From: Candidatus Coprenecus pullistercoris
GTDB lineage: Bacteria > Bacteroidota > Bacteroidia > Bacteroidales > UBA932
Reading direction: 5' to 3'
Assembly (NCBI GenBank): GCA_019116965.1
Contig: DXAT01000024.1
Location: 62,001 to 126,000, forward strand
Length of the DNA: 64,000 bases
The translations under genes and the position numbers were made by a program. The notes under the pieces are model-generated. The model did not search any database. It had not been told where the DNA came from and saw nothing but the letters and a program-made list of their open reading frames with translations. This document shows, one piece after another, positions 1-64,000 of the stretch. Each line of letters opens with the position of its first letter. The stretch's first letter is position 1.

Positions 1-420
1 CCGGAGCACAAGGAACTGTCCCCGAAGATGAAACACAATGAGTCGCACAAATACGAGTCGGCATTCGTGGGAGTGACCGTCGAGGACTCCCCTTCCATCC
101 TGCTCTCATCCCTGCAAGGCTCTAAGCTCGGCATCTGGGTAGCCCACGGAGAGGGCCGTTTCTCCTTCCCGAGACCGGTGGAGGAGTACAATATCGCTCT
201 CAGATACAACTACAACGCTTATCCCGGCAATCCCAACGGCTCACCTGAGGCCGTGGCCGGAGTATGCTCCCCTGACGGTCGCCACTTAGCCATGATGCCC
301 CATCCCGAGAGATGCCTGAGGCCTTGGAACTGGGCGTGGTACCCTGACAGGAAGAACGACACAGTGACTCCATGGATTGAAATGTTCGTAAATGGCAGAA
401 TATGGCTGGAAAAGCACTGA
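1..420 (+). CDS. purL: Phosphoribosylformylglycinamidine synthase, C-terminal part
   Basis: This is the 3' end of a gene entering from the left edge; the reading frame is open from base 1. The product makes formylglycinamidine ribonucleotide from FGAR, ATP and glutamine in purine synthesis. The visible part is the end of the C-terminal glutaminase domain. It shows the WVAHGEGRF motif and the MMPHPER motif, whose His and Glu belong to the class I amidotransferase triad. The nucleophile cysteine lies upstream, outside the window. The ending resembles the long single-chain PurL of about 1,230 residues used by Bacteroidota and Proteobacteria. The next gene starts 19 bases before this stop, so the two are probably co-transcribed. 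Confidence 0.93.
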   Translation, partial: PEHKELSPKMKHNESHKYESAFVGVTVEDSPSILLSSLQGSKLGIWVAHGEGRFSFPRPVEEYNIALRYNYNAYPGNPNGSPEAVAGVCSPDGRHLAMMPHPERCLRPWNWAWYPDRKNDTVTPWIEMFVNGRIWLEKH

Positions 421-1796
421 GACATACACACCCTTTCAAGAACGCGGAAGACCGCCAGCAGCAGCGGCCGCCAAAGATATTTGTCCTGGACACCAATGTC
501 ATCCTGCATGACAGTCACTCCATCTTCAACTTCCAGGACAACGACATCTATATCCCGGTAAGCGTCATAGAGGAACTGGACAAATTCAAGAAGGGAGACG
601 ACAACCTCGGCTTCAATGCCAGGGCATTTGTCCGTGAACTGGACCGCATATCCGACAATACCCTGTTCGACCAGGGCATCAGCCTCGGGAAAGGACGCGG
701 CCACATCAAGATAGAGATGGGACACGGCTACACTCAGGCGATGAAGGACTCGCTGATAGACGACATTCCCGACCACCGCATCATAGCCACTGCCGTATGG
801 CTGCGGGACAACACTCCGGACAGGAAAGTCATACTGGTCACAAAGGATGTAAACATGAGACTTAAAGCCAAGGCGCTGGGCCTCATGGCACAGGACTATC
901 TGTCTGACAAGGTAGAGGAAAAGCGTATCGTCAGGACCGAGAAGGAAGTCCTCACCGTGCGCAACATGAGGGACCAGCTCATCCACCGCCTCGACTCATC
1001 ACCGGACGGAGTGCCTTATTCGGAACTCGGCATACGCAGGCGTCCGGCATGTAACCAGTACTACAGGATATACGACAGTGCCAGGAATGTGACTCTCGCA
1101 AGATATGACAACCGGAACCGATGCGTCATCAAGGTCCGTCCACGGATAGCCTACGGCATAACGCCGCGCAATGACGAGCAGACGCTTGCGCTCGATGCCA
1201 TCATGAATCCGGATATCAGGCTCATAGCTCTGACAGGCCGGGCCGGCACAGGAAAGACACTCCTGGCTCTGGCCGGTGCGCTGGAGCAGGCCGGCAATTT
1301 CGAGCAGATACTCCTTTCCAGACCTGTAATACCTCTCAAGAACCAGGAATTAGGTTTCCTGCCTGGATCAGTGGACGACAAGATAGGCCCGTACATGCTG
1401 CCTCTTTTCGACAACCTCGCCGTAATCAAGAGCTGCTTCGCTCCCGGCAGCAAGGAACTGGCACAGATAGAGGATATGCAAAAAAAAGAAAAGCTGCTGA
1501 TCAATCCCCTGGCCTATATCCGCGGCCGCAGCTTAGGCAATGTGTTCTTCATCGTGGACGAGAGCCAGAACCTGACCCCGCATGAGGTCAAGACCATTAT
1601 CACCAGAGCCGGAGAGGGAACCAAGATAGTCTTCACCGGCGATATCTATCAGATCGACCAGCCTTATCTGGACTTCAACTCCAACGGTCTGACCCACCTG
1701 TGCGACAAGTTTTTCGGACAGAGTGTATTCGCCCACATCAACATGACCAAGGGCGAACGCAGCGAACTTTCGGAACTTGCCGGCAAACTTTTATAG
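402..1796 (+). CDS. PIN-PhoH family ATPase (PhoH2/YlaK type)
   Basis: A 464-residue protein with an N-terminal PIN nuclease-like domain followed by a PhoH P-loop ATPase domain. The PIN domain opens with FVLDTNVILHD around residue 27, giving the first acidic metal ligand at D30. The Walker A motif GRAGTGKT is near residue 280 and the Walker B motif FFIVDES near 382. Family members are described as RNA helicase/RNase enzymes, sometimes paired with a small antitoxin; no antitoxin gene is seen here. The ATG at 402 overlaps purL by 19 bases, and the PIN domain begins only about 25 residues in, so this start is plausible. Function is inferred from the family only. Confidence 0.9.
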   Translation: MAGKALRHTHPFKNAEDRQQQRPPKIFVLDTNVILHDSHSIFNFQDNDIYIPVSVIEELDKFKKGDDNLGFNARAFVRELDRISDNTLFDQGISLGKGRGHIKIEMGHGYTQAMKDSLIDDIPDHRIIATAVWLRDNTPDRKVILVTKDVNMRLKAKALGLMAQDYLSDKVEEKRIVRTEKEVLTVRNMRDQLIHRLDSSPDGVPYSELGIRRRPACNQYYRIYDSARNVTLARYDNRNRCVIKVRPRIAYGITPRNDEQTLALDAIMNPDIRLIALTGRAGTGKTLLALAGALEQAGNFEQILLSRPVIPLKNQELGFLPGSVDDKIGPYMLPLFDNLAVIKSCFAPGSKELAQIEDMQKKEKLLINPLAYIRGRSLGNVFFIVDESQNLTPHEVKTIITRAGEGTKIVFTGDIYQIDQPYLDFNSNGLTHLCDKFFGQSVFAHINMTKGERSELSELAGKLL

Positions 1797-1812
1797 ATTT
1801 TAGTTTTTTTGT

Positions 1813-1820
1813 TATTTTTG
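1813..1820 (+). promoter_or_regulatory. -7 promoter element for ppdK
   Basis: TATTTTTG matches the Bacteroidota -7 consensus TAnnTTTG. It lies about 43 bases before the ppdK start, in the only sizeable gap between phoH and ppdK. A matching TTTG at -33 is not evident, so the element is scored on the -7 alone. Confidence 0.5.
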
Positions 1821-1863
1821 CGCCCTGACATATCAGATCAAATCCAACTAACTTTAATATTTT

Positions 1864-4578
1864 ATGTCAAACAAACGAGTTTATTTCTTTGGAGGTAAAG
1901 AGGCCGAAGGAAACGGTTCAATGAGAAACCTCCTTGGCGGTAAAGGTGCCAACCTCGCTGAGATGTGCACGCTCGGTATGCCTGTTCCCGCAGGATTCAC
2001 CATTACGACAGAGTGCTGCACCGAGTATTACAACTTAGGATGCAAATATCCGGCTGATCTGGAGAAAGAGGTCAATGACGCACTGTCACGCGCAGAGATG
2101 ATGATGGGTAGGAAATTCGGAGACAAGGACAATCCTCTCCTCGTTTCATGCCGTTCCGGCGCACGCTCATCCATGCCTGGAATGATGGAGACCGTACTGA
2201 ATATCGGACTTTGCTCCGCAACCATACCGGGGATGATAGCCAAGACGCAGAATCCCCGCTTCGTATACGACGCATACCGTCGTCTGATCATGATGTACTC
2301 GGATGTGGTAATGGAAAAGGCCGAGGGCATAGAGCCGGCCGAGGGCCAGGGCATCAGGGTTCAGCTGGACCGGATGCTCGGCGAGCTGAAAGCCCAAAAG
2401 GGCTACAGGAGCGATACTGACCTGACCGAGGAGGACCTCAAGCAGCTCTGCTCTGACTTCAAGGTACGCGTAAAACAGGTACTCGGCAAGGAGTTTCCCG
2501 ACAACGCATACGAGCAGCTCTGGGGAGGTATCGGAGCCGTGTTCAAATCATGGAACGGAAAGAGGGCCATCGCTTACCGCCGCATCGAGGGCATCCCCGA
2601 TGACTGGGGTACAGCCGTGAATGTACAGGCCATGGTATTCGGAAACATGGGAGACAACTCCGCTACAGGCGTGGCATTCTCCCGTAACCCAGCCACCGGC
2701 GAGAACAAGTTCTACGGAGAATGGCTCATCAACGCCCAGGGCGAGGATGTCGTAGCCGGTATCCGTACCCCCAACCCTCTGAATGAGGCCACAAAGAACG
2801 AGCACAACCGCAACTTAGCATCCCTCGAGACCGCAATGCCCGAGGTTTATAAAGAGCTTGACGACATCCAGAACCATCTTGAAGACCACTTCAAGGACAT
2901 GCAGGACATCGAGTTCACCATCCAGGACGGCAAGCTCTGGATGCTCCAGTGCCGTGTCGGCAAGAGGACCGGTCTGGCAGCGCTCAATATGGCCATGGAC
3001 ATGCTTCATGAGGGTCTTATCGATGAGAAGACCGCAGTGATGAGAGTGGCACCCAACCAGCTTGACGAGCTGCTCCACCCTATCCTGAACCCCGCTGCCG
3101 AGAAGAAGGCTACAGTCATCGCGCAGGGTCTGCCCGCAGGTCCCGGAGGCTCTGTAGGAAAGATTGTGTTCACAGCAGAGGATGCGGTAGCCGCGGCTGC
3201 CCGCAAGGAGAAGGTAGTCCTCGTTCGCGAGGAGACCAATCCTGAGGATGTCGAGGGCATGCGTGCAGCAGACGGTCTGCTCACGGCCCGCGGAGGTATG
3301 ACTTCCCACGCGGCCCTCGTAGCCCGCGGATGGGGAAAATGCTGCATCGTAGGTTGTGATGCCCTGCATATTGACTTGGACGCCAAGACTCTGACAATCA
3401 ACGGTAAGACATATAAGGAAGGAGATGTATTCTCGCTTAACGGCTCAAAAGGATTCGTATACGATGTACCCGTAGAGACCATGGACGCATCGGAGAATCC
3501 ACGTTTCGTAGAGTACATGACCCTCGTGGACAAGTACCGCAGACTCGGCGTGCGCACCAATGCGGACACCCCTGAGGACGCCGCAAGAGCTCTCTCGTTC
3601 GGAGCTGAGGGCATCGGCCTCTTCCGTATCGAGCACATGTTCTACGGAGCACATTCGGAAGAGCCTCTGTCCAAACTCCGCAAGATGATTCTCTCCAAGG
3701 ATACAGATGAGAGGAAAGCAGCCTTGGCTGAGCTCGAGCCATATATCAAGAACGCAGTCAAGAACACCTTGAAGGTCATGGACGGCAAGCCTGTCACATT
3801 CCGTCTGCTCGACCCTCCTCTCCATGAGTTCGTGCCCCAGACGCCCGAAAAAGAGGCAGAGCTGGCCAAGGAGCTCGGAGTAAGCATCGACGACATCGAG
3901 AAACGCGGAGAGAGCCTGCACGAGGTCAACCCCATGATGGGTCACCGCGGTGTCCGTCTCGGCATCACATATCCCGAGATCAGCGAGACCCAGTTCCGCG
4001 CCATCTTCAACGCCACTGCAGAACTCATCAAGGAAGGCTTCAATCCCAAGCCCGAGATCATGATTCCAGTAACCATCATCGTACGCGAGCTTGACTTCCA
4101 GAAGAGAATATGCGACCGCGTGCACGAAGAGGTAGAGAAAGCCACGGGCGTGACCATCAACTACCTCTATGGTACGATGATTGAGATTCCGAGAGCCGCT
4201 CTTCTCGCCAACTTCATGGCCAAAACGGCCCAGTTCTTCTCATTCGGAACAAACGACCTGACACAGATGACATTCGGATTCTCCCGCGACGATATCGGTG
4301 CATTCATGAATGACTACTTGGAGAACAAGCTTCTCGATGCGGATCCGTTCCAGACCATCGATATCGAGTCGGTCGGCAAACTGATTGATATAGGCGTAAA
4401 GGGCGGACGCAGCACCAACCCGAAACTGAAGGTGGGTATATGCGGCGAGCACGGCGGAGACCCAGCTTCCGTAGAGTTCTGTCACAAAATCGGCATGGAC
4501 TATGTATCCTGCTCACCCTTCAGGGTTCCCATCGCCCGCCTTGCTGCGGCGCAGGCTGCAATCAAGAACGGACAGTAA
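1864..4578 (+). CDS. ppdK: Pyruvate, phosphate dikinase
   Basis: A 904-residue cytosolic enzyme that interconverts PEP, AMP and PPi with pyruvate, ATP and phosphate. In anaerobic Bacteroidales it usually works alongside or instead of pyruvate kinase. The order is the classic one: an N-terminal ATP-grasp nucleotide domain (GGKGANLAEM near residue 27), the swivelling phosphohistidine domain (GGMTSHAALVARG, catalytic His about 482), and a C-terminal PEP/pyruvate barrel with CGEHGGDP, where the catalytic Cys is about 860. Length is normal for the family. It has its own -7 element upstream and a strong terminator just downstream, so it is probably transcribed alone or as the last gene of the purL run. 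Confidence 0.98.
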   Translation: MSNKRVYFFGGKEAEGNGSMRNLLGGKGANLAEMCTLGMPVPAGFTITTECCTEYYNLGCKYPADLEKEVNDALSRAEMMMGRKFGDKDNPLLVSCRSGARSSMPGMMETVLNIGLCSATIPGMIAKTQNPRFVYDAYRRLIMMYSDVVMEKAEGIEPAEGQGIRVQLDRMLGELKAQKGYRSDTDLTEEDLKQLCSDFKVRVKQVLGKEFPDNAYEQLWGGIGAVFKSWNGKRAIAYRRIEGIPDDWGTAVNVQAMVFGNMGDNSATGVAFSRNPATGENKFYGEWLINAQGEDVVAGIRTPNPLNEATKNEHNRNLASLETAMPEVYKELDDIQNHLEDHFKDMQDIEFTIQDGKLWMLQCRVGKRTGLAALNMAMDMLHEGLIDEKTAVMRVAPNQLDELLHPILNPAAEKKATVIAQGLPAGPGGSVGKIVFTAEDAVAAAARKEKVVLVREETNPEDVEGMRAADGLLTARGGMTSHAALVARGWGKCCIVGCDALHIDLDAKTLTINGKTYKEGDVFSLNGSKGFVYDVPVETMDASENPRFVEYMTLVDKYRRLGVRTNADTPEDAARALSFGAEGIGLFRIEHMFYGAHSEEPLSKLRKMILSKDTDERKAALAELEPYIKNAVKNTLKVMDGKPVTFRLLDPPLHEFVPQTPEKEAELAKELGVSIDDIEKRGESLHEVNPMMGHRGVRLGITYPEISETQFRAIFNATAELIKEGFNPKPEIMIPVTIIVRELDFQKRICDRVHEEVEKATGVTINYLYGTMIEIPRAALLANFMAKTAQFFSFGTNDLTQMTFGFSRDDIGAFMNDYLENKLLDADPFQTIDIESVGKLIDIGVKGGRSTNPKLKVGICGEHGGDPASVEFCHKIGMDYVSCSPFRVPIARLAAAQAAIKNGQ

Positions 4579-4602
4579 AGATTTTACACAGACAGTTATT
4601 TC

Positions 4603-4638
4603 AAGGCCGGTCCCGACAAGGGTGCCGGCCTTTTTTTG
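4603..4638 (+). terminator. Rho-independent terminator after ppdK
   Basis: The arms AAGGCCGG (4603-4610) and CCGGCCTT (4625-4632) form an 8-bp stem, with inner CCC/GGG pairing. A run of seven T follows. It sits 24 bases after the ppdK stop and before the promoter of the next operon. Confidence 0.85.
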
Positions 4639-4643
4639 TCACA

Positions 4644-4678
4644 TTTTGGGACCTTTCGCATATTTTATTGTATATTTG
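4644..4678 (+). promoter_or_regulatory. Promoter of the five-gene exported-protein operon
   Basis: A TTTTG -33 element (4644-4648) and a TATATTTG -7 element (4671-4678) are separated by 22 bases, slightly longer than the usual 19-21. The first gene starts 27 bases after the -7. With the preceding terminator, this isolates the 4706-8077 genes as a separate transcription unit. Confidence 0.7.
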
Positions 4679-4705
4679 TAGTATCTGTAACCAAACTGAC
4701 ACGAT

Positions 4706-5194
4706 ATGAGACGATTTCTTTTACTGCTGCTTATATCCGCCCTATCCCTGCCGGCTCTTGCGCAGGGCAGGCTTGTCGGGAGCAGCGCGGACAAACGACC
4801 TGCATGGGTAAAGCGCGATGTGGACCGCTACGATGTTATCAAAGTATCCTACGAGAGTACGCTCAGTCTCCGCGATGCCGAGGACAAGGCTTTCGAAAGC
4901 CTTCGCAACCATGTGGTAAACACTGTCACCACATACCTGATGAAGTACAATGTGGAAGGCCGGTCCCTTGAAGATATCCGGAGCGATGTGGAAAACTCCG
5001 GATATGTGCGCGATATATCCGGACTGACATCCATAGACACCTACTGGGAGCACAGGACGGTTAAGAAGCAGGATGTCTACATATACTATATACTTTACGA
5101 CTTCAACGACTTCGAGAAAAAGAAGATAGCGATGGAGATAGACTTCGACTACCTGTCTCCTGAAGGATCAATCACCAATTTCCAACAGCCATGA
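4706..5194 (+). CDS. Exported LPP20-like protein (operon gene 1)
   Basis: A 162-residue protein with a clear signal peptide: R2-R3, a hydrophobic run and ALAQ at about 17-20, with cleavage predicted near residue 20. No lipobox is present. The mature part has a PAWVKRD stretch followed by an alternating strand/helix region with regularly spaced alanines (DAEDKAFESL). This resembles the LPP20 lipoprotein fold (PxWV followed by AxxxA helices). The gene is the first of five exported proteins and overlaps the next by 4 bases (ATGA). The LPP20 relation is a weak-sequence inference. The role is unknown, presumably in the periplasm or at the outer membrane. It may be a paralogue of the last gene of the operon. 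Confidence 0.75.
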   Translation: MRRFLLLLLISALSLPALAQGRLVGSSADKRPAWVKRDVDRYDVIKVSYESTLSLRDAEDKAFESLRNHVVNTVTTYLMKYNVEGRSLEDIRSDVENSGYVRDISGLTSIDTYWEHRTVKKQDVYIYYILYDFNDFEKKKIAMEIDFDYLSPEGSITNFQQP

Positions 5195-5679
5195 GAGTAT
5201 TTGCCGCACTTTTTCTTTGCGCGCTGATGTGCGCACCTGTCTACGGACAGAAATACACTCCGAAGAACTCCCGCAACTATGAGGTGGAGACCCTCAGCAG
5301 CGGACAGGGCACCAAGGAGTTCAAAATCTATGTTACAGAACGTAATGAAAGAAGGGCCATACCGCTTGCCAAAATGGCGGCTGTGGAGGTCTGTGTATTC
5401 AGAGGACTGCCGGCCTCCGGCTCCGTCAGCGGGACTCCCGCACTCTGCAGTTCCTCCGACGAGGAGAGACATGCCGCTTTCTTCGAGGAGTTCTTCGCTC
5501 CCGGAGGCAGGTATCTGCAATATGTCAATGTCACCTCGGAGGGACGGCTTTCTGACGGAGACAAGATAAAGGTCAAGGGTGGATGGAAGATAGGCCTGAC
5601 CGTTCAGGTTCTGTACGACAATCTCCGCAACGACCTGCAGGAGGAGGGCATTGTCCGCTCACTGAATTCCGGATTCTAA
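5191..5679 (+). CDS. Exported protein of unknown function (operon gene 2)
   Basis: A 162-residue protein with an N-terminal signal peptide (LFLCALMCAPVYGQ, cleavage about residue 20). The mature part looks like a mixed alpha/beta domain. It carries two cysteines (about 68 and 86) that could form a periplasmic disulphide, and it ends in a basic-acidic helix. I do not recognise a family. The ATG overlaps the stop of the previous gene (ATGA), which implies translational coupling, and the next gene begins 16 bases later. Tight packing among secreted neighbours suggests a subunit or chaperone of the same envelope assembly, which is an inference from context alone. Confidence 0.75.
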   Translation: MRVFAALFLCALMCAPVYGQKYTPKNSRNYEVETLSSGQGTKEFKIYVTERNERRAIPLAKMAAVEVCVFRGLPASGSVSGTPALCSSSDEERHAAFFEEFFAPGGRYLQYVNVTSEGRLSDGDKIKVKGGWKIGLTVQVLYDNLRNDLQEEGIVRSLNSGF

Positions 5680-5695
5680 TACAAAATATTCAGAC

Positions 5696-6661
5696 ATGAA
5701 AAAGATATTACTGTCAGCCATAATGCTTTTCTCTGCCGCAGCGCTGCACGCACAGGCGAGAAAACCCATAATCATGGTCGTCCCGAGCGACATCTACTGC
5801 ACCAGGGCCGGCTATGTCACTACATATCAGGACGGCAACGGAGAGACCAGGACTGTATCCGACTATGACAAAGCCTTCATCAGCGACGAGAACCTGCGCC
5901 TGGCCATATCTGAACTTTCCAGAATCATGGCTGACCGCGGTTTTCCCCTGAAAGACCTTGAGCAGACACTCAAGAGCATGGACAATCAGCGTGCCGAGGC
6001 AGACCTGTTCACCGGCAATGCCGGAGGCTCAGTCATCCTCTCCCCTCTCGACAGGATCAAGATGACCGCAAAGGCCGATATCATCATGGATCTGGACTTC
6101 AGCATCAAGACCAGAGGACCTCAGAGATACATATCCTTCAACCTCAGAGGCGTGGATGCCTATACCAACAAGGTCATCACATCTGTATCAGGTGACGGCC
6201 GCCCGTCCACGGCCGTATCTACAGGCCTGCTAATAGAAGAAGCCGTACTGAACTATATGGACTCGTTCAACGCCGCCCTGCAGGCCCATTTCGACGATAT
6301 GTTCGCCAACGGACGCGAGGTTACCATATCTATCAGGATGACAGACAACTGCCCCATAACCATGAACGACGAGGTGGAGTTCCTCGGAGAAACGGTTCTT
6401 TTCTCAGATGTTCTTGACTACTGGATGGACGAGAACACTGTCAACCACCGATTCTCACGAGTCGCCGGCGGTGACAACTTCGTTGATTACGAACAGGTGC
6501 GCATTCCTCTGTACAAAACGGTACTCGGTAAGGAGAGAGCCATAGACACCCGTTCGTTCGCAATGGACCTGGCCAGATTCCTGAGCAAGGAACCCTTCAA
6601 TCTGCCTTACAAGCTCAACGAACGCGGCCTTGGCAATGTATGGATAGTACTTGGAGACTGA
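5696..6661 (+). CDS. DUF6175-like exported protein (operon gene 3)
   Basis: A 321-residue protein with a signal peptide ending ALHAQ (about residue 19). The mature protein begins with a strand (PIIMVVPSD), a tyrosine-rich segment and a helix-rich region (ISELSRIMADRGF). This resembles the Bacteroidota DUF6175 family, and in outline the alpha/beta nucleoid of the CsgG/TolB-N/LpoB type (strand, then a long helix, then amphipathic strands such as ITISIRMTD). It is the largest member of the operon and sits at its centre, so it may be the scaffold. There is no lipobox and no predicted transmembrane segment after the signal. The family name is given from memory; the CsgG-like comparison is inference. 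Confidence 0.72.
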   Translation: MKKILLSAIMLFSAAALHAQARKPIIMVVPSDIYCTRAGYVTTYQDGNGETRTVSDYDKAFISDENLRLAISELSRIMADRGFPLKDLEQTLKSMDNQRAEADLFTGNAGGSVILSPLDRIKMTAKADIIMDLDFSIKTRGPQRYISFNLRGVDAYTNKVITSVSGDGRPSTAVSTGLLIEEAVLNYMDSFNAALQAHFDDMFANGREVTISIRMTDNCPITMNDEVEFLGETVLFSDVLDYWMDENTVNHRFSRVAGGDNFVDYEQVRIPLYKTVLGKERAIDTRSFAMDLARFLSKEPFNLPYKLNERGLGNVWIVLGD

Positions 6662-6665
6662 CGAT

Positions 6666-7124
6666 ATGAAAAAGTTTATCATCACAATTATGCTTTCCGC
6701 GGCAGCAGTCCTCTGCGCCGGGGCACAGGACAGTCTGAGGATCAGTGTTGCCACACCCGAAGGTCTCACTCATGAGAACGCGGTGTCAACCCTGACATCC
6801 AATCTCAGACAGGCCCTCATACTCAACAATGTATCAGCCGAGGACAGCCGCTTCGTACTCAGGACCGAAGTGACCGAGCTGTCAAAGGGCGTAACCTCCA
6901 CCGCTCCGCCCATGTTTGTCACTGAGCTTGAGATATCGATGTTCGTCACCGACACGGTCACTGGAGAGAATCTGAGCCAGACATCATTCACGCTCAAGGG
7001 TATAGCCGACAATAACCAGACCTCGTATATGGACGCCGTAAAGAAAATCAGAGCCCGTGATTCCAAGCTGCGTGCGCTCATCATGCAGGCCGGGGAATAC
7101 TTTGAAAAGCACATCAACCAATAA
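6666..7124 (+). CDS. Small exported protein, possible CsgG/LpoB-like fold (operon gene 4)
   Basis: A 152-residue protein. The start at 6666 is chosen because it begins directly with a signal peptide (MKKFIITIML to CAGAQ, cleavage about residue 20); an in-frame ATG 15 bases upstream would overlap the previous gene and add a non-signal prefix. The mature part has the pattern helix (about 20 residues), strand with RFVLRTEV, strand rich in ELEISMFV, then TGENL and a final helix. This resembles small CsgG/LpoB-type assembly proteins that detect amphipathic strands. It lies 4 bases after gene 3 and 11 before gene 5. Function unknown. Confidence 0.72.
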   Translation: MKKFIITIMLSAAAVLCAGAQDSLRISVATPEGLTHENAVSTLTSNLRQALILNNVSAEDSRFVLRTEVTELSKGVTSTAPPMFVTELEISMFVTDTVTGENLSQTSFTLKGIADNNQTSYMDAVKKIRARDSKLRALIMQAGEYFEKHINQ

Positions 7125-7135
7125 CGACAAGAGAC

Positions 7136-8077
7136 ATGAATACGATGATCAAGGCCGCCCTGACCGTACTTATGCTGACGCTGTCCTTCTCCGCATTTGC
7201 CCAGAAAGCCCAGTACAAAAAGACAGACGCCAGCGAGAAGAAGATACCCGAATGGGTACGCTCGGCAGAGCGCGGTTATCTGATAGCCACAGCCGAGGGA
7301 GAGGACATTGAAGAAGCCAAAAAAGCCGTGATGGAAAATATCAAGCAGCAGATAGCACAGAGCATTGCCACACGCATCATCTCCGAGTCCGTCTTACACG
7401 CCACTTACAGCGAGAACGGAGACCGGACATCAGGCTCGCAGGATATGGAGACCCACATCATGTCCAGGACAGCCAGGCTGCCTTTCTTAGGTGAGATATC
7501 CCTATCTAAGGCCACTGATTACTACTGGGAGGAGAGACGCTGGCGCACAGACGGGAAAGTCGATTACATGTACGCTGTGAAATATCCGTTCAGTGAACAT
7601 GAGATGGAGATACTGGCCGCACAATACCGGGACTACGATGCAAGTCTGAATACCCGCCTGGAAGAATTCGAATCCGGTCTGCACACTGTGCAGTCAGTAG
7701 AAGCTATAGGAGACAATATCAACAGGCTGAGGGTATTCCTCGATGAGTTCGACACCATGGACCCCCGCTACAATCAGGTACAGGTCCTGACCGGGCGATA
7801 CAGGGACCTGTACGGACAGATAACGCTCGAATGCGTTCAGGAAAGCAAAGGCGCCGTGGCCGTCACCCTGCATTTAGGAGGCCGGGAGATATCCACCAGC
7901 CAGAGGCCTGTGCTTAAGTCCAACTGCGCCACACAGCTGTCATCTGCCATCGAGGGCAATGTGCTGCTGATAAAGTACAATGACGAATACTGCTACGACC
8001 AGGACGACAACTATATCGACATACGGCTCAGGGCTGGAAACAAGTACATATCCCAGCGCGTGTTCATAAAGCTCTGA
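7136..8077 (+). CDS. Exported LPP20-like protein with C-terminal extension (operon gene 5)
   Basis: A 313-residue protein with a signal peptide (cleavage after FAQ, about residue 22). The first half has PEWVRSAERGY then EGEDIEEAKKAVMENIKQQI, the PxWV plus alanine-spaced helix typical of LPP20-like domains and matching gene 1 of the operon. A helical linker (about 165-230) follows, then a beta-rich C-terminal domain with VTLHLGGREI. The operon therefore starts and ends with LPP20-like proteins. The stop abuts the stop of convergent hydE with no spare base, and no terminator is seen between them. Family assignment is by eye and moderate; the role is unknown. Confidence 0.74.
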   Translation: MNTMIKAALTVLMLTLSFSAFAQKAQYKKTDASEKKIPEWVRSAERGYLIATAEGEDIEEAKKAVMENIKQQIAQSIATRIISESVLHATYSENGDRTSGSQDMETHIMSRTARLPFLGEISLSKATDYYWEERRWRTDGKVDYMYAVKYPFSEHEMEILAAQYRDYDASLNTRLEEFESGLHTVQSVEAIGDNINRLRVFLDEFDTMDPRYNQVQVLTGRYRDLYGQITLECVQESKGAVAVTLHLGGREISTSQRPVLKSNCATQLSSAIEGNVLLIKYNDEYCYDQDDNYIDIRLRAGNKYISQRVFIKL

Positions 8078-9115
8078 CTATCTCTTGCCGAAATGCTGCG
8101 AATCTCCCCACCTGCCATAGCCGATGGGGATTTTCATATCCTTTAGTCTCTGTTCTGTCCTTGACGAGGATATGGCCGCATCCTCTCCTACTCCGGGCTT
8201 GTTCTGATATATCTGATACTCCTCACGGACATCTGCAGAAGTAAGATTGGGCATAAGGACATTGGCACCGGCCATGATCGCCCTCTCCCTGCCGTCCTGC
8301 ACAATGGCCTGCATGGCCGTAGTCGCCGCGATATTGATATCCGGCATGAGCAGCCTGAGCAAAGCGACCATCTTCAGGGACAGCTCCAGACGGCTCATCT
8401 TGTCCGGGATCAGTCCGCGGTACTCATACAGGGGTGTCTGAGAGTGCTCGAGATAGGGGCCCATACCGCACATGTCTATATCCAGGCGTTTGAAGAACAG
8501 CAGGTCGTCAGCCAGATGAGCCGCCGTCTGGAAAGGCAGTCCTATCATGACTCCGGTACCTACCTGATATCCGCATCTGCGGAGACTGACAAGTGCCTCT
8601 ACCCTGGTTTCATAGCTGTGGACAGCATCAGCAGGATGTATTTTCTCATAAAGCTCCTTCGTGGACGACTCTATGCGGAGCAGGTATCTGTGCGCACCGG
8701 CCTCAAACCATTCCTGATACACATCCATGGACTGCTCTCCGAGAGAAAGCGTGATGCCGAGAGGCCAGCGGCGTTTTATCTCCACCAACATGGCCGTTAT
8801 CCTGTCTATGAACATGCGGTCAGTGCGCTCGCCACCCTGAATCACTAAAGAGCCGTATCCTTCTTTAAAGGCAAACTCGGCGGCGTCAAGCACTTCCTTG
8901 TCGGTCAGCTCGTACCTTCCGGCCTCCCGATTGTCCCGCCTTATACCACAATACAGACAGTTCTTCCGGCATATATTGGATATCTCCACGAGGCCGCGCA
9001 GATACACGCTCTCTCCCACTGTCTTTTTCTTCACCTCATATGCCTTGGCATACAGGGCGGCCGCATTCTCCGGACTGGAATCCTCCAGAACCGATATAAG
9101 TTCCTCCCTTGTCAT
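8078..9115 (-). CDS. hydE: [FeFe] hydrogenase H-cluster radical SAM maturase HydE
   Basis: A 345-residue radical SAM enzyme that helps build the dithiomethylamine/diiron part of the hydrogenase H-cluster. The CxxxCxxC cluster motif is at C49, C53 and C56 (CRKNCLYC). Downstream landmarks include the EGYGSLVIQGGE segment and GTGVMIGLPFQT, typical of HydE. The start at 9115 overlaps the hydF stop by 4 bases (ATGA). A longer in-frame extension upstream would lie entirely inside hydF and is rejected. Neither HydG nor the hydrogenase is in this window, so they must be elsewhere if the pathway is complete. Confidence 0.93.
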   Translation of the reverse strand: MTREELISVLEDSSPENAAALYAKAYEVKKKTVGESVYLRGLVEISNICRKNCLYCGIRRDNREAGRYELTDKEVLDAAEFAFKEGYGSLVIQGGERTDRMFIDRITAMLVEIKRRWPLGITLSLGEQSMDVYQEWFEAGAHRYLLRIESSTKELYEKIHPADAVHSYETRVEALVSLRRCGYQVGTGVMIGLPFQTAAHLADDLLFFKRLDIDMCGMGPYLEHSQTPLYEYRGLIPDKMSRLELSLKMVALLRLLMPDINIAATTAMQAIVQDGRERAIMAGANVLMPNLTSADVREEYQIYQNKPGVGEDAAISSSRTEQRLKDMKIPIGYGRWGDSQHFGKR

Positions 9116-10317
9116 TTCAGCAACGGTTTGAGCGCCCTGTCGTAGATGCCTTTCATATAGGATATCGCCATGCCGTAATTGGAGACAGGCACACCTGCCT
9201 CTATGGCCGGCAGCAGGCGGGAATACAGTTGACGCCGCGTAATCATACAGCCGCCGCATTGAAGCACCAGGGCATAGTCCATGACCGGTCTCTCCACGGT
9301 ATCCAGTCCGCCCACCACATCGAACTCCAGGGCCTTTCCCGTGAATTTACGCATCAGCGCCGGTATCCTGACCCTGCCGATATCGTCACATGAAGCGTGA
9401 TGGGTGCAGGACTCGAGTATCAGTATCCTGTCCCCGTCCCTTAGTGTGCTTATCCTTGGCGTACCTGCGCAATATTCCTTGAAACAGCCCTTGCTTCTGG
9501 CCAGAAGCATACTGAAACTTGTCAACGGCACATCCTCCGGCACAGCCATGGCCACCTCTCCGAATGCCTGGCTGTCCGTCACCACCATGTCGAAACGGCG
9601 TTCCCTGTCCGAAAACAACACGCTCAGGCGGTCCGGCTGCGCCACTGTGGCTACGGCACCTATGTCCAATAAATTGCGTATAGCATTGACCTGAGGCAAT
9701 ATAAGTCTGCCCGTAGGAGCCTCGCTGTCTATTGGGCAGACCAGCAGCACATCTTCCCCCTCTCTCACAAGACCGGAAAACATGGGCTGCTCATTGGCAT
9801 ATGGCGATGAGGCGACTTTATCTCTTATCAGTTCCGTGAGAGCCGCCACCTCAGCCTTAAGCTCCTCTCCGCCGGCTTTTGCGGAAAACTCAAGAACCCA
9901 CAGCGAATATTCGGAAAAAAGCCTTTCGGCAATATCCGGGGCAAGTCTACGCTCATCCGATTTGTTGTATACCAGCACTATCGGCAGATCATACCGCCGG
10001 AACTGTTCCATGAGCCTTTTTTCCTCCTCACCGAAACTGTCTCCGGCAAACACCAGCACCGCCACATCAATCCGTGCAATCACTGCCTCTGTCGCGGCCA
10101 CCCTCTTGCGCCCCAACTCGCCGGCGTCATCTATGCCTGCGGTATCCGTAAGCACGCACGGTCCGAGACCGAATATCTCCATCCTCTTGTTTACAGGATC
10201 GGTCGTAGTGCCCGGTCTGTCCGACACTATCGCCGTGTCCTGACCTGTAACAGCGTTGATTATCGATGATTTTCCTACATTCCTCCTGCCGAAAATCCCT
10301 ATATTGACCGTATTCAT
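9112..10317 (-). CDS. hydF: [FeFe] hydrogenase H-cluster maturation GTPase HydF
   Basis: A 401-residue scaffold GTPase that carries the H-cluster precursor and delivers it to the hydrogenase. The GTPase domain shows the P-loop GRRNVGKS (residues 10-17), the G2/G3 region around RPGTTTD and DTAG (about 58), and a G4 NKSD. The C-terminal cluster-binding domain shows CTHHASC (near 305) and CGGC (near 353-356), which supply the 4Fe-4S ligands. The start at 10317 places the P-loop directly at the N-terminus, as in the family; a 9-codon extension overlaps the promoter area. A divergent promoter region separates it from the DUF6913-like gene. Confidence 0.95.
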   Translation of the reverse strand: MNTVNIGIFGRRNVGKSSIINAVTGQDTAIVSDRPGTTTDPVNKRMEIFGLGPCVLTDTAGIDDAGELGRKRVAATEAVIARIDVAVLVFAGDSFGEEEKRLMEQFRRYDLPIVLVYNKSDERRLAPDIAERLFSEYSLWVLEFSAKAGGEELKAEVAALTELIRDKVASSPYANEQPMFSGLVREGEDVLLVCPIDSEAPTGRLILPQVNAIRNLLDIGAVATVAQPDRLSVLFSDRERRFDMVVTDSQAFGEVAMAVPEDVPLTSFSMLLARSKGCFKEYCAGTPRISTLRDGDRILILESCTHHASCDDIGRVRIPALMRKFTGKALEFDVVGGLDTVERPVMDYALVLQCGGCMITRRQLYSRLLPAIEAGVPVSNYGMAISYMKGIYDRALKPLLK

Positions 10318-10341
10318 ACAAATTTTGACATTTACAGATAG

Positions 10342-10349
10342 CAAAAATA
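10342..10349 (-). promoter_or_regulatory. -7 element of the hydF-hydE promoter
   Basis: On the minus strand this reads TATTTTTG, matching TAnnTTTG, about 25 bases before the hydF start. No clear -33 element is visible. It is arranged divergently with the -7 element at 10370-10377. Confidence 0.5.
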
Positions 10350-10369
10350 TATCATTTTAATCTTTTTGC

Positions 10370-10377
10370 TATCTTTG
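10370..10377 (+). promoter_or_regulatory. -7 element immediately upstream of the DUF6913-like gene
   Basis: TATCTTTG is a perfect TAnnTTTG match. It ends only 4 bases before the ATG at 10382. Transcription from it would begin at or very near the start codon, giving a leaderless or near-leaderless mRNA. Confidence 0.55.
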
Positions 10378-10381
10378 GGGG

Positions 10382-10927
10382 ATGAGAAATTGGTTTCTGA
10401 CACGGATTCTGCAGAGAAAAGCTCTGAGAAAGATAGACAATCCACACCACGGGAAATACATCCCGCTGCGTTCCGCACGCAGGGCCGGGCTCGTTATCAG
10501 TGCGGACATTCCCGGAGCTGCCGAAGCCATGAAGATTTTCTGCAGGCAGATGGTCCAATCCGGAATCGAATACAGAATATTCTGTTTGGATCTCAACAAG
10601 AAAGTCCCCCTCATCGACCAGTCCCTCATCTCCGACCGCGCCGTGTCGGTAATACACAGAAAGGACCTTAACTGGTACGGCATGCCGAAAGCGGAAAGCT
10701 CGAGGACATTCCTCCAGCAGCCCTTCGACATACTCGTCGACATGACATCCGGCAAGCGTCCTTTCCCTGCCGACTATATCCTGAGGCAGGCCTCCGCATC
10801 TCTCAGAATCGGCATTGAGAGCAACCGTACAAGCCAATACGACATGACTGTATGCGGCAAGGACGATGGCGCACAGGCTCCCGAACTCATTAAAAACATT
10901 ATTAAATATCTAACTACTATTCACTGA
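10382..10927 (+). CDS. DUF6913-like conserved Bacteroidota protein
   Basis: A 181-residue cytoplasmic protein with no signal peptide or membrane segment. It starts with a basic helix (about 1-35) and continues into an alpha/beta domain with strands such as AGLVISAD and FDILVDMTSG. The layout resembles the small Bacteroidota family annotated DUF6913, which has no known function. It lies 5 bases before the DUF368 gene and is followed by tamB, so it is co-transcribed with two envelope genes. The family name is from memory and moderately sure. Confidence 0.75.
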   Translation: MRNWFLTRILQRKALRKIDNPHHGKYIPLRSARRAGLVISADIPGAAEAMKIFCRQMVQSGIEYRIFCLDLNKKVPLIDQSLISDRAVSVIHRKDLNWYGMPKAESSRTFLQQPFDILVDMTSGKRPFPADYILRQASASLRIGIESNRTSQYDMTVCGKDDGAQAPELIKNIIKYLTTIH

Positions 10928-10932
10928 ACGAC

Positions 10933-11898
10933 ATGAGAAAGTTTTCCTCCTACGCGATGATCACAGTCAAAGGAATCGGCATGGGTGCCGCTGATGTGAT
11001 TCCCGGAGTCTCCGGAGGCACCATCGCTTTCCTGACCGGCATTTACGAGGAGTTGCTGGATTCCATAAAATCCATCAACACCACTGCCTTGAAGCTGCTG
11101 TTTACCGGCAAGATCAGACAGTTCTGGAAACACATCAACGGCAATTTCCTTATCTCCCTCATACTGGGAATAGCCATAAGTTTCTTCTCCTTAGCCAAAC
11201 TGATGCAGTATCTGATGGCCAATGAGCCGATTCCACTCTGGTCTTTCTTCTTCGGTCTCATCATCGCATCCGCCATTCTCATACTCAAAGATATAGATCT
11301 GACCAAAATCAAGCATCTGCTGGCCCTGATACTCGGCACGGCGGCCGGAGCAGCCATCTGCCTGATATCCCCTACCGAGACTCCGAACGACATCTGGTTC
11401 ATCTTCATCTGCGGCGCCATCGCCATCTGTGCAATGATACTTCCCGGCATATCCGGCAGCTTTATCCTGCTGCTTCTCGGCAAATACGAATACATGCTCA
11501 AGGCCCTTACGGATCTCAACATAGTCCTGATCCTCGTATTCGTGGCCGGTGCGGCCATAGGTATCATTTCATTCTCGCATTTCCTCACATGGCTGCTCAA
11601 GAAATACCATGTCACCACCATATCCGCCTTAGCCGGCATCATGATAGGCTCCCTGGTAAAAGTGTGGCCATGGCAGTTCCAGCACGACGGAGTGTCAAGA
11701 CCCGTACTCCCGTTCGACGAGCGCATACAGACAGGACTGCAGAACCTCATCGCTTCCGGAGAGCAGATCAGCGACCCGGCCAAATACTCAGGCCATATAG
11801 GCATGGCCGTGCTCTTCGCTGCCATCGGCATAGCGCTCGTGCTCGTACTCGAGCTTGCCGCAGCCAGGACCCGCAGGAAAACAGAAAAGGCACAGTAA
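10933..11898 (+). CDS. DUF368 membrane protein, polyprenyl-phosphate translocase family
   Basis: A 321-residue polytopic inner-membrane protein. It has the duplicated family signature: IPGVSGGTIAFLTGIYEELL (about residues 19-38) and LPGISGSFILLLLGKYEYML (about 172-191), each a proline-glycine re-entrant hairpin, within about eight to ten hydrophobic segments. DUF368 proteins, together with DedA proteins, have been shown to return undecaprenyl phosphate across the inner membrane for reuse in cell-wall and O-antigen synthesis. The gene lies between a DUF6913-like gene and tamB in one apparent operon. The very C-terminus is basic and cytoplasmic. Substrate assignment rests on the family. Confidence 0.92.
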   Translation: MRKFSSYAMITVKGIGMGAADVIPGVSGGTIAFLTGIYEELLDSIKSINTTALKLLFTGKIRQFWKHINGNFLISLILGIAISFFSLAKLMQYLMANEPIPLWSFFFGLIIASAILILKDIDLTKIKHLLALILGTAAGAAICLISPTETPNDIWFIFICGAIAICAMILPGISGSFILLLLGKYEYMLKALTDLNIVLILVFVAGAAIGIISFSHFLTWLLKKYHVTTISALAGIMIGSLVKVWPWQFQHDGVSRPVLPFDERIQTGLQNLIASGEQISDPAKYSGHIGMAVLFAAIGIALVLVLELAAARTRRKTEKAQ

Positions 11899-11912
11899 AC
11901 TCATAAAACGCC

Positions 11913-14900
11913 ATAAGAGCTTTAAGAAAAATATTAATCGGGATTCTAATCCTTATTTGCATCTCTCCTTTCGCCGGATATGTGGCCCTGCAGTTTCCGC
12001 GGCTACAGACACGAATTGCCCAAAGAGCCATCACGGCAATTGAACCCCGGATAAACGGAGAGATACATGTAGGCAGGGTCGCCATTGTATTTTTCAATAA
12101 AGTCATGGCCTATGATGTAAGCATCATCGGAACTCCGGGAGATACGCTTGCGGCTGTCAGCAAGCTGTCGGTTACCATTGCCCCCGGAGACCTGCTGCGC
12201 GGCAGGATTACCGTCAACAGGGTTTTTCTCGAAAACGGATGCTTCAACTTCGTCAAAGAAGGGGAGGGACGGTACTCAAACATCAACCGCATACTCAACT
12301 TCGAGCCCAAGCCCGACTCTCTGCGCAGACCTGTCAGACTGCCGGATATGAGTGTTCGGGAGCTGACCCTCAGGAACATGAGATTCTCCATGGTCAATCC
12401 TGCAAAAGACACCGCAGGACTGACACCGGGCAGAATCAACTTCCGCAACATGCATGTCAGCAGCATCAACGCCAGGCTCAACAGGATAAGAATACAGGAC
12501 AATACCATACGCTGCCGGATAAGAGATATCTGCGCCGACGAGATCTCGGGCTACAGGCTCGAAGCCTTGTCCGGTGATTTCTTCCTCGGTCCGGACGAGA
12601 GCAGGATAGACGGCCTCAGGCTCATGGACAGCTACTCGGACATCAGAGCCGGCTACCTGTCATTCGGATATCAGGGCAAGAACGACCTCAAGGATTTCGT
12701 CCACAAAATACGGCTCGGCGCTGATTTCCAGGGCGCGTCCTTGGATTTCAGAAGCCTTGGTTTCTTCGCAGAAGGCCTAAGGGACAACGGGCTGCGCCTG
12801 ACTGTCTCGGGAGAGGTAAAAGGTCCTGTCTGCGACCTCGGATCTGATGATTTAGCCGTACAGAGCGGAGACAGCACCGATATCCGTCTGCGAGCAAGAA
12901 TCACAGGACTTCCTGATATAGAAAATACCGTTTTCGATGTCGGCATCGAAAGAGCCGTTACAGTCTCCGGAGACATCTCGGACATCGTATCGGATTTCAG
13001 CGGAAAAGACAACGGGCTGGCCTCCCTGTTCGAAGGCACACTGCTTACACTCAACGCGTCCGCTTACGGTACTCTGCACGACATGCACTCCGAGGGTTCT
13101 CTTGTAAGCAGTGCCGGAATGTTGTCATACAACGCCGGAATCAATGGCTCGGTACACCGGAATGGCATGCGGGTCTACGGTTCCCTGTCCGCTGAGAGTC
13201 TTGACATCGGAAATATGATTTCCAACAACATGCTGGGCGAGACCGATCTAAGAGCCGGATTCAGGGCCATTATCCGCAGCAGACAGCAAGGCGGCACAGA
13301 AGCCGACCTGGACTCCATCATCATATCGAGACTGACTGTAAAGGGATACGAATACCGGGACATAGCCATCACCGGCAAGATGCGGAACCAGATGGCCGAC
13401 ATCAGGCTCGTCAGTCATGACCTTGCTTTCCCCACCATGTTCCAAGGCATAGTCAACATGGATGAGGACAACCGCCCCGAGAGAGTCAGGATATTCATGG
13501 ATGTGCCGTACGCCGACCTCATATCCATGAACATAGTCAATGACGGAGATATATCCACCTTGGGCATTACTGCCAACGCGGACCTCAGACTGACAGACAA
13601 AAGTATTCTCGGAAGTGTCCTGCTGGACAACATCAGCTATGCCAACGACAACGGAGACTTCCACCTCGACTCGCTCTATGTCAGGTCGGCCATCATGGAA
13701 GGCAAGCATATCGTCTCTGTCAAATCTCCCGTACTGCATGCCGACTATTCCAGCACGGACTCTCCGGCAAGACTGGCAGAAAGGTTCAAGGCATCAGTAA
13801 GAGGCAAGGCGCTCGCCGGCCTACTGGACATAGACACATCCATAACCAACCATCCGGACGGACACTACAACTTCCATTTACAGACATACGATGTGTCCGA
13901 CATATGCGGAGTCATGTTTCCCGGTCTCGACATAGCCGACAACACTACATTGGATGTCATGCTTTCCGATGACAATACGATGGATGTAAAACTCAAGTCC
14001 TCATCCGTCCATTTCATGACCAAGGCCGGCAAGGAGTACTCAGTGGACGGGCTGCTGCTCTCGGCCAGCAATCCGGACTCCGTCCTGAACGGATTGCTGT
14101 CGGTAGGCAGAATCTCCTCAGGAGGTATGATTATGGACAATGTGAACCTGTTTGTCGGCGAGATGGACAGCACGATGAGAATAAGGCTGAGTTTCAACAA
14201 CGCGGACACCACCTATCTGGACTTCTCCAGTGACGCGGTGCTCGGCCGTAACAGACAAGGCAGACTGCTGGCCGATATCGGCATCAACAGCTCCGAAGTC
14301 AATATCCGCGGGCACAGATGGCTCCTTCCCCCCTCATCTGTGCATATCTCGGGCAGATACTGCAACATAGAGAATTTCAGACTCGTAGGCGACAACAACG
14401 AACTGAGAATAGACGGAATAATCTCGGAAGATCCTGAAAGCAAGCTGTCCGTATCCCTTGACAACATGGGACTTTCCGTCCTGAACTCCTTCACACGATC
14501 CGACCTCGGGCTGGACGGATATCTCTCCGGTGACGCCGATCTGTACAACTTCTTCGACAAGGTGAGCGCCTCCATGAAGATTACGGGCGAGAATCTCAGC
14601 ATTTTCGGAAAAGACCTCGGAAATCTGACTCTGCTGAGCAGGAGAGACATCAACCGTGACCGATTCAATGTCCTCATCAACAACTACATCGATGGCAGGA
14701 ATCCCATCAATGTAAGCGGATACTATGTACCGGGACGCAATTACATGAACATGGACATGAGCCTCAGCGGGCTCTCTTTAGAGTATCTCTCGCCCATACT
14801 GAACAACATACTGAGCGTGGACAGCGGTACACTGAGCGGCAACATACTCATCACAGGCCAGCCGGACAGGATCATGCTGAGCAGCGACAACACCCGTATC

Positions 14901-16499
14901 GACTCAGTCATGATCAAGCCGTCATACACCCAGGTTCCATACATGATAAGCGGTCCCATAACCATGAACCAAAGAAGCATAGGGCTCAACGGAATAAGCA
15001 TAACAGACCCGCGCGGTTCAAAAGCCGTACTCAACGGCAGCATCACACACAGCTCATTCAGGGACATGTACCTTGACGCCACGCTTTCATTCAACGACCT
15101 GATGTGTCTCAACACCAAGGAAAAGGACAACAGCAAGTTCTACGGCTCGGCATTTGCCTCCGGAAGCGTAGCTATATCCGGTTATACAGACGACCTGCTT
15201 ATAGACGCTGATGTCCGCACCGAGGACAACTCGGCCATCCACATACCGCTGTCCTCATCGTCCTTCGCCGCCACTACGGACCTGATATCATACACCGATT
15301 TCAGGATACCGGAGGACTCCGCGGTGACGGCTGACGGCAGCCTCAAGTCAGGAAATACAAAAAAGAAGAACAGCCGGAACCTCGAGATAAGAGCAAGGGC
15401 AGACATCGACCAGGGAACAGAACTGCTCATCGAGATGAACAAGCAGCTCGGAGACATCCTCAGATGCACTGGAGACGGAGAGATAGAGCTTAACCTCAAT
15501 CCTTCCAGAAACATCACGGATCTCAGGGGAGACTACACAATCGCCGACGGCAGCTATCATTTCGCCATGTCAATACAGTCCAGGGACTTCACTCTCAATG
15601 AGGGCGGCACCATATCCTTCAACGGAGACTTCAAGAACACCGTGCTCAATGTAGGAGCCACCTACAGCACGAAAGCCTCTATTTCCACCCTTATCGCCGA
15701 CACCACATCTGTCGGAAACAGGCGCACCGTCAACTGCGGAATACAGCTCCAGGGCTCGCTGAGCAATCCGGAACTCTCTTTCACCATCGATATCCCCGAT
15801 CTCGACCCCATCACAAAAGGCAGGGTCGAGGGAGCGCTCAGTACTCCGGACAAAGTGCAGAAACAGTTCCTTGCCCTGCTCATATCGGGAAGTTTCGTCC
15901 CAGACGAGCAGTCCGGCATCGTCAACAACTCCACGATTCTGTACTCCAATGCCAGCGAAATACTTTCCAACCAGTTCAACAACATCTTCCGGCAGCTCGA
16001 CATACCGCTTGACCTCGGTCTCAACTACCAGCCGGGAGTGGGCACGGGAGGAAAAGACATGTTCGATGTAGCCATATCCTATCAGGCATTCAACAACCGC
16101 CTTATCATCAACGGAAATGTCGGCAACAGCGAGACATCGTCCAACTGGGCCGGAGACTTCGACGCAGAGATAAAAGTGGACAAACAGGGTAAACTGCGCA
16201 TAACCCTGTTCACACGGTCTGCCGATTCCTACTCCAACTACCTGGACAACACCCAGAGAAGCGGACTCGGTATCACCTATCAGGACGAGTTCGACACCTT
16301 CGGTGACTTCTGGAGAAACATCTTCTTCTCACGCAAACGGAAGGAACAGTACGAACTGGAACTCATGCGTGAGGCCGAAGAAGAACTGGAACGCGAGGCA
16401 GCCGAGGCCAATATCGTAAAAGAGAATGTGCAGAAACCGAGGGAAGACCCTTTCAACTTTTTGGAAGACAGCGGATACACCGAATACAGCGAAGAATAG
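11913..16499 (+). CDS. tamB: TamB-family outer-membrane biogenesis protein with non-canonical start
   Basis: A very large envelope protein of about 1,528 residues. An N-terminal signal-anchor is followed by more than 1,000 residues of beta-helix-like repeats, the conserved DUF490/TamB C-terminal domain (about 1,150-1,420) and a charged coiled-coil tail rich in E and R. TamB/AsmA-like proteins span the periplasm and are linked to outer-membrane protein insertion and lipid transport. The first conventional in-frame start is GTG at 11982, but it would delete the anchor. The anchor (KILIGILILICISPFAGYVA) is encoded upstream, open from 11907, with no ATG, GTG, TTG or CTG. I place the start at the ATA at 11913, as an inference. 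Confidence 0.88.
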   Translation: MRALRKILIGILILICISPFAGYVALQFPRLQTRIAQRAITAIEPRINGEIHVGRVAIVFFNKVMAYDVSIIGTPGDTLAAVSKLSVTIAPGDLLRGRITVNRVFLENGCFNFVKEGEGRYSNINRILNFEPKPDSLRRPVRLPDMSVRELTLRNMRFSMVNPAKDTAGLTPGRINFRNMHVSSINARLNRIRIQDNTIRCRIRDICADEISGYRLEALSGDFFLGPDESRIDGLRLMDSYSDIRAGYLSFGYQGKNDLKDFVHKIRLGADFQGASLDFRSLGFFAEGLRDNGLRLTVSGEVKGPVCDLGSDDLAVQSGDSTDIRLRARITGLPDIENTVFDVGIERAVTVSGDISDIVSDFSGKDNGLASLFEGTLLTLNASAYGTLHDMHSEGSLVSSAGMLSYNAGINGSVHRNGMRVYGSLSAESLDIGNMISNNMLGETDLRAGFRAIIRSRQQGGTEADLDSIIISRLTVKGYEYRDIAITGKMRNQMADIRLVSHDLAFPTMFQGIVNMDEDNRPERVRIFMDVPYADLISMNIVNDGDISTLGITANADLRLTDKSILGSVLLDNISYANDNGDFHLDSLYVRSAIMEGKHIVSVKSPVLHADYSSTDSPARLAERFKASVRGKALAGLLDIDTSITNHPDGHYNFHLQTYDVSDICGVMFPGLDIADNTTLDVMLSDDNTMDVKLKSSSVHFMTKAGKEYSVDGLLLSASNPDSVLNGLLSVGRISSGGMIMDNVNLFVGEMDSTMRIRLSFNNADTTYLDFSSDAVLGRNRQGRLLADIGINSSEVNIRGHRWLLPPSSVHISGRYCNIENFRLVGDNNELRIDGIISEDPESKLSVSLDNMGLSVLNSFTRSDLGLDGYLSGDADLYNFFDKVSASMKITGENLSIFGKDLGNLTLLSRRDINRDRFNVLINNYIDGRNPINVSGYYVPGRNYMNMDMSLSGLSLEYLSPILNNILSVDSGTLSGNILITGQPDRIMLSSDNTRIDSVMIKPSYTQVPYMISGPITMNQRSIGLNGISITDPRGSKAVLNGSITHSSFRDMYLDATLSFNDLMCLNTKEKDNSKFYGSAFASGSVAISGYTDDLLIDADVRTEDNSAIHIPLSSSSFAATTDLISYTDFRIPEDSAVTADGSLKSGNTKKKNSRNLEIRARADIDQGTELLIEMNKQLGDILRCTGDGEIELNLNPSRNITDLRGDYTIADGSYHFAMSIQSRDFTLNEGGTISFNGDFKNTVLNVGATYSTKASISTLIADTTSVGNRRTVNCGIQLQGSLSNPELSFTIDIPDLDPITKGRVEGALSTPDKVQKQFLALLISGSFVPDEQSGIVNNSTILYSNASEILSNQFNNIFRQLDIPLDLGLNYQPGVGTGGKDMFDVAISYQAFNNRLIINGNVGNSETSSNWAGDFDAEIKVDKQGKLRITLFTRSADSYSNYLDNTQRSGLGITYQDEFDTFGDFWRNIFFSRKRKEQYELELMREAEEELEREAAEANIVKENVQKPREDPFNFLEDSGYTEYSEE

Positions 16500-16504
16500 G
16501 GAAC

Positions 16505-17761
16505 TCAGTCCACCGTCACCTGCACTATCGTACCGATACTGTCCTTGTCGTACGGCCTCAGTATCTGAATATAGTTGCGCGTATATCCGGACATCATACC
16601 GCCCTTGACCTTGCTCTCGAACAGCACCTCCTCCACACGGCCGGCATTCTCCCTGCGGAAAGCATCATGAAAGCGTGACGACATGTCCTCGAGCACCTGT
16701 ACCCTGCGGGCCTTCTCCTGCTCATCCACCTGATCGGGCATGACAGCCGCCGGTGTTCCTGAACGCCGGGAATACGGAAAGACATGGATGAATGCAGGCC
16801 GTATCTCTCCGAGAAAAGTGCATGTAGCCTCAAAATCCTCCAATGTCTCACCGGGGAAGCCCACTATCACATCTATACCGAAAAAAACATGGTCCATCCT
16901 TTCCCGGATATATGCTATCTTCTTCCTGAAAGTATCCGTATCGTATCTGCGTCCCATCCTCCTGAGCACACGGTCACAACCTGACTGAAGGGGAATATGG
17001 AAGTGGGGCAGGAATTTCGTACCGGAAGCTATCCAGTCCACAATCTCTGGCTTGAGCAGGTTGGGCTCGACGGACGATATCCGATAACGCTCTATGCCGT
17101 CCACATCATTGAGCCTTTGCAGCAGCTCCAAAAAACTCTCTCCGCTTTTCCGGCCATAGTCTCCGGTGTTGACTCCTGTCAGAACAATCTCCCTGACACC
17201 CCCCGCAGCTATGGCCCGGGCCTGGGAGACAATCAGTTCCATAGGAAGACTGCGGCTGCCTCCACGGGCATACGGCACAGTACAGTAAGAGCACTTATAG
17301 TCGCATCCGTCCTGAATCTTCAGAAACGAGCGGGTTCTCTCGCCCGTGGAAAAGGCCGGATAGATATTGTCCACACTGTCAATGTCAGTCACATCGACGA
17401 CGGGACGGTCCGCACCGCGGGAGGCGAGCCGTCTCTCCACCTCATCCACTACCCTGCCCTTGCTCCTGGCGCCCAGCACTATATCCACACCCTCTATAGC
17501 GGCAATACGCTCTCCCTGCAACTGGGCATAACAGCCTATGACAGCTATCAGAGCGTGCGGGGAGCGGCGGTGAAGACGCCGGATCAGATTTCGGTCCTTC
17601 TTGTCGCTGTGCTCTGTGACCGAGCAGGTATTGACTACATATATGTCCGCATCCTGAGTGTGTGGAACCACCTCATAGCCTCTGCGGGCAAATTCTCTGG
17701 CCACAGTCGAGCTCTCGGCATAATTGAGCTTACATCCGAGCGTATGTACTGCTACTCTCAT
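16505..17761 (-). CDS. mtaB: tRNA t6A37 C2-methylthiotransferase MtaB
   Basis: A 418-residue radical SAM enzyme that adds a methylthio group to N6-threonylcarbamoyladenosine at tRNA position 37, giving ms2t6A. The N-terminal methylthiotransferase domain carries the first Fe-S ligands C10, C46 and C77. The radical SAM motif CDYKCSYC has C153, C157 and C160. The opening MRVAVHTLGCKLNYAES is diagnostic of MtaB rather than MiaB or RimO. A short TRAM-like end follows. It lies 6 bases after folB and is the last gene of the rsmI-like/folB/mtaB run. It converges on tamB with only 5 bases between stops. Confidence 0.95.
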   Translation of the reverse strand: MRVAVHTLGCKLNYAESSTVAREFARRGYEVVPHTQDADIYVVNTCSVTEHSDKKDRNLIRRLHRRSPHALIAVIGCYAQLQGERIAAIEGVDIVLGARSKGRVVDEVERRLASRGADRPVVDVTDIDSVDNIYPAFSTGERTRSFLKIQDGCDYKCSYCTVPYARGGSRSLPMELIVSQARAIAAGGVREIVLTGVNTGDYGRKSGESFLELLQRLNDVDGIERYRISSVEPNLLKPEIVDWIASGTKFLPHFHIPLQSGCDRVLRRMGRRYDTDTFRKKIAYIRERMDHVFFGIDVIVGFPGETLEDFEATCTFLGEIRPAFIHVFPYSRRSGTPAAVMPDQVDEQEKARRVQVLEDMSSRFHDAFRRENAGRVEEVLFESKVKGGMMSGYTRNYIQILRPYDKDSIGTIVQVTVD

Positions 17762-17767
17762 CTCAGA

Positions 17768-18118
17768 CTACAGATACATGGTCACTTTAGAGGCTCCAAC
17801 CTCCCCTCCGAGAGGAGGATTGAGCTTGGATATGGAGACCGAGGCCTTGGCGATATCAGGAAATCTCTGCCGGAACCGCCTTAGAATCCGCCCGGCCACA
17901 TGCTCCAGAAGGTTGGACGGCACGGCCATCTCCTCCTTTACGATATCGTATATCAGCTGGTAATTGAGGGCGTCACTCAGGTCATCGCTTTCCGAAGCCG
18001 CCGTCATGTCGGTCTCTGCTGCAAAATCCACTATAAAATAATTGCCTATGGTCTTCTCCTCCCCGAAACATCCGTGGTGGGCGAAGAACCTCATGCCGCA
18101 TAATTCTACTTTTCCCAT
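17768..18118 (-). CDS. folB: Dihydroneopterin aldolase
   Basis: A small folate-pathway enzyme (116 residues) that cleaves dihydroneopterin to 6-hydroxymethyl-dihydropterin and glycolaldehyde. The N-terminus GKVELCGMRFFAHHGCFGEE is the family's hallmark, and the C-terminal KLNPP region holds the pterin-site residues. Two starts are possible: ATG at 18118, which gives the typical MGKVEL opening, or ATG at 18127, three codons upstream and overlapping the preceding gene by 8 bases. I prefer 18118 by comparison with typical FolB N-termini. It is the middle gene of a tight minus-strand run. Confidence 0.93.
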   Translation of the reverse strand: MGKVELCGMRFFAHHGCFGEEKTIGNYFIVDFAAETDMTAASESDDLSDALNYQLIYDIVKEEMAVPSNLLEHVAGRILRRFRQRFPDIAKASVSISKLNPPLGGEVGASKVTMYL

Positions 18119-18119
18119 T

Positions 18120-18824
18120 TTATGCATAGATTAAAAACACTGCCGGCTTTTTCGAGATGGTAAGGCCGGACTTTCTCCACTGAGCCACAGTCCTCGTGCG
18201 TATATACTGATCAGCCAAAGTAATGTCGGCCGCGACGCACACTCTCGTTGAGGGCTCGCAGACAGCCAGTATATCCTTGAAAAGCGAATCACTCCGATAT
18301 GGCGTCTCTATCATGATTTCTGTCTCCGAGTATTTCCTCGAACGGGCCTCCAGTTCCTTCAGCCTCCTGCGACGCTCGTCTCCCTTGACCGGGATATAGC
18401 CTGCGAAGGCAAAACACTGACCGTTCATGCCGGATGACATCAGTGCCATCATAATAGAAGACGGTCCTGACAACGGCACCACCTCCATGTCCGCCTTGTG
18501 CGCCAGAGCTACGAGGGCTGCTCCCGGGTCCGCCACCGCCGGGAGGCCGGCCTCGGATATCAGGGCCATGTCCTCTCCGCTCTCAAGTATCCGGAAAGCA
18601 CTTTCCACATCCTCCTGCGAGGAATGCTCATTGACCTCATAAAACGACAAGGAGTCTATCATGCCCTTGAAACCGGAAGCTGACAGATACCTGCGTGCGC
18701 TACGGATGTCCTCTACAGCAAAATGCCTGACATGGGCTATGCTGGCATGGACAAAAGCCGGTATGACCTCCGATGGAGGATTGTCGCCCAAAGGGGCAGG
18801 CACGAGATAAAGTCTGCTGCTCAT
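18120..18824 (-). CDS. RsmI-like SAM-dependent methyltransferase
   Basis: A 234-residue tetrapyrrole-methylase-fold protein of the RsmI family. RsmI methylates the 2'-O of C1402 in 16S rRNA. The first motif (LYLVPAPLGD) and the GPSS motif (PLSGPSSIMMALMSSG) are visible, and EAGLPAVADPG is the glycine/proline-rich SAM-site loop. Bacteroidota often carry two RsmI-type proteins. This shorter form, without the long C-terminal extension of E. coli RsmI, may be the secondary paralogue whose target is not established, so no gene symbol is given. It begins a three-gene minus run and shares a divergent promoter region with the MBL hydrolase. Confidence 0.88.
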   Translation of the reverse strand: MSSRLYLVPAPLGDNPPSEVIPAFVHASIAHVRHFAVEDIRSARRYLSASGFKGMIDSLSFYEVNEHSSQEDVESAFRILESGEDMALISEAGLPAVADPGAALVALAHKADMEVVPLSGPSSIMMALMSSGMNGQCFAFAGYIPVKGDERRRRLKELEARSRKYSETEIMIETPYRSDSLFKDILAVCEPSTRVCVAADITLADQYIRTRTVAQWRKSGLTISKKPAVFLIYA

Positions 18825-18830
18825 AATTTA

Positions 18831-18838
18831 CAAAATTA
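18831..18838 (-). promoter_or_regulatory. -7 element of the rsmI-like/folB/mtaB run
   Basis: Minus-strand TAATTTTG (TAnnTTTG) ends 6 bases before the start codon at 18824. It forms a divergent pair with the element at 18851-18858. No convincing -33 is seen. Confidence 0.45.
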
Positions 18839-18850
18839 ATGAAATTTCCT

Positions 18851-18858
18851 TATCTTTG
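18851..18858 (+). promoter_or_regulatory. -7 element upstream of the MBL hydrolase
   Basis: TATCTTTG is a perfect TAnnTTTG match, ending 7 bases before the ATG at 18866. It rules out the upstream in-frame ATG at 18839, which precedes the promoter. Confidence 0.55.
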
Positions 18859-18865
18859 GGGTGCT

Positions 18866-19633
18866 ATGAGCAACAAAATCGAATTTCTCGGCACCGGCAC
18901 CTCGCAAGGGGTTCCAATGATCGGATGCAGCTGCGATGTCTGCCGCTCGGACGACTTCCACGACAAAAGACTCAGGACATCCGCCTATGTGGAATACGAG
19001 GGGCTCAGGCTCGTCATCGATGCCGGGCCCGATTTCAGGCAACAGATCCTGCGCTGCGGCATCAAGGAGCTGGACGCTGTCCTGCTCACCCACATGCACA
19101 AAGACCATACAGGCGGACTGGATGATGTCCGTGCCTTCAACTATTTCACGGGCAAGGGCTTTCCCATATACGCCGAAACAGCTGTACAGGAATCCCTCAG
19201 GCGGGAATACGCCTATGCATTCGGCGAGCACCGCTATCCCGGTGTGCCCGATTTCGTCCTGCATACCATAGACGAGCGTCCTTTCAGTATCAACGGTGTG
19301 GAGATAATACCGGTAAGAGCCATGCACTACAGACTGCCTGTTCTCGGATTCCGCTTCGGCAGATTAGGCTATCTCACTGACGCCAACAGCATAACTGAAG
19401 AGTCCGTCGGAAAGTTCAGAGGTGTGGATATCTTCATAATCAACTGTATACGCAGAGAAAAGCATATCTCGCATTTTTCTCTTGACGAGGCGCTTGAGGT
19501 CTGCTGCAAAGTCGGCGCCAAACGCTCGTTCCTTACTCACCTGTCCCATCAGCTGGAGAGATACGAAGAGCTGTGCAAGGTCCTGCCGGAAGGAGTGGAA
19601 CCGGCATACGACGGTCTGTCCTTGACATTCTGA
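18866..19633 (+). CDS. MBL-fold metallohydrolase (PhnP-like)
   Basis: A 255-residue cytosolic metallo-beta-lactamase-fold hydrolase. The metal motif HxHxDH is at H76, H78, D80 and H81. The GTGTSQGVPMIGC opening and a cysteine-rich insert (C21, C23, C26) resemble PhnP-type phosphodiesterases, which cleave cyclic phosphate diesters. The exact substrate is unknown, since this clade is common in Bacteroidota without a phn operon. The start was fixed by the promoter just upstream; the ATG at 18839 lies before the -7 element. A MaoC gene follows 66 bases later with its own likely promoter. Confidence 0.88.
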   Translation: MSNKIEFLGTGTSQGVPMIGCSCDVCRSDDFHDKRLRTSAYVEYEGLRLVIDAGPDFRQQILRCGIKELDAVLLTHMHKDHTGGLDDVRAFNYFTGKGFPIYAETAVQESLRREYAYAFGEHRYPGVPDFVLHTIDERPFSINGVEIIPVRAMHYRLPVLGFRFGRLGYLTDANSITEESVGKFRGVDIFIINCIRREKHISHFSLDEALEVCCKVGAKRSFLTHLSHQLERYEELCKVLPEGVEPAYDGLSLTF

Positions 19634-19642
19634 CTCCCCGTG

Positions 19643-19675
19643 TTTGGAATATAGGATTTTTATTCCTATCTTTAT
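19643..19675 (+). promoter_or_regulatory. Possible promoter of the MaoC gene
   Basis: A TTTG (19643-19646) and TATCTTTA (19668-19675) are separated by 21 bases. The -7 deviates from TAnnTTTG at the last base. A small ATAGGA/TCCTAT inverted repeat (19651-19669) overlaps it and may be a weak terminator of the preceding gene. Confidence 0.4.
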
Positions 19676-19699
19676 AGGGTAAAACAAAATACTACTGCC

Positions 19700-20119
19700 A
19701 TGATTAGAGTTCACGACACCTACGATTACAACACCGTTTTCACCCAGAAAGACGCTGAAGTCTACGCAAAGCTCACTGATGACTACAATCCTATCCACAT
19801 CGACAGGGAATTTGCCGTAGAGACCGAGTTCGGCAGACCCATAGCACAAGGAGTGCTTATTCTCTGTGCTTTTGCCAAGGTTTTCGGAACCATGTGGCCG
19901 GCAGACAAGATGTCTTACTTCATTTCCCAGAATGTAACATATCTGCGCCCTGTCTACATTGACGAGCCTTATCACATCCGCTTCGAATGCACCAATGTGG
20001 ATCACAAGAGGATGACGGGCACCATTGTGGGCAAGATGAGGGACAAGGACGGCAACGACGTGGTCATCACCGAAGCGCGGATATTCTCCAAAGAGCATTT
20101 TTCCGCACCGATGGTGTAG
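19700..20119 (+). CDS. MaoC family dehydratase
   Basis: A 139-residue hot-dog-fold protein of the MaoC/(R)-specific enoyl-CoA hydratase family. The hydratase-2 motif is visible as DDYNPIHID, with the catalytic pair about D28 and H33, and a conserved GVLILCAF helix. Such enzymes hydrate trans-2-enoyl-CoA or acyl-ACP thioesters. Nothing around it (an MBL hydrolase upstream, a convergent DUF5723 gene downstream) points to a specific pathway. Length and start are normal for single-domain MaoC proteins. Confidence 0.88.
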   Translation: MIRVHDTYDYNTVFTQKDAEVYAKLTDDYNPIHIDREFAVETEFGRPIAQGVLILCAFAKVFGTMWPADKMSYFISQNVTYLRPVYIDEPYHIRFECTNVDHKRMTGTIVGKMRDKDGNDVVITEARIFSKEHFSAPMV

Positions 20120-20139
20120 GCATTCATCAGTCGACTGGC

Positions 20140-21567
20140 TTATCTGGAGTTCGAGCCTCCTAACGATATGGTCAGTCCGAAATGCATGTCGAACATCAGC
20201 TCTCTCTTGGGCACAGGAATCTTTACCGGCAGTTCCATCTCCGAAAGATTCAAGGCTGTATAATTGACCGGAGTGAAGTCACTGCCGAAGAACAGGCCTA
20301 TGCCGCGCCGGGGCACGAAAGTCACCAGCCATCCGATTGTAGAATGGGTCTTCAGCAGTGAGTAAGACAATGCAATGTCGAAACTCCTGACCGGAGCGTA
20401 GTTCCACGCCAGCGTGAGCTCATGCTCTGTCCTGAGCCTTCCGAAACGGGTGGTGTACAGCAGTCCCACATTCATCTTATCCTGCAGGAACGAATAGTCC
20501 ACAGAGGCATTGAGATTTGCGGTAAGCATCCTGGTCTGAGACTTGTCCACTGAGGTCTCTGAAAAAGCGGTCATCGCGAGAAGGTCATCCTTCAGCGAAT
20601 TGAAGGTATCATTGAAGTCCGTCCCGGTCCCAATCCCGTCGACACCTCCGAAAGTGAACTCTCCGGAGGAAGCCAGCAGCCTCGATTTGTCCCTGCCGTA
20701 TGTTATGAATCCAAGATCCGTCACTGAGAGAGCGAAACGCAGACCGTCGACCGGCGTACCTTCCGAGATAGTGTACTCGATACCGAGATCAAATGCGGCA
20801 CCGTAACCGGAGACTCCGAGTCCGGAAGAATCGAAGCCGAAACCGTTGACATGGCCGTTCTCATCGAACTGAGGCACCAGTCCGCCTCCGAGTATGGATG
20901 CCTCGGCCTTAGTACGGGCCATCCACTGGTCTGAGCCGAGCGTCAAGTCCATCCTGTCCACATTGAGTTCCATCTCCATCATGGACACGAGGAACTTGGC
21001 CTTTGCTCCTACCCTGAGTCCCTTGACCCATTTGTCAAGTCCCTGGGAATATCCAAGAGCCACCTGCCCATAGACCTGAGCTGTTGCACCGAGGTGCTCG
21101 ATACAGTACGATGTAGGGTCCTCGTACATACCCAGCTTGGCGAAACGGAAGAGTTCTCCGGGAAGAGATGCGTCCACATCGGCCCTGAGTCCTATGGAAA
21201 GAGTCCAGAAAGAATCTTCCCAGGTGTACCATCCTGCATCGATTACCTTATAATTGAAGCCGGTGCCGATGAAGTTGCTGTTGCGGATTCCTGAAAGGAA
21301 CTGGTCAGCACTCACCTGGCTGTTGAGAAACAGTCCGGTCTTACCGTCGGGAAGGCTGAACAGAAGTTTGGATGGAGCAAGATTGCTCGACAACTGCAGG
21401 TCCACACCGCTCAGCAAAGGGAAGCCCACATAACCCTGATCGGGTGCGAACGCGGCATTCATCTCGTGGTTGAATGTGGAATTACGCACAAAATATGCCG
21501 TACGGCTCTGAGCCTGCGCGAATACGGCGGCAAGCACAAGTCCTAATATTGTCAATGTCCTTTTCAT
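20140..21567 (-). CDS. DUF5723-like outer-membrane beta-barrel protein
   Basis: A 475-residue exported protein with a signal peptide (start MKRTLTILG, cleavage after AQAQ, about residue 19). The start at 21567 is chosen because the upstream in-frame extension lies inside the preceding gene and lacks any signal. The mature part is rich in alternating hydrophobic strands, Tyr and Gly, and begins with RTAYFVRNSTFNHEMNAAFA, resembling the Bacteroidota DUF5723 barrel family. It ends with a short strand, compatible with an outer-membrane barrel. It lies 10 bases downstream of a large lipoprotein gene; such pairs recur in this phylum. Role unknown. Confidence 0.78.
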   Translation of the reverse strand: MKRTLTILGLVLAAVFAQAQSRTAYFVRNSTFNHEMNAAFAPDQGYVGFPLLSGVDLQLSSNLAPSKLLFSLPDGKTGLFLNSQVSADQFLSGIRNSNFIGTGFNYKVIDAGWYTWEDSFWTLSIGLRADVDASLPGELFRFAKLGMYEDPTSYCIEHLGATAQVYGQVALGYSQGLDKWVKGLRVGAKAKFLVSMMEMELNVDRMDLTLGSDQWMARTKAEASILGGGLVPQFDENGHVNGFGFDSSGLGVSGYGAAFDLGIEYTISEGTPVDGLRFALSVTDLGFITYGRDKSRLLASSGEFTFGGVDGIGTGTDFNDTFNSLKDDLLAMTAFSETSVDKSQTRMLTANLNASVDYSFLQDKMNVGLLYTTRFGRLRTEHELTLAWNYAPVRSFDIALSYSLLKTHSTIGWLVTFVPRRGIGLFFGSDFTPVNYTALNLSEMELPVKIPVPKRELMFDMHFGLTISLGGSNSR

Positions 21568-21577
21568 ATGTCTAAGT

Positions 21578-23320
21578 CTATTCGTTGTCCATAAGTTCAA
21601 AAGTAAGTCCTCCGGGTATGCCGAGAGACACATCCGCCTGCAGCCATGAGTCCTCGGACAGCTGCTCGCCCGGAACCTGACCGGCGCGAAGCTCAAACTG
21701 CAGGACTATCGCCGCGATATCCATCTCCTGCTCCGTTCTGTCGACCGAAAGAGTAAGCGGAGATACCGACATCGTCCCATCGGCTCCTGCACTGGCCACA
21801 TGCTGGGAAGACACATTGATATCCAATGGTCTGTTCTGACTGTCAAGGAAATAGGCCGACACATCGAAGGCCACGGGGAAGGTGCTGCGTATCTCGCCAT
21901 TAATCTCGATATTGGCCATCGAGATGACGGAGGATATCGCCTCGGGCATATCGTACAGCGTATCACGCACCGGCAGATACAGTTTCTCTCCGAATGCAAA
22001 GGGCAGATTGAATACCACCTCACCGTCTATGACATACTCCGCAAGACAATCTATAAAATGATCCTCCTCACTGCTGAGGTCCACATAGGGCTTGATGCTG
22101 TAGCTGAACGCATCCGGTACGCGGCTGAGCAGATCACGCAGGTCCGCCTGCAGCCAGGTGTAATCAGACGGCATATCCGCGGGCTGTTCGTCGGATACCC
22201 AGTAATTGAGCGTATTCATTACATCCGCATCATCCGAAGACGGCACCGCCAGGGTCAGCGGCAGTGAACCGTCCTCAGAAGAGGCGCTGTATGTAGTGCC
22301 GATTACGGCATCCGCAATAAGCGGTATGCCTGCATTGCTGCTGAGCATCACCCTTGCTGACGGAGATGTGAAATCCAGACAGACATCCTCGGCCTTCAGA
22401 TACCCGGGGATATCACTGAGCTCGGTAAGTTCCTCTATGGCTGATATATCATAGTCAACCTTTCCGTAGAACGAAGAGGGATGGAGCATACCGTCCTCTC
22501 CGCCTGCCGTTACCCTGTTGGTCACATGAAGGTGCGAGCCCGCCAGCATATCCGCATCCTCGGCGTCCACCATGACGGAGAGCTTGCGGACATAGAATGT
22601 GTCGAGAAACTCGAAACTGTCTCCTTCTTTCAGATCAAGATATATGGAATCCATCTGCAGCGGCTGGAAAAGCACGCTTCCGTCGGTCTGGACGGGTCCT
22701 TCAAAGGTTATAAGACCTCCGTCCACTGTCGGGGACTCCTCAAAGGCATACTTATCCGGAACCTCCAGCTGCAGGGAGAGCCTTAGCGAAGCGGGCAGCT
22801 CCTTGTCCGAGGACACATTGACATGAGGCACAAGATACGACTCGTCAAGCCACACCGACCTGACACTGATCAGACCGGAATCCCTCGCTTCCTCGAGAGA
22901 AAACAGATATGTGAACTCATCCTCATAATCGAAGTCCGCGACAATCTGTCCTGATGAGGACGATGCCAGGTTTCCGGGCACATCAAAGTCCCTGTCCGGA
23001 CTCTGTCTGTCGATGCCGTCCACCGCCATCCGGTCAGTGTAGTCGCTCACCATTATGGTATCGCCGAACGATGAGGAGACCTCAAGGTAATACTTTCCGT
23101 TCTCATCCACATAAATCATATCCACGGTATCCACATTGAGGAAATCCCCTATGCCGATCTTGTCCGTGGAACCTACCGGAACGGCAAGCGAATCGCCGCC
23201 GAATGTAATACTGCCGTCAAAGCTGTCCTCACTGATATTCAGTTCGGAAGAACAGCCAGACGCAAAAAAAGCCGCTGCGCAGAAAGCCGACACAGCCATC
23301 TGAACAAAACCAAGTCTCAT
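21578..23320 (-). CDS. Large lipoprotein paired with the DUF5723 barrel
   Basis: A 580-residue protein with a lipobox: the signal peptide ends FFASGC, with the lipidated cysteine at C23, followed by SSE. The acidic S/D-rich linker after it is common in Bacteroidota surface or outer-membrane lipoproteins. The mature part is mostly predicted beta strands in repeated sheets (for example DVCLDFTSPSARVML and DISAIEELTELSDIP), without a recognisable catalytic motif. It sits 29 bases after the HMA gene and 10 before the DUF5723 barrel, on the same strand. A structural partner role for the barrel is an inference from neighbourhood. Confidence 0.75.
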   Translation of the reverse strand: MRLGFVQMAVSAFCAAAFFASGCSSELNISEDSFDGSITFGGDSLAVPVGSTDKIGIGDFLNVDTVDMIYVDENGKYYLEVSSSFGDTIMVSDYTDRMAVDGIDRQSPDRDFDVPGNLASSSSGQIVADFDYEDEFTYLFSLEEARDSGLISVRSVWLDESYLVPHVNVSSDKELPASLRLSLQLEVPDKYAFEESPTVDGGLITFEGPVQTDGSVLFQPLQMDSIYLDLKEGDSFEFLDTFYVRKLSVMVDAEDADMLAGSHLHVTNRVTAGGEDGMLHPSSFYGKVDYDISAIEELTELSDIPGYLKAEDVCLDFTSPSARVMLSSNAGIPLIADAVIGTTYSASSEDGSLPLTLAVPSSDDADVMNTLNYWVSDEQPADMPSDYTWLQADLRDLLSRVPDAFSYSIKPYVDLSSEEDHFIDCLAEYVIDGEVVFNLPFAFGEKLYLPVRDTLYDMPEAISSVISMANIEINGEIRSTFPVAFDVSAYFLDSQNRPLDINVSSQHVASAGADGTMSVSPLTLSVDRTEQEMDIAAIVLQFELRAGQVPGEQLSEDSWLQADVSLGIPGGLTFELMDNE

Positions 23321-23349
23321 AAATGTTTAAGTATGATGTTTAATAAAAA

Positions 23350-23571
23350 TCAGTCCTCGAGCACATAGTCCCCCGCCATGTCATTGATGACTTCCTGCAG
23401 CCGGGACTTGTCATATACCTTGTCGGAGAATTCGATTTCAGCCCTTGCCGGTTCGAGCGTCACCTCTGCCTTTACGCCGGGAAGGGACTCCAGCGCCTCA
23501 CGCACATGCATGACACAGTGATTGCAGGCCATTCCCTGCACCTTATATACTACTTTTGACATATTTTTCAT
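23350..23571 (-). CDS. Heavy-metal-associated (HMA) domain protein
   Basis: A 73-residue single HMA domain of the CopZ type. The metal-binding loop GMACNHC supplies two cysteines for Cu(I) or Zn(II), followed by the helix MHVREALESLPGV and the strand KAEVTLEP. Such proteins carry copper to a P-type ATPase or a repressor; none is adjacent. Starts at 23571 (MKNMSK) and 23562 (MSKVV) are both possible. The -7 element at 23586-23593 rules out the longer in-frame start at 23640. The gene is transcribed with its own promoter inside the addA 3' end. Confidence 0.9.
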   Translation of the reverse strand: MKNMSKVVYKVQGMACNHCVMHVREALESLPGVKAEVTLEPARAEIEFSDKVYDKSRLQEVINDMAGDYVLED

Positions 23572-23585
23572 GTTTAAAACGGCTG

Positions 23586-23616
23586 CAAATATACTCAAAA
23601 TGCACTGATTATGCAA
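23586..23616 (-). promoter_or_regulatory. Promoter of the HMA gene
   Basis: Minus-strand TATATTTG (23586-23593) is preceded by TTG (23614-23616) with a 20-base spacer. It lies partly within the 3' end of the addA-like gene and points at the HMA gene. Confidence 0.6.
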
Positions 23617-26608
23617 CCTCTTCCACACCTTCCGTGCCATACCACAAGTATCCTCTCACTGAAGCATATCCCATATCCTTCAACAGACTCATATATCCCC
23701 TTACCTGCCTGAAATGCTCTCTCTCCCGCCTCTTGCCGAACTTATAATCCACCACGACGGCAGTGTCTCCGGCAAACATTATCCGGTCAGGCCTGTAAGT
23801 ATCCCCTCCCGGAGCGATTATAGGGACTTCGGTCATCAGAGTGTATGTGCCGTCAAACCAGTGACGGTCCCTGACCGAGGATATCATCTCCGTCAGATGT
23901 CCCATGACGCTGTCCATATCCTTGGCTGGCAGCATACCCTGGGCCACGGCACGGCGTACGGCGTCTTCCAGGTCAGAAGCGGACTCCACACCTGCGAGTA
24001 TGTCGTGAAGGACTATTCCCCGCGTACGGGTATTGTCCCTTAGGAAGAACTCTCCGGCCGGCAGAGCCAGGCTCAGTCTGTCTCCTATCGGAACAGAGGG
24101 CAGCGAGTCCATATTCTCACCGAATGAGACATCTGCATCATCCTCACAGGCCTGCAGAGTCCATTCTCCGCTCTCATAGACATTGTCCACAAGCTTCGGT
24201 CCAAGATGTCTGTACAGCAGACCGGCCACCGACGAGGTCTCATATCCGGATGACTCCGGTGCCTGGGCGAATATAAGCAGCTCGCGTTCCGCCCTGGTAA
24301 ACGCAACATAAGCCACATTCACCGCATCCACTGCCGAAAGCCGCTTCTCCTCAAGATAATCCTGCCGGAAATATGTCTGTTCCAAGCTTTTGCGATACTC
24401 CAAAGGATAGACCGGCAGATCATTGAAAGACGGATCGGGGCATCTGCACCATATATACTTGGAGAAATTTCCCATGGGAGACAGCTCCATCTTAAAGAAT
24501 GGAATTATCACCGCCTTGAATTCCAACCCCTTGGACTTGTGGATGGTGATTACCCTCAAAGCATCCCTGCCCTCGGGAGCGGACACGGACCTGTCCTTGC
24601 CCTCTGCATCCCACCATTCGAGAAAGCCTGTGATATCCGAGCCCGCCTTTCCAATAAACTCCATCACGCAGTCCAAGAAAGCGGTCAGGAAAGCCGGACC
24701 TCCGTCATCTTCTGTCCTACCTCCGGTACGGATGAGTTCCTCGCATATATTGTAAAGCGATTTCTCCTCCGTAACATTCTCCGGTGCGGCAGACGCTGCC
24801 GTCATCGTCCTAAGCCTGTCCACGACACGCCGTACGGCAGAGGAGGAAGACAGTCTCAACGAATCCTCTGTCATGATGCTGTATCCCTTGGATATCAGAT
24901 AATCCGACACTGCCGTTCCTTCTGTTCTGGTACGGACGAGCAGGGCTATGTCCCCCGGACGGTAACCGTTGTCCGTAAGCCTTCCGACTGCATCGAGAAT
25001 CCTCTGCATATACAACTCATCCCCCATCGTGCAGGACTTGGAGTCCACAAATGTTACACAAACATGGCCCGGAGGACGGGACGCACCGTCAGGCAGTTTC
25101 TGGGCGGCATCCGAATATATACCTCCCAAGAAGTCATCCTCCCTAAGATCCTCCAGCTTCGGGAAAAAATCATTGTTGAACCTCACCACCTCGGCGGAGC
25201 TGCGCCAGTTATAGAGCAGAGTGTCCTCGACGCATCTCCCGGAACCGAGTTCGGACCTGATGCCGCTCTCCAACAGCTTCCAGTCCGAACCTCTCCAGCG
25301 GTAGATGCTTTGCTTGACATCCCCGACCGCCATGCAGAAATGCCCGGCATCCACGCTGTCGGTTATCAGAGGACGGAAATTGTCCCACTGCATCCTGGAT
25401 GTGTCCTGGAACTCGTCCAGCAGGTAATTGTCTATCCTGCCGCCCACCCTCTCATAGATAAAGGGAGTATCGCTGCCGTCTATTACCCTTGACAGAAACA
25501 TCGGAGTATCAGAGAGCAGCACAATATTGTTGCGATGGCAATAATCCCTCACGCCCCTGTCCACATCACTCAGGATACCCATAACTGAGAGATTGCGTAG
25601 AATCTCCTTTGCCGTAAGATACTCCCTCATCCTGGCTTGCCACTCCGGTCCCGACAGGCTGCGCACCAAATCAGCAAGACCATCCGCACAGGCCATGGCG
25701 ATACTTCCGACCTTATGCCTGCCGGAGGCAGAACACCATTCCGCAGGCTCCTTGCCGGCCATCGTCACAAATGTATCGGACGGAGCATCACACCTGCCGG
25801 ACAGGAGCTTATCGAAATACTTCATGAATGAGGAACGGGAGCCGCCTTTGAAATCCTCAATGAGAAGTCCGTATCTGCCCATTATCTCAAAGGCCCTGTC
25901 CGCCGCGGCGCGGCAGTCCGACCGGAAGTCCGACACTATCCTGCGCATCCTCACACCGCATCTGGCTATATCCTCCCGCCCCGGCAGTCCGCCGCCGGTC
26001 TTTCTGACAGCCAGTTTGAACGGTTCCTTGAACAGCTCCGAGCCCAGACTCAGCAGCTGGGGCACACTGTCCCAGTTCCGTCCGTTCTCCACCGCCTCGA
26101 CCGACATGTCTATAAGCCACTGAAGCAGCTCCTCGTTGTCATCCAAGGCACTCATAAGCGAGTCCACGGCGACGGTCAGCACATTGTTGTCGTTAAGTTC
26201 TATATTGTAGGACGCGAAATGTCCCGTCTCCATGGCAAAGGAGCGCAGCACCTGCTGGAAAAAACGGTCAATGGTGCTTATATTGAACTGCGAATAGTCA
26301 TTGAGTATCTCCGACAGCAAAGCCCCGGCATGCTCCCGCACCGCCTGCTCCCGGGAGGCTCCGGGCACCTCGGCAAACCGGTCCAACTGCATCAGTTCCT
26401 TGATATAAGAGGACTTTCCTCCTGAAGACAGGGTATTGAGTTCCTTAAGGATACGCTGCTTCATCTCGCCGGTGGCCTTGTTGGTGAAAGTCACTGCCAA
26501 TATGGACTTGTAACGGTCCATACCTCCTGAAAGAAGCAGTCTCAGATAGTCTCCTGTCAGCTTGTATGTCTTGCCGGAACCTGCCGACGCTTTCCATATC
26601 TCCAGCAT
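23609..26608 (-). CDS. AddA-like UvrD helicase/nuclease
   Basis: A 999-residue helicase-nuclease subunit of the AddAB type, processing double-strand DNA ends for recombination. It opens with the Walker A ASAGSGKT (residues 7-14), followed by a UvrD-like helicase core (LAVTFTNKATGEMKQRIL, and YLLDEFQDTSRMQWDNF as the Walker B) and a C-terminal PD-(D/E)XK nuclease domain with the conserved VVDYKFGK. It starts 12 bases after the AddB-like gene, in the same operon as pgi and gpsA. Length is somewhat short compared with B. subtilis AddA (about 1,230), which is normal for Bacteroidota. The symbol is left empty because orthology was not tested. Confidence 0.9.
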   Translation of the reverse strand: MLEIWKASAGSGKTYKLTGDYLRLLLSGGMDRYKSILAVTFTNKATGEMKQRILKELNTLSSGGKSSYIKELMQLDRFAEVPGASREQAVREHAGALLSEILNDYSQFNISTIDRFFQQVLRSFAMETGHFASYNIELNDNNVLTVAVDSLMSALDDNEELLQWLIDMSVEAVENGRNWDSVPQLLSLGSELFKEPFKLAVRKTGGGLPGREDIARCGVRMRRIVSDFRSDCRAAADRAFEIMGRYGLLIEDFKGGSRSSFMKYFDKLLSGRCDAPSDTFVTMAGKEPAEWCSASGRHKVGSIAMACADGLADLVRSLSGPEWQARMREYLTAKEILRNLSVMGILSDVDRGVRDYCHRNNIVLLSDTPMFLSRVIDGSDTPFIYERVGGRIDNYLLDEFQDTSRMQWDNFRPLITDSVDAGHFCMAVGDVKQSIYRWRGSDWKLLESGIRSELGSGRCVEDTLLYNWRSSAEVVRFNNDFFPKLEDLREDDFLGGIYSDAAQKLPDGASRPPGHVCVTFVDSKSCTMGDELYMQRILDAVGRLTDNGYRPGDIALLVRTRTEGTAVSDYLISKGYSIMTEDSLRLSSSSAVRRVVDRLRTMTAASAAPENVTEEKSLYNICEELIRTGGRTEDDGGPAFLTAFLDCVMEFIGKAGSDITGFLEWWDAEGKDRSVSAPEGRDALRVITIHKSKGLEFKAVIIPFFKMELSPMGNFSKYIWCRCPDPSFNDLPVYPLEYRKSLEQTYFRQDYLEEKRLSAVDAVNVAYVAFTRAERELLIFAQAPESSGYETSSVAGLLYRHLGPKLVDNVYESGEWTLQACEDDADVSFGENMDSLPSVPIGDRLSLALPAGEFFLRDNTRTRGIVLHDILAGVESASDLEDAVRRAVAQGMLPAKDMDSVMGHLTEMISSVRDRHWFDGTYTLMTEVPIIAPGGDTYRPDRIMFAGDTAVVVDYKFGKRREREHFRQVRGYMSLLKDMGYASVRGYLWYGTEGVEEVA

Positions 26609-26620
26609 AACTTTTCTGTT

Positions 26621-29452
26621 TTATCTGTTGCAAAGTGCGGTAAAAGGGCAATAGGCACAGGCCTTCCCGTCCTCACAGGCCGTAAACGGCGTATCAGGAC
26701 TCAGTATGGTGTCCAAAAGCCCGGAGAGCATTTCCTCAAAACGCCGGGACTGCTCTTTTATGTTCTTCTCTACCTGTGACCTCTTGTCCGAATACAGGTT
26801 CTTTGTGTAGTATATCTCCAATGCGACTTCCCCGGCATCCTCATGACCGAACAGCCGCTCCCGCTGTCTGTCCAGGATCAGCAGATAGAGCATCAGCTGG
26901 AATACATGCGAGCCCTGCGAGTATGTATCCGCAGCGAACAGACTGTCTATACTCCTGTCTTTGCATGTCAGATGCTCACCGCCCGTCTTATAGTCCACAA
27001 TTCTCAGCTCACCGCCCCTGACATTATCGACACGGTCGAATATGCCTATGAGATTGACTTTATGACCGCCAAGCGTCTCGAATGACGCCCGCCTGGATTC
27101 CTCCAGCATTCTGACCGTAATCGGAGCAAGTTCCGCATCGTTTCTGAGTGTCCGGGCCGCAAGATTGCAGACCAAGGCTCCGGCTATTCGGTTACGCCCG
27201 GTTATCTCCTTGAGGTTGAGTCCTTTTTTCCCATCATGAAATCCACATTCCACCAATGCGCCGATATGTCCGGTATCCTTTGCCATGCGCAATAACATGT
27301 CCCTGTCCACTGCATGTCCGATATACGGAGCATAGAGCTCATTCATCACATAGTGATACAGAGTGCCGAATGCGGCGTTGTCCACTCCTTCGGAGACATC
27401 CTCTTCCTCTTCAAGACCCAGTACATACTGATAGTAGAAGCGCATCGGACATCTCAGCCACATCTGCAGGGAGGAGTTGGAAAAAGTCATGTCCGAGAGC
27501 ATAGCCACGATTTCAGGGGTCTTCAATACCGGCGGCACGCTCCTAAGCGTACTGCCGGTGATGGCGAATGTCACTGTCTGACGCCTGACCGGATAATGGA
27601 AATGATATTCCAACTGCTTGATATAACGGCTCTCCTCTCCCGACTTCAGCCCCTCGCTGCGGCTGTCGCTGAGCAGCCATACCCTGCGGGCCCTGCATAT
27701 ACTGCGGTAGAAATGATATGCCGATATGGAGTCCTGGTACTCGTATGTGGGCAGGCCGAAACCTCTGCGCAGATTGTAGGGGATCATGGAGGGAGCCGTA
27801 TTGCGGGAGGGGAAAGTACCCTCATTGACCGATAGGATAATCAGATTTTCAAAATCCAACGCCCTGATTTCCAAAGGTCCCATAATCTGAAGACCGTCTA
27901 AGGGCTCACCGCTGAACGGTATGGAGACGGAAGACTCCAGCCTGCGGAGAAGACGGAAATAGGTATCTTTCCTTATATCCATGTCCAAAGAGCGCAGCAG
28001 GTTGAGACTGCGGCTGTATCCCATCAGGAATTCCCTGTCGATACTGTCCGCATTGACAGCCACGGCATCCATTATCTCCTGAAGATAATCCGACACGGAT
28101 TCCGTAACTGACCGATCTTCCGTACAGGCATTTCTGAAAATCAAGGAGAGAAACCGGTCTTCCTCAGCCAGCTCCGATGCCGGCGGGTATATCCGGTTCT
28201 CCTTTATGAGGTCTGCCTTCAGTCCGGCGGCCTGGTCCTTCAACACCCGCCCTACATATGGATGTGACAGCACATTGAGCACATCCCGGAAATAAAAACA
28301 CACCTGCGAGTCCTTGACCCGCAGCCTTTCCTGCAAAGAGGCCAGTACCGAGACAAACGATGACACATTGCTGTGCGCAAGAGGGTAACCCATAGTAACA
28401 TTGACGGGAGAAATCTCCTCCGGCAGGGAATTCAGTACGGGGAAAAGCAGCTGCTCGTCCGGAAGCAGCACGGCAGTAGAGAACAGATCCGGTGTATCCG
28501 ACTCAGCGGCTATGCCCTTCAATATTCTATGCACATATTTGGCCTGCCCGGCAGCAGACGGAACAGAGACCGCCGTTATCTCAGGAAGACTGCCGCACAA
28601 CCCGCCGTCCTCCGGCAGAGGATATCGTGAAGGATAACGGCTTATGTTGTCTTCCATAAAGAGCGAGGACTTGTTTGCCCTGTCCCTTATGGCCTCCCCG
28701 TAATAATCCCAGTAGAAATCCCCTGTACCGGCCTTGCGGAGAGTGTCGAAAAGCTGCCGCTCGCACCGGTTCGGAGCATTGAGTCCTACGAATACGATGT
28801 TGCCGTAACGCTCCAGGACTTCGGAAAGAGCAGTATCTCCGTCCAGGAGCCGCTCGGCCACGGAACGGTAGATCATCCCCTCATACGCCTCTCCCTGTGA
28901 GGACAGAAGCGAACGGAACGAGGAATATATATCATGCATTCCCCTCCACATATCCAGAAACTGCGATTCCTTCCTGCCGTCCTTGTACGGTATGACCACG
29001 CCCCAGAAAGACTCTATGGCCTTACGCTGATTGTCTGAGAGATATTCATAGCGGATCTCTATCTCTTTCAGGTCCGATATATTGGAAAAAAGTCCGGCGG
29101 CATCCACAAGATATTTGTCGATATCATCGAAGTCATTGAGAATCACCTCTCCACGATAGATAAAATCGTCCAGGCTCTCCTTGAAGCCTTTCAATCTGTC
29201 CTTATGCACCGTATAAAGACGGTACAGGAGTGTTATCCTGTCCAATGGGCGCAGACCGGAAAGGGATGTGAACAGGTCGTTGATATTGGTAAGACGGGGA
29301 GCGAACACGGGCCGGCCGGCGCACTCCCCGAGATATCTTCGGAAAAACAGGGCGGAGCGCCGGTTGGGAAACACAAATGTATAATTCCGCAACTCTCCTC
29401 CGGATACACTGTAAAACAGCTCCGCCACGCTTCTGAGAAACTCCTTCCTCAT
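26621..29452 (-). CDS. AddB-like PD-(D/E)XK nuclease with Fe-S staple
   Basis: A 943-residue partner of the AddA-like protein. The N-terminal part resembles the inactive helicase fold of AddB (TFVFPNRRSALFFRRYL). The C-terminal nuclease carries the RIVDYKTGG motif. Four cysteines match the AddB iron-sulphur staple: one near 671 (LRCPMRFYYQ) and C932, C935 and C941 (CAYCPFTALC, pattern Cx2Cx5C). The start at 29452 overlaps the pgi stop by one base (TGATG); a TTG codon just upstream is the only alternative. Position directly before addA supports a two-subunit end-processing enzyme. No Chi sequence can be proposed from this window. Confidence 0.9.
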   Translation of the reverse strand: MRKEFLRSVAELFYSVSGGELRNYTFVFPNRRSALFFRRYLGECAGRPVFAPRLTNINDLFTSLSGLRPLDRITLLYRLYTVHKDRLKGFKESLDDFIYRGEVILNDFDDIDKYLVDAAGLFSNISDLKEIEIRYEYLSDNQRKAIESFWGVVIPYKDGRKESQFLDMWRGMHDIYSSFRSLLSSQGEAYEGMIYRSVAERLLDGDTALSEVLERYGNIVFVGLNAPNRCERQLFDTLRKAGTGDFYWDYYGEAIRDRANKSSLFMEDNISRYPSRYPLPEDGGLCGSLPEITAVSVPSAAGQAKYVHRILKGIAAESDTPDLFSTAVLLPDEQLLFPVLNSLPEEISPVNVTMGYPLAHSNVSSFVSVLASLQERLRVKDSQVCFYFRDVLNVLSHPYVGRVLKDQAAGLKADLIKENRIYPPASELAEEDRFLSLIFRNACTEDRSVTESVSDYLQEIMDAVAVNADSIDREFLMGYSRSLNLLRSLDMDIRKDTYFRLLRRLESSVSIPFSGEPLDGLQIMGPLEIRALDFENLIILSVNEGTFPSRNTAPSMIPYNLRRGFGLPTYEYQDSISAYHFYRSICRARRVWLLSDSRSEGLKSGEESRYIKQLEYHFHYPVRRQTVTFAITGSTLRSVPPVLKTPEIVAMLSDMTFSNSSLQMWLRCPMRFYYQYVLGLEEEEDVSEGVDNAAFGTLYHYVMNELYAPYIGHAVDRDMLLRMAKDTGHIGALVECGFHDGKKGLNLKEITGRNRIAGALVCNLAARTLRNDAELAPITVRMLEESRRASFETLGGHKVNLIGIFDRVDNVRGGELRIVDYKTGGEHLTCKDRSIDSLFAADTYSQGSHVFQLMLYLLILDRQRERLFGHEDAGEVALEIYYTKNLYSDKRSQVEKNIKEQSRRFEEMLSGLLDTILSPDTPFTACEDGKACAYCPFTALCNR

Positions 29453-30753
29453 CAATCAAGCCTTTTCCTTATCACCTCAGCCTGCGCCTCATAGCCAGGC
29501 TTGCCGAGAAGGGCGAACATATTCTTCTTGTACGCCTCCACTCCTGGCTGGTCAAAAGGATTGACTCCCAGTATATATGCGGAAATACCGCATGCCGCCT
29601 CGAACAACATGAACAGCTCTCCGAGACAATATTCGTCTATACGCTCCACCGATATACGGTTGTTAGGTACGCCGCCGTCGATATGTGCCAGACGCGTACC
29701 GGCTTCAGCCATCCGGTTGCAGTGCTCCAGATGCTTGCCGGAAAGGAAATTGAGTCCGTCCAAATTCTGAGGGTCATCGCATATCGTCAGCTCCCTCCGG
29801 GCATGTCCGACCGATATCACGGTCTCGAAGAGAATACGCTCACCTTCCTGGATATACTGCCCCATCGAATGCAGGTCCGTTGTATAATTGACCGATGCGG
29901 GAAATATCCCTTTGCCATCCTTGCCCTCCGACTCACCGAAGAGCTGCTTCCACCATTCTCCGAAATACTGCAGGCTCGGATCGAAATTGACAAGTATCTC
30001 TATCTTCTTGCCGCTGTCATAAAGCTCGTTGCGCGCAGCAGCATACAGCAGTGCCGGATTACCGGCATCACGCCTGAAACATGTCTCCGCCATGTCAGCG
30101 GCTCCTTTAAGCAGCGCGCGAATATCGTAGCCGGCCACCGCAATGGGCAGCAGGCCCACCGGAGTAAGGACCGAGAAACGGCCGCCCACATTGTCCGGGA
30201 TGACAAATGTCCTGTATCCCTCCTGATCCGACAGGCTCTTGAGGGCACCTCTGGCCTTGTCCGTTACGGCCACGATCCTGGAAGCTGCCTCAGCCCTGCC
30301 GTATCTGCGCTCTATCTCCTCCTTGATGATGCGGAATGCCACTGCCGGCTCGGTCGTAGTACCCGATTTGGATATGACTACTGCAGCCACGGACTTATCA
30401 CGGATATAGTCCAGGAGTCCTGCATGATAGTCCTCGGACAGATTGAATCCGGCGAAGACTACCTCTATGCCGGGACGGTTCATCCCGAAAGGATGCGACA
30501 GAGCCTCGAGAGCGGCCTTGGCTCCGAGATACGAGCCTCCGATACCTATGACTACCGCCACCTGTACCCCTTTCTGCTTCCACTCGGCTGCGATGTTCTC
30601 ACAGCCCTCGATTATAGACCCGTCCGTCCCTGACGGCAGGTCCATCCAGCCCAAGAAATCACTGCCACGGCCCTGCCTTCCATTGAGGACATCCAGAGCG
30701 TCCATGGCCTTCTCCACATAAGATTCCGACGGTTTGAAATTTACTTTTAACAT
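29452..30753 (-). CDS. pgi: Glucose-6-phosphate isomerase
   Basis: A 433-residue cytosolic enzyme that interconverts glucose 6-phosphate and fructose 6-phosphate. The PGI signature region (NVGGRFSVLTPVG) and the GIGGSYLGAKAALEAL sugar-phosphate loop are clear. The length matches the shorter bacterial PGI clade (about 430-450). The start at 30753 is chosen because the upstream in-frame extension lies inside gpsA and is not PGI-like. It follows gpsA by 25 bases and is translationally coupled to the addB-like gene, whose start overlaps this stop by one base. The pairing of sugar metabolism with DNA repair here is likely only operon drift. Confidence 0.96.
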   Translation of the reverse strand: MLKVNFKPSESYVEKAMDALDVLNGRQGRGSDFLGWMDLPSGTDGSIIEGCENIAAEWKQKGVQVAVVIGIGGSYLGAKAALEALSHPFGMNRPGIEVVFAGFNLSEDYHAGLLDYIRDKSVAAVVISKSGTTTEPAVAFRIIKEEIERRYGRAEAASRIVAVTDKARGALKSLSDQEGYRTFVIPDNVGGRFSVLTPVGLLPIAVAGYDIRALLKGAADMAETCFRRDAGNPALLYAAARNELYDSGKKIEILVNFDPSLQYFGEWWKQLFGESEGKDGKGIFPASVNYTTDLHSMGQYIQEGERILFETVISVGHARRELTICDDPQNLDGLNFLSGKHLEHCNRMAEAGTRLAHIDGGVPNNRISVERIDEYCLGELFMLFEAACGISAYILGVNPFDQPGVEAYKKNMFALLGKPGYEAQAEVIRKRLD

Positions 30754-30778
30754 AATCTGTATATTTTTTCTGTTTTCC

Positions 30779-31795
30779 TCACATAAGGCGGTCCTCCAGC
30801 CGGTGCATGACCCGGACCGGGGACTTCTGCTCATAAAGTACCGAGTATACTGCGTCGGCGATAGGCATCTCCACTCCATACCGGGCATTGATCTCATGTA
30901 TGGCCTTGGTCACATAATAGCCCTCCGCTACCTGGCTCATTTCCAGCATGGCCGTCTGCACCGAATAGCCCTTACCGAGCATGCTTCCGAAGTTACGGTT
31001 ACGGGAAAACGGTGAATTGCAGGTCACCAACAGGTCTCCCAGATATGCCGAGCGCGAGGTATTGCGCCTGCTGTCCGGATTGGTCACATTGATGAACTCT
31101 TTCATCTCCCTGAAGCAGCTGGCTATGAGAACAGCCATGAAATTATCGCCGTAACCGGCCCCATAGCAGATGCCGGCAGCGATGGCATAGACATTCTTCA
31201 GCGCCGCCGCATACTCCACTCCGTAGATATCGGTACATGCGATAGTATTGACATAGTGGTTCTTGAAAAAGCCACAGAGATATTCAGCCACCTCTATATG
31301 CTTAGATGACAGAGTAATATAGGACAGACGCTCCATCCCGACTTCCTCCGCATGACACGGGCCGCTTATCACTCCTATACGGTCGAAAGGGACCTTGTGC
31401 TTGTCGTGAAAATACTCGGCCACAGTCTGATGCCTGTCCCCGACAAATCCTTTCACCGCAGATATCAGCAGCTTGTGGTCATAGGACGCCGTCACCTTGG
31501 ACACTTCCTTGATAAAATAAGCCGAAGGCACGACAAATATCAATATGTCCGAATCGGAGACGACATAGTCTATATTGTTGGTCAGAGTGAAACTGTCGGC
31601 ATCCAGTTCCACCGATGTAAGGTACTTGGAGTGGTGGTGGTACTTCTCGATATGCTCCACCGCGCTCATGTCCCTCATATACCAGTTCAGCCTCGTGCCG
31701 TTGTCGCTGAGCAGCTTCACAATCGCCGTCGCCCAGCTACCTCCGCCTATGACCCCGAATACCGGATCCTGCTTCAGCCTTTCATCCATATGCAT
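30779..31795 (-). CDS. gpsA: Glycerol-3-phosphate dehydrogenase [NAD(P)+]
   Basis: A 338-residue cytosolic enzyme that makes sn-glycerol 3-phosphate from dihydroxyacetone phosphate for phospholipid synthesis. The Rossmann loop GVIGGGSWATAIVK is near the N-terminus; the typical SAVKGF and NVYAIAAGICYGAGYGDNFM segments follow. Starts at 31795 and 31789 are both possible. No promoter of its own is apparent. A strong hairpin lies just upstream as the terminator of the preceding lipoprotein gene, so this run may depend on read-through or on an unseen promoter. Confidence 0.95.
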   Translation of the reverse strand: MHMDERLKQDPVFGVIGGGSWATAIVKLLSDNGTRLNWYMRDMSAVEHIEKYHHHSKYLTSVELDADSFTLTNNIDYVVSDSDILIFVVPSAYFIKEVSKVTASYDHKLLISAVKGFVGDRHQTVAEYFHDKHKVPFDRIGVISGPCHAEEVGMERLSYITLSSKHIEVAEYLCGFFKNHYVNTIACTDIYGVEYAAALKNVYAIAAGICYGAGYGDNFMAVLIASCFREMKEFINVTNPDSRRNTSRSAYLGDLLVTCNSPFSRNRNFGSMLGKGYSVQTAMLEMSQVAEGYYVTKAIHEINARYGVEMPIADAVYSVLYEQKSPVRVMHRLEDRLM

Positions 31796-31812
31796 TGTCT
31801 GTTACACTATAC

Positions 31813-31848
31813 TTAAAAAGCAGCTCTGACACAGAGCCAGGGCTGCTT
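31813..31848 (-). terminator. Terminator of the BACON-like lipoprotein gene
   Basis: On the minus strand the arms AAGCAG and CTGCTT enclose an inner CTCTG/CAGAG stem with a TGT loop, followed by a short T run. It lies about 47 bases downstream of the lipoprotein stop. Confidence 0.7.
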
Positions 31849-31894
31849 CTTTCCATATCGATTTATAATCTTTTCCTAAACCTCTGTCAACACA

Positions 31895-32788
31895 CTATCG
31901 TCCAGAGCCATACCATACGAAATCTGTCAGAGGTCCCTCGAACTTGACTCCGTAATCACGGCCGTCATCTCCGACGAACGAACCCTCCATCAGCATCTGG
32001 GAACCGTCCTCGTTCAGCCAGGTAATTCTCAGTGAACCGCTTTTTATGAAATGCTGGTCTTGTCTACCATTGGGATCTAAACTCATGAAAACATAATATG
32101 AAGAGTATGTGCCGTCAATTGTCATGAGCGAATGGTCGCCAAAAGAGCCCTCTTCCACTACATAATTACCTTCGTAAATGGTGCCGATATAATCCCAACC
32201 GTTTGTTGAGTCCCTGACATTGAGAGGGTCGCCCGGAGTAAACAGCCGGATAGAGTACAGAGGCTCGCCCTTCTCATCTTCTTCACCTTTGTAGAGTCTG
32301 AGACAATGCTCATTCGTGCCGGCGACAGCGACATCTGCCTCATAATACTCACCCGTTGCAAGGGAAGCCTCGAAGTACACATCATAAGGCTGGCCGTCCT
32401 GATGGATGAAGAGGCTGTCCTCTATGATGTTGGAGCCTCCGTAACGGTACTGCACCGCCAGTGCTGCGTCGCGTATCGCGCCTGCATTCTCAGATACATA
32501 GAAAGAGAGCTGGCTATCCGTGTATGTGAAATTGGATATCCAGGGGTAGTCCTCGAGATTCACTGTGAATTTGCCGTCCTCTGCAGCGGGACGGTTGGGG
32601 AACACATATTCAACTGCAACCTGACCTCCGTCCACACTTACATCCACACTATCGTTGACTATGGTAAATGTAGTGGCGTCCTTAATAGGATTATCCGTCT
32701 GTCCGCCTTCACCGGCAGGGTCCTTCTCGCATGCAACAGCAAAAGACATCACTGCCGCGAATGCCAAAGCAAAATAGATCTTTTTCAT
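31895..32788 (-). CDS. BACON-like outer-membrane lipoprotein
   Basis: A 297-residue lipoprotein: the signal peptide ends FAVAC, with the lipidated cysteine at C20 followed by EKDP. Two immunoglobulin-like beta domains follow. The first (about 40-130: SVDVSVDGGQVAVEYVF, then YPWISN, then DSLFIHQDGQ) has the layout of a BACON domain, often found in Bacteroidota carbohydrate-binding surface proteins. The second half, with strands such as GSLRITWLNEDGSQMLMEGSF, is not recognised. It is a single-gene unit with a strong promoter and a hairpin terminator. No SusC/SusD-like gene is nearby, so a glycan role is unproven. Confidence 0.78.
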   Translation of the reverse strand: MKKIYFALAFAAVMSFAVACEKDPAGEGGQTDNPIKDATTFTIVNDSVDVSVDGGQVAVEYVFPNRPAAEDGKFTVNLEDYPWISNFTYTDSQLSFYVSENAGAIRDAALAVQYRYGGSNIIEDSLFIHQDGQPYDVYFEASLATGEYYEADVAVAGTNEHCLRLYKGEEDEKGEPLYSIRLFTPGDPLNVRDSTNGWDYIGTIYEGNYVVEEGSFGDHSLMTIDGTYSSYYVFMSLDPNGRQDQHFIKSGSLRITWLNEDGSQMLMEGSFVGDDGRDYGVKFEGPLTDFVWYGSGR

Positions 32789-32814
32789 AATAAATCCTTT
32801 TCTATAATTTCCAG

Positions 32815-32844
32815 CAAATATATAAAGTATTTACTAAACTCAAA
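32815..32844 (-). promoter_or_regulatory. Promoter of the BACON-like lipoprotein gene
   Basis: Minus-strand TTTG (32841-32844), an 18-base spacer and TATATTTG (32815-32822), close to the Bacteroidota consensus. The start codon is about 27 bases downstream. Confidence 0.65.
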
Positions 32845-32860
32845 CAATAAAGATGCAAAA

Positions 32861-33304
32861 TTAGCTGTTCGCGCATGCGAGAGCAGCAGCCACGGCCAGT
32901 TCGTCGCACCTGTTGTTCATGGGATTGTCAGCATGGCCCTTGACCCATACAAAACGGACGCGGTGACGGCGGTACACATCAAGGAAGCGTATCCACAGGT
33001 CGGCGTTGAGCCGTTTCTCGAAGCGCTTGCGCTCCCATGCGAACACCCAGCCCTTGTTGACCGAGTCCACGACATATTTTGAGTCGCTGTACAGGACTAT
33101 CTCGGCATTGGGACGCCTGACCGCTTCCAGCCCGACGATGACAGCCGTCAGCTCCATACGGTTGTTGGTGGTCTCGGGAAAGCCCCCGGACAGCTCCTTG
33201 TAATGCTCGCCGCAGCGGAGTATGACCCCATAACCGCCCGGTCCGGGATTACCCCTGGACGAGCCGTCGGTATAAATCTCTATGGGCAGCAGTCTCTTCT
33301 CCAT
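32861..33304 (-). CDS. rnhA: Ribonuclease HI
   Basis: A 147-residue enzyme that cuts the RNA strand of RNA-DNA hybrids. The catalytic acids are visible as D13 (IYTDGSSRGNPG), E51 (NNRMELTAV), D74 (YSDSKYVVDS) and D134 (CDELA), with the His of VKGHAD in place. The start at 33304 is chosen because the upstream extension is not RNase H-like. It lies 13 bases after pdxA, and the two are probably co-transcribed from the pdxA promoter. Confidence 0.96.
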   Translation of the reverse strand: MEKRLLPIEIYTDGSSRGNPGPGGYGVILRCGEHYKELSGGFPETTNNRMELTAVIVGLEAVRRPNAEIVLYSDSKYVVDSVNKGWVFAWERKRFEKRLNADLWIRFLDVYRRHRVRFVWVKGHADNPMNNRCDELAVAAALACANS

Positions 33305-33317
33305 CACGATTCCCCTA

Positions 33318-34391
33318 CTACACCGGTCCGCGCACACCGCTGCGGCTGTCGTCATTGCCGGTCCTCAGCATGTTTTCCCTCATGCTGTCATAGCTGCATC
33401 TGTTGCGGGCTATGTCTATGGCCGCATATATGGCCGATTTCATGGGCATCGGATTGGCCGCTCCCTTTCCGGCCAGCTCGTAGGCCGTACCATGGTCCGG
33501 AGATGTCCTGACCACAGGAAGGCCCGCAGTGAAATTGACTCCGGTGTCGAAGGCAAGGGCCTTGAAGGGTATCAGGCCCTGGTCGTGATACATGGCCAGC
33601 ACCGCATCATAATTGTACTGCTGATGTGTACTGAAAAAGCCGTCCGGCGAGAAAGCTCCGAAAGCCAGGATATTCTCCTTACCGGCAGCTTCTATCGCCG
33701 GATTGATGATGTCTGTCTCCTCGCTGCCCAAAAGTCCGCCGTCACCTGAATGGGGATTGAGTCCCAGTACGGCTATTTTCGGACGCACGATACCGAAATC
33801 CCTCCTGAGCGAGTCGTTCATCAGACGGAGCTTGCTGAGAATGCTGTCCACAGACAATGCCGACGGCACTTTGGACAACGACAGATGGTTGGTCACCACG
33901 CCCACCCTCATCTTGTCGGCAATCAGAAACATCAGACCGTCCTTGACTCCGAACTCATTGACCAAGTACTCGGTATGTCCGGTAAAGCCCGGAAAGTGCA
34001 ATGCCACGGCTTTCTTGTTGAGAGGAGCCGTCACCAACGCGTCCAAATCCCCGTTCTTGAGGTCCTTGACAGCCTCCCGGAGGGCTATCAGGGCTGCGTT
34101 GGCACTTTCGGGAGTCGGCTGACCGGGATCGATGCGGAAATTGTCCGGCACGCAGTTTATGATATTTACCCTCTTGGGATGATAGTCCTTCGCCGTATTG
34201 ATGATATTGGTGTTGAGATTCTCCACATCCGGAAGCTGCTTCTTGTAGAAGCCGAAGGCCCTCGATGAGCCGTATACTACAGGAACGCACAGATCCAGCA
34301 TCCTGGAATCCGTCAGGGACTTGATTATCACCTCGTAGCCTACGCCGTTGGTATCTCCCTGAGTTATTCCCACTATGATTTTCCTATCCAT
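33318..34391 (-). CDS. pdxA: 4-Hydroxythreonine-4-phosphate dehydrogenase
   Basis: A 357-residue enzyme of the DXP-dependent vitamin B6 pathway; it oxidises 4-phosphohydroxy-L-threonine, which then condenses with DXP via PdxJ. Family landmarks include GITQGDTNGVGYE at the N-terminus, FTGHTEYL with a metal-ligand histidine, and YHDQGLIPFK near residue 260. PdxJ is not in this window. The gene is read divergently from recG across a 72-base promoter gap. Confidence 0.96.
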   Translation of the reverse strand: MDRKIIVGITQGDTNGVGYEVIIKSLTDSRMLDLCVPVVYGSSRAFGFYKKQLPDVENLNTNIINTAKDYHPKRVNIINCVPDNFRIDPGQPTPESANAALIALREAVKDLKNGDLDALVTAPLNKKAVALHFPGFTGHTEYLVNEFGVKDGLMFLIADKMRVGVVTNHLSLSKVPSALSVDSILSKLRLMNDSLRRDFGIVRPKIAVLGLNPHSGDGGLLGSEETDIINPAIEAAGKENILAFGAFSPDGFFSTHQQYNYDAVLAMYHDQGLIPFKALAFDTGVNFTAGLPVVRTSPDHGTAYELAGKGAANPMPMKSAIYAAIDIARNRCSYDSMRENMLRTGNDDSRSGVRGPV

Positions 34392-34431
34392 ACTTGATTA
34401 TAATTTTGGTTACACATTCCTTAAATGGATG

Positions 34432-34439
34432 CAAAATTA
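34432..34439 (-). promoter_or_regulatory. -7 element of pdxA-rnhA
   Basis: Minus-strand TAATTTTG matches TAnnTTTG about 41 bases before the pdxA start. It is paired divergently with the element at 34452-34459. Confidence 0.5.
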
Positions 34440-34451
34440 ACTACAATTTCT

Positions 34452-34459
34452 TAATTTTG
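34452..34459 (+). promoter_or_regulatory. -7 element of recG
   Basis: TAATTTTG matches TAnnTTTG and ends only 4 bases before the recG ATG at 34464. This is another near-leaderless arrangement in this window. Confidence 0.5.
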
Positions 34460-34463
34460 CCAA

Positions 34464-36578
34464 ATGTCCGATATTCTCGACACTGAAATAAAATTCCTGC
34501 CCGGCATAGGGGAAAAGAGGGCCGGGCTCCTTGAGAAGGAGCTCGGCATACGCACTTTCAGGGACATGATGTACACATTTCCATACCGTTACATCGACCG
34601 CAGCAAAGTGTATTCCATCAGCGAGATAGACTCTGCCGCTGCATATATCCAGCTCAGGGGCAGGATTGTAAGGACTTCTACCGCAGGTGAGGGCAAGAGC
34701 CGCCGACTGATCGCCACCCTCAGGGACGAGAGCGGCGCCATCGACCTGGTGTTCTTCAAGGGAGTCAGGTGGATTCAGGACAAAATCTCACCAGACAAAG
34801 AGTACATTGTATTCGGGAAACCCTCCCTGTTCAACGGCACCTGGAACATGGTACATCCGGAGCTGGACCCGGTCGGAGAGAGCGGTGCCTCATCCTGGCC
34901 GTCAACCCTCATAGGTATCTATTCCAGCACCGACAAGCTGCGCAACAACGGCATCTCCGTCAAGGTCTTCGCCAAACTGCAGCAGACTCTCCAGCAAAAG
35001 ACGGCCGGCAGGATATACGAGACCATGCCGCAGGATGTAATCAAGGCCAACAAGCTGCCTTCACTGGCATTTGCCATGAGCAACATACATTTTCCCAAGG
35101 ACACAAGAAGCCTGGAAGCGGCCCGGTACCGTCTGAAATTCGAGGAACTGTTCTTCCTTCAGCTTTCCCTGCTCCGGCAGAGGAATGTGAGGATGAGCGG
35201 CTCGTCCGGCATACTTTTTCCTAAAGTCGGGGAGGCTTTCAACTATTGCTACAGACAGCTTCCCTACGAACTCACAGGGGCTCAGAAACGGGTCATCAAG
35301 GAGATACGCCGCGACACTGTCTCAGGCAAGCAGATGAACCGCCTGCTGCAGGGCGATGTGGGAAGCGGCAAGACCATGGTGGCCATGCTCTCTGCCCTCA
35401 TCGCGGTGGACAACGGTTATCAGGCCTGCATCATGGCTCCGACCGAAGTACTGGCGGTGCAGCACTGGCGCAACTTCGAGCGCAGTCTGGCCGGCTCGGA
35501 TGTCAGGGTCGCCTTGCTGACAGGCAGCACCAAGGCCAAGGAACGCCGTGAGATAGACGGTGGACTGCGGGACGGAAGCATCAACATACTCATAGGCACC
35601 CATGCCGTCATAGAGGAGAGCGTGGTCTTCCACCGCCTGGGCTTCGTGGTCATAGACGAGCAGCACCGCTTCGGTGTGAATCAAAGGGCAAGACTCCGGC
35701 TCAAATCGGCCGAACAGCCTCATATCCTGGTCATGACCGCCACGCCCATACCGCGCACATTAGCGATGACACTTTACGGAGACCTGGATGTATCCGTGCT
35801 CGACGAGCTGCCTCCGGGACGCAAGCCGGTGCAGACCATACATGTGACCGAAGGACAGCGGTACAAAATGTACGACTTCATCAAGAAAGAGATAAAAAGC
35901 GGCAGGCAGGCCTTCATCGTCTATCCGCTTATCAAAGAGTCCGAGAAACTCGACTATCAGAACCTGGAAGAGGGTTATCAGACAGTCGTGAACTATTTTC
36001 CCGCACCGGAATTCGTAACGGCTGTCGTACACGGCCAGCAGACCAACGAGAACAAGGCCCACGACATGAAGCTCTTCGCCGATGGCAAGGCCGACATATT
36101 AGTGGCCACATCGGTCATCGAGGTCGGCGTGGATGTACCCAACGCCTCGGTGATGGTCATCGAGAGTGCGGAGCGTTTCGGCTTGTCCCAGCTGCATCAG
36201 CTGCGCGGACGGGTCGGACGCGGTGCCGAGAAGTCCTACTGCATCCTCATGACCGGCTACAAGCTCAGCGAGGAGTCCCGCAAGAGGATTGAGCTGATGT
36301 GCTCGACCGGCGACGGCTTCGAGCTGGCCGAGGCCGACCTGCGCATGAGAGGCCCTGGCGACATGGAAGGTACGCGGCAGAGCGGCCTGGCCTTCGACCT
36401 GCGGATAGCCGACCTCGGCAAGGACTCCCCTATCCTGGCCCAGGCCCGCTCTGCCGCCGCCGACATTCTGGCCGCCGACCCCTTGCTCGGGAGTCCGTCC
36501 TCCGCCCTGCTCCGCTCAGGCCTGGACCGTCTCCGGCAGGAAGGCGGCGAAGTCATAGATTATTCAACCATAAGTTAA
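34464..36578 (+). CDS. recG: ATP-dependent DNA helicase RecG
   Basis: A 704-residue branch-migration helicase that remodels stalled replication forks and recombination junctions. Order of domains: an N-terminal wedge/OB domain (about 1-190), then superfamily 2 motor domains. Walker A is QGDVGSGKTMVAML (about 295), the DEQH box DEQHRFGVN is near 400, and TATPIPRTLAM and the arginine-finger motif QLRGRVGRG follow. Length is typical. The mgsA gene begins 5 bases after the stop. Confidence 0.97.
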   Translation: MSDILDTEIKFLPGIGEKRAGLLEKELGIRTFRDMMYTFPYRYIDRSKVYSISEIDSAAAYIQLRGRIVRTSTAGEGKSRRLIATLRDESGAIDLVFFKGVRWIQDKISPDKEYIVFGKPSLFNGTWNMVHPELDPVGESGASSWPSTLIGIYSSTDKLRNNGISVKVFAKLQQTLQQKTAGRIYETMPQDVIKANKLPSLAFAMSNIHFPKDTRSLEAARYRLKFEELFFLQLSLLRQRNVRMSGSSGILFPKVGEAFNYCYRQLPYELTGAQKRVIKEIRRDTVSGKQMNRLLQGDVGSGKTMVAMLSALIAVDNGYQACIMAPTEVLAVQHWRNFERSLAGSDVRVALLTGSTKAKERREIDGGLRDGSINILIGTHAVIEESVVFHRLGFVVIDEQHRFGVNQRARLRLKSAEQPHILVMTATPIPRTLAMTLYGDLDVSVLDELPPGRKPVQTIHVTEGQRYKMYDFIKKEIKSGRQAFIVYPLIKESEKLDYQNLEEGYQTVVNYFPAPEFVTAVVHGQQTNENKAHDMKLFADGKADILVATSVIEVGVDVPNASVMVIESAERFGLSQLHQLRGRVGRGAEKSYCILMTGYKLSEESRKRIELMCSTGDGFELAEADLRMRGPGDMEGTRQSGLAFDLRIADLGKDSPILAQARSAAADILAADPLLGSPSSALLRSGLDRLRQEGGEVIDYSTIS

Positions 36579-36583
36579 GATAT

Positions 36584-37054
36584 ATGAGAATACGCACGAT
36601 TGCCTTAGTGGCACACGACAACTGCAAGAAAGACCTGATAGAGTGGGTTCGCTTCAACAGAGGCACTCTTGAAAAATACCGCCTTGTATGCACCGGCACC
36701 ACCGGCCGCCTCGTACAGGAAGCCCTGGAAGAGGACGGACAGAAGGACCTGAACATCACCCGCCTGAAATCCGGACCGCTCGGAGGAGACCAGCAGCTTG
36801 GCGCACTCATCGCAGAGGAGGTCATCGACATGATAGTATTCTTCTGGGACCCCATGCAGCCCCAGCCCCACGATGTGGATGTAAAGGCCCTGCTGCGCAT
36901 CTCCAACCTCTACAATGTCCCCACGGCCTACAACCGCAGCACAGCCGATTTCCTCATCTCCTCTCCCCTTTTCAAGGAAGACTACGACAGGAAGATACGC
37001 GACTACTCCGGCTACCTCAACCGCGAACTGAAAGAAGCCGCATCACAGAACTGA
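36584..37054 (+). CDS. mgsA: Methylglyoxal synthase
   Basis: A 156-residue enzyme that converts dihydroxyacetone phosphate to methylglyoxal and phosphate, a low-phosphate overflow route. The start at 36584 is favoured: it begins MRIRTIALVAHDNCKK, with the conserved H11, D12 and Lys, while an upstream in-frame ATG would lie inside recG. The catalytic region SGPLGGDQQ and the conserved DPMQPQPHDVD are present. It sits 5 bases after recG. Confidence 0.96.
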   Translation: MRIRTIALVAHDNCKKDLIEWVRFNRGTLEKYRLVCTGTTGRLVQEALEEDGQKDLNITRLKSGPLGGDQQLGALIAEEVIDMIVFFWDPMQPQPHDVDVKALLRISNLYNVPTAYNRSTADFLISSPLFKEDYDRKIRDYSGYLNRELKEAASQN

Positions 37055-37070
37055 TTACGAATACACAGCC

Positions 37071-37655
37071 ATGACTGAAAGCATACAAAAAGGACCTGCT
37101 CATGATATTCAGCAGGACGACATGAAGTGGACGGTACTGGAGAGCGAGTATCTCTTCCGCCGTCCGTGGCTGACCGCCAGACGCGACAAGGTCCGCCTGC
37201 CCAACGGCAACATCAATCCCGAGTTCTATGTCCTCGAATACCCCGACTGGGTCAATGTTATCGCCATCACCGATGACGGCCGCATCATCATCGAGCGGCA
37301 GTATCGTCACGGCATAGGCTCCGCAGGTTGGGAGATACCGGCCGGAGTCTGCGAGAAAGGCGAGACACCGGAGCAGGCCGCCAGACGAGAACTGCTGGAG
37401 GAGACCGGCTACGGAGACGGCGAATGGACTCTCAGCCTCGTCTCAGCACCCAACGCCAGTACCAGCAACAACCACTGTTACAGTTTCGTGGCCACTGGTG
37501 TACGGAAGATCACAGGCCAGCATCTGGAGGCCACTGAGGACATCAGCGTATATCTGAAGACATGTGATGAAGTATTGGAGCTGATGCGTGGCGGCCGGAT
37601 CCGCCAGGCCACCATGCTCAGTCCCCTCTGGAAATACTTCGCCGAGCATCACTGA
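37071..37655 (+). CDS. NUDIX hydrolase (ADP-sugar pyrophosphatase-like)
   Basis: A 194-residue hydrolase. The Nudix box (about 92-114, GVCEKGETPEQAARRELLEE then TG) is complete, with the two consecutive glutamates that bind the metal. The preceding WEIPAGVCEKGE is like ADP-ribose/ADP-sugar pyrophosphatases, which cleave nucleoside diphosphate sugars, but the exact substrate cannot be read from the sequence. It converges on the HD-UDG gene with 9 bases between stops. Confidence 0.9.
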   Translation: MTESIQKGPAHDIQQDDMKWTVLESEYLFRRPWLTARRDKVRLPNGNINPEFYVLEYPDWVNVIAITDDGRIIIERQYRHGIGSAGWEIPAGVCEKGETPEQAARRELLEETGYGDGEWTLSLVSAPNASTSNNHCYSFVATGVRKITGQHLEATEDISVYLKTCDEVLELMRGGRIRQATMLSPLWKYFAEHH

Positions 37656-37664
37656 CTGTGACAA

Positions 37665-38882
37665 TCACAAAAGAACTGAGGCGTAAGCGGCGGCTTTACG
37701 GTCCAAAGGCATGGGATAAGCGCGGGAGGACGAAGGCATCCGGTAAAATCTCAAAACTCCGGCTGTCTTTGCCGGGACGGTAAATGGTACGGAACCGCCG
37801 ACAGCCGGCACAGGCACACCGAGAATACCGGCTATCTGCTCCGCCGACTTGCCGCCGGTGGAGACTACGGCACCGCACGAAGGTATTGATGACAGCAGCG
37901 ATTGAATATCCGTGGGTTCTATGATTTTCAGGAAGTTGTCGGAGGCGTTGCCGCGCAGGCGCTTGACCATATAGGCGGCATCGTACAGGGCGATACCCAC
38001 CCGACGGCAGAAATCCACCACCTTCTCATAGTCGAAACGCTTCTGTCCCTGTACCACAAAATGCTCCTTGTCTCCGTAGAAGAGCTGCCCCATGATACGC
38101 CACATATCGTTCTGAAAATTCGGGTAGAAGAACTCCATCGACCATCTTGCGTGAGGCGGAGGGAAAGAGCCGAGCAAAAGCACCCGGGCATTGTCCGGCA
38201 CGAAAGGCCGCAGGGGATGCACCTCGAACAGCGGGAACTCACGGCGCATCAGTTCCTCATCCCGCAGTTTTTCCCGCAGGTCAGCCAGTCTCACTGCGTT
38301 GGGCGAGTCCGGGAACTGCAAGCGCATATAACCTCCGTCCCCGTATTTATCCAGCAGATGGCCGTAGCTCTTGCGGAATATCTCCTCATCTGTCATCTCC
38401 GGATAGTTGGCCCTGGCATAAAGTATGGCACGGGAGAATACCGTATCGAAGTCAATCACCTTGTCGGCTTCGGAGACTATCCGGCCGTAGATGGAGCGCG
38501 GCCAGCTTTTATTGGACGAACGGTGATCCTCCACAGCCTCCCTCATCATGTGAATCTGTTCCGGTGAGAACCAGCGGAGCAAAGCCGTATCGGCTTCAAG
38601 CATACGGCCGGATGCCAGATGATGGGATTCACGGCCCTCACATATTCCGATATCATGGTAGGCCGCTATCGCATAGACCATATCGGGATTAAGCTCATAC
38701 CGGCGGCCTCCGTCCATCTGACCGGCTGAAAGCTTGCGGAATATCTCCATGCTCTGGTCTATGATCGACTGTATATGCCTGCGCGAGTGCGCCTTGTCAT
38801 AAGTATCATACCGTGGCATGACACTATCCGCCACATACTGCTGCAGTGACGCTGAGACCTCTGGGAAAACACACCTTGCCAT
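37665..38882 (-). CDS. HD-domain/uracil-DNA-glycosylase-like fusion protein
   Basis: A 405-residue protein joining two domains usually found apart. The N-terminal half (about 20-160) is an HD phosphohydrolase domain: histidines H32/H36, the central YHDIG (H76-D77), SHHLASG, VEDHR (D119-H120) and an EADKVID acidic end. The C-terminal half (from about 222) resembles the Mug-type uracil-DNA-glycosylase family, with LLLGSFPPPHARWS and FFYPNFQNDMW (about 235-261). Stand-alone versions of this second domain occur in Bacteroidota. The fusion suggests one protein that acts on a nucleotide and on DNA bases, an inference. It is last in the glnS run, 11 bases after the barrel gene. Confidence 0.8.
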   Translation of the reverse strand: MARCVFPEVSASLQQYVADSVMPRYDTYDKAHSRRHIQSIIDQSMEIFRKLSAGQMDGGRRYELNPDMVYAIAAYHDIGICEGRESHHLASGRMLEADTALLRWFSPEQIHMMREAVEDHRSSNKSWPRSIYGRIVSEADKVIDFDTVFSRAILYARANYPEMTDEEIFRKSYGHLLDKYGDGGYMRLQFPDSPNAVRLADLREKLRDEELMRREFPLFEVHPLRPFVPDNARVLLLGSFPPPHARWSMEFFYPNFQNDMWRIMGQLFYGDKEHFVVQGQKRFDYEKVVDFCRRVGIALYDAAYMVKRLRGNASDNFLKIIEPTDIQSLLSSIPSCGAVVSTGGKSAEQIAGILGVPVPAVGGSVPFTVPAKTAGVLRFYRMPSSSRAYPMPLDRKAAAYASVLL

Positions 38883-38893
38883 ATTACGGCCGG

Positions 38894-39964
38894 TTATCTG
38901 TGATGGCGGTCATTTCTGGACGGAAACTGAAAATTATTGAGATTGACCGTCAGCTGCACGAGCTGCTGCCATCCCCAGCCGTAACCGTCATAGTGATGTA
39001 CAGACGCCACTTTCAGACGCAGGAAATCCTTGAAATCATAATGATACGAAATTTCCAGACGGTCATAGATTCCCGAATCCGTACTGTAGAACAGGTCTCC
39101 GTAATACAAGTCGCTGCCGTATGCTATGCCGAGTGCGTCCTCGGTATAATAGAAAGGCATCAGATTGTCTCCCGCGAAGACAGTATTGCTTATCCCGAAT
39201 CCCCAGTACTCTATGGACACCTCGCCTTGGAAGCCTCCGGGCAGCACATAACCGTCACCGCTTACACGGTCGTTCTGAAAAGTCTGAAGCCATCCAGCCC
39301 TGATATTCATGTACATATTCCTGGGCAAAAATGCTGACAAATCGGATGACAGATGCGGATAAAGCCACACATTGTCCACCACCCCGCTTATGCGCCCGCT
39401 GCCGGCATAGTGGGTCATCATGAAACTGTAGGACAGATTGAGCCACGGGGCTCCTGCCTGACCATATGAATACACCGAGAATCTCTCCCGCGTGACCTCG
39501 TCCATACAGCCGACCCAGTCAACAGCCCCTTCAATACGCCACCATTTACGGGTATAGCTGAGCAACGCACCCTCGATATTGCCGTCGAAGAAATAATGCT
39601 CGTCGAAAAACGCCTTGGGATAATGACCGGAAAGCCTTTTGCGGGGAAACGCTCCGGCGTTTGCCTTGAAATACTTGCCGTCAAACTGATAATACAGCAG
39701 ATAATCGAACGACAGAGCCGGATCTGACTGTCCGAAATATTTGTAGATATCCACACCGGCATAGACCGAATGCCCCTCTCCCCAGCCGAGACCGACCTTA
39801 GGTGCAAGCATGGCACCGAAAGTAGTGTTGGACGGTGATGTGGTCAGTTTCATGTATTCCCTGTTGTCAAAGCCGAATTTGAAATCGACATCCCAAAGCA
39901 GTTTCTGTGCATTGAGAGCCAGCGGAGCCGACAAAGCGGCAAGTATCAGTAATATTCTGCGCAT
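38894..39964 (-). CDS. Outer-membrane beta-barrel protein (porin-like)
   Basis: A 356-residue exported protein with signal peptide MRRILLILAALSAPLALNAQ (cleavage about 20). The start at 39964 is chosen because upstream codons lie inside the neighbouring gene. The mature part is a succession of amphipathic strands rich in Tyr, Trp, Phe and Gly with polar turns, ending NNFQFPSR and then a short tail. This is consistent with an outer-membrane barrel of about 14-18 strands. No family name is assigned. It lies 5 bases after a LPP20-like lipoprotein gene, suggesting that the two work together. Confidence 0.72.
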   Translation of the reverse strand: MRRILLILAALSAPLALNAQKLLWDVDFKFGFDNREYMKLTTSPSNTTFGAMLAPKVGLGWGEGHSVYAGVDIYKYFGQSDPALSFDYLLYYQFDGKYFKANAGAFPRKRLSGHYPKAFFDEHYFFDGNIEGALLSYTRKWWRIEGAVDWVGCMDEVTRERFSVYSYGQAGAPWLNLSYSFMMTHYAGSGRISGVVDNVWLYPHLSSDLSAFLPRNMYMNIRAGWLQTFQNDRVSGDGYVLPGGFQGEVSIEYWGFGISNTVFAGDNLMPFYYTEDALGIAYGSDLYYGDLFYSTDSGIYDRLEISYHYDFKDFLRLKVASVHHYDGYGWGWQQLVQLTVNLNNFQFPSRNDRHHR

Positions 39965-39969
39965 ATAGA

Positions 39970-40332
39970 TTATTTTAGACTGTCGATATGTGTTTCCAGC
40001 AGCACCCACACGGTGTAGCTGTCAGAAGATTCGTTACGATAAACACTTCGGTCCACCAAAGTGATGTCCACAACGGGAGTAGCTGAAAGGGAGTCTTCCG
40101 GATTGAGTTTGGATGCAAGAACCGTCAACGCATTCATCCTTGCGATGCGCGTCGCCATCTCCATACTGGCAGAGGTGCCTGTTCCCTCTGCACGGACAAC
40201 ATCACCGCGTACCGGCTCAAGCTCCTCCTGCGTGAATGGCGATGTAGCTGAATCATCCGATGCCTTGCCGCGTCCTCCGCAGGAAACGGCCAACAGCAGG
40301 CAAACGGTCAATATTGCGATAATACTTCTCAT
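39970..40332 (-). CDS. Small LPP20-like lipoprotein
   Basis: A 120-residue lipoprotein with lipobox LLAVSC, lipidated at C18 and followed by GGRGK. The mature domain contains AEGTGTSASMEMATRIARMNALTVLA (positions about 49-74), a glycine-rich strand then an alanine-spaced helix, which is the LPP20 pattern also seen in the 4706-8077 operon. The strand ITLVDRSVYR and an aromatic-ended strand WVLLETHID finish it. The gene lies between rmuC and the barrel gene on the minus strand. The LPP20 assignment is from pattern only. Confidence 0.68.
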   Translation of the reverse strand: MRSIIAILTVCLLLAVSCGGRGKASDDSATSPFTQEELEPVRGDVVRAEGTGTSASMEMATRIARMNALTVLASKLNPEDSLSATPVVDITLVDRSVYRNESSDSYTVWVLLETHIDSLK

Positions 40333-40347
40333 GATATCGGTAATCTA

Positions 40348-41625
40348 TTATTCCGTCGACACATCTTCTCCCGTACCAGAAAGCGCCGAATGCAGGCGCT
40401 CCCTCACCTGTACGCCCTTTCCCTCCAACTTACGGGCCGTCACCACTATGGACTGACGGCCGGACAACACCTTGCGGGCATCCTGAAACTTCGACACGGC
40501 CTTGTCAAGCACCGTCCCCACATCGTTGAAAGTGTTGGCGAACTTTCCGACCCTGTCAAGCAACTCTGAGGCCAGGCGCATCACCTCCTCGGTATTCTTC
40601 TGCTGACGGACCCTCACCCATGTATTCTCGATAATCTTGAGCATGGCGAAAAGGTTGGACTCTCCGGAGATAATAATGCCGCGGTCGAAAGCCTCGTGCC
40701 ACTTCTCTCTTAAATTCTGATAATACAGCTGGAAGGCCCCCTCATTGGGCACAAACATCACGACATAGTCCAGCGAATCCTTGCCTGCGGAACGGATATA
40801 CTTGCTGTAGTTCTTGGCGGCCAGCTCTTTCACATGAGTCTCCACGCTCCTGCTGTGAGCTGCAAGAGCCTGCGTCCTGGACTCTTCGTCTGCTGCGTTG
40901 ACATAATTGAGATAAGCCTCCAAAGAGACTTTAGAATCTATTACAACAGCCTTGTTCTCAGGAAGAAACAGTACCACATCCGGAATCAGTCGACGGCCTC
41001 CGTCATCACTCAGGACAGAATTACCGTCCACATCCCGTATAGCCTCCTGCTTTACATAATCCTCTCCTTCCCGAAGACCCATGCCCTCGAGAAGGTTGAG
41101 CAGGACCACCTCGCCCCAGTTGCCCACAAGCTTGTTCTTGGACCGCAAAGCCGAAGCCAGATCTCCGGCCTGCTTGCCGAGCGAGACGGTCTGTTCCATC
41201 ATTGAGCGGATCTGCTGCTCGATAGAGGCCGTATTTTTCAAAGATTTCTCCTTGGAATCCTCCACGGCCTGACGGAACTCCTCCATCTTCTTACCCAGAG
41301 GATCCAGAATATTCTTTATCTGCTCGGAGTTGACAGCTGACAGGTCACGGGACTTCTCCTTGAGAATCTCGGCAGCAGAGTCCTTGAATGTCAACACCAT
41401 CTTCTGTAGCTTCTCGTCGTACTCGCGACGCAGGGTCTCTGCCTCCGCCTTGCGGGACTCCTTCTGCTCTTCCAGGTTCTTTTCCAACATTTCAGCCCTT
41501 GCCTGGGCCACTTTCAGATCTGCCTCAGCCAGAGCCGCATCCTTCTTACGGGCAGAGGCCTGGATAATCCAAGCCCCCACCGCTCCTACTAACAGTCCTA
41601 TGACCGCTGACAGAACCCAGAGCAT
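40348..41625 (-). CDS. rmuC: DNA recombination protein RmuC
   Basis: A 425-residue membrane-anchored protein whose family limits DNA inversions and rearrangements in E. coli. It starts with a single membrane helix (LWVLSAVIGLLVGAVGAWII), then a long coiled coil (about 25-130), then the RmuC nuclease-like domain (from about 150, with NKLVGNWGEVVLLNLLEGMG and PENKAVVIDSKV). The length is typical. It follows glnS by 14 bases on the minus strand. Confidence 0.93.
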   Translation of the reverse strand: MLWVLSAVIGLLVGAVGAWIIQASARKKDAALAEADLKVAQARAEMLEKNLEEQKESRKAEAETLRREYDEKLQKMVLTFKDSAAEILKEKSRDLSAVNSEQIKNILDPLGKKMEEFRQAVEDSKEKSLKNTASIEQQIRSMMEQTVSLGKQAGDLASALRSKNKLVGNWGEVVLLNLLEGMGLREGEDYVKQEAIRDVDGNSVLSDDGGRRLIPDVVLFLPENKAVVIDSKVSLEAYLNYVNAADEESRTQALAAHSRSVETHVKELAAKNYSKYIRSAGKDSLDYVVMFVPNEGAFQLYYQNLREKWHEAFDRGIIISGESNLFAMLKIIENTWVRVRQQKNTEEVMRLASELLDRVGKFANTFNDVGTVLDKAVSKFQDARKVLSGRQSIVVTARKLEGKGVQVRERLHSALSGTGEDVSTE

Positions 41626-41639
41626 ACTTCCCTATTAGC

Positions 41640-43346
41640 TTAGAAACTGCTCTTGAGTCCGGTGGCGCGGTTGAATACCGGCAGCTCCGGTGTAGAGTCC
41701 TTATCCTTGATATAGTATCCGTTGCGCTCGAACTGAACGGCGATGCCGGATGCGTCCTCTAAAAGGCTGGGCTCGGCGAGAGCATCCACCTCCTTGAGGG
41801 AGTCGGGATTAAGATAGGCCTTGTAGTCCTTGCCCTCGGGGATGCCGCTCATGTCGGCTTCGGTGAAAAGCCGGTCGTAGAGTCTCAGGCGGACCTTCTC
41901 GCACTGGGTGGCATTGACCCAGTGAATCGTGCCCTTGACAGAGCGCCATGTACCGCTGCCGGGCTTGGTGGTCGGGTCGTAGGTGCAGCGGATCTCGGTG
42001 ATATTGCCCTCGGCGTCCTTGACCACCTCCTCGCACTTTATGATGTAAGAATATTTCAGGCGCACCTCTCCGCCCGGACGCAGACGGAAGAACTTCTTGG
42101 GAGGCTCTTCCATGAAGTCGGCCCGCTCGATGTAAAGCTCGCGGCCGAAGAGGATGGTTCTCTGCCCTGCCTCGGGGTCCTCGGGATTCTTAGGTGCGGT
42201 ACAATATTCGGTACGGCCGGTCTCCACCTCGGTTGCCGCGCTGCACTCGCCGTCGTTCCAGTTGGTGATAACTAACTTGACGGGGTCGGTGACCACCATG
42301 TAGCGGTTGGAACGCTTGTTCAGGTCCTCGCGCAGACACCACTCCAAGAGCGAGAGGTCGATGAGATTGTCCCTCTTGGCCACTCCCACCTTCTCGGCGA
42401 AGTTGCGGATGCTCTCGGGAGTATAGCCCCTGCGGCGGATACCGCAGATGGTCGGCATGCGGGGGTCGTCCCAGCCGCTGACGAAGCCGTTGCGCACCAG
42501 CTCCAGGAGCTTGCGCTTGCTCATGACGGTGTAGGTGAGGTTCAGGCGGGCAAATTCGTACTGATGCGAGGGGAAGATGCCTAACTGCTCGATGAACCAG
42601 TCATAGAGCGGACGGTGTACGTCGAACTCTAAAGTACAGATCGAGTGGGTGATGTGCTCTATCGAGTCGCACTGACCGTGGGCGTAGTCGTACATCGGGT
42701 AGATGCACCATTTGTCCCCGGTGCGGTGGTGCGAGGCGTGGATGATGCGGTACATCAGGGGGTCACGGAACATCATGTTCGGATGTGCCATGTCGATCTT
42801 GGCCCTGAGCACCTTGCTGCCGTCGGGGAACTCCCCGTTCTTCATCCGCTCGAACAGGTCCAGGTTCTCCTCCACGCTGCGGTTGCGCCAGGGGCTGTCC
42901 ACACCTGGCTGCTGGACGGTACCTCTGTTCTGGCGTATCTCCTCCTGAGTCTGGTCGTCCACATATGCCAGGCCCTTCTTGATGAGCTCCACAGCCCAGT
43001 CGTAGAGCTGCCGGAAATAGTCGGAGGCGTAGTACTCACCCGCCCAGTTGAAGCCAAGCCACTTGATGTCTTCCTTGATGGAATCCACATACTCGGTATC
43101 CTCCTTCACGGGGTTGGTGTCGTCAAAGCGGAGATTGGTCTTACCGCCGTATTTCTGAGCCAGGCCGAAATTGAGGCAGATGCTCTTGGCATGGCCGATA
43201 TGCAGATAACCGTTCGGCTCCGGCGGGAAACGGGTCATCACCGACTCCACCCTGCCCGAAGCCAGGTCATTCTCAATAATCTCTTCGAGGAAATTCTTCT
43301 GCACGGTCTCTTCCGCCGCGCTATGCTGTCTGTTCAAGTCTTCCAT
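41640..43346 (-). CDS. glnS: Glutaminyl-tRNA synthetase
   Basis: A 568-residue class I aminoacyl-tRNA synthetase that charges tRNA-Gln. The HIGH motif is at 49-52 (PNGYLHIGHAKS) and the KMSKS-like loop VMSKRK near 272. The C-terminal anticodon-binding beta-barrel is present. The start is set at ATG 43346: the alternative at 43373 would be a TTG codon overlapping the -7 element TATCTTTG at 43371-43378, so it cannot be on the transcript. It heads a minus-strand run with rmuC, the LPP20-like lipoprotein, the barrel and the HD-UDG fusion. Confidence 0.97.
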   Translation of the reverse strand: MEDLNRQHSAAEETVQKNFLEEIIENDLASGRVESVMTRFPPEPNGYLHIGHAKSICLNFGLAQKYGGKTNLRFDDTNPVKEDTEYVDSIKEDIKWLGFNWAGEYYASDYFRQLYDWAVELIKKGLAYVDDQTQEEIRQNRGTVQQPGVDSPWRNRSVEENLDLFERMKNGEFPDGSKVLRAKIDMAHPNMMFRDPLMYRIIHASHHRTGDKWCIYPMYDYAHGQCDSIEHITHSICTLEFDVHRPLYDWFIEQLGIFPSHQYEFARLNLTYTVMSKRKLLELVRNGFVSGWDDPRMPTICGIRRRGYTPESIRNFAEKVGVAKRDNLIDLSLLEWCLREDLNKRSNRYMVVTDPVKLVITNWNDGECSAATEVETGRTEYCTAPKNPEDPEAGQRTILFGRELYIERADFMEEPPKKFFRLRPGGEVRLKYSYIIKCEEVVKDAEGNITEIRCTYDPTTKPGSGTWRSVKGTIHWVNATQCEKVRLRLYDRLFTEADMSGIPEGKDYKAYLNPDSLKEVDALAEPSLLEDASGIAVQFERNGYYIKDKDSTPELPVFNRATGLKSSF

Positions 43347-43370
43347 CTTCACTGTGTATTTTACGACAGA

Positions 43371-43378
43371 CAAAGATA
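43371..43378 (-). promoter_or_regulatory. -7 element of glnS
   Basis: Minus-strand TATCTTTG is a perfect TAnnTTTG match, 24 bases before the ATG at 43346. No -33 at the proper distance is clear. It decides the glnS start. Confidence 0.6.
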
Positions 43379-43411
43379 GAAAGTTCTAAGCAAAATATTA
43401 TGCAGGCATAC

Positions 43412-43453
43412 AAAAAAATCGCCACAGAACAGGCCTCCCTCCGCAGCGATTTT
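43412..43453 (-). terminator. Terminator of the nusB-to-yicC run
   Basis: On the minus strand AAAATCGC (43446-43453) pairs with GCGATTTT (43415-43422) across a 23-base loop, ending in seven T. It lies 23 bases after the yicC stop and ahead of the glnS promoter. Confidence 0.75.
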
Positions 43454-43476
43454 AAAGAACTCAGATATTCAACATA

Positions 43477-44361
43477 TTACAACACATTCAACACCTGTTC
43501 CTTTATCTTCTCCAGCTCATCTTTCATCCGCACCACACACTTCTGCATCCCGGCATGGTTGGACTTGGAGCCGAGGGTGTTGATCTCGCGGCCCATCTCC
43601 TGGGCTATGAATCCCAATTTCTTGCCCGGACACTCCTCCGCATCCATCGTGTCGCGGAAATAACGGCAGTGCTGACGAAGCCGAACCTTCTCCTCGTTGA
43701 CATCCAGCTTCTCCAGGTAATATATCATCTCCTGCTCCAGACGGTCGTGGTCAGGAGCGAGGGACAGCTCCTCCATCCTCGAGAGTATCCTCTGGCGGAT
43801 AGCCGGCACCCTCTCGGCCTCAAAAACCTCGGCCTCAGCCAGTATGCGTTCTATATTGTCCACACGGGTCAGAAGGTCTGCCTTGAGCACCGCCCCCTCA
43901 CGGGCCCGGAAAACAACCAGAGCGTCGACCGCCTCCTCCAATGACCTGTCTAAAGCCGATATGTCCTCTTCTGTCATCTCATCCTTGTCCGCAGCCACCA
44001 CATCAGGCATACGGAGCACGGAGGACACCAGCACGGAGGACATACAGTCATCTTTGCTGTCCAGTTCCAAAGACGACACGATATCTGCCATCTGACTGAA
44101 ATAGTCCCTGAACACCTCCCTGTCTATCCTACGGGCCTCAGAGCCTGCGACAGCCTCGGATGTCAGGAAGACATCTATATTGCCCCTCACCAGACGGCGG
44201 GTAAGATATTGCCTGTATTCCAGTTCCTTGTTTTTAGGCAAAAACGAGGACTTGACCGAGATGTCGCTGCTCTTTCCGTTAAGAGAGCGCACCTCTACTG
44301 TGTATTTTTTATTACGGGATGTAACTTCGGCCTTGCCGTATCCGGTCATGGATAAAAACAT
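43477..44361 (-). CDS. YicC/YloC family endoribonuclease
   Basis: A 294-residue cytosolic protein. The opening MFLSMTGYGKAEVTS is the hallmark of the YicC/YloC family, first described as stress-linked and now known to be an endoribonuclease acting in RNA turnover. The C-terminal YicC-like domain with KLGFIAQEMGREINTLGSKS is complete. It is the last gene of the minus run beginning at nusB, with a strong terminator after it. The position after the DUF6340-like lipoprotein gene is 16 bases downstream. Confidence 0.93.
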   Translation of the reverse strand: MFLSMTGYGKAEVTSRNKKYTVEVRSLNGKSSDISVKSSFLPKNKELEYRQYLTRRLVRGNIDVFLTSEAVAGSEARRIDREVFRDYFSQMADIVSSLELDSKDDCMSSVLVSSVLRMPDVVAADKDEMTEEDISALDRSLEEAVDALVVFRAREGAVLKADLLTRVDNIERILAEAEVFEAERVPAIRQRILSRMEELSLAPDHDRLEQEMIYYLEKLDVNEEKVRLRQHCRYFRDTMDAEECPGKKLGFIAQEMGREINTLGSKSNHAGMQKCVVRMKDELEKIKEQVLNVL

Positions 44362-44377
44362 ATCGGTATATATTTAA

Positions 44378-45253
44378 TTAATATTCTGATCTTTCCCTCC
44401 ATTGAGCCGCGAGTCCGTCCATACCCAGGACCTCACATGCCACTGAGATATTGTGTGCGGCACAGGCCGCCTTGCGCGCATCAGGACTTGAAGCCTCCAC
44501 CAGCCAGATATCCATGGCCTTTTCCCACTCAAAGAGATAAGCCAGTCGGCAAGCCTCTGTCCACCTGTCATTATTGTATACATAGAGGACAAGATTGACC
44601 GTACTCCAGCCCGGGGAAAGCTCCGAGGCGACAGTCCTGCCCATCGTATTGAAATACTCTACCAAAGAGCCATCGACCTTTTCCACCGCCCTCAGGGACG
44701 GTATCTGAGAATCCGCCATAAGGCTCCAGGCAAAAACATCCGAATCGCTGATATCGGACACAGGTGCCTCCGTCCCGGCACGGTAGACCCGTACCTTTAC
44801 AGAATACGGCAGCTCCACCACCGTCTGGTACAGGAAACGGGAGTCGACATATGCCATCTCCTTCTTATCGGACACGGTATAATCTCCGACATAGAGTGAA
44901 TCCGCCACCACGAGAAAGTCCACACCTGTCATGTCATGCAGACGGCGTCTTGCCGCGCTGTCCCGGAAATCGACTTCGAAAGCAAGCATCGAGAATACCG
45001 GAACCGAACCTGAGTCAAGTCCCAGATCCACCTCAAGTCTCTCCGCCATGCCTATCGCAAATGCCGACATAAGAGTGGAATCCGCATAGACACTGTCCGT
45101 ATGCAGAAGAGTCAGCACTCCGGGCAGCGTTCCCATGAAATCCACATTGTCCGGCGACACATCCCTCTTTTCTATGGGAAGAGTATATGTCATCGGCGCA
45201 CACGAGACAAGAACTGCTGCAGACAGCAGCACCGGTATCAATAACTTTCTCAT
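44378..45253 (-). CDS. DUF6340-like lipoprotein with C-terminal helical repeats
   Basis: A 291-residue lipoprotein: signal peptide MRKLLIPVLLSAAVLVSC, with lipidated cysteine C18. The N-terminal half has an alpha/beta CsgG-like layout (strand, helix MAERLEVDLGL, strand FLVVADSLYVGDYTV). The C-terminal part (about 200-290) is a pair of helical hairpins with TPR-like spacing (WTEACRLAYLFEWEKAMDIW). This matches the Bacteroidota DUF6340 family as I remember it. It is 3 bases after rimO and 16 before yicC, so it travels with housekeeping genes. Role unknown. Confidence 0.72.
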   Translation of the reverse strand: MRKLLIPVLLSAAVLVSCAPMTYTLPIEKRDVSPDNVDFMGTLPGVLTLLHTDSVYADSTLMSAFAIGMAERLEVDLGLDSGSVPVFSMLAFEVDFRDSAARRRLHDMTGVDFLVVADSLYVGDYTVSDKKEMAYVDSRFLYQTVVELPYSVKVRVYRAGTEAPVSDISDSDVFAWSLMADSQIPSLRAVEKVDGSLVEYFNTMGRTVASELSPGWSTVNLVLYVYNNDRWTEACRLAYLFEWEKAMDIWLVEASSPDARKAACAAHNISVACEVLGMDGLAAQWRERSEY

Positions 45254-45256
45254 ATA

Positions 45257-46582
45257 TCAGTTAATCAATTCTCCATTAAGGTCATACTCATCGGCTCCGG
45301 TAATCCGGACATTCACAAACGCGCCCGGCACAAGAGCATGACCGGAATACGGCACCGAGACCTCTCCGTCTACCTCAGGACTCTCCTTGGACGTCCTGCC
45401 GGTAAAAGTTCCGTCCACAGGCGAACATGAGTCCACAAGCACCCTCTCCACAGTTCCTATGCGGCTTTCGTTGTATCTCAAGGAGATTCCTGCCTGAACC
45501 TCCATCAGTTCATCCAGCCTTTCCTGCTTGACGGACTCCGGTACCGAATCCTTCAAATTCTGTGCCCCCCAGGTCCCTTCCTCCTCAGAATATGCGAACG
45601 CTCCCATCCGCTCGAACCTGTAGTCCCTGACGAACGACAGCAGGTCATCGAACTCCTTATCCCCCTCTCCGGGATGGCCCACCATAAGAGTCGTCCTCAA
45701 GGCTATGCCCGGAACCGCCTTACGGAACTTCTCCACGAGCTCACGGGTCTGCCTGCCGTTCACGGAGCGCCGCATGGCTTTCAGCACAGGGTCGGCCGAA
45801 TGCTGAAGGGGAATATCCAGATACTTACACATCTTCGATGACGATGCCATGATCTCCAAGACATCCTGAGGAAAAGCATCCGGATAGGCATACAGAAGTC
45901 TTATCCACTCTACCCCACTGATGTCGTTCAACTGCGCCAGCAGATGCCCCAGACGCCTCTGACGATACCGGTCCAGACCATAAAATGTGGTATCCTGCGC
46001 AATCACTATGAGTTCCTTGACACCGCTGTCGGCAAGGGAGCGGGCCTCGTCGACCAGCTTCTCCTCCGTTACGGATATATGAGGGCCTCTTATGCCCGGT
46101 ATCGCACAATAAGAGCACCGGCGGTCACAGCCTTCCGAAATCTTCAGATAGGCATAGTGCCCCGGAGTGGTCAGATAGCGGCGTGTCTCAAGAGATGCAT
46201 CATACCGCACCGACAACCGTTCCAAAAGCGGCTTTATCGAGAAAGCCCCGAAAAATCCGTCCACCTCCGGTATTTCGGCCGGCAGTTCCGAGGAATATCT
46301 CTGCGACAGGCATCCCATCACATAGACCTCCTTTATGACACCGCGCTTCTTAGCATCCACAGCCTCCAGCACGGCCTGAACGGACTCCTCCTTGGCATCC
46401 AGAATAAATCCGCAGGTATTGATGATCAGAATGTCGACATCAGCTCCCTCCAAAGGCTCCCCCTCCTCCGGCGAGACATCATATCCGGCAGCAGACAGCT
46501 GCATAAGAAGATGCTCGGAGTCCACACGGTTCTTCGAGCATCCCATAGTCACGACACGGACTCTTTTACGGCCGTCTCTCAT
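45257..46582 (-). CDS. rimO: Ribosomal protein S12 methylthiotransferase RimO
   Basis: A 441-residue radical SAM enzyme that methylthiolates Asp-88 of ribosomal protein S12. The first Fe-S ligands are C15, C57 and C91, and the radical SAM triad C152, C156, C159 lies in GCDRRCSYC. The segment AIPGIRGPHISV and the TRAM domain at the end separate it from MtaB, which is also in this window. It lies 3 bases after DUF5606 and 3 before the DUF6340-like gene. Confidence 0.96.
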   Translation of the reverse strand: MRDGRKRVRVVTMGCSKNRVDSEHLLMQLSAAGYDVSPEEGEPLEGADVDILIINTCGFILDAKEESVQAVLEAVDAKKRGVIKEVYVMGCLSQRYSSELPAEIPEVDGFFGAFSIKPLLERLSVRYDASLETRRYLTTPGHYAYLKISEGCDRRCSYCAIPGIRGPHISVTEEKLVDEARSLADSGVKELIVIAQDTTFYGLDRYRQRRLGHLLAQLNDISGVEWIRLLYAYPDAFPQDVLEIMASSSKMCKYLDIPLQHSADPVLKAMRRSVNGRQTRELVEKFRKAVPGIALRTTLMVGHPGEGDKEFDDLLSFVRDYRFERMGAFAYSEEEGTWGAQNLKDSVPESVKQERLDELMEVQAGISLRYNESRIGTVERVLVDSCSPVDGTFTGRTSKESPEVDGEVSVPYSGHALVPGAFVNVRITGADEYDLNGELIN

Positions 46583-46585
46583 ATA

Positions 46586-47020
46586 CTATTTTTCCTCCTT
46601 GGGCTCCTCTTCCTTTTTCTCCTCCTCGTCCTCGAAATCCAGAGAAGCGTACTTCTTCAGAATATTGTACCATCCGACAACCTTTTTCATATGCGATGGA
46701 TAGAAACGGTCGGAGTCATATCCGGGCAGCACCTTGCCGAAAAATTCCTCCAAAACGCTGTTGGCGGACTTGGGTTCCGGCGCATCGGCCTCACCGAGGG
46801 CCTCTTTCATCTTCAGCAGAACATCCTTGAGAGGTGTCTCTCCGTCCTCCGTGTAGATTGATATGTCTGAAAGCGACGATACTTTCGCGTGAGGGCCGAA
46901 CACACTGCGGCGTCCTGTAAGCATGGACTCGGCTATCATTCCGTTCCTGGCCTGGGAAACATACGTGAACAGTCCCTGTTCCCCTGTGATGGCCAGCACC
47001 TTCTGTAAATCTGTCTTCAT
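46586..47020 (-). CDS. DUF5606 family protein
   Basis: A 144-residue cytosolic protein beginning MKTDLQKVLAITGEQGLF, typical of the Bacteroidota DUF5606 family. Its compact N-terminal domain is beta-rich. A highly acidic, lysine-rich tail (E/D/K, last 17 residues) follows a helix around FFGKVLPGYDSD. No catalytic motif is seen. It sits between coaE and rimO in a long housekeeping run, which suggests a translation-linked or regulatory role; this is an inference from neighbours. Confidence 0.85.
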   Translation of the reverse strand: MKTDLQKVLAITGEQGLFTYVSQARNGMIAESMLTGRRSVFGPHAKVSSLSDISIYTEDGETPLKDVLLKMKEALGEADAPEPKSANSVLEEFFGKVLPGYDSDRFYPSHMKKVVGWYNILKKYASLDFEDEEEKKEEEPKEEK

Positions 47021-47046
47021 GTTTTTAAATTATTCTGATTGTTGCA

Positions 47047-47634
47047 TTATATATCTTCCTTCATTTTCACATACACCTCATAGACTTGAGGCAGGAGCGG
47101 ATGTCTGAAATCCGAGACGACAACATAATCGGACAAAGCCGTCCTCCTGCTGTCCGGCCATTGATTGTGAATCCTCTCCACGACCTGCTGCCTGGACATC
47201 GGAGAACGGAGCATGACACGCTCCACCCTTGTCTCCTCGGGACATGTTACCGTCAGGACCTTATCCGCCATACCGGCAAGAAGCGGTTTCTCAAGATACA
47301 CAGCGGACTCCATGATTACGAACGGTCCGTCCGCCCGCGTCCTCCATGCCTCGAAATCCTCCCTCACCTTCGGATACACCAGCGATTCCACCTCCGTCAG
47401 AAGCTCCTTGTCGGAGAATATCCTCGCAGCCATATACTGACGGTCAAGCCGGCCGTCACGCACCAGCCCGTCGCCGAGCAGGTCCACAAGCGACTCCAGC
47501 AGTTGGGAATCCATGTCATAAAGCCTCTTGGTCCGCGTATCAGCATCATACACGGCAATCCCGAGCGCCGCGAACATCTGCACCACATAGCTTTTCCCAC
47601 TGCCTATTCCTCCTGTGACAACAAGCGTCCTCAT
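47047..47634 (-). CDS. coaE: Dephospho-CoA kinase
   Basis: A 195-residue enzyme that performs the last step of coenzyme A synthesis, phosphorylating dephospho-CoA. The P-loop GGIGSGKS is at residues 8-15. The start at 47634 is chosen because the upstream extension is not kinase-like and lies within the YbbR gene. The typical YDADTRTKRLYD and CPEETRVERVMLRSPMS motifs are present. The start codon lies just 1 base after the YbbR stop, so translation is coupled. Confidence 0.95.
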   Translation of the reverse strand: MRTLVVTGGIGSGKSYVVQMFAALGIAVYDADTRTKRLYDMDSQLLESLVDLLGDGLVRDGRLDRQYMAARIFSDKELLTEVESLVYPKVREDFEAWRTRADGPFVIMESAVYLEKPLLAGMADKVLTVTCPEETRVERVMLRSPMSRQQVVERIHNQWPDSRRTALSDYVVVSDFRHPLLPQVYEVYVKMKEDI

Positions 47635-47635
47635 C

Positions 47636-48625
47636 CTACGGATTGTCTCTGTCCACCAATATACAGTCCACATATCTGGGAGATATGGACCATGACAGAA
47701 CACCGGCCGGACTGGAAGTCAGCTCCGGAATCAGTTCCGAGTCTATCGTGTTGATAAAATCGTCATAATCCACCGACAGCACGAAATCGTCCGGGGTAAA
47801 GCGCTCGTTGCTGAACACCCTCCTGAATGTAAGAGTGACCGTCGAGGGGAGGATAAGCATCTCCTTGTCTTCAGGTACACCAAGAGCTGTCACCGGAACC
47901 GTAAGCGTCTCCTCTATATAACGGACAACATCGACGGAATAGTAAACGGCATCCACCGAATACTCAACCCTGCGTATGGGCACCAGTCCGCAGATTCCCT
48001 GTATGGGACCGTCCACATTACTGCGGGACACCGTCTCTGTAAATACCGAATCGACCGACTCGAGCAACCCGGCATCACCGTATATCTCCACACTGTCAGG
48101 ACGAAGCACCATCCCGCCCACAGACATGTACTGTGGCATATAGGTTATGGATGACTTGGGTACTATGGGCACCTTTCTGGAGACTATCCTTGGATATGTG
48201 AAATCCAAGGAGTCCGTCACTATGAACTCCAGCTCCACACTGCTTCCCAGAGCCTCCACTATGTTGCTTTTGATATTCTCGCACACGACGCTGAACACAT
48301 CTCCGCCCTTATAAGTCATACTTTCCGCCTGGGCTGTCACCTTCAGAGTCTTGGGCCTGCCAATCCTCTGCCTGAGAATATAGTATCCGTCAGCCTTGCC
48401 CCTGATGATCAGCACATCCTCCGAAACTGAGGAGCGTGAGCGTCCCTGCAGGGATGTCTCCAACCTTACATTGTACTCGATAAAGACGGAATACTGAAGC
48501 GACAGACTGTGCAGAAGCCACACGACAAAAGCCAGAAAGAGAGAAAGAAGCAGCAGAAGCCACTCCTTTCTGTCCCTCCATCTGCCTTTACGGCCGCTTT
48601 CAGATGTTCCGCTAACAGAGGTCAT
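47636..48625 (-). CDS. YbbR-like domain membrane protein
   Basis: A 329-residue protein with one N-terminal membrane helix (about 22-42, EWLLLLLSLFLAFVVWLLHS) and an extracytoplasmic part containing YbbR-type repeats, beta domains first described in the c-di-AMP cyclase regulator CdaR. The C-terminal repeat is not clearly complete. In Bacteroidota this gene commonly sits between yajC and coaE, as here. No diadenylate cyclase is seen in the window, so a link to c-di-AMP is not supported directly. Confidence 0.85.
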   Translation of the reverse strand: MTSVSGTSESGRKGRWRDRKEWLLLLLSLFLAFVVWLLHSLSLQYSVFIEYNVRLETSLQGRSRSSVSEDVLIIRGKADGYYILRQRIGRPKTLKVTAQAESMTYKGGDVFSVVCENIKSNIVEALGSSVELEFIVTDSLDFTYPRIVSRKVPIVPKSSITYMPQYMSVGGMVLRPDSVEIYGDAGLLESVDSVFTETVSRSNVDGPIQGICGLVPIRRVEYSVDAVYYSVDVVRYIEETLTVPVTALGVPEDKEMLILPSTVTLTFRRVFSNERFTPDDFVLSVDYDDFINTIDSELIPELTSSPAGVLSWSISPRYVDCILVDRDNP

Positions 48626-48639
48626 CTGTAACTTTTAGA

Positions 48640-48990
48640 TTATTTTCTCTGTGCGTCAGTGATATCCTTCACTACAGAGGACTTATCCACACGGATCTTG
48701 ACATTGTTGTCAATCTCTACGATAAGGAATGTGTCCTTTACCTCGTCAATGGTTCCGTAGATACCTCCTACAGTCACGATTTTGTCACCTTTCTGCAGAG
48801 ACTCCCTCCATTTGACAATCTCCTTCTGTTTCTTCTGCTGGGGACGTATCATGAAGAAATACATCACCACGAAGATGAGAATCATCAGAATCAGGAACGA
48901 ATACTGCTGGAAGAACGAAGGCTCGCCAGCCGTGGCCTGAGTCATACCTGTAGAATCATTGAGCGATAATAAGAATGTGTAAAGATTCAT
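48640..48990 (-). CDS. yajC: Preprotein translocase subunit YajC
   Basis: A 116-residue small membrane protein associated with SecDF. A single hydrophobic helix (FLILMILIFVVMYFFMI) is followed by the RPQQKKQKEI and LQKGDKIVTVGGIYG motifs that mark YajC. It is driven by its own -7 element at 49020-49027 just after nusB, and the YbbR gene begins 14 bases after its stop. Confidence 0.95.
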   Translation of the reverse strand: MNLYTFLLSLNDSTGMTQATAGEPSFFQQYSFLILMILIFVVMYFFMIRPQQKKQKEIVKWRESLQKGDKIVTVGGIYGTIDEVKDTFLIVEIDNNVKIRVDKSSVVKDITDAQRK

Positions 48991-49019
48991 TTTGGTTTTT
49001 AATTTGTATTAATATTAGA

Positions 49020-49027
49020 CAAATATA
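49020..49027 (-). promoter_or_regulatory. -7 element of yajC
   Basis: Minus-strand TATATTTG, about 30 bases before the yajC start, in the 47-base gap after nusB. No matching -33 is clear. Suggests an internal start inside the nusB run. Confidence 0.5.
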
Positions 49028-49037
49028 ATAAGTTTTT

Positions 49038-49988
49038 TTAATTATCTATCAGTCCGCGTCCGCTCTTGACGATATCGCCCGTATCTACCATCTTTCTCAG
49101 AATCCTGTCAAGCAGACCGTTGACGAATACCTTACTGTTATTGGTACTGTAGAACTTGGAGATATCCACATACTCATTGATTGTGACCTTCAGCGGGATA
49201 TTGGGAAAACGCACAGCCTCGGCGACACCCTGGACAATCAAAACCAGGTCAGTGGTGACCACCCTGTCCGGATCCCAGTTACTGGTGTTGGATACAACTA
49301 TATCCATATACTTGTCATAACCGGCCATTGCCGCCCGCAGCAGCTCCACCGCGAACTCCCTGTCATCATCCTTGAGAAACACATCCGGCAAAGGCATCGA
49401 GCCCTTATGCCGGAGCAGCTCCAGATTGCGGACTATCACATTGAGCACATATCCGAGATCGTCTATCCAGAACATAGACATATCCTCGAGGAACGACTCA
49501 AGGTCCTCATTGTCCTCAAAAAGCTCAGGATCCGAGAATATCTTGATAAAAAGGTCACAGTCCTGTGCCATGGAACGGGCCTCCGTCTCCATATATTCCT
49601 TGAAATATTCCTTTGCAGAGACAGCGTTGAAGAGCTTTTTAACAAATACGGCGAGATCCTCGGTCCACACAAGGCCGTGATCGGCACAGTACTTCATGAA
49701 ACGCGGGTCCTGTCCGAGATACGCCGACACCTGATTCTCCGCGAACTTGCGGTTGGGATTCCGCTCCTCCGGGGAGGGATTGAATTTCTTCAACCCGGTC
49801 TCTATCCTATTCTCAGCGGCATTCTGCAGGGCTACCGCGGCATTGAGTATGAAATAATAAAGGTGCAGGGTCTTCTCACATGAATACATAAGCGTCTTCT
49901 CTGCCTCCTTAACGGAATCGGAGCCGGAAGTCACCACACTGTAAAGAACTTTAAAGACTTTTATCCTTATCAGACGACGGTTTAGCAT
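49038..49988 (-). CDS. nusB: Transcription antitermination factor NusB (long Bacteroidota form)
   Basis: A 316-residue protein of the NusB family. The RNA-binding helical NusB domain (VRFPNIPLKVTINEYVDISKFYSTNNSKVFVNGLL) occupies the C-terminal half. The opening RLIRIKVFKVLYS is the usual N-terminal helix, followed by a long Bacteroidota-specific insertion. It heads a minus-strand run down to yicC, with a -7 element (50011-50018) in the divergent gap before the DUF3276 gene. Confidence 0.93.
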   Translation of the reverse strand: MLNRRLIRIKVFKVLYSVVTSGSDSVKEAEKTLMYSCEKTLHLYYFILNAAVALQNAAENRIETGLKKFNPSPEERNPNRKFAENQVSAYLGQDPRFMKYCADHGLVWTEDLAVFVKKLFNAVSAKEYFKEYMETEARSMAQDCDLFIKIFSDPELFEDNEDLESFLEDMSMFWIDDLGYVLNVIVRNLELLRHKGSMPLPDVFLKDDDREFAVELLRAAMAGYDKYMDIVVSNTSNWDPDRVVTTDLVLIVQGVAEAVRFPNIPLKVTINEYVDISKFYSTNNSKVFVNGLLDRILRKMVDTGDIVKSGRGLIDN

Positions 49989-50010
49989 ACAATATTTTTA
50001 AAACATTTTG

Positions 50011-50018
50011 CAAATATA
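50011..50018 (-). promoter_or_regulatory. -7 element of nusB
   Basis: Minus-strand TATATTTG, 22 bases before the nusB start. It faces away from the DUF3276 promoter at 50041-50048, forming a divergent pair. Confidence 0.55.
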
Positions 50019-50040
50019 ACTTGAAGATGAGAAAAAACTC

Positions 50041-50048
50041 TATATTTG
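50041..50048 (+). promoter_or_regulatory. -7 element of the DUF3276 gene
   Basis: TATATTTG, 26 bases before the ATG at 50075. An upstream TTG codon at 50021 is excluded as start because it lies before this element. Confidence 0.55.
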
Positions 50049-50074
50049 TGACAAATTTTGTAAAATTTAATAAA

Positions 50075-50446
50075 ATGTATTCTGAGGATATTGATAATTC
50101 AACAGCAATGGAGCGCAGCGGAGATGATGTGTACTCCAAGCCTGTACGCGCGGGAAAAAGAACTTATTTCTTTGACGTGAAAGCGACCAAGGGCAACGAC
50201 TACTATCTCACCATCACTGAAAGCAAGAGAAGGATTGAGAAAGACGGACGCTTCGCATACGACAAACATAAAATCTTCCTTTACAAAGAGGATTTCGAAA
50301 AGTTCTCCCAGGGACTTGAGGAAGTCATAGCTTTCATCAAGGAGAGATGCCCTGTCGTAGAGCGTACAGAGGACGACTCCAGGCACACACCCAGAGAGAA
50401 GGACGGGGACACACAGTTCTCGGATGTGGAATTCGAGGAACTTTAG
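50075..50446 (+). CDS. PUR-alpha-like DNA/RNA-binding protein (DUF3276)
   Basis: A 123-residue cytosolic protein. The central part (about 25-85, RTYFFDVKATKGNDYYLTIT and KHKIFLYKEDFEKFSQGL) is the DUF3276/PUR-alpha-like single-stranded nucleic-acid-binding fold common in Bacteroidota. The acidic C-terminal tail is likely disordered. The start at 50075 is chosen over a TTG at 50021 because the -7 element TATATTTG at 50041-50048 lies between them. The stop overlaps the convergent SDR stop by 4 bases. Confidence 0.9.
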   Translation: MYSEDIDNSTAMERSGDDVYSKPVRAGKRTYFFDVKATKGNDYYLTITESKRRIEKDGRFAYDKHKIFLYKEDFEKFSQGLEEVIAFIKERCPVVERTEDDSRHTPREKDGDTQFSDVEFEEL

Positions 50447-51192
50447 AACATGTCCTTATAAGGTCTGAAAAAACGGCCTCCCCAATTCCACAACGGAGAC
50501 GGGATCAGGCGCATCAGCACTCCGAGTGCAGCCCAGCGCCTGTCAATCACCACCGTTTTTCTACCACGCCTTATAGCACGGACAATCATTGCGGCGGCAT
50601 TTTCCCGATGTATGGTCATGGGAAAATGCCGTCCTTGTATGAAATCCGTATCCACGAAGCCGGGCTTGATTACGGTAATGCGGATATCGGCCCCGCGTAT
50701 CACAGCAAGCTGACGGAGCGTCTGCGCATAGAAAGCCTCGAATTTCTTGGTGGCCGAATAAGCTGGGCACACACCAAGCGGCAGTATCGATGCCACCGAG
50801 GAGATAACAGCCAGATGTCCACGGCGGCCGCTCCCGGCCCAGTAATTGAACAGCCACGCGGCACAGCGCACGAATCCCTTCGCATTGACATCTATCTGCC
50901 CTAATTCCAATGTCGGTTCCAAAGCCGTATTCGTATGACCATAACCTGACGAATACAGACAGACATCCACTCCTCCCATCACTTCTACCAGTTCGGCCAG
51001 TCTCTGCGCCGCATCGTCTCCGGAGACATCGAAGGACTTCGGGTAAACCGTACCCTCCGGAGCCTGGCCGGCGATTTCCCGTAAAAGGTTCTCACGGCGT
51101 CCTGTCACTCCCACCTTATGCCCGTTTCTTACATAAATCTCCGCCACAGCTCTTCCGATTCCGGAGGTGGCGCCTATTACAATAACATTCAT
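50443..51192 (-). CDS. Short-chain dehydrogenase/reductase (SDR)
   Basis: A 249-residue NAD(P)-dependent oxidoreductase. The Rossmann motif GATSGIG is at 7-13 and the catalytic residues are S132, Y145 and K149 in YSATK. The substrate is not readable. It sits downstream of tRNA-Cys and its terminator hairpin and has no strong promoter of its own, so it may depend on read-through. It converges with the DUF3276 gene. Confidence 0.92.
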   Translation of the reverse strand: MNVIVIGATSGIGRAVAEIYVRNGHKVGVTGRRENLLREIAGQAPEGTVYPKSFDVSGDDAAQRLAELVEVMGGVDVCLYSSGYGHTNTALEPTLELGQIDVNAKGFVRCAAWLFNYWAGSGRRGHLAVISSVASILPLGVCPAYSATKKFEAFYAQTLRQLAVIRGADIRITVIKPGFVDTDFIQGRHFPMTIHRENAAAMIVRAIRRGRKTVVIDRRWAALGVLMRLIPSPLWNWGGRFFRPYKDMF

Positions 51193-51240
51193 ATTCTGTC
51201 AGATAGAAAGCATGACCATTCATTCAAGAGGATATAAATA

Positions 51241-51271
51241 GAAAAGACTCCAGGTTTCTTGGAGTCTTTTC
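51241..51271 (-). terminator. Terminator after tRNA-Cys
   Basis: A perfect 12-bp inverted repeat, GAAAAGACTCCA (51241-51252) and TGGAGTCTTTTC (51260-51271), with a 7-base loop. On the minus strand it ends in a T-rich stretch, just after the tRNA. It is symmetrical enough to act in both directions. Confidence 0.8.
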
Positions 51272-51276
51272 TCTTG

Positions 51277-51347
51277 AGGTACCAAGCAGAATCGAACTGC
51301 TGTACACGGTTTTGCAGACCGTTGCCTAACCACTCGGCCATGGTACC
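51277..51347 (-). tRNA. tRNA-Cys (anticodon GCA)
   Basis: A 71-base cloverleaf on the minus strand. The acceptor stem GGTACCA pairs with TGGTACC. The D arm is GCC/GGC, the anticodon stem ACGGT/ACCGT with loop CTGCAAA gives GCA, and the T arm is AGCAG/CTGCT with TTCGATT. The discriminator is U73, the identity base for CysRS. The CCA end is not encoded. It has a full promoter and a strong terminator of its own. Confidence 0.95.
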
Positions 51348-51364
51348 ATGGTGAATTGGGAGCG

Positions 51365-51396
51365 CAAATATACATACTATTTTGCAGATTCGCAAA
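51365..51396 (-). promoter_or_regulatory. Promoter of tRNA-Cys
   Basis: Minus-strand TTTG (51393-51396), a 20-base spacer and TATATTTG (51365-51372), the best consensus match in the window. The -33 lies inside the 3' end of the preceding coding region. The -7 is 17 bases before the tRNA 5' end. Confidence 0.8.
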
Positions 51397-51865
51397 TTAT
51401 CCTGCACAACATCTCAAGATAATGACGGTCAACCTCGTCAAAAGCACTCAAAAACACACTGTCTATATCCAGCACTCCGAGAACATGTCCTCCGTCATCA
51501 GACACAGGCACCACTATCTCCGAGCGGGACTTCTGGCTGCACGCTATGTGTCCGGGGAATGCCTGCACATCCTCAACCACGACACTGCGTCCCTCTTTCC
51601 ATGCCGTTCCGCACACCCCTTTGCCATAACCGATGCGCGTACATGCCACGGGCCCCTGAAAAGGTCCAAGCACTAATTCATTCCGAGCGTCATCCACGAG
51701 ATAGAAACCCACCCATAAAAAATCAAAAGCCTCATGCAGAGCGGCAGAGACATTGGCCAGATTGGCCGTCAAATCTGTCTCACCGGCGATAAGCGAGCGT
51801 ATCTGAGGCAAAAGTTCCTCGTAACGGGATGCCTTGTCTTTCCGAGTCAATACAAGCTCATGCAT
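51377..51865 (-). CDS. Free methionine-(R)-sulfoxide reductase (GAF domain)
   Basis: A 162-residue single-GAF-domain enzyme that reduces free methionine (R)-sulfoxide. The three conserved cysteines C75 (ACTRI), C85 (GVCGTA) and C109 (GHIACS) match the fRMsr catalytic and resolving cysteines, and EIVVPV is the substrate-site end. It is 14 bases after the rRNA methyltransferase gene on the minus strand. The tRNA-Cys promoter overlaps its stop region, so the tRNA may also lie on read-through transcripts. Confidence 0.92.
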   Translation of the reverse strand: MHELVLTRKDKASRYEELLPQIRSLIAGETDLTANLANVSAALHEAFDFLWVGFYLVDDARNELVLGPFQGPVACTRIGYGKGVCGTAWKEGRSVVVEDVQAFPGHIACSQKSRSEIVVPVSDDGGHVLGVLDIDSVFLSAFDEVDRHYLEMLCRIICESAK

Positions 51866-51879
51866 ATTGCAGACACTCG

Positions 51880-53091
51880 CTATTCGACATAAAGCAGCAG
51901 GCCTTTGAGGTAATCGCCTTCAGGATGATAGATATTGACCGGATGGTCAGCCGGCTGGGTAAGCCTGCGCAGGATACGCACACTGCGGCCGGTCTGAGCT
52001 GCCGCCGAGAACACAGCCAGTTCAAAAGCCTTGCGGTCAACCGCCTGGGAGCAGCTGTAGGTAAACAACAGGCCGCCAGGAGCTATCTTGGCTATGGCCG
52101 CCGCATTGAGACGCCTGTATGCCCTCAAGGCATTGTCCAGAGCGTCACGGTGCTTGGCGAAAGCAGGCGGATCCACGACCATGAGGTCAAATTCACCTGG
52201 CCGGGAATCGCGCAGATAATCTATGGCATCTGCGCATACAGCGGAATGCCTTCGGGCAGCGTCACTCTCTCCGGAATTAAGTTCCACATTGCGGCGGAGC
52301 ATCCCGACGGCAACGGCCGACGAGTCCACTGAGACCACGGACGATGCGCCGGCATTCAGAGCATACACCGAAAAGCCCCCTGTATAGCAAAAAAGATTCA
52401 GCACTTTTCTGCCGGCAGCATAAGAACCCACCAACTGACGGTTGTCCCTCTGATCCAGAAAGAATCCGGTCTTCTGTCCGGCGGCCCAGTTGACAAGAAA
52501 CTTATGGCCGTTCTCCGATACAGCCGTCTCGTCAGAGAGGCAATCTCCGCAGATATATCCGTCATGAAGATCAAGTCCGGCCTTATGAGGAGCCGTACCC
52601 TCACTCTTATTGAACACGGCCCTTACTCCGGCACAACTCATAAGAGCCTCGGCCACAAGGTCTGCGGAAAGATACATGCCGGCGGAATGAGCCTGAAGCA
52701 CAGCCACGTCTCCGTATATATCCACAATCAGACCCGGCAGTGAATCACCTTCGCCGTGTACCAGCCGGTAACAGTCGGTACCGGATGACGGCAGTCCCAG
52801 AGTACGGCGCATGTTCAAAGCCTTGCCTATACGGTCCTGCCAGAAAGCCAGCGGCATACGTCCGTCCTCTGAAGGCCTGAAATCCTGAGCGAAAGTCAAA
52901 ATCCTAACAGCGATAGAACCTTTCTGATAATGCCCGTAGGCCAGAAAATGTCCGTCATGCGAAAGCACCTCCACCACCTCTCCCTCATAAGGTGCTTCCT
53001 CCACAGAAGCAACAGCTCCGGAGAATATCCACGGATGGAAACGGCGCACAGACTCGTCACGGCCACGTTTCAGTACGATACTTTTCATCAT
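51880..53091 (-). CDS. Class I SAM-dependent rRNA methyltransferase (RlmI-like)
   Basis: A 403-residue methyltransferase of the RlmI/PUA-MTase type, which in E. coli methylates C1962 of 23S rRNA. The N-terminal PUA-like domain opens KSIVLKRGRDESVRRFHPWIFSG. The Rossmann core has VLNLFCYTGGFSVYALNAGA and VDPPAFA. The start at 53091 overlaps the exonuclease stop by 4 bases (ATGA); ATG 53088 is the alternative. The target cytosine cannot be confirmed here. Confidence 0.92.
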   Translation of the reverse strand: MMKSIVLKRGRDESVRRFHPWIFSGAVASVEEAPYEGEVVEVLSHDGHFLAYGHYQKGSIAVRILTFAQDFRPSEDGRMPLAFWQDRIGKALNMRRTLGLPSSGTDCYRLVHGEGDSLPGLIVDIYGDVAVLQAHSAGMYLSADLVAEALMSCAGVRAVFNKSEGTAPHKAGLDLHDGYICGDCLSDETAVSENGHKFLVNWAAGQKTGFFLDQRDNRQLVGSYAAGRKVLNLFCYTGGFSVYALNAGASSVVSVDSSAVAVGMLRRNVELNSGESDAARRHSAVCADAIDYLRDSRPGEFDLMVVDPPAFAKHRDALDNALRAYRRLNAAAIAKIAPGGLLFTYSCSQAVDRKAFELAVFSAAAQTGRSVRILRRLTQPADHPVNIYHPEGDYLKGLLLYVE

Positions 53092-53678
53092 TTCCCGCCC
53101 TCTGATTTGAGTCTAAGATACATCTCGCGGCATACCCAGGCGTCGATGGCGGCATACTTGAGCTGTGCTCCGGAAAGCTGCGGAGCCTCCCAGTTGGAAA
53201 GCTGCTGCGTCTTGGACACCTTCTTGCCAAGAATAATAGCAGACATCTTGCGCACACTCTTGTCTGTGATGCCGTATTCAGCCACTATGGCCTGCAAGTC
53301 CACAAAGGACCTGGGAGTAAATTTACGATAATAGTACAGGCCGCGCACATCCTCCTTGACCGCAGCACCCACTTTGACAATCCTGTCGTCAGAGAGCACC
53401 GATGCAAGAGGAGCCGGCAGTCCCAGCAGGTTGAGCCGGAAGATATAAGCCTTGTCGGCTCCCGAGAGCTGAAGCAAGGCCACATGATGACGCGGTGAGT
53501 TGGAAGTGAAGCACGGCTTGGTCTCTGTATCAAAACCTATCACCGCCTGTTCTCTGAGATAGTCCATGGCCTCGGCGAAATCCTCGTCAAGGTCCGAGAC
53601 GACTACGATAGGGCCGTCGAAATCCACTGATTCAAGCTGTGAGAGTTCTTCTGAGGAAATACTTGCTGGATACTGCAT
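53088..53678 (-). CDS. 3'-5' exonuclease (RNase D/DnaQ-like DEDD family)
   Basis: A 196-residue nuclease of the DEDD superfamily. The first motif is VIGFDTETKPCF with the DxE pair, the second is around LLQLSGADKAYIF and the Y-containing third motif is near LKYAAIDAWVCREMYLRL. Single-domain members like this process or degrade RNA or DNA 3' ends; the physiological substrate is not stated by the sequence. It is 3 bases after the lipoprotein gene and overlaps the methyltransferase gene by 4 bases. Confidence 0.9.
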   Translation of the reverse strand: MQYPASISSEELSQLESVDFDGPIVVVSDLDEDFAEAMDYLREQAVIGFDTETKPCFTSNSPRHHVALLQLSGADKAYIFRLNLLGLPAPLASVLSDDRIVKVGAAVKEDVRGLYYYRKFTPRSFVDLQAIVAEYGITDKSVRKMSAIILGKKVSKTQQLSNWEAPQLSGAQLKYAAIDAWVCREMYLRLKSEGGK

Positions 53679-53681
53679 ATA

Positions 53682-55163
53682 TCAATAAAGGGAATTTCTA
53701 ATCATGGAAAATGTCCGGCTGCTGTTGCGCCCGACATAATTGAGCAGGTCTTCGCCCACATAACCCGGTGCGAAAGGCACCACCTTGGTGGAGATATCCT
53801 CGGTTCCGGACTGACGCCCGAACTTGAATGAATCCTTCATGCTTCCGTCCGCGTTCAGGGCATCGGCGCTGAGACTGCCGGAGGGCATGGAGACAAACGG
53901 CATCAGCTCAGTCTTCTCTCCTCTCAGCGCAAGGTGATTGTCCTGCCTCAATATCCTGTAGGCCTCCATCACCGCACTCTCCGCCGGATTGATGAATTTG
54001 ACATCCGGAGATATGCTGTTGCGGTACAGATACACTCCGCCCCGCTTGAAATTGTAAAGTTCGTCCACGACCTGTCTCATGATATCCACAGCCTGCGAAT
54101 AACCGGGATCCACCAGTATTATGGATGAGATGGGCACAGTGCTGCCGCTTCTTCTATGACGCTCGATCATGGAAACGAGATGAAAACGGACATAATTCTC
54201 CACCGAGTTGAGCTGTACGCCGGAAAGGGTTCCGCGCCTTGCATACAGGAGTGCATGGCCTGAGGTCTCAAACCCATACCGGTCAAACAACGATATGTCG
54301 ATATTGTTGTAGCTTATGCCGGTCACCGGACCGGCATATGAGGAACGCGCAGCTGTCGCGACAGTGTCCACATAAGCTGTATCGCCATTTATGGCAGCAG
54401 CCAGCCCTACCGCTTCCTGATTCAATATCTGAATCCTGTCAGCGGACTGGTTTTTTGACGCAGCCATCTGCCTTATCATCTTCTCATATTCGATAGAAGA
54501 CACCCCGTCCGGAGGATACATGACACCGACGCACAGATGTCCTTCCTCATCTATATCAGAGACTGCCTCCTTGACAGCCGCCTCGGTCACACCGACTGCC
54601 TTGACGCCCGTACCGCTTTCCTTAAGAAACGCATCCAGGACGGACATACCGTACAGGTCCGCAGTAGGTGACGACACAATTATCAGCTTTACAGGCTCCT
54701 TATATCCGGAACGGTACTCGTCCTCCACAAGATTATAGTAACTGCCGCCCATCAGGAAAAGGGCGTTTCTCAGTACCTGCTCCTGCAGATAGTCCACATT
54801 GCCGGAACTCACATAGCCCTCATACGGTCCGTTTGCGAGATCGGTGAGAAGCTGTATGTTCTCGCCTCCGAAATCCGCTATTCCGTCAGGTCTGAGAGCT
54901 CCGGTTATATTGTCGAAACAGTCGATGGCAAGAAGTTCTTCGGTCACCCCGAAACTGTTGACTCCACATCCGAAAACACCTACGGGCAGAGCAGATATGT
55001 CCCGCCTGTAAGCACTGAAATCGTTATAGTAGACCGAAGCCGTATCGTTCAGCGCCTTTTCCGCAATAGGATTGAGGCTCTCGTGCCCACCCTCACTGCC
55101 GCAGGACAACAGGGCAAGCGGCAGGAGTCCGGACAATATCCTATAAAATTTCCCGTACTGCAT
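53682..55163 (-). CDS. Uncharacterised lipoprotein with alpha/beta domain
   Basis: A 493-residue lipoprotein: lipobox LALLSC with lipidated cysteine C21, followed by GSEGGHE. The mature protein has alternating strands and helices with Rossmann-like glycine loops (ALPVGVFGCGVNSFGVTEELL and GIADFGGENIQLL) and a second alpha/beta block (VKLIIVSSPTADLYGMSVLD). It could be a two-lobed periplasmic ligand-binding or enzyme-like domain, but no known family is recognised. It lies 6 bases after purM and 3 before the exonuclease gene. No permease is adjacent. The role is unknown. Confidence 0.72.
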   Translation of the reverse strand: MQYGKFYRILSGLLPLALLSCGSEGGHESLNPIAEKALNDTASVYYNDFSAYRRDISALPVGVFGCGVNSFGVTEELLAIDCFDNITGALRPDGIADFGGENIQLLTDLANGPYEGYVSSGNVDYLQEQVLRNALFLMGGSYYNLVEDEYRSGYKEPVKLIIVSSPTADLYGMSVLDAFLKESGTGVKAVGVTEAAVKEAVSDIDEEGHLCVGVMYPPDGVSSIEYEKMIRQMAASKNQSADRIQILNQEAVGLAAAINGDTAYVDTVATAARSSYAGPVTGISYNNIDISLFDRYGFETSGHALLYARRGTLSGVQLNSVENYVRFHLVSMIERHRRSGSTVPISSIILVDPGYSQAVDIMRQVVDELYNFKRGGVYLYRNSISPDVKFINPAESAVMEAYRILRQDNHLALRGEKTELMPFVSMPSGSLSADALNADGSMKDSFKFGRQSGTEDISTKVVPFAPGYVGEDLLNYVGRNSSRTFSMIRNSLY

Positions 55164-55169
55164 TGCAGT

Positions 55170-56345
55170 CTACCTATAGACAAACTTTCCGTTCTCTCCG
55201 GATATGACTACCTCCCGCTCAGGAGCCTCCTCCACCCTGCCGATAATCCTCGCATCCACACCCAATGCACGCGAAATGTCTATCATCGCTGAGGCCGACT
55301 CCTTATCTGTATATATCTCCATGCGGTGTCCCATGTTGAAGACCCTGTACATCTCCTGCCAGTCCGTACCGGACTCCACCTGTATGGCCTTGAACAGCGG
55401 AGGCACGGGGAACATGTTGTCCTTCACCACTCTGAGCGAGTCAATGAAATTGAGAACCTTGGTCTGAGCTCCGCCGGAGCAGTGCACCATACCGTGAATC
55501 CTGTCCTTGTAGCCATCGAAGATCCTCTTCATGACCGGCGCATAAGTCCTTGTCGGAGACAGCAGCAGCTTGCCGTAGGTCAGGCCGGTCTCGGGCTCCT
55601 TCTCCGTCAGCATACGGCTCCCGGAATACACCAGTGACGCCGGCATGGCATGATCATAGCTCTCCGGATACTTGTCGGCTATATAATGTGCGAAGAGATC
55701 ATGACGGGCCGAGGTGAGACCGTTGCTGCCTGTACCTCCGTTGTACTCGTTCTCGTACTCCGCCTGTCCGAAAGAGGCCAGGCCCACAACCACATCTCCG
55801 GCTGCTATACGGGAATTGTCTATGATATCACTGCGGCGTACCCTTGCGCATACCGTACTGTCCACAATCACTGTCCTTACCAGATCTCCCACATCGGCTG
55901 TCTCTCCTCCCGTAAGAGTCATCCTGATACCGTAACGCTCCATCGACCTGATGAATTCATCCGTTCCGGAGATGATTGCCGAGATCACTTCCCCCGGAAT
56001 AAGGTTCTTGTTGCGGCCGATAGTGGAAGAGACCAGGATTCCGTCGGTGATGCCAACGCAAAGCAGGTCGTCGGTGTTCATTACCATAGCGTCCCTTGCT
56101 ATGCCTTTCCATACACTCATATCCCCTGTCTCCCTCCAATATGTGTATGCAAGGGAAGACTTGGTGCCGGCTCCGTCAGCATGCATAACCAGACACCAGT
56201 CGGGATCGCCTGTGAAGCAGTCAGGTATAATCTTACAGAATGCTTTGGGGAACAATCCTTTATCTATGTTTTTTATGGCGTTGTGCACATCTTCTTTTGC
56301 GGAGGAGACTCCTCTCAGCATGTATCTGCTCTCAGTGTTGCTCAT
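55170..56345 (-). CDS. purM: Phosphoribosylformylglycinamidine cyclo-ligase (Bacteroidota form)
   Basis: A 391-residue ATP-dependent enzyme that closes the imidazole ring to make AIR in purine synthesis. The PurM fold is recognised by MHADGAGTKSSLAY, TGGETADVGDL, and the GMVHCSGGAQTKVLNF region. The Bacteroidota form is longer than the E. coli one (345). The companion genes purL and purD are also in the window but not adjacent. It has a -7 element 41 bases upstream and leads the minus run of lipoprotein, exonuclease, methyltransferase and reductase. Confidence 0.93.
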   Translation of the reverse strand: MSNTESRYMLRGVSSAKEDVHNAIKNIDKGLFPKAFCKIIPDCFTGDPDWCLVMHADGAGTKSSLAYTYWRETGDMSVWKGIARDAMVMNTDDLLCVGITDGILVSSTIGRNKNLIPGEVISAIISGTDEFIRSMERYGIRMTLTGGETADVGDLVRTVIVDSTVCARVRRSDIIDNSRIAAGDVVVGLASFGQAEYENEYNGGTGSNGLTSARHDLFAHYIADKYPESYDHAMPASLVYSGSRMLTEKEPETGLTYGKLLLSPTRTYAPVMKRIFDGYKDRIHGMVHCSGGAQTKVLNFIDSLRVVKDNMFPVPPLFKAIQVESGTDWQEMYRVFNMGHRMEIYTDKESASAMIDISRALGVDARIIGRVEEAPEREVVISGENGKFVYR

Positions 56346-56386
56346 ATTTCTTCTTGCAAGAATTACAATATTTCGTTAACAAAATA

Positions 56387-56394
56387 CAAATTTA
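56387..56394 (-). promoter_or_regulatory. -7 element of purM
   Basis: Minus-strand TAAATTTG matches TAnnTTTG, 41 bases before the purM start. It shares a divergent gap with the element at 56417-56424. Confidence 0.5.
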
Positions 56395-56416
56395 GAAGTT
56401 TTTGCGGAAAAGTTCA

Positions 56417-56424
56417 TAACTTTG
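56417..56424 (+). promoter_or_regulatory. -7 element of the aminotransferase gene
   Basis: TAACTTTG matches TAnnTTTG, 22 bases before the ATG at 56447. A TTTG lies upstream but only 12 bases away, so no proper -33 is assigned. Confidence 0.5.
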
Positions 56425-56446
56425 TTGCCCATTAAACAAAAATATC

Positions 56447-57649
56447 ATGTTGACACTTTCTAAAAAAGCTCAGGCACTGCCCGCATCGCCCATAAGGAAA
56501 CTCGTTCCGTATGCCGATGCTGCCAAGAAAAGAGGCATAAAAGTATACCATCTCAACATCGGACAGCCCGATATAGAGTCTCCCCGCGAGGCCCTCGAAG
56601 CTGTAAAGGACAACCAGCTCAAGCTCGTCGCCTATCCCAATTCCGCCGGCAATGAGTCTTACCGCATGGGTCTTGCCAAGTACTATCAGGGACTCGGCAT
56701 AGATGTGGACTACACAGACATCAACATCACCACCGGAGGCAGCGAGGCCCTTCAGATAGCCCTCACGGTCACCTGCGACCCCGATGACGAGGTCATCGTA
56801 CTGGAGCCTTTCTACACCAACTACAACTCCTTCGCCATCGTCAACGATGTGAAGTTCGTGCCCATCACCACATCCATGGACAACGGCTTCGCCATCCCTT
56901 CGATCGAGGAGTTCGAGAAACACATCACTCCCAGAACCAAGGGTATCATCATCTGCAACCCCTGCAACCCTACCGGTGTGCTCTACACCAAGGACGAGAT
57001 TGAGAAGCTGGGCGAAGTGGCCCGCAAGCACAATCTCTTCATCTATTCAGACGAAGTGTACCGCGAGTTCTGCTACACCGACGAGCCCCACTACTCCTGC
57101 ATGCACATCAAAGGACTGGAGAACAATGTGATTCTCTGCGACTCCGTATCCAAGAGGTACTCTCTCTGCGGCGTGCGCATCGGTGCCATCGTCTCCAAGA
57201 ACAAGGAGGTGATGAACGCAGTGCTTCGCTACTCACAGGCCCGTCTCTGCTCCCCGGCTTACGGACAGATCGCCGCAGAAGCAGCGCTCAGCGCTCCCGC
57301 ATCCTACTTCAAGGCTGTCAGGGACGAATATATTAAAAGGAGAGACTTCCTCGTAGAGACCCTCAGGACCATTCCCGGTGTAGAATGCCCGACTCCTATG
57401 GGCGCGTTCTATGCGGCAGTCCGCCTTCCTATCGACGACAGCGACAAGTTCGCGCAGTGGCTGCTTGAGGATTTCTCATACAACGGCAAGACCGTGATGG
57501 TAGCTCCTATGGCTGGTTTCTATGCCACTCCCGGGAAAGGACGGGACGAGGTCCGTATAGCCTATGTGCTTAAGATCGAGGACCTGCGCGATGCTCTCGA
57601 ATGCCTCAGGGAAGCCCTGAAAGTTTACCCTGGCAGGACGATTAAATAA
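56447..57649 (+). CDS. Pyridoxal-phosphate-dependent aminotransferase (class I/II)
   Basis: A 400-residue fold-type I aminotransferase, close to AspC-like enzymes. Landmarks include YHLNIGQPDIESP at the N-terminus, CNPCNPTGVLY, the PLP-binding lysine in SVSKRYSLCGVRIG, and a final R-x-AY (VRIAYVLK). The amino-acid substrate cannot be told by eye. It is transcribed singly from its promoter; its stop overlaps the convergent membrane-protein stop by 8 bases. Confidence 0.93.
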   Translation: MLTLSKKAQALPASPIRKLVPYADAAKKRGIKVYHLNIGQPDIESPREALEAVKDNQLKLVAYPNSAGNESYRMGLAKYYQGLGIDVDYTDINITTGGSEALQIALTVTCDPDDEVIVLEPFYTNYNSFAIVNDVKFVPITTSMDNGFAIPSIEEFEKHITPRTKGIIICNPCNPTGVLYTKDEIEKLGEVARKHNLFIYSDEVYREFCYTDEPHYSCMHIKGLENNVILCDSVSKRYSLCGVRIGAIVSKNKEVMNAVLRYSQARLCSPAYGQIAAEAALSAPASYFKAVRDEYIKRRDFLVETLRTIPGVECPTPMGAFYAAVRLPIDDSDKFAQWLLEDFSYNGKTVMVAPMAGFYATPGKGRDEVRIAYVLKIEDLRDALECLREALKVYPGRTIK

Positions 57650-58568
57650 CAGGCCAGAGTTCCTGCACCCTAAGGGCTGCTGTCAGCAGGATCAGCAGAG
57701 ACATCCAGATACGGACTTCTGCCTTCCGGCCATCGGTGAGGAAATCAAACACCGGGAACGAGAAAGGCACCAATGCCACTGCCACCGAAGTCGCCCTGTT
57801 GAAAAACAGCCCGCAGAGCAACACAATCACAGACAAGGCCACAGAAAGACCGAACGCGTTTTTCTGGGCCTTGTTTCTTTCTCCGCTTTTTGACAGGACG
57901 AAGATCAATGCCCGTATTCCGAAAAGCACTATGAAGACAAGATAGAATACATATGGCGTCCACTGCTCCGGAAGCGATGGCAATACCGGAACAAGCGACT
58001 CCGCATAGGCGGAGAAAAACTCTCCGGCACTCTTCTCTCCCGGAAATATAAACATCCATGCCAGTATATACAGCACAGGCAGTACTACGGCAGAAAGACC
58101 GGCCATGAGCAGCCTCATCACATCCTGTCCTCTGAGATAGACGCAATACAGCAGGATGAACACGCATACAAACAGCAGTGACGGCACCATAAGAGCAGCC
58201 ATAGCCGAGGTAAGCGCAGACATGAAAAGATGATACAGCCTATGACCCTCTCCGTTGACGAACATCAGAGCGTAGTATATAGTCCATACTGTCAGAAAGA
58301 CAGCGGCATGAGTCAGAGTCAGCTCCTGCGAATGCGGAAGAGCCAGCGACACCATCATAAACGGCAGATAAAGCAGCTTGGAATCCGTCGTGAACAGGAA
58401 GCTGTTGGAATTCACATAACCGAGCGATACGGCTGCGGCCGCATACACTGCCAGGGACAGAAGCGCAGACAGCCAATGGACATGCATGAAAAAACCGGAC
58501 ACGGCCAGCCCTGCGACAACCATCGCCGACAAGACTGCCATGACCGTGGAATTGCGTCCGCCTCTCAT
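57642..58568 (-). CDS. Polytopic membrane protein, unknown family
   Basis: A 308-residue inner-membrane protein with about eight to nine hydrophobic helices (for example VMAVLSAMVVAGLAVSGFFM and VPSLLFVCVFILLYCVYL) and short, basic cytoplasmic loops. I do not recognise a family or a functional motif. The ATG overlaps the purD stop by 4 bases (ATGA), so it is translated with purD. It may be one of the Bacteroidota-only membrane families of unknown function. Confidence 0.75.
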   Translation of the reverse strand: MRGGRNSTVMAVLSAMVVAGLAVSGFFMHVHWLSALLSLAVYAAAAVSLGYVNSNSFLFTTDSKLLYLPFMMVSLALPHSQELTLTHAAVFLTVWTIYYALMFVNGEGHRLYHLFMSALTSAMAALMVPSLLFVCVFILLYCVYLRGQDVMRLLMAGLSAVVLPVLYILAWMFIFPGEKSAGEFFSAYAESLVPVLPSLPEQWTPYVFYLVFIVLFGIRALIFVLSKSGERNKAQKNAFGLSVALSVIVLLCGLFFNRATSVAVALVPFSFPVFDFLTDGRKAEVRIWMSLLILLTAALRVQELWPVI

Positions 58569-59863
58569 CTCCGTTTTCCCCAGTTGATCATATCAAGAGC
58601 GATATCATCCCTATGGGAAGCCCCGTCAAAAGAAACTCTTTCCACCTGGGCATAGACCTTTGACCTTGCCTCCTCAAGCCCGCTCCCGACAGCGGACAGA
58701 GCCAGTACGCGGCCCCCTGATGTAACAAGCCCCCCGTCTTTTATCGCTGTGCCGGCATTGAATACCGTGATTCCCTCAAGAGACTCCAGACCGGATATAG
58801 GACACCCTTTGGCATACTTGCCGGGATAGCCGCCGGAAACAATTATGCAGGTCACGGCCGACTGAGCGGACACGACAATCCGTTCGCCGGAGAGGTCTCC
58901 ACGGGCAGCCGCGGCCATGTGCGCAAGCAGATCACTGTCTATACGCAGCATAACCGACTCCGTCTCGGGATCGCCCATACGCACATTGTACTCTATCACA
59001 TACGGGTCCCCGCCGCAGTTCATAAGGCCGAAGAATATGAATCCCCTATAGTCCAGGCCCTCACTTTCCAGACCTCTTACGGTAGGTTCTATGATACGGC
59101 TGCGCACCTTCTCCACAAAATCCTCCGTACAGAACGGCACTGGAGATACCGAACCCATGCCGCCTGTATTGGGGCCGGTGTCTCCGTTTCCTATCCTTTT
59201 GTAGTCCTTGGCCTCGGGCAGAAGCATATAGCCGTGACCGTCCGTAAGAACGAAGAATGAAACTTCCACGCCGTCAAGGTACTCCTCTATGACCACCTTC
59301 GCCCCTGCCGTCCCGAACTGTCCTCCGAAAATATGCTCGAGAGACTCTTCCGCTTCCTGAAGCGTCTGCGAGATAATCACACCTTTGCCTGCCGCAAGAC
59401 CGTCTGCCTTGACCACATAGGGAGGTCTGAGCGTCCGCAGAAAAGCTGATGCCTCGGCTTTCTGTCCAGCCGTAAAGCTTCTGTATGCAGCCGTCGGTAT
59501 TCCATGCCTTGCCATAAACTCCTTCGCAAAGTCCTTGCTTCCCTCCAGCATGGCTCCGGCCCGGCCCGGCCCGACGAAAAGCAAGTCCTTCCTGACCTCC
59601 GTAGATGACATCAGGAAATCTTTCAGGCCATTCACCAACGGATCCTCCGGTCCGCATACCACAATATCTATGTTCTTTTCCACGACTGTCCTCAGTATCA
59701 GGTCAAAATCCCCTACACTTCCGTCTATTTCCTCTGCCAGAGAGTTGATTCCGGGATTACCCGGAAGCGCATAAAATTTTCCGAGCACGGAGCTCCGGGA
59801 TATTTTCCAGGCGAGAGCGTGCTCCCTGCCGCCTGAACCGAGCAACAATACATTGTACTTCAT
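58565..59863 (-). CDS. purD: Phosphoribosylamine-glycine ligase
   Basis: A 432-residue ATP-grasp enzyme, the second step of purine synthesis, joining phosphoribosylamine and glycine. The opening VLLLGSGGREHALAWKI, the ATP-grasp VVKADGLAAGKGVI and the active-site NVRMGDPETESVML are clear. It follows the polysaccharide deacetylase gene by 6 bases and is coupled to the downstream membrane-protein gene. Confidence 0.97.
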   Translation of the reverse strand: MKYNVLLLGSGGREHALAWKISRSSVLGKFYALPGNPGINSLAEEIDGSVGDFDLILRTVVEKNIDIVVCGPEDPLVNGLKDFLMSSTEVRKDLLFVGPGRAGAMLEGSKDFAKEFMARHGIPTAAYRSFTAGQKAEASAFLRTLRPPYVVKADGLAAGKGVIISQTLQEAEESLEHIFGGQFGTAGAKVVIEEYLDGVEVSFFVLTDGHGYMLLPEAKDYKRIGNGDTGPNTGGMGSVSPVPFCTEDFVEKVRSRIIEPTVRGLESEGLDYRGFIFFGLMNCGGDPYVIEYNVRMGDPETESVMLRIDSDLLAHMAAAARGDLSGERIVVSAQSAVTCIIVSGGYPGKYAKGCPISGLESLEGITVFNAGTAIKDGGLVTSGGRVLALSAVGSGLEEARSKVYAQVERVSFDGASHRDDIALDMINWGKRR

Positions 59864-59869
59864 ATCTTA

Positions 59870-60481
59870 TTACAATAAAATAGGTTTACATTTCCAGCCA
59901 GCCCTACTCACCGCCTCGAGGGTCTTCGGAAGGGCGTACCATAGATTCTTCGAGGCTTTCATCGAGTCATGGAACACCGTTATAGAACCGGGTTCAAGAT
60001 AAGGCAGCACATTACGCGCACAGGCCTTGTGCCCCAACTTGCGGTTGTAATCACGGCTTATGATGGTCCACATGACTATATTGTATCGCACGCTAAGCAT
60101 ATCGGCCTGCCTGCGCGTTATCTTGGCATAAGGAGGCCGGTACAGGTTGGTTCCTATCAACTCAGCAGCCATATCCACATCCTGCACATAATCGTCCGAG
60201 GGTACCCTCCAACCGGCTATGTGACTGTAAGTATGTCCGCCTACGGCATGTCCCCTGCGGACAATCTCCCCGAAAAGATCCGGATACAGCTCTACATTCT
60301 TGCCTATGCAGAAAAATGTGGCTTTCGCCCCATACTCGTCCAACTGGTCCAGCACCCATGGTGTCACCTGTGGGCACGGTCCATCGTCAAAGGTAAGGAA
60401 AAGTCCGTCCGTCTCTTTTGGGAAAGACCAGATAAAAGACGGATAAATCCTTTTAATCAGTTTGGGCGGACGTATAAGCAT
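59870..60481 (-). CDS. Polysaccharide deacetylase family protein
   Basis: A 203-residue NodB-homology protein. The catalytic and metal-binding motifs are LTFDDGPCP (D32, D33) and HTYSH (H83, H87), with RPPYAKIT as motif 3. No signal peptide or membrane anchor is seen, unlike many peptidoglycan deacetylases, so the location is unclear. The start is at 60481. A divergent promoter gap with an inverted repeat separates it from the DUF4296 gene. Confidence 0.9.
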   Translation of the reverse strand: MLIRPPKLIKRIYPSFIWSFPKETDGLFLTFDDGPCPQVTPWVLDQLDEYGAKATFFCIGKNVELYPDLFGEIVRRGHAVGGHTYSHIAGWRVPSDDYVQDVDMAAELIGTNLYRPPYAKITRRQADMLSVRYNIVMWTIISRDYNRKLGHKACARNVLPYLEPGSITVFHDSMKASKNLWYALPKTLEAVSRAGWKCKPILL

Positions 60482-60499
60482 GGGCTTGCATTAAGGGTG

Positions 60500-60507
60500 C
60501 AAATATA
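60500..60507 (-). promoter_or_regulatory. -7 element of the deacetylase-purD run
   Basis: Minus-strand TATATTTG, 18 bases before the deacetylase start at 60481, within the left arm of the inverted repeat. Confidence 0.55.
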
Positions 60508-60519
60508 ACTTTTATTCTT

Positions 60520-60527
60520 TATATTTG
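60520..60527 (+). promoter_or_regulatory. -7 element of the DUF4296-to-deoC run
   Basis: TATATTTG, 22 bases before the ATG at 60550, within the right arm of the inverted repeat. Confidence 0.55.
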
Positions 60528-60549
60528 CACCTCGAACAACAGTACCGAC

Positions 60550-61323
60550 ATGCACAGAAAGACATTCCTCATCATATATACGGCCATACTCTCACTCATG
60601 GCACTCCCTTCATGCGACAGACGGGACGGAATAATACCCAAGGATGTCATGTCTGAGATATACTATGACATCTACATGACCGACGAAGCGATCAAAACCA
60701 GATACATCTTCAGAAAGATGGCTGATACGATGATGCTGTACGAGCCTATTTTCAACAAATACGGATATACCACCGAGGACTACAACAGAAGCGTGGAGTA
60801 CTATCTGGAACGGCCCGATAAGTTCGAGGATGTCTTTCAGGCAACAAAGACCATGCTGGAAATGCGCAAGTCCGAGCTCAACGACATCCTCGAGGCTGAA
60901 GGCAGACGCCCGCGCCTGTGGCCGCTTATAGACTCTCTCGAACTTTATACTGCTGACGGCATCCACGCAGGCATGATGTTCAAATACCTGAGAATGATGT
61001 TTTTTCAGGCAGACACCGCACTCCCGATGTCACCAGAGCCTGACACCGCCCTTTTAGAACGGCCATACAACACATTCCTCATCTTCGGAGACTCGGCGAT
61101 GAAGGCTGACAAGGACTTTCTCTTCTACTCGTCCTCGGACATGAAGACAGAGACCATCTGCATGATTGAGAAAGCCGAGGCAGCGAGAGACTCGCTGAAA
61201 GCCGCCGAGGACTCAGTCAAGGTAGCTGAGGCCGGAGTGACCGAATGGAAGCCAACACGGAAAAACAGGCATCGGGGCAATATGTTCACACCTGTCACAA
61301 CTCTTAAAGACACTATAAAATGA
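60550..61323 (+). CDS. DUF4296-like lipoprotein
   Basis: A 257-residue lipoprotein: lipobox LMALPSC with lipidated cysteine C22. The first half (about 30-110, IIPKDVMSEIYYDIYMTDEA and the helix YNRSVEYYLERPDKFEDVF) matches the Bacteroidota DUF4296 pattern of short alpha-helical repeats. The C-terminal tail is acidic and then lysine/arginine-rich. It overlaps the amidohydrolase gene by 4 bases. The function is unknown. Confidence 0.82.
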   Translation: MHRKTFLIIYTAILSLMALPSCDRRDGIIPKDVMSEIYYDIYMTDEAIKTRYIFRKMADTMMLYEPIFNKYGYTTEDYNRSVEYYLERPDKFEDVFQATKTMLEMRKSELNDILEAEGRRPRLWPLIDSLELYTADGIHAGMMFKYLRMMFFQADTALPMSPEPDTALLERPYNTFLIFGDSAMKADKDFLFYSSSDMKTETICMIEKAEAARDSLKAAEDSVKVAEAGVTEWKPTRKNRHRGNMFTPVTTLKDTIK

Positions 61324-62507
61324 GACGGATAGCTGCTAACTATATCTTTCCCGTAACCTCCGCACCTATACGCAACGGTTATGTGGATTTTTCAGATGAC
61401 GGAACGGTCACTGGCATCGGACAGCTTTCAGAAGAGACCGGAGGCACAGAGTTTCACAACGGCATACTCGTGCCCGGATTCACCAACGCGCACTGCCACA
61501 TAGAGCTGTCCCATCTGGAGGGCAAGTTCCGCGAGGCCACCGGCATGTCCGGCTTCATAGACCAGATCAACGCACTGAGGGAGTCCGCCCCTGAGGAGGA
61601 GCGGCAAAAAGCCATGAGGCATCAGTTCAAAAAGATGTACGACGAGGGAGTGAGCGCCATGGCGGACATCTCGAACTGCGACGAGAGCTTCGCCATGAAA
61701 AGCGAGGGTCCCATGTACACCCGCACTTTCATCGAGGTGTTCGGTTCAGAGCCTCAGGACGCCCCGGCCGTGATTGAGGATGCCCGCAAACTGGCGGGGA
61801 AAGCAACTGAAGCAGGCATCGACGCCGGCATCACACCCCACTCACCCTACACCATGAGTCCGGACCTGCTCCGCATGGCCTCAGCCGAGGGGCTTAAAGC
61901 CGGTTTCATCTCCTACCACAACCAGGAATCCCAGGAAGAGGACGACATGATAGGATTCCACCGCGGCCCCCTCTACGAGAACTACATCAACAGAGGGCTC
62001 AGCGTGGCTCCCGCCACAGGAAAGCCGGCCGTATTCCATTTTCTGGACCAGCTCCGGAAAGTACATCCGGCCCCGTTCGACGAGCACATACTTCTGATAC
62101 ACAACACAGTGGCCGGAGAAGACAGTATCCGTGCCGCAGAAAGCATATTGCACAACTGCACATGGGTCACATGCCCCTTATCCAACATCTTCATACACAG
62201 AGCCATGGCAGACCTGCCTCTGTTCATGCGCATGGGCGTCAGGATAGCTGTCGGCACAGACAGTCTGTCTTCCAACCATGTACTGTCGATAGTGGAGGAA
62301 ATAAAGTGCATCCAGAGCAGGTACCCCGAAATCCCTCTTGAAACGATTCTACAGTGGTGCTGTCTCAACGGAGCGGCCGCCCTCGGCAAGGACGGAGTCT
62401 TAGGCTCGTTCGACACCGGAAAGCGTCCGGGAGCAGTGCTTATCGACGCCATAGACTTCGACAGGATGCGGCTCACATCCGAAAGCACCTCCAGACGACT
62501 TATCTGA
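61320..62507 (+). CDS. Amidohydrolase family protein (deaminase-like)
   Basis: A 395-residue metal-dependent hydrolase. The HxH metal motif is H58-C-H60 (NAHCHIELSH), followed by the other ligands in ISYHNQES, LLIHNT and VGTDSLSSN, the signature of the cytosine-deaminase/SsnA clade. Proteins of this type deaminate purine-like bases or aminofutalosine; the substrate is not resolved by eye. It overlaps the DUF4296 lipoprotein gene by 4 bases (ATGA) and is followed by a radical SAM gene 24 bases later. Confidence 0.88.
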   Translation: MRRIAANYIFPVTSAPIRNGYVDFSDDGTVTGIGQLSEETGGTEFHNGILVPGFTNAHCHIELSHLEGKFREATGMSGFIDQINALRESAPEEERQKAMRHQFKKMYDEGVSAMADISNCDESFAMKSEGPMYTRTFIEVFGSEPQDAPAVIEDARKLAGKATEAGIDAGITPHSPYTMSPDLLRMASAEGLKAGFISYHNQESQEEDDMIGFHRGPLYENYINRGLSVAPATGKPAVFHFLDQLRKVHPAPFDEHILLIHNTVAGEDSIRAAESILHNCTWVTCPLSNIFIHRAMADLPLFMRMGVRIAVGTDSLSSNHVLSIVEEIKCIQSRYPEIPLETILQWCCLNGAAALGKDGVLGSFDTGKRPGAVLIDAIDFDRMRLTSESTSRRLI

Positions 62508-62531
62508 CAATTCATAACACAGTACAATACC

Positions 62532-63308
62532 ATGTCAACAATACTTTTCCATTCTATAGTCTTCGGCCCCATCAAGAGCCGCCGTCTGGGCAACTCCCTG
62601 GGCATCAACCTTCTGCCTGACAACGGCAAACTCTGTTCCTTCGACTGCGTCTACTGTGAGTGCGGATGGAACAAGGACGGCCGGGCCGACCAGGTCATCC
62701 CTACGAAAGAAGCTGTGTTCCAGCGGATGCGGGAACGCTTCGCCGAGCTGCATGCCGAGGGCACGCCGGTGGACACGATTACATTCTCCGGCAACGGCGA
62801 GCCCACCATCCATCCGGATTTTCCTGAGATTATTGATTTCACCCTGAAGATGAGGGACAAATACTTTCCCAACGCCGCCGTCTCAGTACTTTCCAATGCC
62901 ACCATGATCGGGAAAAAGGAAGTCCGGGAGGCCCTTATGAAGGTAACCAATCCCATATTGAAAATCGACAGCGGACTGGAGGAATACATACGCATAGTAA
63001 ACAAGCCGGTCGGACATTATTCCCTCCGGGAGACTGTCGACAACCTCAAAAAGTTCAACGGAAACTTCATCCTCCAGACCATGTTCCTCAGGGGCAACAT
63101 AGACGGCAGGAGGATAGACCTCACCTCCCCCGATAGCGTGGAGCCGTGGAGAAAAATAGTCCTTGACCTCAGGCCGAGAGAGGTGATGATGTACACCCTT
63201 GACCGTGAGACTCCTGCAAAGGAGCTTGAAAAAGTCACCGTGGAGGAGATGGAGACCATCGCCGCACCGCTCATGGAGGCCGGCATCACCGTACAGATCC
63301 GAGGCTGA
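62532..63308 (+). CDS. Radical SAM protein
   Basis: A 258-residue radical SAM protein. The cluster motif CxxxCxxC is at C35, C39 and C42 (CSFDCVYC), followed by a fourth nearby cysteine. TFSGNGEPTIHPDF is the family's SAM-binding glycine-rich motif. The opening VFGPIKSRRLGNSLGIN is found in a widespread but uncharacterised bacterial and archaeal radical SAM clade. Its ATG-overlap by one base with dtd suggests translational coupling, perhaps pointing to a tRNA or cofactor role. Not assigned further. Confidence 0.88.
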   Translation: MSTILFHSIVFGPIKSRRLGNSLGINLLPDNGKLCSFDCVYCECGWNKDGRADQVIPTKEAVFQRMRERFAELHAEGTPVDTITFSGNGEPTIHPDFPEIIDFTLKMRDKYFPNAAVSVLSNATMIGKKEVREALMKVTNPILKIDSGLEEYIRIVNKPVGHYSLRETVDNLKKFNGNFILQTMFLRGNIDGRRIDLTSPDSVEPWRKIVLDLRPREVMMYTLDRETPAKELEKVTVEEMETIAAPLMEAGITVQIRG

Positions 63309-63760
63309 TGAGGGCAGTAATCCAGCGCGTAAGCAGCTCCTCCGTCGTCATTGACGGGAAATGCCACGGGGAGATAGGGCACGGAATGACCATTCTCATC
63401 GGCATTGAGGGAAGCGACACCGTGGAGGACATAGACTGGCTATGCCGTAAAATAGTGAATCTCCGCATCTTCGATGACGAGAACGGAGTCATGAACCGCT
63501 CCGTCATAGAGACCGGAGGCGATATTCTCGTGATCAGCCAGTTTACCCTATACGCCTCCACCCGCAAAGGCAACAGACCCTCTTACATAAGAGCTGCCAG
63601 ACCTGAGATATCCGTTCCGATATACGAAAAATTTATAGAAAGCCTGGAGAATATTTTGGGAAAGCAGGTTAAAAAAGGTATCTTTGGAGCGGATATGAAG
63701 GTGGCAATAATCAACGAAGGCCCCGTCACCATCATCATAGACACCAAAAACAGAGAGTAA
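63308..63760 (+). CDS. dtd: D-aminoacyl-tRNA deacylase
   Basis: A 150-residue enzyme that removes D-amino acids mistakenly charged on tRNAs, such as D-Tyr-tRNA. The two family motifs ISQFTLYAST and GNRPSYIRAA are present, and the N-terminus MRAVIQRVSSSSVVIDG is typical. The start overlaps the radical SAM stop by one base (TGATG). The stop also overlaps the next ATG by one base. Confidence 0.97.
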   Translation: MRAVIQRVSSSSVVIDGKCHGEIGHGMTILIGIEGSDTVEDIDWLCRKIVNLRIFDDENGVMNRSVIETGGDILVISQFTLYASTRKGNRPSYIRAARPEISVPIYEKFIESLENILGKQVKKGIFGADMKVAIINEGPVTIIIDTKNRE

Positions 63761-64000
63761 TGGACGAAATAGAAAGTAAGATCAAGGCTATCCACGACAA
63801 TCTCAGCCATTGGATGACACCAGAAGTTCTCAAGGCCTGCCTCAGCATGACAGACCTTACATCATTGAAAGCCACCGATACTTATTCCGGTATCAGGAAA
63901 CTCACGGAAGAAGTCAACGACTTCCAGAAGCATTATCCTGAATATCCGTTACCGGCATCGATATGCGTCTATCCCAACTTCGCCAGGACAGTCAAGGATA
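63760..64000 (+). CDS. deoC: Deoxyribose-phosphate aldolase, N-terminal part
   Basis: An open reading frame from the ATG at 63760 to the right edge, 80 codons visible. The segments LSMTDLTSLKATDT and SICVYPNFARTVKD match the N-terminal strands of Bacteroidota deoxyribose-5-phosphate aldolase, which splits deoxyribose 5-phosphate to glyceraldehyde 3-phosphate and acetaldehyde. The catalytic lysines lie beyond the window. It overlaps dtd by one base (TAATG). Confidence 0.85.
   Translation, partial: MDEIESKIKAIHDNLSHWMTPEVLKACLSMTDLTSLKATDTYSGIRKLTEEVNDFQKHYPEYPLPASICVYPNFARTVKD

Follow-up and report, generated by a model that had tools for sequence, protein, structure and literature searches.

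Which cellular structure or activity is served by five consecutive genes for small exported proteins, encoded at positions 4706–8077 of a 64,000-nucleotide stretch of Bacteroidales DNA (hereafter, the window)? A sequence-only reading of this locus had proposed a non-flagellar outer-membrane ring, channel or assembly factor. The window belongs to a Bacteroidales metagenome assembly of 1.97 Mb (contig 18), and its nearest named relatives, judged by gene 3, are Candidatus Coprenecus and Bacteroidales MAGs (76–82% identity).

Layout and borders of the operon

The five open frames, referred to as g1 to g5, all lie on one strand (+). The first, g1 (4706–5194, 162 aa, 11 relatives), is a homologue of the N-terminal domain of the last, g5 (7136–8077, 313 aa), in which this LPP20-like domain is followed by a helix and a beta-rich C-terminus. 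Between them lie g2 (5191–5679, 162 aa), which belongs to an unnamed family (38-member alignment), g3 (5696–6661), a DUF6175 protein (PF19672), and g4 (6666–7124, 152 aa), which consists of a predicted CsgG/FlgT-M-like domain alone. As had been read from the letters, five consecutive genes encode signal peptides: each product starts with a hydrophobic stretch closing with an AxA↓Q-like SPase I site, and a lipobox is absent from all five. Regarding the packing, the short gaps (16, 4 and 11 nt) stand, while the 4-base overlaps claimed in the plural reduce to one, the ATGA shared by g1 and g2.

The operon is flanked on the left by a pyruvate phosphate dikinase-like gene (1864–4578, +) and on the right by a radical-SAM gene (8078–9259, −) convergent with it, both named from their translations. 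The intrinsic terminator of the upstream gene (4603–4639, +) forms the left border and consists of a hairpin (4603–4632; −22.2 kcal/mol, z −4.57, equalled by 0 of 200 shuffles) followed by a T run. Downstream of it, at 4645–4678 (+), a Bacteroidota-type promoter, TTTG-N22-TATATTTG, matches the −33/−7 consensus exactly; across the whole window such exact matches number 4, against 0.20 expected. The terminator and promoter previously proposed to precede the five genes are therefore both supported, by the hairpin score and by the consensus match, respectively. A generic promoter/terminator scan, which is uninformative for Bacteroidota, did not report the 4603–4632 hairpin.

A patchy gene cassette with conserved order

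Gene 3 had been likened to DUF6175, and it proves to be a full-length member of that family (E 3.3e-99, 332.1 bits against a cut-off of 23 bits, profile positions 2–293 of 293). DUF6175 has no described function, and the literature library searched contained no paper on the family; searches for LPP20 together with CsgG likewise gave none. Searches of NCBIfam with the operon proteins gave no matches, and PDB sequence searches with the g2, g3, g4, g5 and c4 profiles (c4 being an LPP20-like lipoprotein described below) gave no credible ones. Pfam matches of single family members above E 0.001 were treated as mostly chance.

Neighbourhoods were compared using DUF6175 proteins from 60 relatives, 74 named genome contigs and a sample of 395 Bacteroidota genomes. 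Because DUF6175 occurs in 19 of the 395 sampled genomes, the gene set is patchy rather than core. Where it occurs, a g2 gene, in one or two copies, lies immediately upstream of the DUF6175 gene at 67 of 74 named loci, g4 immediately downstream at 67 of 72, and a further gene, g0, within five genes (≤5) at 48 of 74. The ten scorable loci of the phylum sample, chosen independently of similarity to the window, resemble the named ones (g2 at 8/10, g4 at 9/10, g0 at 6/10). The recurring set comprises g0, g2, g3 and g4, to which many Bacteroidales add the lipoprotein c4 and then g5. Gene order, which the sequence-only reading had named as a check on its grouping, is conserved in related genomes; its suggestion that the system is peculiar to Bacteroidales fails, as the set is also found in Flavobacterium, Algibacter, Mariniflexile, Chitinophagaceae and other classes in the phylum sample. 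The window operon is best explained as a locally rearranged form of a patchy Bacteroidota envelope cassette, g0-g2-g3-g4-c4-g5.

The g0 proteins measure about 400–600 aa and give a weak C-terminal OMP barrel match in several species. Neither g0 nor c4 is found beside the window operon; homologues of both are encoded elsewhere in the same genome, that of c4 at C58:21010 (E 1.7e-33) and that of g0 at C2:13514-14767 (E 4.8e-112), where its neighbours are a WG-repeat protein and another g2, this one of lipoprotein type. This g0 homologue (437 aa) has no Pfam barrel match. Together with the missing lipobox of the five window products, this counts against the ring reading set out below. Among 19 congeneric genomes, g0 and g2 are both present in 17 and both absent from 2. 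A relationship of g2 itself to LPP20-like proteins was considered and rejected (0.2–8% in profile comparison).

Gene fusions join the modules

At one locus (L041), g2 and g3 form a single protein. In an outgroup from another class of the phylum, all ten genomes examined (10/10) carry g2-g3 as one gene, with a fused gene of the form LPP20-Ig-g4 immediately after it. The outgroup modules were matched by hhalign to the separate families with probabilities of 96.7% for g2, 97.2% for g3, 96.3% for g4 and 93.5% for the LPP20 part with c4; unrelated control pairs stayed below 1%. The LPP20 domain of these fused proteins passes the Pfam cut-off of 25.9 bits at three loci (L138, 26.9; L142, 32.5; L139, 39.9 bits), and its profile matches PDB entry 4kzs, an 'LPP20 lipofamily protein', at 5.6e-7. 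Furthermore, at another locus (L136) a separate gene adjoining g2 scores above the CsgG/LpoB Pfam cut-offs (37.4 bits for LpoB, and 34.3 bits). Neither of the outcomes named at the outset as refuting the grouping, a lack of LPP20/CsgG-like profile matches and an unconserved gene order, came about. At the level of sequence, the cassette products carry export signals, their order is conserved and their modules are fused in two ways, and the fusions provide the strongest evidence that the set, LPP20 included, is one functional unit.

Remote LPP20-like proteins at the operon ends

The relationship between g1 and g5 is clear by hhalign both with signal peptide (99.5%, E 4e-23) and without it (99.2%, 1.7e-19). 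Their likeness to LPP20, noted from the sequence at the outset, is retained as remote homology and lost at the Pfam cut-off: neither window protein matches LPP20 (PF02169) at 25.9 bits, the best homologue reaching E 0.0023. LPP20 is nevertheless the commonest Pfam match among g5 homologues (8 of 23, subthreshold), and alignment to the LPP20 domain of the fused outgroup proteins gives 93.5% for c4, 58% for g5 and 5% for g1. On this profile chain, g1-g5-c4-LPP20, g1 and g5 are remote LPP20-like proteins.

Among the loci examined, g1 is confined to the genus of the window and is a genus-level addition to the gene set. Since g1 is genus-restricted and the place upstream is usually taken by g0, an operon bracketed by LPP20-like domains does not represent the ancestral plan. 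In a quick tree g1 branches as sister to all g5, outside the genus's own g5, so that a recent duplication is not shown as its origin.

Predicted structures of g3 and g4

The structure of g3, predicted by AlphaFold2 on 55 DUF6175 sequences, reached a pLDDT of 84.9. Residues 22–205 of this model align with PelC (5t11) at a VIA Z of 9.6 (2.8 Å over 115 residues), with CsgG (4q79) at Z 9.6 (3.9 Å over 133) and with FlgT (3w1e) at Z 8.7 (3.9 Å over 134); PelC gives the tightest rmsd (2.4–2.8 Å over about 115 residues). These Z values are modest, yet the top-ranking matches fall almost entirely within a single fold group, and the Foldseek matches agree on it, the LpoB C-terminal domain (4q6z) being among them. 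Residues 22–205 are accordingly predicted to adopt the CsgG/PelC/LptE/FlgT-middle-domain fold, and a second domain (206–321), to which this assignment does not extend, follows. In the monomer model, a single short hairpin (strands 41–45 and 51–55) is all that the first domain has beyond its core sheet. The list of structure matches also includes LptE and TolB; the occurrence of CsgG-like and LPP20-like folds in such non-ring proteins counts against a ring. So do the restriction of the assigned fold to the N-terminal region of g3 and the failure of g1 and g5 to reach the LPP20 cut-off.

The window g4 is short (152 aa), most homologues being about 320 aa long with a helical C-terminal half and, at full length, TPR-like Pfam matches. 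Its best Pfam match is FlgT_M (E 0.038, below cut-off). The fold was modelled on a full-length homologue (from locus L093; pLDDT 91.1) and assigned to the window g4 by homology. Residues 28–162 of this homologue align with the CC_3750 lipoprotein (4kwy) at Z 8.9 and with FlgT (3w1e) at Z 8.0, and g4 is predicted to share the CsgG/PelC/FlgT-M fold group with g3. CsgG chains dominate the Foldseek lists of both models (E about 1e-4). The CsgG/LpoB-like layout first suggested for g3 and g4 is thus recovered in the predicted structures (Z 9.6 for g3, Z 8.9 for the full-length g4 homologue). Sequence homology between the two was rejected: hhalign gave 0.1% without signal peptides, and the 75.6% obtained with the signal peptide came from that peptide.

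Comparison with known envelope systems

FlgP, which forms rings of the basal disk, has an SHS2-like fold in common with Lpp20 and FlgT (PMC12222027); FlgO, FlgP and FlgT form the flagellar H-ring (PMC7990780). The cassette resembles the H-ring and basal disk in combining what would be an LPP20/SHS2-type protein, a protein with a predicted FlgT-M-like (TolB-N-like) domain and an outer-membrane lipoprotein, and in the match of both the g3 and g4 models to FlgT. It differs in that the FlgT_M Pfam match stays below cut-off, g0 and g2 are added, the modules are fused differently and the window genome has no flagellin (the search was positive in E. coli and other controls). In the exporter of Pel exopolysaccharide, PelBC, the PelB barrel bears a periplasmic ring of twelve PelC subunits (PMC12141448). 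PelC is the best fold match of g3, and by analogy we propose a ring of this kind, lying in the periplasm below a barrel of the outer membrane; however, g3 is no lipoprotein and carries an additional domain at its C-terminus, nor did we notice a PelB-like gene in the cluster. With the curli channel CsgG, g3 and g4 share a predicted core fold, whereas roughly one third of CsgG is left unmatched and Pfam finds no CsgG (PF03783) in the five proteins or the window genome. Finally, relative to the LPP20 family (PF02169; H. pylori Lpp20), the outgroup fusions hold a true LPP20 domain and c4 and g5 are remote relatives, but g1 and g5 fall below cut-off and are not lipoproteins.

A link to T9SS was rejected: SprA is missing from every one of the genus's 19 genomes, and DUF6175 occurs in most of them. 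Flagellar, curli and T9SS readings are consequently inapplicable to a genome lacking flagellin, a CsgG-family match and SprA.

Proposed role and alternatives

The gene set may well form a scaffold beneath the outer membrane. Our leading, still tentative, reading is that of a non-flagellar, outer-membrane-associated periplasmic ring or collar made of CsgG-fold and LPP20-type subunits. In this scheme, the CsgG-fold proteins g3 and g4 and the LPP20-type proteins g1, g5 and c4 would come together beneath the outer membrane, on its periplasmic side, anchored by the c4 lipoprotein and, in other species, by the small barrel of g0. Acting by analogy with the flagellar H-ring or the PelC ring, such an assembly may stabilise a non-flagellar polymer or appendage of the cell surface where it crosses the outer membrane or is attached to it. 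We infer the location just inside the outer membrane, the oligomerisation and the role in a surface structure. A bolder version, in which DUF6175, the second CsgG-fold protein and the LPP20-type subunits constitute a hitherto undescribed ring machine of the Bacteroidota outer membrane, neither flagellar nor curli-type and independent of T9SS, for a surface structure or polymer, is conceivable but rather doubtful.

Instead of a ring, the proteins, at the surface or in the periplasm, could form an envelope sensing or ligand-binding set that binds a glycan or polymer and reports or retains it. The g5 of several congeners bears CarboxypepD_reg and Laminin_G_3 extensions, and those of LamG type (in L031/L053) hint at a polymer ligand; the WG-repeat protein beside the g0/g2 paralogues and the TPR-like matches of full-length g4 point the same way. 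The extensions, however, are not universal and are missing from the window g5, nor did we notice a conserved regulator or transporter gene in the cluster; we consider this reading unlikely. Still less probable is an LpoB-like scheme, in which the CsgG-fold proteins would build no structure and their targets would be peptidoglycan synthases or some other periplasmic enzyme: it would fit the 4q6z match of g3 and the neighbour gene scoring 37.4 bits for LpoB, but we noticed no cell-wall synthase among the conserved genes of the cluster, and several LPP20-like subunits together with a barrel-bearing g0 are foreign to it. A curli-type channel, with g3 or g4 assembling into an oligomeric pore of the outer membrane like that of CsgG, appears improbable despite the predominance of CsgG chains among the Foldseek matches, given that only about 133 residues align to the 198-residue CsgG chain, that the best fits are cores of PelC size, that the monomer model of the g3 first domain shows a short hairpin rather than long membrane hairpins, and that the window genome lacks a CsgG Pfam match. 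A chance grouping of small exported proteins that have no relation to one another, with which the patchy occurrence of DUF6175 would agree, is barely credible, being already contradicted by an order conserved across classes, by two kinds of gene fusion and by the joint presence and absence of g0 and g2 among congeners.

If the ring or collar is real, bacteria that lack flagella would be putting parts like those of flagellar rings to use. The analysis gathers DUF6175 and three or more unnamed families into one testable system with a predicted core fold, and the two-gene form of the outgroup offers a minimal version suited to structure work.

Variation in cassette composition

At two of the loci compared, the gene directly upstream of g2, the exported protein gene that usually precedes the DUF6175 gene, matches CsgG above the cut-off (L136, 9372-10205; L141, 8390-9214), and its LpoB match lies above the cut-off in L136 and just below it in L141. 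Judging from these matches, the cassette of other classes includes a third CsgG-fold protein, encoded directly 5' of g2.

Paralogues of g2 occur in tandem 5' of the DUF6175 gene at L094, L097, L099, L101, L102, L106, L108-L110, L117 and L120, and the second copy is often lipoprotein-like. The window's own genome carries a second locus, L130 (G000:C2:8500-20000), where a lipoprotein-type g2 paralogue, a WG-repeat protein and g0, the usual upstream partner, are encoded at 5015-7786 on the minus strand; g0 and g2 likewise sit together, with similar spacing, in many congeners.

Downstream of the CsgG/FlgT-M-like gene g4, a different recurrent gene pair takes the place of c4 (LPP20-like lipoprotein) and g5 at L046, L048, L112-L116, L118 and L119. 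One member encodes about 160 aa, the other 400-800 aa with LPP20/FlgT_N-like regions and sometimes TPR or Lcl_C regions. The window's g5 lacks the CarboxypepD_reg and Laminin_G_3 extensions carried by its homologues in congeners (L031, 7962-9887; L053, 9711-11630).

Other features of the window

Convergent with the five-gene operon are two minus-strand genes (8078-10344), one resembling HydE (radical SAM) and the other HydF (GTPase), both maturases of hydrogenase. Across the whole window, four sites match the Bacteroidota promoter consensus exactly, versus 0.2 expected; beyond the operon's own, these lie at 34432-34464, 51365-51396 and 63655-63686.
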